From: Bacteroidaceae bacterium
GTDB lineage: Bacteria > Bacteroidota > Bacteroidia > Bacteroidales > Bacteroidaceae
Direction: 5' to 3'
Length of the DNA stretch: 35,433 bases
NCBI GenBank assembly: GCA_017445925.1
Contig: JAFSRW010000055.1
Span: forward strand, 1-35,433
This document shows positions 1-35,433 of this stretch, piece after piece; within the stretch, counting starts at the first letter, position 1, and every line of letters starts with the position of its first letter. A program made the position numbers and the translations under genes. The notes below the pieces were generated by a model. The model did no database searches, was not told the DNA's origin, and saw only the letters and a list, made by a program, of their open reading frames with translations.

Positions 1-4
1 AGAA

Positions 5-138
5 GCTGTGTCAGAATAAAGAGATTACGCGGAAAGATTTTGTCCGACACGTGCGGACTTTTTGTCCGTCCCGTACGGACTCGGCGTCCGTCCCTTACGG
101 ACTATATTTCCCAAGGTATATCTTTATTCTGACACAGC
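5..138. mobile_element. MITE-like element with 18-bp terminal inverted repeats
   Basis: Positions 5-22 (GCTGTGTCAGAATAAAGA) are repeated exactly as the reverse complement at 121-138. The element is about 134 bp and has no room for a transposase. Its interior carries three iterated palindromes (separate entry). This layout fits a non-autonomous miniature element; a decayed IS end is an alternative. No target duplication can be judged because the left flank is at the window edge. Confidence 0.6.
42..107. repeat. three 22-bp tandem units, each with a 17-bp near-palindrome
   Basis: Units start at 42, 64 and 86, exactly 22 bp apart. Each opens with a 17-bp near-palindrome of the form GTCCGnnnCnTnCGGAC, for example GTCCGTCCCGTACGGAC at 64-80. 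The units would form three successive hairpins in either strand. They fill the centre of the miniature element. Confidence 0.75.
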
Positions 139-418
139 CTCCATTTCTTCTTTCCTTATTCTTATTTCTGGGAGCAAAAATACAACAATTTCTTTGAAAT
201 CTCCATAAACAATCAACCTAGAAAATTCTATATTTAAGCTACTTCTTGCACAAAAACCTTATTGTCAACTTGCCCGTAGCAAACAGACCATCTAAAGGAA
301 CTAAACGGGTCGTCTAGAGGAAGCGGATTTCGGAGAGTTCGTTATTTGCTGCCTTCGGAGTATTTTTGTCCCAGCAACGGAGAAAATGTTACTCTCTCAC
401 GCAATATTTTCCATTTCA

Positions 419-502
419 AGGTTTGGGATGTAAGTTTCAAAGTTTGAAATATATATACCAAAGTTTGGAATGTACGTTTCAGACTTTGGAATGAAAAACG
501 TC
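419..502. repeat. four degenerate 21-bp tandem repeats
   Basis: Four consecutive 21-bp units start at 419, 440, 461 and 482. All contain a TTTG-GAAT-like core, for example AAGTTTGGAATGTACGTTTCA truncated to its first 20 bases at 461. The period is exact but the sequence drifts. No reading frame spans them. The function is unknown; they could be a protein-binding array or a decayed satellite. Confidence 0.6.
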
Positions 503-608
503 TCTAAAGGAAAAATCTTTTTTAACGTAGAAGGGGAAAAAAACCTTTAAGAAAATGATGATTTCCCCAATATGCACAAAGGAATTGGTGGATTATTTGG
601 GCAAACTT

Positions 609-622
609 GTCACAATTGTGAC
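609..622. promoter_or_regulatory. perfect 14-bp palindrome, possible operator
   Basis: GTCACAATTGTGAC is a perfect palindrome lying 177 bp upstream of the first gene. Its size and symmetry fit a dimeric regulator site. No regulator gene lies beside it, so the role is inferred only from symmetry. Confidence 0.35.
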
Positions 623-751
623 GATTAGACAGTCTGTTTTTGCACCCTTTTTCTATGATTTTTCAATAAAAATAGCTAATTTCGTGCCGAAAATTCAAAA
701 ATATAATGAACGATTTGCCATTTCATGTGTATGCAGTCAAAACAAAATCAA

Positions 752-791
752 GTTGACGAGTTAACAAGTTGACGAGTTGACAAGTTGGAAC
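752..791. repeat. octamer tandem repeat just upstream of the first gene
   Basis: Five consecutive 8-bp units (GTTGACGA, GTTAACAA, GTTGACGA, GTTGACAA, GTTGGAAC) end 7 bp before the start codon at 799. The units alternate between two variants. The tract sits where the ribosome-binding region would be, so a change in copy number would alter the leader. Confidence 0.75.
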
Positions 792-798
792 ACAAAAA

Positions 799-2193
799 AT
801 GAAAATGGGTATGAAAAGAACAGTTTTGACTATGCTGGCATTCTTCGTGATACTGATGGGAGCCAGCGCACAGGGAAAGACGAAAACCATTCACGTGTCG
901 GCTTCCGGCACAAAGAGTAATGGTAAGTTTAAACTTCAAGGGGCGGATCAAGATGTGCGTATGATGGACTCCGTGACGTTAGACAGCGTGTATAGGTATT
1001 GGGATAACTTCGTCACGGAACATCCAAAAGACGAGAAAGCTTGGCGAAAGCTTATTGATGTTGAACACGAGATGGTGGGGCAACGATTTTATTTTCTAGG
1101 AATAGAAAAGCAAGGTGGAGAACAGTTACGCAAGCAGTTGAACGTGGTGCCGCGTATGGCAAAGGCGATTCCCGGTACCTATACCTATTATTATAGTTAC
1201 GTTTATGAACAGCAAAGGGTCCCAAGTGCATATGTAGATTCTGCCGTTAGCGTACTTCCCAAAGACGTTCCTGCTGAAGATTACGACTTATGGGTGAACT
1301 ATCTATTCTTTCGAAAGGATTCTCTGTTGCTCAACAAAGTACTTACTCTATATTATGAAAGCGGACAATACCCGGCCTCTGCCCTGCAATATGACTACAA
1401 CGAACTGCAAGGCATGGAAAAGGGTGGTGTATATCTGAGCGAAACTAGAGACAATATCATTGGCAAACTTATTCTTCAACTTGTCTTAGGCGTGCATAAG
1501 GACAAGATTCTCTGTACCGTGGGCAATGTGAAAAAGATGTTCGAGAGCATTGGCATTCCTTGCAGCGACGAGATATTCAAATCCTTTAGCTCCCTGCGGC
1601 AAGATGAGAGGCAGACCGCTGTTTTGCGCTATACCTTCGAGCACAGCAAGCGCCCTATCTACCTATCTGCCTGCGCGAGATTTGTAAGCAAGATGCCCGA
1701 AGACCTTAAAGCCTGCCTCTTCAATGAAGGGCTGACTATGCACTATTCGGCTAAGCCTTATGACAACATGGCTGTCAAACGTCGCAATGTGGAGCAACGT
1801 TACCTGATGGATTACCTTGTCCTGCAGTTCCATCCCGAAGTGAAAAGCCATGTTACCGCAAAATCCGCTTCTTCATTAGCTTTCAATTATATGGTTCTGC
1901 TTTACGACCTGATGCCGTACTACAAGAAGCATAACGCTGAACAATTTGCGAGGCTTAACCGCATCTTCACAGGTATCATGAGCAAACTGGATGGGCACGG
2001 CTGGAGCCTCCCCAATAACGATAAGTACTACACCATCAATTATAGTAAAGATGGCGGTCCTCATTATGAGTTCAAGGAACAAATCAGTTACAAAAGAGAC
2101 CCGAATGATGATGAGGCGACTTATAAGCGGAAGCGCAATGAGTTCTTCAAAAAGAATACCCGAGTACTCATTAAAACGGAACCAATAGAATGA
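799..2193 (+). CDS. exported protein of unknown function upstream of ECF sigma factor
   Basis: The 464-aa product is not recognised. It begins with a clear signal peptide: a basic start, a hydrophobic stretch (residues 7-20) and an ASAQ cleavage region near residue 25. Translation could begin at Met1 or at Met5 (MKRTVL). The mature part is alpha-rich with repeated Tyr/Leu-rich segments, as in a TPR-like periplasmic protein. No catalytic motif is seen. Its stop overlaps the start of the sigma-factor gene (ATGA at 2190-2193), so the two are translationally coupled. Its position suggests an envelope component expressed with, or sensed by, the sigma system, which is inference. No lipobox cysteine is seen. 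Confidence 0.8.
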   Translation: MKMGMKRTVLTMLAFFVILMGASAQGKTKTIHVSASGTKSNGKFKLQGADQDVRMMDSVTLDSVYRYWDNFVTEHPKDEKAWRKLIDVEHEMVGQRFYFLGIEKQGGEQLRKQLNVVPRMAKAIPGTYTYYYSYVYEQQRVPSAYVDSAVSVLPKDVPAEDYDLWVNYLFFRKDSLLLNKVLTLYYESGQYPASALQYDYNELQGMEKGGVYLSETRDNIIGKLILQLVLGVHKDKILCTVGNVKKMFESIGIPCSDEIFKSFSSLRQDERQTAVLRYTFEHSKRPIYLSACARFVSKMPEDLKACLFNEGLTMHYSAKPYDNMAVKRRNVEQRYLMDYLVLQFHPEVKSHVTAKSASSLAFNYMVLLYDLMPYYKKHNAEQFARLNRIFTGIMSKLDGHGWSLPNNDKYYTINYSKDGGPHYEFKEQISYKRDPNDDEATYKRKRNEFFKKNTRVLIKTEPIE

Positions 2194-2765
2194 GTATCTT
2201 CCAACTGAAACCCCTGCGCCATCAGACTGACGAACAGGTGATGGCCCGTTCGGCGGCTGGCAGCGATACAGCTTTCGAGGAGCTGTATCGCCGCTATGCC
2301 CGTAGGCTGAAAGGCTTCTTCTTCATGCAGTTGGGTGGTGATGAGGAACTGGCAGCTGATGCTACGCACGATGTATTCCTTAGGGCTTACGAAGCACGCA
2401 GCCGTTATCAGGAAGGCAGCAACGTCAGCACTTGGATTTTTACCATTGCCTACAACATCTGCCGAAACCATTACAGGGACAATGCCTACGAAGCCCAACT
2501 GCTGGCCAATCTGGATGCCGAACCCATATCGGACCAGCAGATAGAAGTGGAAATGGATGCTGCTACGCTGGATAAAGCGCTGGAGCAAGTGCTCGCGGAA
2601 CTGCCTGCGTCGCTGCATCAAATCTTCTCGCTACATTATCAGGAGGAACTGACCATTCCGCAAGTAGCTGAAATTGTGGGCGTTCCTACGGGAACGGTTA
2701 AGTCCCGTCTGCATAAAACCATGAACATAATCCGTAAAAAACTTAAACAATATGCGAATAACTAA
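2190..2765 (+). CDS. ECF-type RNA polymerase sigma factor
   Basis: The 191-aa product has the two-domain layout of ECF sigma-70 factors. Region 2 spans roughly residues 27-95 (AFEELYRRYARRLKGFF, then ATHDVFLRAYEARSRY and STWIFTIAYNICRNHYR). Region 4 spans roughly 125-185 and includes the helix-turn-helix TIPQVAEIVGVPTGTVKSRL. The length is normal for the family. It overlaps the previous gene by 4 bp and the next by 14 bp, so three genes form one operon. The downstream single-span protein sits in the usual place of an anti-sigma factor but has no recognisable anti-sigma domain. Targets cannot be read from this window, though the secreted-protein genes that follow are candidates. Confidence 0.93.
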   Translation: MSIFQLKPLRHQTDEQVMARSAAGSDTAFEELYRRYARRLKGFFFMQLGGDEELAADATHDVFLRAYEARSRYQEGSNVSTWIFTIAYNICRNHYRDNAYEAQLLANLDAEPISDQQIEVEMDAATLDKALEQVLAELPASLHQIFSLHYQEELTIPQVAEIVGVPTGTVKSRLHKTMNIIRKKLKQYANN

Positions 2766-3210
2766 CGAAGATATTATCCAGTCTGCCAAGCGGCAAAGAC
2801 AATCGGTAGAGAGCAGGATGAAGACCCCATCTAACTTCTCGATGGGGAGAACTAAAAGCCTTCCATTATGGGGCGGGTTGCTGGGAGGCATCGCTGCCAG
2901 TCTGATAGGTTTCCTTGCAGGTTTCTCGCTGCATGCTAATATGGCAGCAGCTGATAGCCTAGAGGCAAGAGTCGAGAGTCAAGGGCCAATAGCCAACAGC
3001 CAACAGCCAACAGCCAACAACCTAGAGATACAGCATGACACCATTATGCAGGTACAGATTTTGCGTGATACCGTCTACCAGACGCGCATCGTTACCAAGT
3101 ACGAGGAGCCTATGCTGGCAGAAGCTGATGACGATACGCCAGCAGAGCAAAATGCCTGCTCGATGCTCTGCGACGAAATACCATACGAACTGTTGGCATC
3201 CGGTAGGTAA
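2752..3210 (+). CDS. small single-pass membrane protein downstream of ECF sigma factor
   Basis: This 152-aa protein has a charged N-terminal segment (residues 1-25), one transmembrane helix (about residues 42-64) and a polar C-terminal part. It overlaps the sigma gene by 14 bp, so it may act as a membrane anchor or anti-sigma partner; no known anti-sigma domain is visible. Two repeat insertions make up part of the protein. Residues about 24-42 are encoded by a CCCC/GGGG hairpin element (2821-2877), and residues about 72-90 by eight 7-bp tandem units (2965-3020). Both keep the frame open. Without them the protein would be about 115 residues. Confidence 0.75.
   Translation: MRITNEDIIQSAKRQRQSVESRMKTPSNFSMGRTKSLPLWGGLLGGIAASLIGFLAGFSLHANMAAADSLEARVESQGPIANSQQPTANNLEIQHDTIMQVQILRDTVYQTRIVTKYEEPMLAEADDDTPAEQNACSMLCDEIPYELLASGR
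2821..2877. repeat. family 1 CCCC/GGGG hairpin element, in frame within CDS
   Basis: The sequence starts AAGACCCC and continues with paired CCAT/ATGGGG hairpin segments around GGAGAACTAAAAG. It resembles the two-armed copy at 15051-15129, and the encoded peptides correspond (SMGRTKSLPLWGG here, [14 protein letters not shown] there). It is therefore a diverged, coding copy of that element. Confidence 0.6.
2965..3020. repeat. heptanucleotide tandem repeat, eight units, in frame
   Basis: Eight 7-bp units run without interruption. The last five are CCAATAG, CCAACAG x3 and CCAACAA; the first three (GCAAGAG, TCGAGAG, TCAAGGG) are degenerate. The tract encodes a Gln/Asn/Ser-rich stretch after the membrane helix. 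Gain or loss of one unit would shift the frame. Confidence 0.85.
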
Positions 3211-3227
3211 GAATTTGGCTTCATTTT

Positions 3228-3260
3228 CTTGTCTGTATCATCAAAAAACTGTAATTTTGC
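3228..3260 (+). promoter_or_regulatory. Bacteroidetes-type promoter for the CotH gene cluster
   Basis: The -7 box TAATTTTGC (3252-3260) matches TAnnTTTGC. It lies exactly 20 bp after CTTG (3228-3231), close to the -33 consensus TTTG. The leader from about 3265 would contain a family 1 hairpin and two overlapping mini-ORFs before the CotH start at 3327. Confidence 0.6.
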
Positions 3261-3278
3261 AGCTGATATTGATGAAAA

Positions 3279-3303
3279 AGACCCCCTAACCCCCTTTAGG
3301 GGG
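3279..3303. repeat. family 1 hairpin in the 5' leader of the CotH gene
   Basis: AGACCCCCTAACCCCCTTTAGGGGG contains the CCCCCTTTAGGGGG stem-loop. It lies between the predicted promoter and the CotH start, so it would form a hairpin in the mRNA leader. Confidence 0.7.
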
Positions 3304-3304
3304 A

Positions 3305-3330
3305 ATGAAAAAATGAAGGAAAGACAATGA
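3305..3330 (+). other. two overlapping mini-ORFs leading into the CotH start
   Basis: The ATG at 3305 reads three codons and then TGA. That TGA overlaps the ATG at 3313 (ATGA). The second mini-ORF reads five codons and ends in a TGA that overlaps the CotH ATG at 3327 (again ATGA). Each stop is therefore fused to the next start, a layout suited to translational re-initiation. Confidence 0.6.
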
Positions 3331-5987
3331 AGCAAATTATCATAACTGTTATATGCCTGGTATGCTCTGTGCTATGCTTGCAAGCAGAGCGACCGGACTA
3401 TTCGTTGGGGCAACTTACGGGTACCGTTATCGGGAACGACAGATGGACGGGACTGGACTTAGGTACGCCCCACGTTATCACTCGTGTGGGATGGAATCTG
3501 CGCAATGCCAATGACGACCCCGATTACGTAATCTTGGGACTCTTTGAGGGCTCCAACCGCCCTGATTTCGTGGATGCCATTCCGCTGTATATGATTACGG
3601 AGTGCGGGACAACAGGCGAGATGAGTTATGCCGATGTGGGCGTGACTCGCGGTTTCCGTTATGTCCGTTGGTGTGCTCCTTCCGGCAGCAGTAGCAATAA
3701 GGCTGATATAGCATTCATCGGTCAGGAGGGCGAGGGCAACGATACACACTTCTATCAGATAAGCAATCTGCCTACACTCTCGTATCACACCTATTCCGGA
3801 ATAGAGCCTTACGATAAGGTGCACGAACTGGAATCCGAGATGTGCCTGATTTACGACGAGGGGAACCGCATTCAGGAATACCCCGTTCTGGCTCGCGAGC
3901 GCGGCAACGGCTCCAGATACGAACTCTTCAAGAAACGTCCTTACCGTATCAAGTTCAACGACGGCAAGAGCCATCACATGCTTAAGGGTTCGCCTCTGGA
4001 AAGTCCAGCCAAGAGCAAGAAGTGGGTGCTGATGCCCAACTGGCGCGAGAAGACGATGATACGTAACAACATCGCCTTCGAGATGAGCCGCAGGCTGGGT
4101 CTTAGGTATACGCCTTGGATTCAGAATGTGGACGTGATAGTGAACGGAGAATACAAGGGAAACTATCAGCTTGCCGACCAGGTAACGGTGGACCCCAACC
4201 GTGTGGACATTGCCGAGATGCTCCCCGAGGACAACGAGGAATACAGCATTACTGGCGGCTACCTGCTGGAGATTACCGGTCCGGGCGGTGAGCAGTATCA
4301 CTTCAGCTCCAACATAGGAGGGATTCCCGTGGATGTGAAATATCCCGATGATAAGGACATCACCTCGGAACAGTTCTCGTACATCCGTGATGCCTTCAAC
4401 GAGATGGAGGCCCTTCTGTGGTCACCCAACTTCATGAATCCTGATAAAGATTACAACAGCAAGCTGGACTTGGAAAGCTTCCTGCGCTTCTTCCTGGTGG
4501 AAGAATTTGCCGGCAACCATGATGCCCTGTGGAGCGTTTATGTATATAAGGACCGTGATGATGAATTGTTCCACTTCGGCCCTGTATGGGACTTCGACCT
4601 CAGCATGGACAACGACTCGCGTTCCTATCCGGTCAATGGAAAACCCTACTGGCTTTACAACTACGGATCTCACGTTACGGGTATACGCGATTTTGTGAGC
4701 CGCATCCTTTCAGCCCCATACGCCAACGAGATGCTCTGCAACATCTGGGCTGAGATGCGCGAGAGCGGAGCCTTCACGCCCGAAAGCCTCTGCGCCTTTG
4801 TGGACAGTCTGGGCCAAGTGATGGACCAATCGCAGGAGTTGAACTTCACCCGCTGGGATAATCTGGGCGAAGTGCTTACCCTTCAGCAGGCTGCCCCCGG
4901 CACCTATCAGGGCGAATTGGATATTGTTAAGAACTATCTGAAAGGACGCATCCGCTGGATAGACAACAAACTGGGATATGGTCAGGAACCACAAAAGACG
5001 GACTACGAAATCTCTACACCAGAGGAATGGCTGGACTTTGCTGAAAGGGTGAATGCCGGTCAGAATAATATCAATGGCTTCGTTACTGCCGACTTGGACT
5101 TCGCAGGCTATGATATTACGCCTATCGGCAGTTCGGCATATCCGTATTTCGGTAGCTTCGACGGAGGCGGACACACCTTTAGTAACGTAAATATAACATC
5201 CACCCACAGTTATACAGGTCTCTTCGGTATCGTAACCGGAGGTGTCACCATAAAGAACTTTGTGCTGGACGAATCTTGTTCTATTAGCGGCAAAGCCTTC
5301 GTAGGCATTATCGGCGGCTCCAACGGTTCTGGTACGGTTACTATGGAGTGTCTGGGCAACGAGGGCACCGTAACAGCCGCCAACCAGAATGCAGGCGGTA
5401 TCTTTGGCTGTAACATGAGCGGAGCAGCTTCGCCCATCTTCATTAACTGTTACGTTACAGGACCCGTGAAGGGCGGCAAGGAGAGCGGTCAGCTAACCGG
5501 CTACGCAGGCAATGGTCAGGCCTTCAACTGCTACTGCAGCGGAAGCATAGTGGGCTATTATTATCAGGATATGAGCGATGCCATGTTGCGTGGCAGACCT
5601 AAATCCACCAGTTGTTACTCCACCACACCCGACAAGAATGCCGAGCAGATTAAGGCAGACCAAGTGTCCAGTGGCGAACTGTGCTACCTGCTGAACGAGT
5701 TCAGTGGTCAGGACAAGCCCGTCTGGTTCCAGACCATAGGAAAGGACGACCATCCCGTGCTGGATCCTACTCACGACATCGTTCTGCTGGCTGACGACGG
5801 AACATTCTATAATGAAGACACGGATGGCATTGTCTCAATTGATAATGGACAATTAATAATGAACAATGGTTCCGCTGTGTATGATATATCCGGAAGAAAA
5901 ATTAATTTTCAATTTTCAACTTTCAATTCTCAATTTAGAAAGAAGGGAATATATATTGTAAACGGAAAGAAAGTATTGGTTAAGTAA
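3327..5987 (+). CDS. secreted CotH-family protein with GLUG repeats and C-terminal sorting tail
   Basis: This 886-aa protein has a signal peptide (residues 1-20) and an N-terminal beta-rich module (about 25-140). A CotH-family atypical kinase-like domain follows (about 160-540), with the family landmarks KKWVLMPNWREKTMIRNN, NGEYKGNYQLADQV and the acidic motif GPVWDFDLSMDND. GLUG-type repeats (FGSFDGGGHTFSNVNI, TGLFGIVTGGVTIKNFVL) occupy about 580-720. The C-terminus has VYDISGRK and KKGIYIVNGKKVLVK, the pattern of type A sorting tails in Bacteroidetes (type IX secretion). Heptanucleotide tracts encode both linkers around that tail (5835-5869 and 5909-5936). It is likely a surface or secreted glycan-associated protein; the kinase activity is family knowledge, not shown here. 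Confidence 0.9.
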   Translation: MKQIIITVICLVCSVLCLQAERPDYSLGQLTGTVIGNDRWTGLDLGTPHVITRVGWNLRNANDDPDYVILGLFEGSNRPDFVDAIPLYMITECGTTGEMSYADVGVTRGFRYVRWCAPSGSSSNKADIAFIGQEGEGNDTHFYQISNLPTLSYHTYSGIEPYDKVHELESEMCLIYDEGNRIQEYPVLARERGNGSRYELFKKRPYRIKFNDGKSHHMLKGSPLESPAKSKKWVLMPNWREKTMIRNNIAFEMSRRLGLRYTPWIQNVDVIVNGEYKGNYQLADQVTVDPNRVDIAEMLPEDNEEYSITGGYLLEITGPGGEQYHFSSNIGGIPVDVKYPDDKDITSEQFSYIRDAFNEMEALLWSPNFMNPDKDYNSKLDLESFLRFFLVEEFAGNHDALWSVYVYKDRDDELFHFGPVWDFDLSMDNDSRSYPVNGKPYWLYNYGSHVTGIRDFVSRILSAPYANEMLCNIWAEMRESGAFTPESLCAFVDSLGQVMDQSQELNFTRWDNLGEVLTLQQAAPGTYQGELDIVKNYLKGRIRWIDNKLGYGQEPQKTDYEISTPEEWLDFAERVNAGQNNINGFVTADLDFAGYDITPIGSSAYPYFGSFDGGGHTFSNVNITSTHSYTGLFGIVTGGVTIKNFVLDESCSISGKAFVGIIGGSNGSGTVTMECLGNEGTVTAANQNAGGIFGCNMSGAASPIFINCYVTGPVKGGKESGQLTGYAGNGQAFNCYCSGSIVGYYYQDMSDAMLRGRPKSTSCYSTTPDKNAEQIKADQVSSGELCYLLNEFSGQDKPVWFQTIGKDDHPVLDPTHDIVLLADDGTFYNEDTDGIVSIDNGQLIMNNGSAVYDISGRKINFQFSTFNSQFRKKGIYIVNGKKVLVK
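5835..5869. repeat. heptanucleotide repeat in CotH C-terminal linker
   Basis: Five 7-bp units (TCAATTG, ATAATGG, ACAATTA, ATAATGA, ACAATGG) encode the linker just before the VYDISGRK sorting motif. The period is exact and the sequence degenerate. Confidence 0.6.
5909..5936. repeat. heptanucleotide repeat inside CotH sorting tail
   Basis: Four 7-bp units (TCAATTT, TCAACTT, TCAATTC, TCAATTT) lie between the VYDISGRK and KKGIYIV motifs. They encode FQFSTFNSQF. The insertion keeps the tail in frame. Confidence 0.8.
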
Positions 5988-6019
5988 ATATAATAGGGTA
6001 TAAAGTTTAGGTATTGACT

Positions 6020-6499
6020 ATGAAGAAGAAGGTATTATCAGCCCTGATAATGGCAATGCTGGCAGTTTTGCCAAGCTTTGCCCGTTCATTAGTGATTAAT
6101 CTGACAGACGGCACAGAAATAGTTTGCAGCCTTGCCAAGGAGCCGCAGATGCTGTTTGGCGAGAAGACCGTCACGCTGACTTCCCTTGCAGGCGAAGTAG
6201 GGCAGTGGAGCTTTTCCGATGTGGAAGCGTGGAAATTCTCAGACCAGCCGGACCAAGACGAAATAGATGCTATTGACAAGGTAAAGTCGGACAAACCTCA
6301 GATTAAGATTGAGGAAGGAAGAGTAATCATTCAAAATTCAAAATTAAAAGAGCAAAACACGCAAGCTGCTGTTTATGATACAAGTGGACGTCTAATGTTT
6401 CAGGTTTCAAGTTCCAAGTTCAATGTAAACAGGCTAACAAAGGGAACTTATCTGCTAAAGGTAGGCGGAAGTTGTGTTAAGTTTAGTGTCAGACGATAG
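6020..6499 (+). CDS. short secreted protein with C-terminal sorting-type tail
   Basis: Translation most likely starts at the ATG at 6020; the frame also offers a TTG at 6014. The product is about 159 aa. It has a signal peptide (residues 1-22, ending SFARS), a small beta-rich domain (about 23-90, INLTDGTEIV...LFGEKTVTL) and a C-terminal AVYDTSGRL...TKGTYLLKVG tail like that of the upstream CotH protein. Two heptanucleotide tracts (6330-6357 and 6399-6426) encode the linkers on each side of the YDTSGR motif. It lies 32 bp after the CotH gene and is probably in the same operon. No enzyme motif is seen and the function is unknown. Confidence 0.78.
   Translation: MKKKVLSALIMAMLAVLPSFARSLVINLTDGTEIVCSLAKEPQMLFGEKTVTLTSLAGEVGQWSFSDVEAWKFSDQPDQDEIDAIDKVKSDKPQIKIEEGRVIIQNSKLKEQNTQAAVYDTSGRLMFQVSSSKFNVNRLTKGTYLLKVGGSCVKFSVRR
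6330..6357. repeat. heptanucleotide repeat in secreted protein linker
   Basis: Four 7-bp units (TTCAAAA, TTCAAAA, TTAAAAG, AGCAAAA) encode QNSKLKEQN, just before the AVYDTSGR motif. Confidence 0.65.
6399..6426. repeat. heptanucleotide repeat inside sorting tail
   Basis: Four 7-bp units (TTCAGGT, TTCAAGT, TCCAAGT, TCAATGT) encode FQVSSSKFNV between the YDTSGR and TKGTYLL motifs. The position matches 5909-5936 in the CotH gene. Confidence 0.7.
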
Positions 6500-6514
6500 C
6501 CTTTGGCGATAGAA

Positions 6515-6718
6515 ATGAAAAGATTTTCAAAATTCTTCATCGCTCTGATATTGTTCAATGTTCAATGTTCAATGTTCAATGTCCTCAGAGCACAGCCGAA
6601 CGTATATATCAACGAGGCGGGCAGGACACGCATTATCAATAACGTTGACAAGATAGAATACGGAACGGACTCCATGATGGTCTGGAGCGGTTCAAATCTC
6701 TCAACTCTCAACTTTTAA
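6515..6718 (+). CDS. N-terminal fragment of frame-split carbohydrate-binding protein
   Basis: From the ATG at 6515 this encodes 67 aa: a signal peptide containing the heptamer-encoded segment FNVQCSMFNV, then a short module (NVYINEAGRTRIINNVDKI) typical of the mature N-terminus of secreted Bacteroidales proteins. It ends at a TAA at 6716-6718, directly after a TCAACTC/TCAACTT heptamer pair. The frame of the next ORF continues the protein sense (KVDAVNLMGLKEKD). The two frames differ so that loss of 7 bp would join them. It is therefore best read as the 5' part of the 6738-8459 gene, currently out of frame. Confidence 0.65.
   Translation: MKRFSKFFIALILFNVQCSMFNVLRAQPNVYINEAGRTRIINNVDKIEYGTDSMMVWSGSNLSTLNF
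6554..6581. repeat. perfect heptanucleotide repeat (TTCAATG)x4 in signal peptide
   Basis: Four identical TTCAATG units sit in the signal-peptide coding region of the split gene. They encode FNVQCSMFNV within the hydrophobic core. Perfect identity makes slippage plausible, and a one-unit change would shift the frame. Confidence 0.9.
6701..6714. repeat. heptanucleotide repeat at the frame break
   Basis: TCAACTC and TCAACTT are two adjacent 7-bp units, preceded by related TCAAATC at 6692-6698. The reading frame breaks here: the upstream frame stops at 6716-6718 and the downstream frame is open through this point. Removal of one 7-bp unit would fuse the frames. Confidence 0.7.
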
Positions 6719-6737
6719 AGTTGACGCCGTCAACCTG

Positions 6738-8459
6738 ATGGGTCTCAAGGAGAAGGACGCTTGGCGTGCCAAGGTGATGCCGGAAAGATATCTGTCCGAC
6801 TTCGACTACGATATAGCCTTCGAGGAAGCAGATAAGGAACGTGTAACCGCTGAGTCGGAGGTTACGGACGTGAAGAGCAAACTGTATGATGACTTTGTGG
6901 AACACAGCACTTGGGATAAAACGGTGAACATTACCTACGACGGAACAGATGTGAACGTAACGGGTGATACGGACTCTATCGGTATAAAGAAAGAAGGAGC
7001 TCACCTTACCATAGAAACCTCTGCCGCAGGAGTAAAATATGTTATCGCTGGCAAGAGTAACGATGCGGACTTCAAGCTTTACAGCCAGAAGAAGGCTTGC
7101 GTAGTGCTTAATGGGGTAAAACTGACAAATCCGCAAGGACCTGTCATTAACAGTCAGCTGAAGAAGCGCTTGTTTATCGACCTTTCCCCCAACACCGTGA
7201 ATACGCTTACCGATGGCACTTCGTACACCAAGGTAAGCGGCGAGGACCAGCGAGGCTGTATCTTTGCCGAGGGTAAGATATGTATATCGGGCGATGGACA
7301 ATTATATGTGAACGGCAATAAGAAATGTGGCATTGCCTCGGACGACTATATACACCAGTTGGGCGGTTTTGTTCATGTGAATGCACACGCCCAGAAGGGT
7401 AAGGCCGTCTATGGGAAGGACAATGTCATAATAGGTGGTGGCGTGCTGCGTACCTTTACTGATGGTAATGCCGGGAAGGGTCTCTCTTCCGACTCGCTGC
7501 TGACCGTAACAGGCGGCGTGATAAAGGCTATCACTACGGGCGATGCCCTATGGGATGAAGGTGAGCAGGACTACAGTTCGTGCTGCGCCGTAAAGAGCAA
7601 CTGGGACATGAATATCTCGGGAGGAGAAATCTACTGCCTCTCAACCGGCGACGGCGGTAAGGGCATCAGTGCAGGCCATCTGGAGGTTGTTGATAACAAG
7701 AATAAATATAACGGCACACTTACCGTTGCCAATGCTGACATCTATGTTCGCACAGGCGGCAAACGTATTCCGGAGGTAAAGCATGAGGATGCTCATGGAG
7801 AAAAAGCGGAGGCGGCTGCGTCGCCCAAGGGTATGAAATCTGTAGGCAAAATGACTATTGACTCAGGCAACATATATGTGAGATGTTCAGGCGGAGCTGC
7901 TGCCGAGGGTATAGAATCTAAGAAGACTATCAACATCAATGGTGGTAAGATTCGTACCTATTGCGTGGATGATGGTATGAATGCTGAGGGCTGTACCATC
8001 AACGGCGGCGACATACTGATTTGCAGTACAGAGAACGACGGCTTCGATGTGAGCTTTCTGTTCCTGAACGATGGCTTGCTATATACCATAGGTGGAGACG
8101 TTGCTCAGATGGGAATGGACACCGACGGAAAGACGTTTAAGGTGATGGGTGGCGAGATTGTTGCCCTGGGCGCCCGTAACTGTCAGCCATTTTCGTCAAG
8201 CGCTTTGGCCAATGTGCTGTGCTATGTAAAGAAGCATGTGAGCGGCTTGGCGTTAGCCGATGCCGATGGCAACATCATTAGGGCAATTCCTACGCCAGAC
8301 ACTTACAATATTGTTTGTGCTCTCTTCTCCAACGGCGACATCACAGTCGGGAACCGTTATAAGATATTGAGTTACGAACATTCGTTCGACGATGCTCCTG
8401 TAACAGAGTATGACTTCACAGCAGAAGGAATATCAACTACATTGGGGAGCTATAAGTAA
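6738..8459 (+). CDS. carbohydrate-binding domain protein (Cthe_2159/DUF4353-like), 5' end frame-split
   Basis: The 573-aa frame lacks its own signal peptide. That is supplied by the out-of-frame fragment at 6515-6718, and the frame is open upstream of the nominal ATG. The body is a beta-helix-like repeat protein with recurring Gly/Asn-rich rungs (VNGNKKCGIASDDYIHQLGG, TVTGGVIKAITTGDALWDEG, INGGDILICSTENDGFDVS). These fit the Cthe_2159 carbohydrate-binding family, which binds calcium and pectin-like or cellulosic glycans in characterised members. The same rungs form the C-terminal part of the protein at 8605-11649. As it stands the product may be a pseudogene product or a phase-off form; internal initiation would give a cytoplasmic protein. 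Confidence 0.75.
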   Translation: MGLKEKDAWRAKVMPERYLSDFDYDIAFEEADKERVTAESEVTDVKSKLYDDFVEHSTWDKTVNITYDGTDVNVTGDTDSIGIKKEGAHLTIETSAAGVKYVIAGKSNDADFKLYSQKKACVVLNGVKLTNPQGPVINSQLKKRLFIDLSPNTVNTLTDGTSYTKVSGEDQRGCIFAEGKICISGDGQLYVNGNKKCGIASDDYIHQLGGFVHVNAHAQKGKAVYGKDNVIIGGGVLRTFTDGNAGKGLSSDSLLTVTGGVIKAITTGDALWDEGEQDYSSCCAVKSNWDMNISGGEIYCLSTGDGGKGISAGHLEVVDNKNKYNGTLTVANADIYVRTGGKRIPEVKHEDAHGEKAEAAASPKGMKSVGKMTIDSGNIYVRCSGGAAAEGIESKKTININGGKIRTYCVDDGMNAEGCTINGGDILICSTENDGFDVSFLFLNDGLLYTIGGDVAQMGMDTDGKTFKVMGGEIVALGARNCQPFSSSALANVLCYVKKHVSGLALADADGNIIRAIPTPDTYNIVCALFSNGDITVGNRYKILSYEHSFDDAPVTEYDFTAEGISTTLGSYK

Positions 8460-8575
8460 AAAGACCCCCTAACCCTTCGGGCCCCTCCGTCGCGAATGGG
8501 GATTCGCTCCCCTTTGTGGGGCCGCAGCCACATTCAGTGGCTACTCTAAAGACCCCAGTCGCCCTTTAGGGGGAA
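8460..8575. repeat. family 1 composite hairpin element between two surface-protein genes
   Basis: The element contains AAAGACCCC twice (near 8460 and 8549), CCCCTTTGTGGGG, AGCCACATTCAGTGGCT and CCCTTTAGGGGG, all able to form hairpins. It fills most of the gap between the genes at 6738-8459 and 8605-11649. Its core at 8483-8573 matches 12686-12776 at 86 of 91 positions without gaps. Confidence 0.85.
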
Positions 8576-8579
8576 CTAA

Positions 8580-8604
8580 AATGAAAGAATGAAAAAATGA
8601 AAGA

Positions 8605-8611
<7 letters not shown>
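8580..8611 (+). other. octamer repeat forming a ladder of mini-ORFs into the next gene
   Basis: Four 8-bp units (AATGAAAG, AATGAAAA, AATGAAAG, AATGAAAA) each carry an ATG, at 8581, 8589, 8597 and 8605. The first three each read two further codons (MKE, MKK, MKE) and stop at a TGA that overlaps the next ATG. The fourth ATG is the start of the 1014-aa gene. Confidence 0.7.
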
Positions 8612-11625
<3,014 letters not shown>

Positions 11626-11649
<24 letters not shown>

Positions 11650-12957
11650 CGAGGCCCCTGGGTAATAGTGCTGGAGGATTTCTTGGTACGAATAGCCTTG
11701 ATGCCCCATAACCGCAGCTCCTATCTGACACATACCAACTCCGTGCCCCCAACCTTTTCCGTTTAGGATGATGGTCTGGGGCACATTGTTTTCTATATCT
11801 TCCAAACAGACGGTGAAGGCGCTGCTAAGCAAGTGCGAGGTGCTAAGTGTCTTGCGAATCAGCAATTCCTTACCTATTATATATGTACGCGTAGAGCCTA
11901 CTATGCGGAGCCTGCTGATGTGCCCAGCGGGACCTGCCTCCAATGGCTCCAAATTCAGAATATCGCCGAACTTCATGCCTAAGTTGCGCTCTATTAGTCC
12001 TCGAAGCCCTTCTTGCGTAAAGCGGACTTGCCAACGATAGAAGTTCCGGGTTTCCAGATCGTAATCGTTCAGCACTTGCGAGAGAACCTCGCGGTCGGAA
12101 GTATTGCAGAAGGGGTCGATAACACTGCTGAGATAAGACTTGCGGATGTTCTGCCAACAGTACTGGAACTCATTGGTCTGACCGCCACAGCATTTGCCAA
12201 AGCGGGCATCGCAAATCTCGCCGTCACTCATCAGCACTTGTCCGCGCGTTTCGTTAACGGCCTGTTGGACGTTGGGATTGCAGGCAACGGTAATGCCTTG
12301 GTAGCGCTGGCAATGGTCGTCGGCACAAACATCAAAGAGGTCGTGGTCCTCGCGGTCCCACCAGCGGATGAGTTCATTGTCTGTGGCTTCCTGAGTCTCA
12401 TAGGGCTTATGAGCCTTATGGGTCTTATGAGTTAGCTGGGCTAAGAGCCAGCTGCGGCTTATCACTGCCGAGGCTTTCAGGAACTCCAACGAGCAGGTGT
12501 TTTTCATCTCGCTACTGATAACGCTGACCAGATAATCCTCCAAGGGCAGCTCGTTGATGACTACAATCTGACCCTCGTGCCAAACAAGGCGCAACGTGCC
12601 CGTAAAGACCTGCACCTGCTGTCGCTCCCAATGGAACTGCTTACCGATGGTAACACCGTAAATGCGAAAAGCCCCTCCATCCTTTCCCTCCGTCGCGAAT
12701 GGGGATCCGCTCCCCTTTGTGGGGCCGAAGCCACATTCAGTGGCTTCTCTAAAGACCCCAGTCGCCCCTTTGGGGGAGTGAGAATCTTGGGGGAGTGCTG
12801 TTATTTCATTGAATAGTTTCCCTTGCCAGAGGATGCCATCGGGTTGGGCGGTAGCTGTTTGCTCGCCCTCAACGGTTGCCCCATTAATATTATAAGGTGT
12901 ATCCAAGCGGAAACGCACCTCTCTCGCTGTAAGAATACCAACGCTTATATACTTCAT
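11626..12957 (-). CDS. SpoIID/LytB domain-containing protein
   Basis: The 443-aa product matches the SpoIID/LytB family, whose characterised members bind or cut peptidoglycan glycan strands. Family landmarks are LPLEDYLVSVISSEM and LKASAVISRSWLLAQ (central), AVNETRGQVLMSDG and GKCCGGQTNEF, and the C-terminal GKGWGHGVGMCQIGAAVMG with SYQEILQHYYPGASL. No obvious signal peptide is present. Two repeat insertions are translated: a family 1 element (12670-12778) near residues 60-96, and a 9-bp repeat (12395-12430) encoding THKTHKAHKPYETQ near residues 176-188. It starts 16 bp after the glycosyltransferase gene, so the two are co-transcribed. A cell-wall role is inferred from the family. Confidence 0.9.
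12395..12430. repeat. nonanucleotide tandem repeat, four units, in frame within SpoIID gene
   Basis: Four 9-bp units (GTCTCATAG, GGCTTATGA, GCCTTATGG, GTCTTATGA) encode a THK-rich stretch on the minus strand. A period of 9 keeps the frame whatever the copy number, unlike the 7-bp tracts. Confidence 0.75.
12670..12778. repeat. family 1 composite hairpin element, in frame within SpoIID gene
   Basis: The core at 12686-12776 is 86/91 identical to 8483-8573, which is intergenic. Here it is translated on the minus strand as a Gly/Ser/Pro-rich peptide (GATGVFREATECGFGPTKGS) without stops. Near identity between a coding and a non-coding copy implies recent duplication or movement. Confidence 0.85.
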
Positions 12958-12963
12958 GTACTC

Positions 12964-13009
12964 TCAACTGTCTCTAAACACTAAACTCTAAACTCTCAAC
13001 TTTCAAAGA
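12964..13009. repeat. heptanucleotide repeat spanning the stop codon of the glycosyltransferase gene
   Basis: Units TAAACAC, TAAACTC, TAAACTC, TCAACTT and TCAAAGA run from 12975 to 13009, with TCAACTG at 12964-12970. On the minus strand they encode the last residues (KVESLEFSV) and the TAG stop at 12974-12976, and form most of the spacer before the SpoIID gene. Confidence 0.75.
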
Positions 13010-15409
13010 TACTTCTTTCAGAATATCTGCTGCCAGCTCTGGGGTGAGTTTGCGGAAATCCTCCTCTCTTGGGGTTATGAGCAAACCGCACATATCCAAA
13101 GCTCCAGGGCTTATCAATAGTTGCTCATCGCCCTGAGCGTAATAGCAGTCGGGACGATGCTTGGCACGCGGGAAGACGAGGGTTACCACCTCCTCGTCTT
13201 GCTTCCAGCATACGATATTCATACGTGGCTCGGTCTCACCTTCGTGAAGGGGTAGTGCATTGTAGATGCGCTCAAAACTTTCCTGTGCCTCTGTTGCATC
13301 AGCTGTACTAATCACCAGAACGGGACAGGCATAGTTGGGGAGCAGGGAAATACCTTTGGCATAGGGCTTCAGGGCGGGCTCATAGATACCTTTCCAATCG
13401 CGCTCCAGAGGAGCAATACCTCTGCTCCCAGCCTGCAGGTGCATGTGGTCGGGACAGGAAGCTCCACAGATGGGCCCGTTGTAGAATACCATGTAATCGG
13501 ACATCTGTTGCGCCATCCTAAAGAGGTCTTGGAAATGTCCCTTAATGGTCTGTGGCATATGCTCGCGGGCAGGGATGGTAAAGTGCTTGGGAAGAATAGG
13601 GAAGGGGTTTACCAGCAGTTGGTATTGTTGCATTACTGGCAGGGCGTGCTGCTCGGCTGGTCGGTTGCAATCGCATAGGAAGCAAGGACGTTTCTGCAAG
13701 GCCTGCTTGCTGACATCGGCTCCCGTGCTGACCATTCGGGCAGGGTTCCACTGGGCAGTAAAAGTTGAGAGTTGAGAGTTGAGAGTTGAAAGTTCTTGTC
13801 CCTCGGCTAACACCTTTGTTTGCACACCGCTTAGGGCTTCGTATCGGGCTGCGGCTTCAGGCCAGTTTTTTTTTTCGCTCTGAAAGAAATCCTCTATCTC
13901 GGCAGGCGATGGCACTTGCTCTCTGCTTTTGTTCAGTTGCTGACGAGCCAGAATTTCCAAAGTACGCAGGTGGTCCTTATATGTATTGTTCTTGTTTATC
14001 TTTTCCTGACTCAAAGCTGCATCGCTATTGCCTTCCCAGCGTCGGCACAGATAAACCTCGTGGTACAGACGACCTATATGGTAACGCCGACTTATCATCA
14101 GCCCAAGGGCATAGTCTTCGCCATAGCTGGTGTTGGGAATCTGCAATTTCCTGAGCACAGGGGTATAGAAGGCTCGTGGAGCACCTAAGCCGTTGATACG
14201 TAAGGCGTTATTACGTCCGTTATCGGGTGTCCATTCCTTATGGTCGATGAGACCGGGAGGCAAGGTGTTCAGTTGGAAATCGCACATGCGATAGGAGCCG
14301 ATGACCATAGCTGCTTGTTGCTCGCGGAAGGCATCCACCATCTGTTGCAAGGTCTGGGGCGAGCTGTACAGGTCGTCGCTATCCAACTGTACAACGAATC
14401 GTCCTACCTGTGCATGATGAACGGCAGTATTCCAGCAACCGCCGATGCCCAAATCATCGCGTTCGGGAATGATGTGTATAAGGTGGCCCCCTCCGCCTCC
14501 CCCTTGGGGGAGTGACTTTGCTATCTGGTTTATCTTTTCAGTTGTGTCATCGGTGGAGTGATTGTCGATGACGATAACATTAAAGGAAAATGATGTCTCC
14601 TGCGTGAGAGCTGAGCGTATGGCATCCTCTATGGTACGTTCGCGGTTGCGGACGGGGATGACGACGGAAGCTTCTACGGTAAACTCACCTTCCGAGAAAT
14701 CTATATCCTGAAAGGCTTCAGGTGCTAAGTATGCGCCAATGGCTTTCAGGTGAGCCGTACAAGCCTGCTCCATCTCTATCTGACGATCGCGATTGCGTGG
14801 GTCAACATAATCAAACTGCTTCTGTCCGCTCAGTCGGGTGTCTTGCTCCACCTCGGTATACAGGAACTCATCGACATGAACAGGCAACATAGTCCTGCTG
14901 ACGAACAGACGGAAGTCGTACAAGGCAGCAAAGCGGTAGCTCACTTCCTTAGCCTGTGCCACATAATCCTTCAGGGCCGAGGTGCGAATCAGTAGCAAAG
15001 AGCCCAGCTGAAAATCATCGCGAACGGAGCCTAACTGATAGTCAATAAGGGGCGACCCTCTCCGCACCTCCCCCTCTATGGGGAGGCTTTCTTTTGTTCT
15101 CCCTATAGAGGGGGAGGTAGAGGGGGTCTTTGTATAATGGTCGGCATACAGCATCAGGGCGTTGCTGTCCTCGGCGATGGTCAGCATACGCGTCAGGGCA
15201 TAGTAGCCCAACTGTAGCGTGTCGTACTTGGTGTACAGCAGCAGATAGGGCGCAGAGGCTTTCTCTGCTATCCAACGCAGGGTTTCTATGTTGCCAGGGC
15301 CTTCTTCGCGCAGGAAGTAGATGTCCTTTACTTGCTCATCAGCTTTCAACTGTTGCAGGGTGGCGGCAACTTGCTCGTCGCTCTGCCAAGGAATAAAACA
15401 ATCAATCAT
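12974..15409 (-). CDS. glycosyltransferase (GT2) fused to HIT-like DUF4922 domain
   Basis: The start is taken at 15409 ([13 protein letters not shown]), because a promoter -7 box lies at 15415-15423 and would exclude the upstream in-frame Met. The 811-aa protein has an N-terminal GT-A-like region (about 1-230), then a clear GT2 domain (about 250-520) with [22 protein letters not shown] and the metal-binding QLDSDDLY. The C-terminal domain (about 545-800) has [22 protein letters not shown] and the histidine motif [10 protein letters not shown], which fit DUF4922, a HIT-like nucleotide-phosphorylase fold. Three repeats are translated within it: residues about 94-119 (15051-15129), about 299-308 (14484-14514) and about 540-548 (13763-13790, exactly at the GT/HIT boundary). 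A nucleotide-sugar role is inference. Confidence 0.85.
13763..13790. repeat. heptanucleotide repeat at the GT2/HIT-like domain boundary
   Basis: Four units (AGTTGAG x3, AGTTGAA on the + strand) encode [11 protein letters not shown] on the minus strand, between the glycosyltransferase and DUF4922 domains. A single-unit change would remove the HIT-like domain by frameshift. Confidence 0.9.
14484..14514. repeat. family 1 hairpin arm, in frame within glycosyltransferase
   Basis: GGCCCCCTCCG followed by the CTCCCCCTTGGGGGAG stem-loop is translated on the minus strand as [10 protein letters not shown], between DNHSTDDT and the DSDD motif. It is the single-arm form seen at 25848-25884 and 29750-29784. 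Confidence 0.75.
15051..15129. repeat. family 1 two-armed hairpin element, in frame within glycosyltransferase
   Basis: Two hairpin arms face each other: CCTCCCCCTCTATGGGGAGG near 15066-15085 and CTCCCTATAGAGGGGGAGG near 15099-15117, with outer tails GACCCTCTCC and AGAGGGGGTC. The whole 79-bp unit is an inverted repeat with a short centre. It encodes about 26 residues ([20 protein letters not shown] and onward) without a stop. Confidence 0.85.
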
Positions 15410-15414
15410 AATGT

Positions 15415-15446
15415 GCAAAAGTAGATAAAATTTTTCGCTCTGCAAA
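15415..15446 (-). promoter_or_regulatory. promoter of glycosyltransferase/SpoIID operon, near-leaderless
   Basis: On the minus strand the -7 box TACTTTTGC (15423-15415) matches TAnnTTTGC. It lies 19 bp after a perfect -33 TTTG (15446-15443). The ATG at 15409 follows the -7 G by seven bases, so transcription should start within a few bases of the start codon. Confidence 0.7.
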
Positions 15447-15465
15447 ATAAAAGATGTACATTTGC
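15433..15465 (+). promoter_or_regulatory. promoter of ATP-grasp-like gene, probably leaderless
   Basis: The -7 box TACATTTGC (15457-15465) matches TAnnTTTGC and lies 20 bp after TTTC (15433-15436), one base from TTTG. The ATG at 15469 is five bases after the -7 G, so the transcript probably begins at or next to the start codon. It overlaps the divergent promoter at 15415-15446. Confidence 0.65.
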
Positions 15466-15468
15466 AAC

Positions 15469-16437
15469 ATGAAAGTATATATTTTCAATCCTGAGAACGA
15501 CATGGCCCTTGCCGATGGCAATCCGGGTTACACGCCGCCAGCTATCATCAGGCAGATGCGCGACGAACTTTATTGGCTCCCCAACTGGTGGGCTGAGGAG
15601 GGCGATATTGTGTGGAACGGTGAGGACAAACTGCAACTGAAACCAGGCGACGAGATACAGCCCTGGGGGTGGAGTCCGGCCCTTATTCACCAATTGCGTC
15701 AGGCAGGTGTGACGGATGAATTTTTGCCTGCAGATGAGGATATGGAACGACTCCGTTGGCTCTCACATCGCCAAACGGCAGTCGAGGCTTTGACAGCTTG
15801 CAAAAGTGATGGTTTGATAGGCGATGCTTTGATGGGCGAGTCTCATCTGTGCAAGACTGAGGCAGAAATAAAAAAGGTACTTGCTTCGGCAAAGGATGGC
15901 GAATCATTCATTCTGAAGGCTCCTTGGAGCAGTAGCGGACGGGGGCTGATGCTCTGTGGCAGTCCTAATGCTCGGGGTTGGATTAAGAACACCCTGAAAG
16001 CACAAGGCTCTGTAGTAGTGGAGAAACTATTGCAAAAGGTAGCCGATTTTGCCCTTGAGTTCTGGTGCGACGGACAGGGCGGGGTAGAATATCGCGGCCT
16101 TAGCCTTTTCTATACCAACGACGGTGGAGCATACTTAGGCAACTGGGTAGCTCCCGAAGGCCAGAAGTTGCAATGGCTGATGCAGTACGTCGATCCCCAG
16201 TTGTTGGTGGATATCCGTCAATGGTGGGAAAAGTATCTGCAGAAGTTTCAGTACCGAGGTCCTGTGGGCATAGATATGATGCTTTGTCAGGGCGGCATCT
16301 GTCCGTGCATAGAGATCAACTGGCGCATGACAATGGGTTACATCTCCACCCTTCTTCCAGCCCAAGGCAAGTACGGCCGCATGGTGGTAGAGTACATTTA
16401 TGGTCACTACTCAGCCGAAGTGGAAGCATTCAGCTAA
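15469..16437 (+). CDS. ATP-grasp-like protein of unknown substrate
   Basis: The start is taken at 15469 ([11 protein letters not shown]); the in-frame ATG at 15454 lies upstream of the predicted transcription start. The product is 322 aa with no signal peptide. Its central and C-terminal parts look ATP-grasp-like: [18 protein letters not shown] (about 145-162) resembles the nucleotide-binding loop, [17 protein letters not shown] follows, and [14 protein letters not shown] near residue 285 resembles the metal-binding E-x-N motif. The substrate is unknown. It diverges from the GT2-HIT gene with overlapping promoters, suggesting joint control. It is convergent with GH97. Confidence 0.7.
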
Positions 16438-16464
16438 ACCTAATTAAATATCTTCTCTTACGGT

Positions 16465-18237
16465 TTATTTAACCACTAACACAAAGCCGCCTCGAGCCCG
16501 GCAGTGAACAGAAGCTGGGAGGGGCGTGTTGGGCAGTAATTGCCAGGCGCGGTCCTCGTTGGCATCTAAGAAGCAGTCAGCCTTACGTTTCTTGCCAACA
16601 ATAGAGGGCAAACTGCGAAGGTCGAACTCACATTCCTGATCTTTACCGTTGATTCCGGCTACATACCAAGTATTTCCGCTACGGCGAGCTATAACGGCAC
16701 TTTCGCCCGGATAGCCGCTCACCAGCCGCGTCTCGTCCCATACTGCAGGCAGCTTAGATAAGAAATCCTGCACAGCCTGAGGCTGAGCCAAGAAACTTTC
16801 AGGACGGTCAGCCAGATGTTGCAAACCGCTCTCATAGAGGACAGTCAGCGCCAACTCGTGAGCATGAGTGGTGATATGCGGATGCTGGGAATCGCTGAAA
16901 GCACAGGGGGTGTAATCCATCGGCCCAATAACGTTACGCGTGAAGGGAAGCGTAGCATTGTGGCAAGCGGCCTTATCGGTGAACGTACCTACATTGTTAT
17001 ACCACTCAGCTCCATATACGCCCTCTGTAGATAGAAGGTTAGGATAGGTACGCTGCCAACCGCGTGGAACGGTTGCCCCATGGAAGTTTACCAGCAGATG
17101 ATGCTTGGCAGCACATTCCATCAGGTCAATACAATAGGCCATATTCATATTGTTCTCGCCGCTGAAGAAGTCAATTTTTACCCCAGCTACTCCTATCTGC
17201 TCGCACCAGGCGAACTCCTTCTCTCGGTCTTCGGGTTTATTTAGTCGGAACTTGGGACCAGGAGCGCCATTAATCCAACCCACGCTGGAGTTGTACCATA
17301 TCATAGGCTTAACACCTTTCTCCTTGGCGTAATTCACAGCATCCACAACGGTTTTACCGTCCTTCATCTCGTCCCACTCAGCATCAATCAGCACGTAAGG
17401 GAGATGAAGTGTTGCAGCCATATCTACATACTTCTTGATGATATTCAGGTCGTTGCTGCCATGATTGTAGGCCCAGTAAACCCAAGAAACCACACCTGGC
17501 TCTATCCAACTAACATCAGATATTCTGCTGGGGTCGCTGACATCGGTAACAAGAGTGCTTTCAACCACATCAGCCAGACTTCCAATTATCATCACCTTCC
17601 AGGAACTCTGTTGGGCAAACTGCTCATTCTGGTCGGTCACAATGTTGAACTTGTTCTTTCCGTCAAGGCTATAGAAGGAAGAGGCAGCATTATCGTTATG
17701 AATATTGGCTTCTGTAAGAAGTGCGAAGACATTGTTGGGGAACTCAAACAAGGCAGGGAACGACAAGCGGTCGCCCTCCTTCAACTGGCGGTTTTTTGGA
17801 TAGAATCCTTCGGCACCATCGCTCCAGTTCATTATCCAGTTATTATAATAAGGTATGGTGATGGGGACAGGGATTTCGGCTTTATCGTTCATACTCTCGC
17901 GCCCTACTTTCTGGAAGGCGACGCCATCATTGAAGACGCGAATGCGAAGGATGCCACCGCTTTGGAGCGAGTAGGCCGACTCCTTTCCTTTATTCACGCA
18001 ATGCAGGCGTTTACCCATTAGCATGGTATAATCTTCCTTGATGTTACGTGTGTCTCCACCATTGATGCCTTCGAACTGAGCTGTATAGATTTCCTGCCAC
18101 TTTCCGTTTTGCTTATAGCTAACGGTGATATGGTCACTGAACTTCTCGGCCTTGATACGGCCATTGGGGGATACTTGTGCAGAAAGGCTATGGGCAGCCA
18201 GCAACAGCACAAAGAGTAGGTAATTTCTTGTTTTCAT
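16465..18237 (-). CDS. glycoside hydrolase family 97, probably retaining alpha-galactosidase type
   Basis: The 590-aa protein has a signal peptide (residues 1-20, ending SLSA-Q) and the GH97 layout: an N-terminal beta-sandwich (about 22-230), a TIM barrel (about 245-500, including YVLIDAEWDEM and PMIWYNSS) and a C-terminal beta domain. Asp356 in GVKIDFF corresponds to the nucleophile position of retaining GH97 enzymes such as BtGH97b, and Glu405 in LLSTEGVYGAEW is the likely acid/base. This suggests the retaining alpha-galactosidase-like branch rather than the inverting SusB branch. The N-terminal domain is shorter than usual. It starts 7 bp after the queG-like gene, so it is co-transcribed. 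No SusC/SusD pair is nearby. Confidence 0.88.
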   Translation of the reverse strand: MKTRNYLLFVLLLAAHSLSAQVSPNGRIKAEKFSDHITVSYKQNGKWQEIYTAQFEGINGGDTRNIKEDYTMLMGKRLHCVNKGKESAYSLQSGGILRIRVFNDGVAFQKVGRESMNDKAEIPVPITIPYYNNWIMNWSDGAEGFYPKNRQLKEGDRLSFPALFEFPNNVFALLTEANIHNDNAASSFYSLDGKNKFNIVTDQNEQFAQQSSWKVMIIGSLADVVESTLVTDVSDPSRISDVSWIEPGVVSWVYWAYNHGSNDLNIIKKYVDMAATLHLPYVLIDAEWDEMKDGKTVVDAVNYAKEKGVKPMIWYNSSVGWINGAPGPKFRLNKPEDREKEFAWCEQIGVAGVKIDFFSGENNMNMAYCIDLMECAAKHHLLVNFHGATVPRGWQRTYPNLLSTEGVYGAEWYNNVGTFTDKAACHNATLPFTRNVIGPMDYTPCAFSDSQHPHITTHAHELALTVLYESGLQHLADRPESFLAQPQAVQDFLSKLPAVWDETRLVSGYPGESAVIARRSGNTWYVAGINGKDQECEFDLRSLPSIVGKKRKADCFLDANEDRAWQLLPNTPLPASVHCRARGGFVLVVK

Positions 18238-18244
18238 GTTACTG

Positions 18245-19135
18245 TTATTGTTTTTTCCATTTACTAATATTGCGAATTAGCCCCTCGTACTTGGCACGCT
18301 TTACGGCGGAGCCTTTGAAGAGGGCTTGGTATTGCTCAGGGGTAAGGGAGCGCCAATCTTCTTCCTGCATATCTAACAGCTCGGCTGATGGCTGGAAGGC
18401 TTCCTCTTTGGTTGGATGCGACTCCTTAAACTGAGGACAGGCACGAAGACATTTGTCGCAACCATAGAAGGTACGTTTGAGGTGCAGGTCCTGGGGCAAT
18501 TCTCCCCTGTTCTCTATAGTTTGGTAGCTGAGACAAAGACGGGCATCGAGGCCCTGAGGGGTGAGAGCCGGGCAGAGCGATTGCCAGCCGGCAAAGCTAC
18601 GAGAGGCGGGGGTGAGGGGCACATCGTAGGTGTCGACCTCCTGTTCGACGAAGATTTCACCCAGAAAAACCGTGGGGCCATATCCTGGAACGGATATCAG
18701 ACCGTTCTGGCAAAACTCGCCAATGCCGCATCGCCATGCCCAGTAGCGTTCCAGAACGGGAGCAGTATCTACGAAGGGACGCCCCTGCAAGCCAGCTTCC
18801 GTCATAAGTTGGCGCAAACGCTCGCGCATAACATCGTGGTAATCCTTGCCCTGAGCATACAGGCTAATGCCCAGCTGCTGATGGCTGGGCATATAGTTGA
18901 GGGCCAAACTGACAATACTCTTAACACCAGGATGCAGAAGGGCAGGCTGGAGTCGCATCTCCACATGATGCTGCATATACTGCATATCGGCCTGAAAGCC
19001 TAACTGCAACCAACGGCGGAACCCTTGGGCATACCACTCCTGAACGGGCTCGGCGGGAGCGATGCCGCAAGCCACAAAACCCAGACGCAGGGCCTGGGCT
19101 TTCAGATTGTTACTATTCAAAGGTTCGGAATTCAT
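18245..19135 (-). CDS. queG: QueG-like protein (epoxyqueuosine reductase family) with altered Fe-S motif
   Basis: Translation is taken from the ATG at 19135 (MNSEPLNSNNLKAQAL), giving 296 aa. The fold matches QueG, the cobalamin and 4Fe-4S enzyme for the last step of tRNA queuosine synthesis. Landmarks are VKSIVSLALNYMP, the catalytic-acid region FVDTAPVLERYWAW (Asp123), DARLCLSYQTIENRGELP and the second cluster motif YGCDKCLRACPQ. The first CxxCxxCxxxCP motif is degenerate: the three leading Cys positions read Ser178, Phe181 and Trp184, and only Cys188 remains. The usual GWIGKN-like segment reads GEFCQN. It may be a diverged or inactive paralogue. It overlaps the deacetylase gene by 23 bp. 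Confidence 0.75.
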   Translation of the reverse strand: MNSEPLNSNNLKAQALRLGFVACGIAPAEPVQEWYAQGFRRWLQLGFQADMQYMQHHVEMRLQPALLHPGVKSIVSLALNYMPSHQQLGISLYAQGKDYHDVMRERLRQLMTEAGLQGRPFVDTAPVLERYWAWRCGIGEFCQNGLISVPGYGPTVFLGEIFVEQEVDTYDVPLTPASRSFAGWQSLCPALTPQGLDARLCLSYQTIENRGELPQDLHLKRTFYGCDKCLRACPQFKESHPTKEEAFQPSAELLDMQEEDWRSLTPEQYQALFKGSAVKRAKYEGLIRNISKWKKQ

Positions 19136-19727
19136 ACCCTTGTTCTTGAAGCCAGGAAAGCGCCTCTGGCAAGGCATGTTTGAGTTTGTCGATGCTCTTC
19201 AGGGAATCATGGAAGGTGATAATGCTGCCTGGGCGCGTGTAGCGCTTTACGTTGCGGAGTACATCATCGGCAGTCAACAACCGACTGTAATCGCGTGTTA
19301 CCACATCCCACATAACCACCTTTATGCCTACATGACGGAGAACACGATACTGTACCGTTCTGATCCATCCGTGAGGTGGACGGAAGAGACGGGTATGCAA
19401 GACCTCGTCAGCCTTCTTGATATTAGCCAGATAGGTCCATGTAAAATGCCGCATGCCTGACAGGTGGTTGTAAGTATGATTACCCACCTGATGACCGCGA
19501 TTCCGGACTTCCTCAAGGAGGTGAGGATACTTGACGGCATTCTCTCCGACCATAAAGAAGGTGGCCTTGGCGTTGTACTTGTCCAGCGTATCAAGGATGA
19601 AAGGAGTTGCCTCGGGGATAGGGCCGTCATCGAAAGTCAGGTAAACCGACTTCTGATGACGATCCATCCTCCACAAGGCATGCGGGAAGAGCCAACGAAG
19701 GAATATAGCGGGCTGCTCTATTATCAT
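19113..19727 (-). CDS. polysaccharide deacetylase (NodB domain)
   Basis: The 204-aa product is one NodB homology domain with the expected motifs in order: TFDDGP (metal-binding Asp) near residue 31, GNHTYNH (metal-binding His pair) near 85, RPPHGW near 117, DVVTRDY near 142 and IITFHDS near 173. These residues serve metal-dependent N- or O-deacetylation of cell-wall or exopolysaccharide sugars. No signal peptide is evident, although the N-terminus is hydrophobic (AIFLRWLFPHALW). It overlaps the DUF2723 gene by 4 bp and the queG-like gene by 23 bp, so all are translated from one mRNA. The substrate cannot be told from sequence. Confidence 0.9.
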   Translation of the reverse strand: MIIEQPAIFLRWLFPHALWRMDRHQKSVYLTFDDGPIPEATPFILDTLDKYNAKATFFMVGENAVKYPHLLEEVRNRGHQVGNHTYNHLSGMRHFTWTYLANIKKADEVLHTRLFRPPHGWIRTVQYRVLRHVGIKVVMWDVVTRDYSRLLTADDVLRNVKRYTRPGSIITFHDSLKSIDKLKHALPEALSWLQEQGYEFRTFE

Positions 19728-22700
19728 TGAATCTGGTTCTGGAGGGCTTTATTGAAGGTGTCCAGTATCAGAACCATATCCTTGGCCTTATCGCTTTCGG
19801 CACTTTGCAGCACCTCAGTAGCTGAATGCATCTGATAGAGGTAGTACATGCAGTCCTTCTCGCTCTGAACCAGCATCTTGGCTGGCAGACTCAGATACCA
19901 GTTGAGGTACTCAACCGCATTGGCAGCAACAGGATAGGCAATCTTCTCGGCCATTTTCTTGTCGCCAACAGCAATCCAGGCGCGTGCCAAATCCAGCGAG
20001 TAACCTGCATAGTTATGAGGCAAAGTTGTGGGAGGCAGCACCTTCTCAGCGTATGCTATCAGACGGGCCACCTTATCCTTCTTGCCTTCCTGCAGGAGAC
20101 GGGTTGCCAACTGAGCTATCATACGGCGATGGGTGTAGCACATGCGGGCAACGGTCTCGTCGAGATAGATATTGGGATTATCTATACCGCCAAAAGCAAA
20201 GCGTGTCATGATGTTCTCATACATCTTTTCGGTGTCCATGTCCTTGTCGGTATCTATGGTCTTGAAGGGAGAGATTCGGTTGGCAAGACCCTCCTGAACG
20301 AAGTAGTCGCCCAGACAGCCATAGTTGTCCTTTCCTACAGTGATGGCTACATAGAGCGGACGCTCCCAGTTGCACTGAGCCAGCATTTCGTACATCATCA
20401 TCTCGCTCTTATAAACGGCGCGTTTGCCTTTCAGGCTGATATGCATAAAGTCAGGTATACTATCGCCAGCCATCATCATACCGCTACGCTTAACGGCCTC
20501 CTTATCCACCTCAAACACGATAGAATCGGTGGGGAATATCTGCAAGTCGGGATTGCTGTTCAGCACCCACTTGTCGATGATGTTGCGCAGTTCGTAAGGG
20601 TTGTCGCCCAGTACTTGATGCATCAGCACGGGATCATCCTTATAAGCTTCGATGGCCTGCTCCAGAACTCCCGGACGCACACTAATGCCCTCACGGGTTC
20701 CTGCCACATACTGCAGTCGGCTCCAATGGATGGGCACGGCAGGTGAATCGTAAGCAGGACGCTTCATCTGGTCGATGTACCAGTCGGTCTGCAAATAAGA
20801 AAGGTTGCAAACACGGGCATCGGTACGGAACCCTTCGGTCTCCTGAGCATACCACAAGGGGAAGGTGTCGTTATCTCCATTGGTGAAGATAATGGGATTA
20901 TTGCCTTGCGAGAGGGTTTGGAGGTAGTTGCGACCGAAATCTCGACATGTATAGCGACCGCTACGGTCGTGGTCGTCCCACGTCTGACTGGCCATCTGCA
21001 ACGGAACCAGTACACAGAGGCAACTCAGCAGGGCGCACAGCTTCTCGTTCTTAAGCAGCATCCTCAGATAGTCGGCAATAGCAGCAACGCCCAGACCCAC
21101 CCAGATGGCAAAAGCATAGAACGAGCCTGCGTATGCATAGTCTCGCTCACGTGGCTGCATAGGTGTCTGATTCAGATAGATAACAATGGCCAGACCCGTC
21201 ATGAAGAACAGGAAGAAGACAATACCGAACTGCTTCTCGCCCTCGTTGTTATTTTCCTTGGTATTGCGGAATAACTGCCAGAAAAGCCCCAACAGACCTA
21301 GTAGTAAGGGCAGACAATAGAAGACGTTATGGCCCTTATTGTTGCGCAAGTCACTGGGTAGTTTACTCTGGTCACCTAAACGTATATTATCCAGGAAAGG
21401 AATACCTGTAAGCCAGTTGCCGTGCTCCCATTCGCCGTTGCCCTGAATATCGTTCTGGCGTCCTGCAAAGTTCCACATAAAGTAACGCCAATACATGAAG
21501 TTTACCTGATAGCTCAGGAAGAAACGAATGTTCTCCAGCATGGTTGGTGTCTTGATAGGAACCATCTCACCGCAACGCTCATACGTCTTGGTAGTACCCT
21601 TAACGCCACCCATCCAACTTTCGTAAGCAGAAGCATGTGCGCTGCTGTACATACGTGGGAAGAGCATATTCTGTTGGTAAACGTACTCCTGATCGTACCG
21701 CTGAATCTCGTAGCGGTCAGGCTCATCGGGACTGGCTTTCTCCTTACGCTGATATACTGGAGCCTTCTGCTTGCTCACTGGAACACAATAGTTGCCATCT
21801 ACCCTCAACTCAACCTGGCTGGTATAAGCCTGTCCGTAGAGCAGAGGACGGTCGCCATACTGCTCGCGGCTCAAATAGGTTCCCAAGGTGAAGATATCCT
21901 CGGGAGAGTTCTGGTCCATAGGAGTATTAGCTGAGCTACGGATTACAATTACTGCGTATGAGCTGTAACCAATCATAATCATGAGCATACACAGCAGACT
22001 GGTGTTCATGAGGCGGGCTGAAACAAGTGCCTTACCATCCTTCTTGAAACGTAGCAGCACAAACAGGGCTGCCAGAATAACAATACCCAATACAATGCTG
22101 GTGATACCATATCCGTAGAAAGGAATACCCAGCATACCTACGCTAAGCAGGTAAGAGATATTCATGCGCATACGGTTCTTCTGCTTGCGGGTTTCCCAGA
22201 TACTCCACAGCACAATACCCACCAATAATATGATGTACAGAATCAGACCTGTATTGAAGGGGCAACTCAATTGGTTCACGAACAGAAGCTCGAACCATCC
22301 GCCCACCTTAACAATGCCTGGTACGATACCATACAGCACAGCAGCGATAAGCACACCGCTACCAACTACAGACAGCAACGCTCCCTTGAGGTTGGCATTC
22401 TTGGTCTTCTTGTAGTAATAAACAAGAACCAAGGCAGGCACACAGAGCAGGTTCAGCAAGTGAACGCCAATGCTGAGTCCTGTGAGGTAGGCTATCAGAA
22501 TGAGCCAACGGTCAGAGCCAGCCTCATCAGCATGGTCTTCCCATTTCAGCATCAGCCAGAATACCACGGCTGTAAAAAGGCTACTGTAAGCATACACCTC
22601 ACCTTCTACGGCACTGAACCAGAAGGTATCAGAGAAGGTATACACCAATGCACCCGTCAGGGCACTGGCCTCAACAGTAATCAGTTGGGCCAAGTTCTTC

Positions 22701-23032
22701 AACTGACCGTTCTCACCAACCAGTTTGCGTCCCAAGTGACTGATACTCCAGAAGAGGAACATGATACAGGCAGCACTGAAAAGCGCACTCATGGTGTTGA
22801 CCATGCGGGCTACCAATGCGGGATCGCTTACAAACTGGGTAAAAAGGTTTGCTGTAAGCATAAAGAAAGGTGCCCCAGGTGGGTGTCCCACTTCCAGCTT
22901 ATAAGCTGTTGTGATGAACTCAGGGCAGTCCCAAAAGCTTGCCGTAGGCTCTATCGTGCTGCAATACACGAAGGCTGCAATGGCAAAAGTAATCCAACCC
23001 ATCAGGTTGTCTACTAATCTGAACTGTTTCAT
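19724..23032 (-). CDS. DUF2723 membrane protein (protein O-mannosyltransferase-like)
   Basis: The 1102-aa protein has an N-terminal polytopic region. The DUF2723 signature lies at residues about 10-60 (CSTIEPTASFWDCPEF, YKLEVGHPPGAPFF), followed by about a dozen hydrophobic segments to residue about 680. A large soluble C-terminal part (about 690-1102) contains FTNGDNDTFPLWYAQE and helical repeats near the end. DUF2723 proteins share the fold of lipid-dependent glycosyltransferases (PMT/TMEM260-like) and are common in Bacteroidetes, where a role in protein O-glycosylation is suspected. It has its own promoter (23072-23080) and heads an operon with deacetylase, queG-like and GH97 genes. Confidence 0.9.
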   Translation of the reverse strand: MKQFRLVDNLMGWITFAIAAFVYCSTIEPTASFWDCPEFITTAYKLEVGHPPGAPFFMLTANLFTQFVSDPALVARMVNTMSALFSAACIMFLFWSISHLGRKLVGENGQLKNLAQLITVEASALTGALVYTFSDTFWFSAVEGEVYAYSSLFTAVVFWLMLKWEDHADEAGSDRWLILIAYLTGLSIGVHLLNLLCVPALVLVYYYKKTKNANLKGALLSVVGSGVLIAAVLYGIVPGIVKVGGWFELLFVNQLSCPFNTGLILYIILLVGIVLWSIWETRKQKNRMRMNISYLLSVGMLGIPFYGYGITSIVLGIVILAALFVLLRFKKDGKALVSARLMNTSLLCMLMIMIGYSSYAVIVIRSSANTPMDQNSPEDIFTLGTYLSREQYGDRPLLYGQAYTSQVELRVDGNYCVPVSKQKAPVYQRKEKASPDEPDRYEIQRYDQEYVYQQNMLFPRMYSSAHASAYESWMGGVKGTTKTYERCGEMVPIKTPTMLENIRFFLSYQVNFMYWRYFMWNFAGRQNDIQGNGEWEHGNWLTGIPFLDNIRLGDQSKLPSDLRNNKGHNVFYCLPLLLGLLGLFWQLFRNTKENNNEGEKQFGIVFFLFFMTGLAIVIYLNQTPMQPRERDYAYAGSFYAFAIWVGLGVAAIADYLRMLLKNEKLCALLSCLCVLVPLQMASQTWDDHDRSGRYTCRDFGRNYLQTLSQGNNPIIFTNGDNDTFPLWYAQETEGFRTDARVCNLSYLQTDWYIDQMKRPAYDSPAVPIHWSRLQYVAGTREGISVRPGVLEQAIEAYKDDPVLMHQVLGDNPYELRNIIDKWVLNSNPDLQIFPTDSIVFEVDKEAVKRSGMMMAGDSIPDFMHISLKGKRAVYKSEMMMYEMLAQCNWERPLYVAITVGKDNYGCLGDYFVQEGLANRISPFKTIDTDKDMDTEKMYENIMTRFAFGGIDNPNIYLDETVARMCYTHRRMIAQLATRLLQEGKKDKVARLIAYAEKVLPPTTLPHNYAGYSLDLARAWIAVGDKKMAEKIAYPVAANAVEYLNWYLSLPAKMLVQSEKDCMYYLYQMHSATEVLQSAESDKAKDMVLILDTFNKALQNQIQ

Positions 23033-23071
23033 TTAGTGTGTATAATTAATTGTTTTTATTGATTGCATTCT

Positions 23072-23080
23072 GCAAAATTA
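23072..23080 (-). promoter_or_regulatory. -7 box of the DUF2723 operon
   Basis: The minus strand reads TAATTTTGC, a full match to TAnnTTTGC, 40 bp upstream of the DUF2723 start at 23032. No TTTG was found at the ideal -33 spacing, so the promoter call is moderate. It would separate this operon from the yqaA-like gene upstream. Confidence 0.5.
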
Positions 23081-23122
23081 ATACTTTTTCTTCTGTTCTC
23101 CCTGCTTCTTATGGCAAATTTA

Positions 23123-23578
23123 TCATCCTTTAACCATGTTAAGGACCATAATTAGTATTCCGTAACGAATAGCCTTGCCTAACGCGATACTTAGAAACGA
23201 CAGACTCAGATTGGCTCTCATATACCCCAGCGTTACAGCCAGAGCACTTCCCAAGACTGGCAGAAAACAGAAGAAGCCCATCCAGGCACCCCGTCCCTGC
23301 AACCACCGTTGCGTCTTTTCCACCTTCTCACGTTTTACGTGCAGGTATTTCTCTATCCACTCTATCTTTCCCAGACTGCCCACCCAATAATTGAACATGC
23401 TGCCTAGCACATTTCCGATGGTGGCGCTCACAAACAGAGGCCAAGGTTGTAACCCTGCTAAAAGAAGTCCTGCCAACAGCGTCTCGCTGCTGAAGGGAAA
23501 GAAGCTGCCGGCAATGAAGGCAGCAATTCCCATTCCCCCATATCCCAGGGGGATCATATATTGTATTATGTCGTCCAT
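23123..23578 (-). CDS. YqaA-like small membrane protein (VTT/DedA-related)
   Basis: The 151-aa product has four hydrophobic segments. It contains FIAGSFFPFSSETLLAGLLLAG, ATIGNVLGSMFNYWVGSLGK and GRGAWMGFFCFLPVLGSALAVTLGY, the pattern of YqaA proteins, a short branch of the DedA/VTT family. Relatives are linked to lipid scrambling or proton-dependent transport across the inner membrane, but the role of YqaA itself is not settled. Its start overlaps the end of the preceding membrane-protein gene by 13 bp, so the two are coupled. Confidence 0.85.
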   Translation of the reverse strand: MDDIIQYMIPLGYGGMGIAAFIAGSFFPFSSETLLAGLLLAGLQPWPLFVSATIGNVLGSMFNYWVGSLGKIEWIEKYLHVKREKVEKTQRWLQGRGAWMGFFCFLPVLGSALAVTLGYMRANLSLSFLSIALGKAIRYGILIMVLNMVKG

Positions 23579-24507
23579 AAATTAAGATAAGCCATTGCGC
23601 CGCATAAGAGCAGCGTAAGGAAAAAGAATGCGTTGCTCAGCCAACTCCTGGTCAGAGAGAAGAAATGGGCTATAAGCGGACACGCACTCACCACCAGCAG
23701 CGCCATTGTATTCTGAAATTCCTGGGGCTGCAGGAAAAGATATATGATGAGCAGAATGGTCTGAATTGTATAGATGTACAATACCATCCTAACCCGAATC
23801 TTATCGTTGTACTTGGTTTGTAAATAATGAAAAACACTCACCAGACTCAGCAAAATAACAACACCCATGGAAACCATCCAGCTAAATGGCAGACTGGCTA
23901 TAGCCTTCCACGAAATAGGATGCCACACGAAATGTGAGGTGATGAAGTCAAGCATGCTATCTGTCTTATCCATCAGGAAACACCATGCTGCCCATCCCAG
24001 ATAAGGAAGAACCAATCCCACTATACCTGCCCAGAATCCACGCCACGTAAGAGAGCGCAGGAAACCAATCAGGTATATGTAATAGAGAAGTCCCATAGGT
24101 AACATAATGGCGGAAAACAGACTGCCTATTCCCAGGAAAAGGAAACTGTGGAAAATCCACGCAACTGAGTCGTATAACTGATAGCAACGGAACAGTAGGT
24201 AGTAGCTCAGGGCCATGCATACAGCACTGATAGCTGGTGTATCAAGCGGATGCATGAATGCTAAGCAGGAGGCCAATACGAGCCATACGCAGGCCATCAT
24301 TCTGGTACGGATACGAATAATCTGCTGTACACCATTCGTCTCCAGGCAAATATAGGTGGTAAGTGCACATAATACCCATCCTATGATGTTGCTTGTGGCA
24401 AACGATTGCTGAGGCCACCACCATAAGATGGTTGCCAACACAGCACAGACGGGCAATGTGGCCAAGCTCTCTGCTACCTTATTCTGAAACCTGTTCTTAC
24501 CTATCAT
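23566..24507 (-). CDS. polytopic inner-membrane protein of unknown function
   Basis: The 313-aa product is strongly hydrophobic, with about nine predicted membrane spans distributed over its length (for example VCAVLATILWW, ISAVCMALSYYLLF, LILLSLVSVFHYL, LLLCGAMAYLNLW). The N-terminus MIGKNRFQNKVAES is typical of a family of Bacteroidetes membrane proteins without assigned function. A DUF6427-type assignment is possible but was not verified. It lies 58 bp after the purD stop, a gap filled by a family 1 repeat, and overlaps the yqaA-like gene. Confidence 0.75.
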   Translation of the reverse strand: MIGKNRFQNKVAESLATLPVCAVLATILWWWPQQSFATSNIIGWVLCALTTYICLETNGVQQIIRIRTRMMACVWLVLASCLAFMHPLDTPAISAVCMALSYYLLFRCYQLYDSVAWIFHSFLFLGIGSLFSAIMLPMGLLYYIYLIGFLRSLTWRGFWAGIVGLVLPYLGWAAWCFLMDKTDSMLDFITSHFVWHPISWKAIASLPFSWMVSMGVVILLSLVSVFHYLQTKYNDKIRVRMVLYIYTIQTILLIIYLFLQPQEFQNTMALLVVSACPLIAHFFSLTRSWLSNAFFFLTLLLCGAMAYLNLWTT

Positions 24508-24519
24508 TTATTTGTTGTT

Positions 24520-24567
24520 CCCCGCCTCTCATTTGGGAGAGGAGGGGTTAGGGGTTGGAGAGGGGCT
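24520..24567. repeat. family 1 single-arm element between purD and membrane-protein gene
   Basis: The element reads CCCCGCCTCTCATTTGGGAG on the + strand and continues with G-rich runs to 24567. Its outer end overlaps the TAG stop codon of purD (24566-24568). The hairpin CTCTCATTTGGGAG is imperfect. Orientation relative to transcription equals that of 26284-26330 and 29858-29905. Confidence 0.85.
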
Positions 24568-26260
24568 ATAAATCTGCTCCGATGTCTCTACGGAAATATT
24601 TATCTTTAAACTGAATTTTCTGTGCCTCAGTAAAGCTCTTCTGCAGTGCTTCGGCTTTGTTTGCTCCATAGCTGCTGACGGCAATCACACGGCCACCGTT
24701 AGTAACAACCTCCTTGTCCTTCAGGGCTGTTCCTGCATGAAAGACTACACTGCCTTCTACCTTGTCGATACCGCTTATGGGATAACCTTTCTGATAGCTA
24801 CCAGGATAACCACCGCTTACCAGCATCACGCAAACAGCACTACGGTCATCAAAAACGACCTTGCGCTCTGCAAGCGTTCCGGTTGCTACGCCTTCAAAGA
24901 GGTCTACAATATCCGACTTCAGGCGAAGCATTACGGTTTCTGTTTCAGGGTCTCCCATGCGGACGTTGTATTCAATAACATAAGGTTCAGGTTCGCCAGT
25001 GGGTGTATTTGTACGGTTAATCAGGCCAAAGAAGATAAAGCCCTTGTAATCGATACCTTCTGCTGCCAGACCTTCAACTGTAGGACGGATAATGCGGTCT
25101 TCCACCTTCTTCATCCATTCTGTTGTAGCAAAAGGAACAGGACTAACGCTTCCCATGCCACCAGTATTGAGGCCCGTATCGCCTTCACCTATACGCTTGT
25201 AGTCCTTGGCTTCAGGTAGAATCTTGTAATCCTTTCCATCCGTCAGCACGAATACTGAGCATTCTATACCACTCATGAACTCTTCTATCACCACTCTGCT
25301 GCTGGCGTTACCGAACATGCCGCCCAGCATCTCTTCCAGTTCTTTCTCAGCTTCTTCAAGTGTGGGCAGAATAAGCACGCCCTTACCTGCACACAGGCCA
25401 TCGGCTTTCAGCACGTATGGAGGCTGGAGAGTTTTCAGGAAAGCTTTACCTTCAGCTAACGACTCACCCGTAAAGGTCTGATAAGCTGCCGTTGGGATAT
25501 GATAGCGCTGCATGAAGCCTTTGGCAAAATCCTTACTGCCTTCCAGTACGGCACCAGCTTTGCTGGGACCGATAACGGGAATGTTCTTCAGTTCAGCATC
25601 ATTCTTGAAATAGTCATAAATTCCTTTTACCAATGGGTCTTCAGGACCTACCACCACCATCTGTATACGGTTTCTCAAAACGAAAACCTTGATGGCTTCA
25701 AAATCATCAGCCTTTATGTTTACGTTCTCACCAACCGTTGCTGTACCAGCATTTCCTGGGGCAATATACAGTTTCTCACATTTCTCACTCTGAGCAATCT
25801 TCCAAGCTAAGGCGTGCTCACGGCCGCCACTTCCTAAAAGTAAAATAGGCCCCTCTCCCCGGCCCTCCCCCAAATGGGAGGGAGTTTTTTTTGTTTCTAT
25901 CATATCTTTTATCTTCGTTAAAACTCTATCTATATCAAATAATATTTGTTCGTTTGTAAAACGCAATAATCTATATCCTTGTTCCTTGAGTTTCTTTTCT
26001 CGAACCTCATCAAGTTTCTGCTGTTCATCTCTTTTATGGTATCCTCCATCAACCTCTATGATTAGATTGGATGTCGGAGAATAGAAATCCGCAATATAAT
26101 CCAAAATGACACATTGTCGTTTAAAAGATGTTTTTAGCCCATTTCCTTTAAGTTGTTTCCAAAGAAAAAACTCCGCGTCTGTTGGATTGTTTCTCATCCT
26201 ACGAGCATGTTCCTTAAGAAGAGGATACCAATCAGGGTTAGCCCGATGAAAATCATTCAT
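24566..26260 (-). CDS. purD: DUF559 endonuclease-like domain fused to phosphoribosylamine-glycine ligase (PurD)
   Basis: The 564-aa frame joins two unrelated parts. Residues 1-124 are a DUF559/Vsr-like domain with the nuclease core [20 protein letters not shown] (Asp58, Glu69, Asp71). Residues about 126-138 ([13 protein letters not shown]) are encoded by a family 1 repeat. From residue 139 the protein is a complete GAR synthetase of the usual 425-residue length ([20 protein letters not shown]-grasp [26 protein letters not shown]), the second step of purine synthesis. No stop and no Met lies between the parts, and the Met expected just before ILLLGSGG is absent, so PurD appears to be made only as the fusion. 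The nuclease part is bracketed by inverted repeats (25848-26330). Confidence 0.9.
25848..25884. repeat. family 1 arm, purD-side end of the DUF559 cassette
   Basis: GGCCCCTCTCCCCGG then the hairpin CCTCCCCCAAATGGGAGG. It is inverted relative to 26284-26330 and encodes the linker between DUF559 and PurD. Its outer edge lies just where the native purD start codon would be. Confidence 0.9.
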
Positions 26261-26283
26261 ATTGGTTAGTTCAGGATGCTTTC

Positions 26284-26330
26284 CCTACCTCCCATTTGGG
26301 GGAGGAGGGGTTAGGGGTTGGAGAGGGGCT
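26284..26330. repeat. family 1 arm, DPP IV-side end of the DUF559 cassette
   Basis: The hairpin CCTCCCATTTGGGGGAGG is followed by G-rich runs to AGAGGGGCT. On the minus strand it encodes the last residues (PLSNP) and TAA stop of the DPP IV gene (26311-26313). It is nearly identical to 29858-29905. Confidence 0.9.
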
Positions 26331-28320
26331 TTAGGTAATCTTCAAAATACTGTGTTATTCTTTCATGCAGATGCACACTCTTGTGCCCTGCCATATTGTG
26401 TCCTTCGCCAGGATAGACGAAGAAATCGGGCTGTGTTCCTGCCTCAGCACAAGCATTCAGGAACTGCAATGCGTGCTGGGGAACCACGGTGGGGTCATTC
26501 ATGCCGATGATAATCTGCAATTTGCCCTTCAGATTTTTGGCTTTGTTGATGAGGCTTGTCTGCTCATAACCCTCTGGATTCTGCTCAGGCGTATCCATAT
26601 AACGCTCGCCGTACATCACCTCGTACCATTTCCAATCGATAACTGGTCCGCCTGCAACACCAACCTTAAATACATCAGGATAAGTGGTCATCAGCGATGT
26701 GGTCATAAAGCCTCCAAAACTCCATCCGTGAACACCTATTCTGTCGGCATCCACATAGGGAAGGCTCTTCAGATAGTTCACGCCACTCATCTGGTCGCGC
26801 ATCTCCACCTGACCCAAATGTCGGAAGGTTGCCTGTTCGAAGTCGCGACCACGATCCTCGCTGCCTCTGTTGTCCAGGATAAACAGGATGTAACCCTTCT
26901 GTGCCATATAGGTTTCCCAACTTCGACTGGCCCAGTGCCAGGAAGCATCGATGCTGTGTGCATGCGGACCGCCATAGACGTAAACCACTGTGGGATATTT
27001 CTTGTTGGCATCGAAGTCGGCGGGCTTTACCATACGCCAGTACAGGTCGGTCACACCATCGTCGGCCTTAACACTTCCCATCTCGAAGATAGGCTGATAC
27101 CAACCTTCCCAAGGATTGGGAGCCGTCTGTAAAAGGATGCTCTTACCCGTCTTGGTATTGGTAACAGCGCAGGCACGAGGCACATCGGGCTCTTGCCAAG
27201 TATCCAGCACCCAGAGACCATCCTCGGACAACTTAGCCTGATGAACGCCTTTGCCGTTATCCAGCAAGGTACGCTTCTTGGTCTTCAGGGAAAGCGAATA
27301 GATATTACGCTGCAGGACGTTTGACTCCTTGGTAATAATGATAGCGCTCTTGGTAACAGGGCAGAAGCCCACAATGCTCTTTACCACCCAATTGCCGGAA
27401 GTCAACTGTTCCTGTTTCAGGGTGTTTACGTCCATCAGATAGAGGTGTGTAAAGCCATCCTTCCAGCTCCAGAAGATGAACTTGTTGCTGTCCCAAGGCA
27501 GGAAGGTAATGGGGTGAAGTGGTTCTACGTATTTATCGCTTGTCTCAGTATAGAGTGTCTTTATCTTATTGCCTGTGGCCACATCATAGGCATCTAATGT
27601 GCAATGGTTCTGGTCGCGGTTCAGCTCATACAGGTACAATGTCTTGTCGTCTGGTCCCCAAGCGATATTGGTGAAATAGCGGTCGGTAGGGTCGCCAACG
27701 TTCAGGTAGATGGTTTTCTCTGTATCTAAATCAAAGATGCCGATGGTTACCTGATGTGAAGTCATTCCTGCCATAGGATACTTGTCGGGCTCCAACTCCG
27801 CTTCACGCTTAAAGGTATTCACCTGCGGATAGTCTGCTACCATGCTCTGGTCCATGCGGTAGAAAGCTAACTTCTTTCCGTTGTTACTCCAGAAAGTCCC
27901 TTTGTAGATGCCGAACTCATCGCGGTGAACACTCTGGCCGTACACAATCTCGCGAGAGCCATCCTTAGAGAGTTGCACATCGTGCCCGTCAGCGTATCTT
28001 ACCCACAGGTTATTGTCGCGCAGAAAAGCAGCGGCATTAGATGCCTTGCACCACTCCAGCAAACCTCTGGGATTGGGCTTGTTCTGCTTCTCAGGCTCCT
28101 GATAATCAGAGGTATTGCCCGTTGATGGGTCCACCTGTACTGTCTTGCCTTCGTCCTTGAAGATAAGCTTTCCGTCCTGCCAATTATAATCCCAACGTTG
28201 TGGAACAGATACTTTGTAGTTCTTGCCGCCAAAGTTCAGTTCCTCTAATGTAAACAGTTTCTGTGCCATTGCTTGCGTTGCCAACATGAGCAAAGAGGCT
28301 AATATCAGTTTAATCTTCAT
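26311..28320 (-). CDS. S9 family dipeptidyl peptidase IV-type serine peptidase
   Basis: The start is the ATG at 28320 (MKIKLILASLLMLATQAMAQ), which gives a normal signal peptide; in-frame Met codons further upstream lie inside the methyltransferase gene. The product is 669 aa. Residues about 25-400 form the beta-propeller (DPP IV N-terminal) domain. The C-terminal alpha/beta-hydrolase domain has the nucleophile motif GVHGWSFGGF, the acid in IIGMNDPTVVP and the histidine in YPGEGHNMAGH. Such periplasmic enzymes release Xaa-Pro dipeptides during peptide use. Its start overlaps the methyltransferase stop by 11 bp. Its last codons and stop come from a family 1 repeat. Confidence 0.93.
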   Translation of the reverse strand: MKIKLILASLLMLATQAMAQKLFTLEELNFGGKNYKVSVPQRWDYNWQDGKLIFKDEGKTVQVDPSTGNTSDYQEPEKQNKPNPRGLLEWCKASNAAAFLRDNNLWVRYADGHDVQLSKDGSREIVYGQSVHRDEFGIYKGTFWSNNGKKLAFYRMDQSMVADYPQVNTFKREAELEPDKYPMAGMTSHQVTIGIFDLDTEKTIYLNVGDPTDRYFTNIAWGPDDKTLYLYELNRDQNHCTLDAYDVATGNKIKTLYTETSDKYVEPLHPITFLPWDSNKFIFWSWKDGFTHLYLMDVNTLKQEQLTSGNWVVKSIVGFCPVTKSAIIITKESNVLQRNIYSLSLKTKKRTLLDNGKGVHQAKLSEDGLWVLDTWQEPDVPRACAVTNTKTGKSILLQTAPNPWEGWYQPIFEMGSVKADDGVTDLYWRMVKPADFDANKKYPTVVYVYGGPHAHSIDASWHWASRSWETYMAQKGYILFILDNRGSEDRGRDFEQATFRHLGQVEMRDQMSGVNYLKSLPYVDADRIGVHGWSFGGFMTTSLMTTYPDVFKVGVAGGPVIDWKWYEVMYGERYMDTPEQNPEGYEQTSLINKAKNLKGKLQIIIGMNDPTVVPQHALQFLNACAEAGTQPDFFVYPGEGHNMAGHKSVHLHERITQYFEDYLKPLSNP

Positions 28321-29803
28321 CGTTATTGTCGAAATATCTTTTTCCGAATTTGTTATTGCCGCCCTTGTTGCGGTCGAAAGATTTCTTGCCTCCGCGACCG
28401 AAGTTCTTGCCGCCTTCCTTGCGGAAATCACGGCGGTCGCCCTTACCCTTCTTAAAGTCGCGTCTGTCTTCCCATTCGTCTCTTTTGGGTTTGCGCATTC
28501 TCTCCTTGGGGTTCTCCTCCAGTTTATCTTTGAAGTCGCGGTGCTGCTTAAATCGTTTGCGTTCAGCCATCATACGGCGTTCTTGGGCAGTCTTTATGTC
28601 GCCGCCTCCAGCACGCATATCGTTGAACTTGCCGCTGAAGATCTGGTATTTGCGCAGTTCGCACTCCAGGCTTCCATTGAACAGCGGCGTACGCAGCGAG
28701 GGCTTCAGGCCGATCTGGTCGAAACATTCCTCGCGATAACTCAGTATCCAGGCCTCGTTGTCTATAAACTGATGCTTCAGACGTTCGCCAATCATCTTGT
28801 AAAGTCCCAGGAGGTCGGGAGCCGAGATGCGCTCTCCGTAGGGTGGGTTGGTGATGATAACGCTCTTTTCCTTGGGCTGTGTAAAGTTGGCAAAGTCCTG
28901 CTGCTGAACGGTTATCTCCTTGCTCAGGCCGGCAGCCTTTACATTGGTGGTAGCGATAGCAACGGCAGGCCTACTGATATCATAGCCGTAGATGTGATGC
29001 TCGAAGGGATGCTCCTGACTATCGTCCTCATAAACCTTATCGAAAAGTTCCTGGTCGAAGTCAGGCCATTTCTCAAAGGCATATTCCTTTCTGTACACAC
29101 CTGGGGCAATGCCTCTTGCTATCAGCGCTGCCTCTATGGCTATGGTGCCGCTTCCGCACATAGGGTCTATAAGGTCGCATTGTCCGTTCCAACCCGTCAG
29201 CATGATGATACCGGCTGCCAATACCTCGTTCAAGGGAGCTTCTACGCTCTCCTGACGATAACCTCTGCGATGAAGGCTTTCACCTGAACTGTCCAACGAG
29301 AGGGTACAATCATACTCAGCTACATGGATGTGCAACTGAAGGTCAGGATTGTTGATACGGATGTTGGGGCGGTTGCCTGTCTTCTCGCGGAACTGGTCCA
29401 CGATGGCATCCTTCACCTTATAGGCCACAAACTTGCTGTGGCGAAACTCGTTACTGAACACCACGCTGTCAACGGCAAAGGTTGTTTCGTTACTCAGATA
29501 CGTAGTCCAGTCAATCTCCTTGATGGCATCATACACCTCATCGGCGCTGGTTGCGCGAAAGTGCTTGATGGGTTTCAGTATCTTTATGGCAGTACGCAAC
29601 TGGAAGTTGGCACGATACATCATTTCCTTGTCGCCGGTAAAGCTTACCATGCGTCTGCCTAATTGTATATTGTTGGCTCCCAGGTCAGTAAGTTCCTTTG
29701 CCAACACTTCTTCAAGACCCTGAAAGGTCTTTGCAATCATTTCAAATGAGGCCCCTCCCCCTTGCCCCTCCCAAAGGCGGGGAGATTCGTTAGTAGTCTC
29801 CAT
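28310..29803 (-). CDS. THUMP-domain RNA methyltransferase (RlmL/TrmN-like) with basic tail
   Basis: The 497-aa product has an N-terminal THUMP region (about 25-170), then a class I SAM methyltransferase domain (about 175-390). The latter includes LIDPMCGSGTIAIEAALIAR (SAM binding) and the catalytic IITNPPYGERI, as in guanine-N2 methyltransferases of rRNA or tRNA. The last 80 or so residues are Lys/Arg/Gly-rich (DRRDFRKEGGKNFGRGGKK), an RNA-binding-like tail. The first 19-21 residues (METTNESPRLWEGQGGGAS) come from a mini-element (29750-29905); conserved sequence begins FEMIAKTFQGLEEVLA. The Met at 29740 is an alternative start. It overlaps the DPP IV gene by 11 bp. Confidence 0.9.
   Translation of the reverse strand: METTNESPRLWEGQGGGASFEMIAKTFQGLEEVLAKELTDLGANNIQLGRRMVSFTGDKEMMYRANFQLRTAIKILKPIKHFRATSADEVYDAIKEIDWTTYLSNETTFAVDSVVFSNEFRHSKFVAYKVKDAIVDQFREKTGNRPNIRINNPDLQLHIHVAEYDCTLSLDSSGESLHRRGYRQESVEAPLNEVLAAGIIMLTGWNGQCDLIDPMCGSGTIAIEAALIARGIAPGVYRKEYAFEKWPDFDQELFDKVYEDDSQEHPFEHHIYGYDISRPAVAIATTNVKAAGLSKEITVQQQDFANFTQPKEKSVIITNPPYGERISAPDLLGLYKMIGERLKHQFIDNEAWILSYREECFDQIGLKPSLRTPLFNGSLECELRKYQIFSGKFNDMRAGGGDIKTAQERRMMAERKRFKQHRDFKDKLEENPKERMRKPKRDEWEDRRDFKKGKGDRRDFRKEGGKNFGRGGKKSFDRNKGGNNKFGKRYFDNNDED
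29750..29784. repeat. family 1 arm encoding the methyltransferase N-terminus
   Basis: GGCCCCTCCCCCTTGCCCCT then CCCAAAGGCGGGGAG. It is inverted relative to 29858-29905. On the minus strand it encodes SPRLWEGQGGGA just before the conserved methyltransferase sequence. Confidence 0.85.
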
Positions 29804-29857
29804 TTATTATTTCTTTTTTTGAGATTTGCTTTTATTAGTTTTCTTTTCCATATCTTT

Positions 29858-29905
29858 CCCCACCTCCCATTTGGGGGAGGAGGGGTTAGGAGTTGGAGAG
29901 GGGCT
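29858..29905. repeat. family 1 arm at the serine acetyltransferase stop
   Basis: CCCCACCTCCCATTTGGGGG and following G-rich runs, nearly identical to 26284-26330. Its outer end overlaps the TAG stop codon of cysE, exactly as 24520-24567 does at purD. Confidence 0.88.
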
Positions 29906-30842
29906 ACAATCCTCCCCAATCTTCTGGCCTAACCACATGACTCTTGCGTTTCTTGGCCTGAACCAGTTGTTCGCCCGGCTGAGTACTTTCCGTAACCCAC
30001 AGGTTACCGCCAACAACCGTACCCTTGGCCAAAGTTATACGTCCCAGTATAGTTGCGTTACTATATACGATAACATCGTCCTCCAGAATAGGATGACGGG
30101 GCACGCCCTTTATGGGATTGCCCTGCTCGTCCAATGGGAAACTCTTGGCACCCAGCGTTACGCCCTGATACAGCTTCACGTTGTTGCCTATGATACAGGT
30201 TGCACCTATTACCACACCCGTTCCGTGATCGATGGTAAAGTGCGAACCAATGGTGGCAGCTGGGTGAATATCTATTCCAGTCTCACTATGCGCCATCTCG
30301 GTAATGATTCTGGGGATAAGGGGCACACCCAAGACGAGCAGTTCGTGAGCAATACGATAGTTGGTGATAGCCTTGATAACGGGATAGCAACTGATAATCT
30401 CGCCGTATGATTCGGCTGCAGGGTCGCCGTTATAGGCAGCCTCCACATCGGTAGCCAGAATGCCCCTCAACTGGGGCAGTTTGGCTATAAAACATTCGGC
30501 CATCTCCTGAGCTTTGGCAGCCATACAAGAACGCTCTCCATTGCATCCATCATCCTCTTGGCAGAAACAAAGTCCTGCCTGAATCTGCTGCGACAGCAGC
30601 GCATACAAACGCTCCACATTCACACCCATGTGATAGTTCAGCGTTTGGCTACTCAGCGTAGAGTTTCCGTAAAAACCAGGAAAGATGATGGCGCGGCACA
30701 AATCAACAATTTCCGATAAAACGGCTCCTGAAGGTAAGGGCTCACCATCGTTGTGCTTATGGAACAGTCCACGTAACGAGCTGCTTTCTGACAACTCGGC
30801 CACAGTCTGTTCCATCAAGTGATTCAGTGTTGTAGCACTCAT
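29904..30842 (-). CDS. cysE: serine O-acetyltransferase
   Basis: The start is the ATG at 30842 (MSATTLNHLMEQTV); the longer frame would begin at or upstream of the predicted transcription start. The 312-aa protein has an alpha-helical N-terminal domain (about 1-180, including DVEAAYNGDPAAESYGEII) and a left-handed beta-helix of hexapeptide repeats (about 180-290, GIDIHPAATIGSHFTIDHGT, VVIGATCIIGNNVKLYQGVT). It transfers acetyl from acetyl-CoA to L-serine, the first committed step of cysteine synthesis. The long N-terminal domain with several Cys residues is typical of the Bacteroidetes form. It is first in the minus-strand gene run and has its own promoter. Confidence 0.93.
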   Translation of the reverse strand: MSATTLNHLMEQTVAELSESSSLRGLFHKHNDGEPLPSGAVLSEIVDLCRAIIFPGFYGNSTLSSQTLNYHMGVNVERLYALLSQQIQAGLCFCQEDDGCNGERSCMAAKAQEMAECFIAKLPQLRGILATDVEAAYNGDPAAESYGEIISCYPVIKAITNYRIAHELLVLGVPLIPRIITEMAHSETGIDIHPAATIGSHFTIDHGTGVVIGATCIIGNNVKLYQGVTLGAKSFPLDEQGNPIKGVPRHPILEDDVIVYSNATILGRITLAKGTVVGGNLWVTESTQPGEQLVQAKKRKSHVVRPEDWGGL

Positions 30843-30871
30843 AAAAATATATAATGTATCAATAAGTGGGG

Positions 30872-30904
30872 GCAAAGATAGTGCAAACTGAGCGAAAAAC
30901 CAAA
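30872..30904 (-). promoter_or_regulatory. promoter of the serine acetyltransferase operon
   Basis: On the minus strand the -7 box TATCTTTGC (30880-30872) fully matches TAnnTTTGC. It lies 20 bp after a perfect TTTG (30904-30901). Transcription should begin near 30866, leaving about 25 nt of leader before the ATG at 30842. Confidence 0.75.
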
Positions 30905-31094
30905 TTTATTTGTGTTTTTCCGAAGTGTAGCCTATCTTCGAGACTGTTTTACAGGTTCAAAGATAGTGAAAAATTTCGATTAAGCGAAGAGTATACAAAT
31001 AAATTTGTATATTTGAGCGTGAGAAATTTATCTAAACTGAGCGAAAAACAAAAAAAACACGTAAATATTTTTTCCAATGCCTTATTTTAGTCCC

Positions 31095-31166
31095 TTTTTA
31101 CTGCTATGTTAAGAAAAACTTTCTCCTTAGTTAGAAAAATTTTACTCCCTAACGTGGCAGTAAAAA
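31095..31166. repeat. 72-bp inverted-repeat unit
   Basis: TTTTTACTGCTATGTTA at 31095-31111 is matched by the reverse complement of 31150-31166 at 15 of 17 positions. The centre is AT-rich. It may be a miniature element or a long hairpin. Confidence 0.55.
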
Positions 31167-31234
31167 TTCTATAACCAACGGCTTCCTGACAAAGGCGAAG
31201 CCAATATCGCAATTGTCAAATTATTTTACATTCT

Positions 31235-31262
31235 ATAACCGATAGCCCATAACCGATAACCT
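31235..31262. repeat. heptanucleotide repeat in intergenic region
   Basis: Four 7-bp units: ATAACCG, ATAGCCC, ATAACCG, ATAACCT. It shows that the period-7 tracts are not confined to genes. Confidence 0.75.
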
Positions 31263-31264
31263 TT

Positions 31265-31283
31265 CACGAATCAAGGATTCGTG
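31265..31283. repeat. perfect 8-bp-stem hairpin
   Basis: CACGAATC and GATTCGTG are separated by AAG. No U-run follows on either strand, so it is not a typical intrinsic terminator. Confidence 0.5.
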
Positions 31284-31291
31284 CCTATCCA

Positions 31292-31350
31292 TTGCTACTA
31301 TTAATAGAAAATCTTGCTACTATTAATACTTGCAATTGCTGCTATTAATA
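31292..31350. repeat. three 15-bp direct repeats spaced 22 bp
   Basis: TTGCTACTATTAATA occurs at 31292 and 31314, and TTGCTGCTATTAATA at 31336. The regular 22-bp spacing, about two DNA turns, would place bound proteins on one face of the helix. Confidence 0.65.
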
Positions 31351-31382
31351 ACACCCTACATCAACACCTAACCCAGCAAAGC

Positions 31383-31600
31383 TTTCATTCCGATGGTTAT
31401 GGTTCTCATGCAATGTTACCTGTTTGGCTAACAGGTCACTAACACCTCACTAATAGGTAACTCATCAAAATCCCGATATCATAAATGTATGATGTTAGGT
31501 GTTGTGTTACCTGTTAGTTACCTGTTGGCAAACAGGTAATACACTTTCATCCCGCATGGTTATCGGGCTCATGGCTATCTCAGGTGAGGTGTTACCTGTT
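31383..31600. repeat. block of ACCTGTT/AACAGGT direct and inverted repeats
   Basis: ACCTGTT occurs at 31418, 31509, 31520 and 31594, and AACAGGT at 31430 and 31531, so two short hairpins can form (31418-31436 and 31520-31537). A longer word beginning TTTCAT and continuing through ATGGTTAT and CTCATG appears near 31384 and again near 31545. The block lies downstream of the ORF6N gene. Confidence 0.6.
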
Positions 31601-31648
31601 TTCAGAATCAATTTTAATCATATCTTTCATCAGCCCACTTAAACCACT

Positions 31649-32215
31649 CTATTTCCCTTCTTTCTTTCTTCGTTTCTGAATAGCAGCATAGCCAATCTCA
31701 GGAAGTGGCTCTTGTTGCTTTTCGCCAAGTTCCGTTAAAGCTTCATACACTTGGGTCAGTTCTCGACGTGTTTCTTCCACTTTTTCTCTTGTGGCTGTGC
31801 CGGATTCTTCAAGATCCTTAATACGCTGGCGCAAATCCTCAATATCCTGCTTTGTTGCCAATACTGGCAGTACTTGGCGAATGGCAACAAAAGCGCGCAT
31901 GATTTTACGGTTTATACCGATGGCAGTCTCTGAACTAAGAACACTACTCAACATGGCAACACCTAATTCCGTGAATGCAAAAGCACCATATCTGCTACCG
32001 CCCCAACTTGAGGTGCCAATTTGGCATCTCAAGAGCTCTTCGTGAGAAAGTTGCATCATAAAATCCTCACCTTCAAAACGACGAATGTTACGGCGAACTT
32101 GTCTTTTTAACTGTGAAGTCTCAACACCATACAATTCAGCTAAATCATGGTCTAACATCACACGTTGACCACGTATCTCGAATATTTTGCGTTTAATCGG
32201 TTCTAATGAGTCCAT
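31649..32215 (-). CDS. ORF6N-domain DNA-binding protein
   Basis: The start is taken at the ATG at 32215 (MDSLEPIKRKIFEIRGQ); the longer frame uses a TTG next to a promoter-like TATCCTTGC. The product is 188 aa. Residues about 8-90 match the ORF6N domain (IFEIRGQRVMLDHDLAELYG, SQLKRQVRRNIRRF, RYGAFAFTELGVAMLSSVL), a small DNA-binding domain common in phage and island genes. The C-terminal half (about 115-170) is a charged coiled coil, and the end is Lys/Arg-rich. No other phage gene is nearby, so it may be a remnant of a transferred segment or a chromosomal paralogue. It is isolated, between two non-coding repeat-rich stretches. Confidence 0.88.
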   Translation of the reverse strand: MDSLEPIKRKIFEIRGQRVMLDHDLAELYGVETSQLKRQVRRNIRRFEGEDFMMQLSHEELLRCQIGTSSWGGSRYGAFAFTELGVAMLSSVLSSETAIGINRKIMRAFVAIRQVLPVLATKQDIEDLRQRIKDLEESGTATREKVEETRRELTQVYEALTELGEKQQEPLPEIGYAAIQKRRKKEGK

Positions 32216-32353
32216 AATAATCCTTCTACCTTTTTGTGTATGCAAGGATACAAAGAAATAATGAATTATTCGACATCTTGTAGTGTTAAATGTCTTAAAG
32301 TAAACAAATACAATCCTCTTTTTCTTTTATTATGCAGAAAAAAAGCAAAAATT

Positions 32354-32370
32354 CTTCACTCTTCACTCTT
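32354..32370. repeat. short heptanucleotide repeat (CTTCACT)x2
   Basis: CTTCACT occurs twice in a row, followed by CTT. The unit is the complement of the AGTGAAG units at 35052-35079. It lies between the ORF6N gene and the structured RNA region. Confidence 0.5.
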
Positions 32371-32452
32371 ATCCCTAATCCTTAACTGTTCCGTAGATTC
32401 GTATATTCGTAGTTCCATAAATCCTTTTTTCGCAAGAAAATCACTTGTTTTC

Positions 32453-32484
32453 TTTGTGGGTATTATAGAAATCACTATTTTTGC
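32453..32484 (+). promoter_or_regulatory. strong Bacteroidetes-type promoter upstream of structured RNA
   Basis: A perfect -33 TTTG (32453-32456) and a perfect -7 TATTTTTGC (32476-32484) are separated by 19 bp. Transcription should start near 32490, well upstream of the next ORF (32814), leaving a leader of more than 300 nt. Confidence 0.75.
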
Positions 32485-32489
32485 AAGGT

Positions 32490-32765
32490 GAAGCCTCTTT
32501 ACTATGGCCTAATATATAGGTTATCGTTGAAATAGAGACAGCTGGCAGCGGCCAGCACACAACTTATCGGAAAATAAACGAAGCGTTATGCTCGTCTTGC
32601 AATCTGAAACCTGAGAAATTTCAAGCACGACAAGAGAACATAATGGCTTCCTCGCGTAGGCGTGGGATTTAGCCATTTTTCTCGTGCAAGGTTTTCTCAG
32701 GACCCCAGATTGAAGAAGTGGATACAGTTCCACGCTTTCATTATGCTTTCATAGTATTAGGAAGT
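32490..32765 (+). ncRNA. candidate structured RNA with a long rod-like hairpin
   Basis: No ORF is present, but nested complementary segments define a large fold. The closing pair is CCTAATA (32508-32514) with TATTAGG (32755-32761). The rod is CAATCTG (32600) with CAGATTG (32706), CCTGAGAAA (32610) with TTTCTCAGG (32693), GCACGA (32625) with TCGTGC (32682), and AATGGCT (32642) with AGCCATT (32671), capped by CCTCGCGTAGGCGTGG. A side hairpin is GCTGG/CCAGC near 32541-32556. The rod with internal loops recalls 6S RNA, but no family was confirmed. No terminator follows, so it may instead be the long leader of the gene at 32814. Confidence 0.55.
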
Positions 32766-32813
32766 CGTGGGCAAGGAAAAGAATGAATAGGTTGATTAAC
32801 AAAAATAATTACA

Positions 32814-35189
32814 ATGAAGAAACTATTATTCTCCTTAATGACAATACTTTTGCCGTTGGTAGCAGGTGCATATACTGGTGAGGCTGTAATTGATGGTATC
32901 AAATACTCTATCAACACAAACACGCAAACCGCGAAAGTGGTAAAAGACAACTATTCAGGTGAAATCATTATCCCTGAAACCGTTGACTATGAAGGTGTTG
33001 CTTGTAGTGTAACCACAATCGCGAGTTCAGCTTTCAGCGGATGTAAAGCTTTGATCTCAGTTCAGATACCCAACAGTGTCATTACCATCGAAACGTGGGC
33101 GTTTTATCAGTGCAGTGAATTGTCGTCAGTGACTATTGGTGACAATGTCACTTCTATAGCCTATAGTGCTTTCTCTGGCTGCAAGAGCATAACTTCCATA
33201 AGGATTCCCGATAGCGTGACATCCATTGGTACCGACGTCTTCTCCGATTGCAAGGGATTAATCTCTGTAGTTATTGGTCACGGCCTGACCTCTATCAGTC
33301 AAGGAACCTTCAAGAATTGTACTAGTCTGGTTTCAGTCGACATTCCGGATAATGTCGAGAAAATTGGGAATTCTGCCTTTTATGGCTGTTCTGCCTTGTC
33401 TTCCATATCAATGGGAAATGGTATAACCAGCATAGGTGGTTCAGCTTTCAGCGGGTGCCTTGGTTTAACTTCAATCTTAATTCCTAATAGTGTCACTACC
33501 ATCGGAACATTTGCTTTTCTAGGTTGTGATGCGTTAACTACTTTAATTATTGGTAGTGGAGTTGAATCCATAGGTACTTATGCTTTTTCTCAATGTAAGG
33601 CTTTAACAAAGGTGTTTTGCTATTCAAACAATGTGCCTGCAACAAGTAATAATGCTTTTTCTAATTCAAACATAAGCAAAGCCACACTTTATGTTCTTGA
33701 AGATTCTATTGATGCTTATAAGGCTTCATCGTCATGGAACGGATTTAAGGAATACCTTCCTGTGCCGAAAGTGACATATATGGTGGATGATGTTATCTTT
33801 AGGGAAGAAATTGTCGTGGTGACGACTCCCTTCATCCCTATAGTAGAGCCGGAGAAGGAGGGCTACACCTTCAGTGGCTGGATAGATGTTCCAAAAACTA
33901 TGCCTATGAACGATGTAGTAATAAAAGGTTATTTCACCATCAATACATATATTCTTACATATCTCGTTGATAATAAGGTGTACAAGGAATATGAGGTGGT
34001 ATATGATTCCGACATAGAGCCAGAGGCAGAGCCTGTCAAGGAGGGTCACACATTCTCTGGATGGAGCGAGATACCAGCGAAGATGCCTGCAAAGAATGTA
34101 ATAGTAACAGGCACATTTACCATTAACAGTTACATGCTTACATATATGGTAGACGGTGAGGTCTATAAGGAATGCGAGGTTGTATATGACTCTGCTATAG
34201 AGCCAGAGGCAGAACCTGTCAAGGAGGGCCACACATTCTCTGGATGGAGCGAGATACCAGTGAAGATGCCTGCAAAGGATGTGACAGTTACGGGTTCATT
34301 TACCATTAACAGTTATACGCTTACATACATTCTTAATGGCGAAGTCTATAAGCAATATAAACATGTATACGGATCTGTTATAGAAGCTGAGGCTGACCCT
34401 GTCAAGGAAGGTTATACATTCTCTGGATGGGGTGATATTCCTGCCACAATGCCTGCCAAAGATGTATCAATAACAGGAACACTTACCATCAATAAATACA
34501 AGCTCACTTATTTTGTGGATTCTGAAGAATACAAATCATACGAGATAGAATATGGTGCTGTCATTACACCTGAGGTTGAGCCCGAGAAGAAGGGATACAC
34601 TTTCTCCGGTTGGAGTTATATCCCCAACACAATGCCTGCTGAGGACGTAACGGTAATAGGATCATTTGAAGCTAATGAGTATCACCTGACCTACATTGTT
34701 GACGGTGACATATACAAGGAATATGATGTAAAGTATGATACTGCCATCACACCTGAGACAGAGCCGACGAAAGAGGGATACACTTTCTCTGGTTGGAGTT
34801 ATATACCAAGCAAGATGCCTGCGGAAGATGTGACTGTCATAGGAAAGTTCCGTATCAATAGCTATACGGTAACATATATGCTTGATGGTGAAGTATATAC
34901 CACAGAAACATTGGAATACGGAGCGAAGATTGTACCACCTGTTATTCCAGGTTTGGAAGACTACACTATTTGGGAAGATGTACCAGAAACAATGCCTGCT
35001 AAAGACATTATAATCTACGGTAAAGCAAAAGAGATAATTGATGGCCTTGATAGTGAAGAACGAAGAGTGAAGAATAAAGAAGACATTATGATTTATGACC
35101 TCAACGGACATCGTCTCGCCTCTCCTCAAAAGGGCATCAACATTATCCGCGTGGGTAACGGTATTACAAAAAAGGTGCTGATTAAGTAA
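32814..35189 (+). CDS. secreted BspA-type leucine-rich and InlB-type repeat protein
   Basis: The 791-aa protein has a signal peptide (residues 1-19, ending VAGA-Y). BspA-like LRR_5 repeats (about 55-300) have recurring SAFSGCKALISVQIPNSV-type units. Seven tandem Listeria-Bacteroides (InlB-type) repeats follow (about 320-745), each with a LTYxVDGExYK, EGYTFSGWxxIPxxMPAxDV pattern. The C-terminal tail has IMIYDLNGHRL and KKVLIK, as in sorting-type domains. A heptamer tract (35052-35079) encodes the linker before that tail. BspA proteins are surface adhesins that bind host or bacterial partners. The near-identical repeats near 34000-34300 could recombine. A terminator follows 24 bp after the stop. 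Confidence 0.92.
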   Translation: MKKLLFSLMTILLPLVAGAYTGEAVIDGIKYSINTNTQTAKVVKDNYSGEIIIPETVDYEGVACSVTTIASSAFSGCKALISVQIPNSVITIETWAFYQCSELSSVTIGDNVTSIAYSAFSGCKSITSIRIPDSVTSIGTDVFSDCKGLISVVIGHGLTSISQGTFKNCTSLVSVDIPDNVEKIGNSAFYGCSALSSISMGNGITSIGGSAFSGCLGLTSILIPNSVTTIGTFAFLGCDALTTLIIGSGVESIGTYAFSQCKALTKVFCYSNNVPATSNNAFSNSNISKATLYVLEDSIDAYKASSSWNGFKEYLPVPKVTYMVDDVIFREEIVVVTTPFIPIVEPEKEGYTFSGWIDVPKTMPMNDVVIKGYFTINTYILTYLVDNKVYKEYEVVYDSDIEPEAEPVKEGHTFSGWSEIPAKMPAKNVIVTGTFTINSYMLTYMVDGEVYKECEVVYDSAIEPEAEPVKEGHTFSGWSEIPVKMPAKDVTVTGSFTINSYTLTYILNGEVYKQYKHVYGSVIEAEADPVKEGYTFSGWGDIPATMPAKDVSITGTLTINKYKLTYFVDSEEYKSYEIEYGAVITPEVEPEKKGYTFSGWSYIPNTMPAEDVTVIGSFEANEYHLTYIVDGDIYKEYDVKYDTAITPETEPTKEGYTFSGWSYIPSKMPAEDVTVIGKFRINSYTVTYMLDGEVYTTETLEYGAKIVPPVIPGLEDYTIWEDVPETMPAKDIIIYGKAKEIIDGLDSEERRVKNKEDIMIYDLNGHRLASPQKGINIIRVGNGITKKVLIK
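35052..35079. repeat. heptanucleotide repeat before BspA-like sorting tail
   Basis: Four 7-bp units (AGTGAAG, AACGAAG, AGTGAAG, AATAAAG) encode SEERRVKNKE just before the IMIYDLNGH motif. The position matches the tracts before the tails of the CotH and short secreted proteins. Confidence 0.75.
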
Positions 35190-35213
35190 CAACTATCGCA
35201 CATGAAAGGAATA

Positions 35214-35249
35214 AGAGGGTGTGTCAAAATAGGCACATCCTCTTTTTTT
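35214..35249 (+). terminator. intrinsic terminator after the BspA-like gene
   Basis: AGAGGGTGTG (35214-35223) pairs with CACATCCTCT (35234-35243) through one G-U pair, with a 10-nt loop, followed by six T. It probably also forms the outer end of an insertion sequence. Confidence 0.7.
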
Positions 35250-35433
35250 GTTTAAACTTGTCAGTTTTGTAAATATCGTTGTCTCTATGCTACATTTTCA
35301 TGATTTCTGCTTTATGAGACCACACTAAGCCCAAAATCGCGTATATGAGGATGTAAGAGGCATATATTTCCTTGCGTTTGTTGGCATATTGCCCTGTTTT
35401 AGGACTTTTGCTGCCATTTTCTTGATGTTAAAA
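35214..35433 (-). mobile_element. end of an insertion sequence, cut by window edge
   Basis: GAGGGTGTGTCAAAATAGG at 35215-35233 resembles the terminal inverted repeats of Bacteroidetes DDE-type IS elements. Inside it, on the minus strand from the window edge, one frame reads FNIKKMAAKVLKQG, which looks like the end of an IS transposase. A second frame carries HKAEIMKM before a stop at about 35299-35301. It is not clear which frame is used or whether there is a frameshift. Only about 220 bp are visible. Confidence 0.45.

Follow-up and report, generated by a model that had tools for sequence, protein, structure and literature searches.

A hairpin-flanked DUF559 nuclease gene at the start of purD points to an overlooked kind of mobile DNA

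Introduction

How does purD come to share one open reading frame with a nuclease domain, and why do inverted copies of a hairpin repeat stand on both sides of that domain? This is the arrangement in a 35,433 nucleotide stretch of DNA from a Bacteroidaceae bacterium (here called the window), which belongs to a draft genome of 3.3 Mb in 100 contigs that is 83.7% complete. A first-pass annotation of the window took the cassette for a selfish nuclease element that had lodged at the start of purD and was retained because PurD could be made only as a fusion. Here we compare the locus with DUF559 genes and their surroundings in other genomes. We consider it probable (about 0.7) that the cassette belongs to a family of mobile elements about half a kilobase long, each with a single Vsr-type nuclease gene between inverted hairpin ends.

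Results

Anatomy of the element in the window

The cassette is real: a DUF559 nuclease gene with an inverted hairpin on each side, lying where a peptidase gene meets purD (Table 1). Its DUF559 domain (PF04480) covers residues 16-121 of the 564-aa open frame with an E-value of 9.6e-28 and 96.7 bits, against a Pfam gathering cut-off of 20.6, which bears out the single frame with a DUF559 core described in the first pass. The inverted hairpin copies described there are also found: the arms (25864-25884 and 26285-26305) are 21 nt long, 95% complementary and 400 nt apart. With up to 3 mismatches, the hairpin occurs five times in the window, where 0.01 copies are expected and the maximum in 100 shuffles was 1. 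Over the whole genome a loose form of the pattern (up to 3 mismatches) has 214 and 205 matches on the two strands, compared to 38 and 41 for a reversed control pattern. The hairpin structure is argued from these repeats and not from folding energy. The single-strand folding energies of the window's copies are weak relative to shuffles (z of -0.2, -1.4 and -2.7), probably because runs of C and G are abundant in the sequence. The outer end of the element contains the stop codon of the upstream gene, whose peptidase frame ends in KPLSNP followed by a stop at 26313-26311 (-).

Table 1. The element and its neighbors in window coordinates
Feature	Coordinates	Strand	Basis
Whole element, 483 bp	25848..26330	-	sequence, inverted arms, termini of related elements
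Element termini: AGCCCCTCTCC at the peptidase side, GGAGAGGGGCC at the purD side	25848..26330	-	
Outer (peptidase-side) end: terminus, CCCCTAACCCC linker and hairpin CCTCCCATTTGGGGGAGG	26281..26330	.	
Inner (purD-side) end: hairpin and terminus, translated as 12 residues of the purD leader	25848..25884	.	
DUF559 (PF04480) PD-(D/E)xK nuclease domain; D58, E69 and D71 conserved	25898..26215	-	
564-aa open frame, DUF559 fused to PurD	24566..26260	-	
Internal ATG, at the purD start codon position of relatives L035 and L037	25901..25903	-	
445-aa PurD that the internal ATG would open, with a leader derived from the element	24566..25903	-	
Upstream prolyl-oligopeptidase/DPP-type peptidase gene	26311..28431	-	
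Solo hairpin of this repeat class; overlaps the stop codon of purD	24518..24570	.	

PurD (TIGR00877) takes up residues 139-563 of the 564-aa frame, with the model entered at position 3, and its native M-K start is missing in the window. The two parts are joined with no stop between them, as the first-pass annotation had it. Its further claim that the join lacks an internal Met does not hold, since the ATG inside the frame opens a PurD of its own, at the place where purD starts in close relatives. In two orthologous filled purD loci (L045 and L048) there is a stop between DUF559 and purD, and purD begins at an ATG supplied by the element. The nucleases of these two loci are 71-73% identical to that of the window, and the other five best matches shown, out of 88, reach at most 58%. 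Because of this pattern of identity we take the three purD insertions to be orthologous, that is, old and inherited and not the result of recent jumps. The stop in L045 and L048 makes the fusion in the window look secondary, with the nuclease stop apparently lost, the nuclease thereby fused to PurD and the old internal ATG kept. The proposal that PurD can be made only as a fusion has to be given up in view of that ATG and of the stop in the two other loci.

The nuclease

Asp58, Glu69 and Asp71, which the first pass had picked out as the core, fall on columns D43, E54 and D56 of our alignment A1 and are invariant in the 24 DUF559 cores aligned there. The fold and these catalytic acidic residues fit the Vsr/I-Bth0305I-like PD-(D/E)xK nucleases, and cleavage is predicted. 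The nearest folds are a DUF559-type structure (3hrl), the homing endonuclease I-Bth0305I (3r3p, deposited as a mobile intron protein) and Vsr. Over 12 chosen close pairs of nucleases, three of them with shared members, dN/dS was between 0.07 and 0.28 in 11, and the nuclease looks to be under purifying selection. A reading as a defense system was set aside, with PADLOC giving only weak and partial matches to restriction-type models.

Association of DUF559 genes with hairpins

Three DUF559 genes were found in the window's draft genome, each between inverted hairpins 400-420 nt apart, and the stems and loops differ among the three. In the family of the window DUF559 is present in 49 of 151 genomes. 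We used all 88 matches of at least 85 bits, leaving out 20 weaker listed matches, and scored how well the 200 nt on one side of the domain match, in inverted orientation, the 200 nt on the other, taking the best match. One locus has no left flank, and the other 87 have the full 200 nt left and right. As a control we computed this score for sequence lying 450 nt farther out (86 controls, maximum 13). Flanking inverted hairpins, that is scores above 13, were found in 78/87 loci compared to 0/86 of the controls, with medians of 26 and 10; the other 9 loci scored 13 or less. The hairpins also go together by element. Left ends scored against the right ends of other elements gave a median of 11 and a 99th percentile of 28, and the true partner was the best of 31 in 44 of the 87 loci.

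From a wider scan of one collection covering many phyla, 80 loci were kept out of at least 570; in 4 of the 80 the flanks were too short. Here 57/76 loci score above the highest control score of 19 (72 controls), 65/76 above 13, and 11/76 score 13 or less. Most of the 57 lie outside the Bacteroidota by record title, and the arrangement is seen in loci titled Proteobacteria, Chloroflexi, Nitrospirae, Gastranaerophilales and Rickettsiales. The first-pass annotation had proposed to look for the hairpin at other DUF559 genes, and both scans find hairpins there, an outcome in its favor; its description of a Bacteroidetes counterpart of RAYT/REP is too narrow given these titles. Within the genus, hairpins number a median of 33 in genomes with a strong DUF559 match (n=34) and 2 in those without (n=27). 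Five genomes without a strong match are nevertheless rich in hairpins (G018 with 123, G026 and G027 with 35 each, G050 with 27 and G058 with 23), from incomplete assemblies, and a look at this correlation that is free of kinship has only 2 independent pairs.

Capture of the starts and stops of neighboring genes

A locus was counted as start capture if a start codon (ATG, GTG or TTG) lies within the final 30 nt of the domain or downstream of it as far as the right hairpin, and if the frame it opens extends 240 nt or more past that hairpin; elements inside genes are included. This is the case in 55/78 loci, compared to 8/78 for a mirror control out of the left end; at 60 nt instead, the counts are 57 and 32. 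The captured genes include purD, coaD, leuC and gmk, with names given by inspection except where Pfam or NCBIfam was run, and the three elements of the window's genome precede purD, coaD and leuC in this way. The proteins opened typically consist of a polar stretch, the translated hairpin (TPLPTREGQGGGS, SPLGGTRGG or PLEGEVPVGRRGS) and a housekeeping body that is without its native first residues. In every filled purD (3), coaD (2) and leuC (4) locus the host protein starts with a hairpin leader. Under a looser rule, which takes any frame of at least 240 nt starting about 120 nt or less from the domain end, with the hairpin optional, 73 of the 88 loci give a frame. Sorted by protein similarity they make up 38 groups, led in size by argC (11), followed by a ferredoxin-oxidoreductase-type gene (6), leuC (6), an unnamed group (5) and gmk (4).

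At the other end, 41/77 elements begin inside an upstream open frame of at least 120 codons, with 16/77 for the antisense control. The stop of these frames is made by or lies in the element, or the frame continues into it. The control is not low at either length: at 80 codons the numbers are 44 and 28.

Insertions within genes

DUF559 is also found in frame within genes. In the family the hosts are SpoIID-like proteins (L071 and L089), MiaB (L094), a DegT/LegC-type aminotransferase (L138) and an epimerase-type protein (L131); at L122 the nuclease is in frame with a helicase, and only one side has a host match. A sample of the phylum has DUF559 in 222/395 genomes, and in the 30 loci read from it the nuclease is in frame, by eye, in MetH (5), LeuS (3) and HsdR-like proteins (3). 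In the wider set, 25/80 loci have at least 100 codons open on both sides. Ten of these were scanned for host domains, and seven have them on both sides of DUF559: two from one Rickettsiales genome, in a class I tRNA synthetase (ValS by inspection) and in Mfd, and five in PriA (two), HrpA-type helicases (two, by inspection) and MetH. In the remaining three (L276, L296 and L323) the host domains are mainly C-terminal to DUF559. The fraction of elements inside genes is biased, since the query alignment A2 included in-gene copies. The inserts of MiaB and MetH occupy variable loops or linkers. An AF2 model of MiaB with its insert had a mean pLDDT of 66 and was set aside.

Termini and evidence for movement

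The termini of the elements read AG[AC]C...G[GT]CT, with no clear target-site duplication. A simple pattern, AG[ACT]C, is present at both ends in 35/78 loci (those with an inverted-match score above 13 and enough flank) and gives lengths from 465 to 605, with a median of 514. Two-base matches between the flanks of these 35 loci number 6, where 2.3 are expected, and matches of 3 to 9 bases number 0 or 1.

The clearest evidence that the unit moves comes from one pair, L109 and L118, which lie 2.5 kb apart on one contig of one genome, upstream of leuC and of a leuA-like gene (names by inspection). Their similarity starts at AGACCC and stops at GGGTC, exactly 508 bp that take in both ends; they are 87% identical over the domain and have unrelated flanks. 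The L118 nuclease holds one stop. A closely similar unit at non-homologous sites is the general mark of a mobile element, and in our data it is this single pair that carries it. Inspection by eye revealed no target-site duplication at either copy, and a fixed target sequence was found neither around this pair nor around the 35 loci.

Empty, filled and scarred orthologous sites

The first-pass annotation had suggested comparing the purD 5' ends of relatives, and these do not all carry the fusion, again an outcome in its favor. The purD set has 60 loci, one per genome with a match out of 61 genus genomes searched, and 30 of them span only 121-144 nt around the purD start. The nuclease is upstream in 3/60 and missing in 57/60. 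Labels such as scar and leader were assigned by eye. By this judgment a hairpin-like leader persists, with the nuclease missing, in L035, L037, L049 and L053. In L039, L046 and L052 the peptidase gene may contain what is left of the outer end. The element start ATGA(T/C)AGAAACAAA is retained in L035 and L037, and the junction of L036 is clean. In the tree the window groups with L035 (98/96) and L036 groups with L037 (92/89). This fits one ancestral insertion with later loss, and it also fits a hairpin leader that was later entered by a nuclease.

Similar mixtures are seen at other genes. In MiaB, 1/30 loci read has DUF559, and several have hairpin-only inserts in the same loop (L215, L217 and L220). 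MetH has matches in 94/120 genomes, most with open frames of about 890-930 aa; of the 30 loci read, 2 are filled, both at one linker position, and an unread third locus shows a 1070-aa frame. For coaD, 2/30 loci read are filled (the window's genome and G051), and four more (L358, L359, L361 and L371) have a hairpin-like leader only. For leuC, 4/30 loci read are filled and two or three have leaders only. The leuC nucleases other than that of the window's genome are 57, 53 and 48% identical to the best of seven queries, and in the tree of 88 the nucleases that precede leuC lie on at least three branches, which suggests that elements have arrived repeatedly at the leuC start.

The leuC site also shows an insertion in detail. 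In the sister genome G051 it is empty, reading TTTAGATAAGATGGGAAAGACT-TTATTCGAC with no hairpin, and is laid out as a stop, a spacer and ATG GGA AAG ACT. The filled site of the window's genome reads TTTAGGTAGACCC ... GGGTCT-TTATTTGAC. Here the element takes the place of the stop, the spacer, the start and the next three codons; a TAG stop is formed with its first AG, and its final bases run into codon 5 of leuC. In G045 the native leuC start is kept behind TAAGACCCCTTCTGTAACT, which resembles a remnant of the left terminus. If it is one, the native start is not always lost at leuC.

Discussion

Comparison with known systems

Several known systems share part of this anatomy. Rickettsia palindromic elements, together with those of Wolbachia, are described in the accessible part of PMC3767692 as palindromes that sit in open reading frames with the frame intact, in solvent-exposed regions of proteins. 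They measure 100-150 bp, and that part of the source mentions no enzyme. The related elements and the fused frame of the window likewise have palindromes in frame. Going by that description, our elements differ in that a nuclease gene lies between the palindromes and in that many of them provide neighboring genes with start or stop codons. REP/RAYT systems (REPtrons and REPINs) resemble our elements, as far as the accessible text of PMC3733652 goes, in having dispersed hairpins, inverted pairs and one gene bracketed by similar hairpins. That text also describes REPs inside genes and a class of REPs without a dedicated transposase. There RAYT is a Y1 transposase of the HUH class, with REPs that are tagged by GTAG, whereas here the enzyme is a PD-(D/E)xK nuclease, the termini are AG[AC]C, the ends are translated and the tags are not enriched. 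The bracketed gene is PF04480, and PF01797 has no match in the window's draft genome. GTAG occurs twice in the window's element, once at the foot of the outer hairpin (element nt 43), and is absent at the foot of the inner one. Over 77 hairpin-flanked loci, both ends have GTAG in 2 and CGTC in 0, compared to 1 and 1 in the controls.

Homing endonucleases of the I-Bth0305I/Vsr type differ in that here the insert stays in frame and no intron RNA family is found: the window and five loci gave no Rfam match at the gathering threshold to an intron or any other known RNA. A group I or II intron or an IStron was rejected, with no catalytic intron RNA matched in these sequences. Inteins are similar in being in-frame nuclease inserts in conserved genes with patchy distribution and recurrent sites. 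In 20 proteins scanned at an E-value of 1e-5, only DUF559 and MTES_1575 matched within the inserts and no Hint or intein splicing domain did, and we rejected inteins for the inserts scanned. IS elements and MITEs are alike in having terminal inverted repeats around one gene and shorter derivatives without the nuclease. They differ in that the only gene of our element is PF04480 and that there is no clear target-site duplication; some IS families make none. None of the families considered is matched in every respect: REPtrons fail on the enzyme and the tags, inteins on the splicing domain and introns on the RNA, and a classical insertion sequence may yet turn out to match. A literature search on DUF559, PF04480 and hairpin repeats, with many subscription papers outside our reach, found no description of such elements.

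A model for the element and its rivals

In the model we favor, the nuclease would recognize the hairpin ends, both its own and those of the dispersed solo and paired hairpins. It would cut either the element or the target, and host repair or replication would finish the insertion. Because its ends can be translated, the element could lodge inside essential genes or between them and leave them functional. In the copies seen here the outer end frequently stops the upstream gene and the inner end gives the downstream gene its start codon and a translated hairpin leader, or the whole element is read as part of one gene's frame. Clean loss of the element would be selected against because the gene depends on its start codon or frame, and given this dependence the nuclease would tend to decay first and leave a translated hairpin scar. 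The first-pass reading of a selfish, hairpin-flanked nuclease at a gene start agrees with the hairpin association in 78/87 and 57/76 loci, with the 57/60 purD loci that are free of the nuclease, with the apparent purifying selection on the nuclease and with host genes that begin at starts derived from the element. That the nuclease also moves the hairpins we infer from its position, mostly between cognate hairpins, and we lean toward this part of the model at somewhat better than even odds. We are just above evenly divided on the broadest form of the model, in which DUF559 genes would constitute a pan-bacterial class of mobile element with a Vsr-type mobilizing nuclease, translatable hairpin ends and persistence by capture, the same enzyme feeding the dispersed solo, paired and in-frame hairpins that are without a known transposase.

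The strongest rival is that the nuclease is a homing parasite of REPs. The hairpin pairs would then be older and REPIN/MITE-like, and spread by something else; DUF559 would cut pairs that lack it, be copied in between by repair, and so live off the repeats instead of moving the whole unit. Paired hairpins without nuclease do occur in the window's genome (L004, L010, L018, L019 and L020) and in frame in the MiaB loci with hairpin-only inserts, the nearest solved structure apart from the DUF559-type 3hrl is a mobile-intron homing endonuclease, and the nuclease-free purD leaders of L035 and L037 could be the state before invasion. We hold homing to be unlikely, while taking it seriously, in view of the preference of the ends for their own partner in 44/87 loci, the similarity of L109 and L118 over the entire 508 bp with both ends, and the empty leuC site of G051, which has no hairpin. 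A more distant alternative makes the hairpin a domesticated leader that regulates translation or mRNA stability, with DUF559 kept for host repair or defense. The targets are often biosynthetic (argC, leuC, leuB, purD and ribD by inspection), and one could add the low dN/dS of the nuclease, the weak PADLOC matches to restriction-type models and VsrA, a DUF559 protein that is linked to DNA damage in Caulobacter in the accessible part of PMC12907096. However, a leader kept for regulation agrees poorly with the sparse occupancy of each gene (purD 3/60, coaD 2/30 and leuC 4/30 read), with elements inside MiaB, MetH, LeuS and Mfd, and with the lack of any Rfam family match, and we find this explanation improbable.

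It is more improbable still that the hairpins are ordinary REPs and that a Y1 transposase of the RAYT/IS200 type moves them, DUF559 being carried along. Such a mobilizer would account for the likeness to the REP-gene-REP architecture of REPtrons in the part of PMC3733652 available to us, and PF01797 is matched (E 0.001) in 22/61 genus genomes, 17 of them above the Pfam cut-off. But we rejected a RAYT as the mobilizer here: the window's draft genome (83.7% complete) has no Y1_Tnp (PF01797) match, only 6/61 genus genomes have one of at least 62 bits, and hairpins are no more numerous in those 6 (median 11.5 vs 13). Chance palindromes or an assembly error could be suspected in a draft of this kind, yet the five hairpins against 0.01 expected, the same anatomy in many other genomes and its conservation at the orthologous purD loci of two of them leave an artefact with a negligible chance.

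Implications

Our results point to an overlooked kind of mobile DNA. If the favored model is true, it would give a role to a widespread domain of unknown function and offer a candidate enzyme for REP-like hairpins that have no transposase. It would also account for the stray loops and leaders, and for the whole in-frame nuclease domains, that turn up in housekeeping proteins. For annotation, the start sites and domain architectures of captured genes are easily misread as functional fusions. The element would represent a toxin-free route by which selfish DNA may become hard to lose, through becoming the start codon of an essential gene.

Hairpins without the nuclease

Four intergenic loci in the window's genome (L004, L010, L017 and L019) carry a short composite in which two inverted hairpins enclose a common middle (TGCCCA..CCCCTGCTAGCAGTTCCCTCCCATTTGGGGG) with no nuclease gene, and we regard this hairpin pair as a MITE-like derivative. 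Within the window, in-frame hairpin repeats without a nuclease are also found in the 823-aa ORF. The RNA-methyltransferase-like ORF is possibly another captured start, that is, a gene opened by an element-supplied start codon and translated hairpin leader, from which the nuclease has since gone.

Two further repeats were seen. The copies of a 92-nt repeat share 95% identity, and the hairpin pairs at L015 and L017 enclose nested parts of this repeat. The tandem 183-nt units, which are 62-70% alike to the first unit, look like ordinary surface-protein repeats.

Hairpins and other repeats in the window
Feature	Position	Context
Hairpin, element's class	15067-15086	823-aa ORF 12974-15445 (-), translated in frame
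Hairpin, element's class	14496-14512	same ORF, translated in frame
Hairpin-type leader METTNESPRLWEGQGGGASF	within 29745-29880	start of RNA-methyltransferase-like ORF 29803-28310 (-)
Solo hairpin	29863-29880	near start of same ORF
92-nt repeat	12686-12777	SpoIID-like ORF 11626-12957 (-)
92-nt repeat	8483-8574	intergenic
Tandem repeat, five 183-nt units	33845-34759	791-aa repeat protein ORF 32814-35189 (+)

Elements in other genomes

Three DUF559 elements (L067, L118 and L109) lie inside 5 kb of contig C39 of genome G081 (47500-52327), where they stand before leuB, a leuA-like gene and leuC. In the tree, 13 of the 88 DUF559 loci (L088, L106, L127, L137, L139-L146 and L148) form another deep clade, the second, with a support of 100/100, and the flanks of its members look different and less regular.

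The MiaB of genome G137, which also has an internal DUF559 insert, ends at its C-terminus in KGETSPQPSPKERERA (L210, 433-480), apparently an additional translated hairpin. The in-frame DUF559 domains of L314 and L319, hosted by PriA (Alphaproteobacteria record) and Mfd (Rickettsiales record) respectively, are flanked by long composite inverted repeats of about 90-100 nt with several hairpins each, and a comparison of these repeats with the Rickettsia palindromic elements would be worthwhile.
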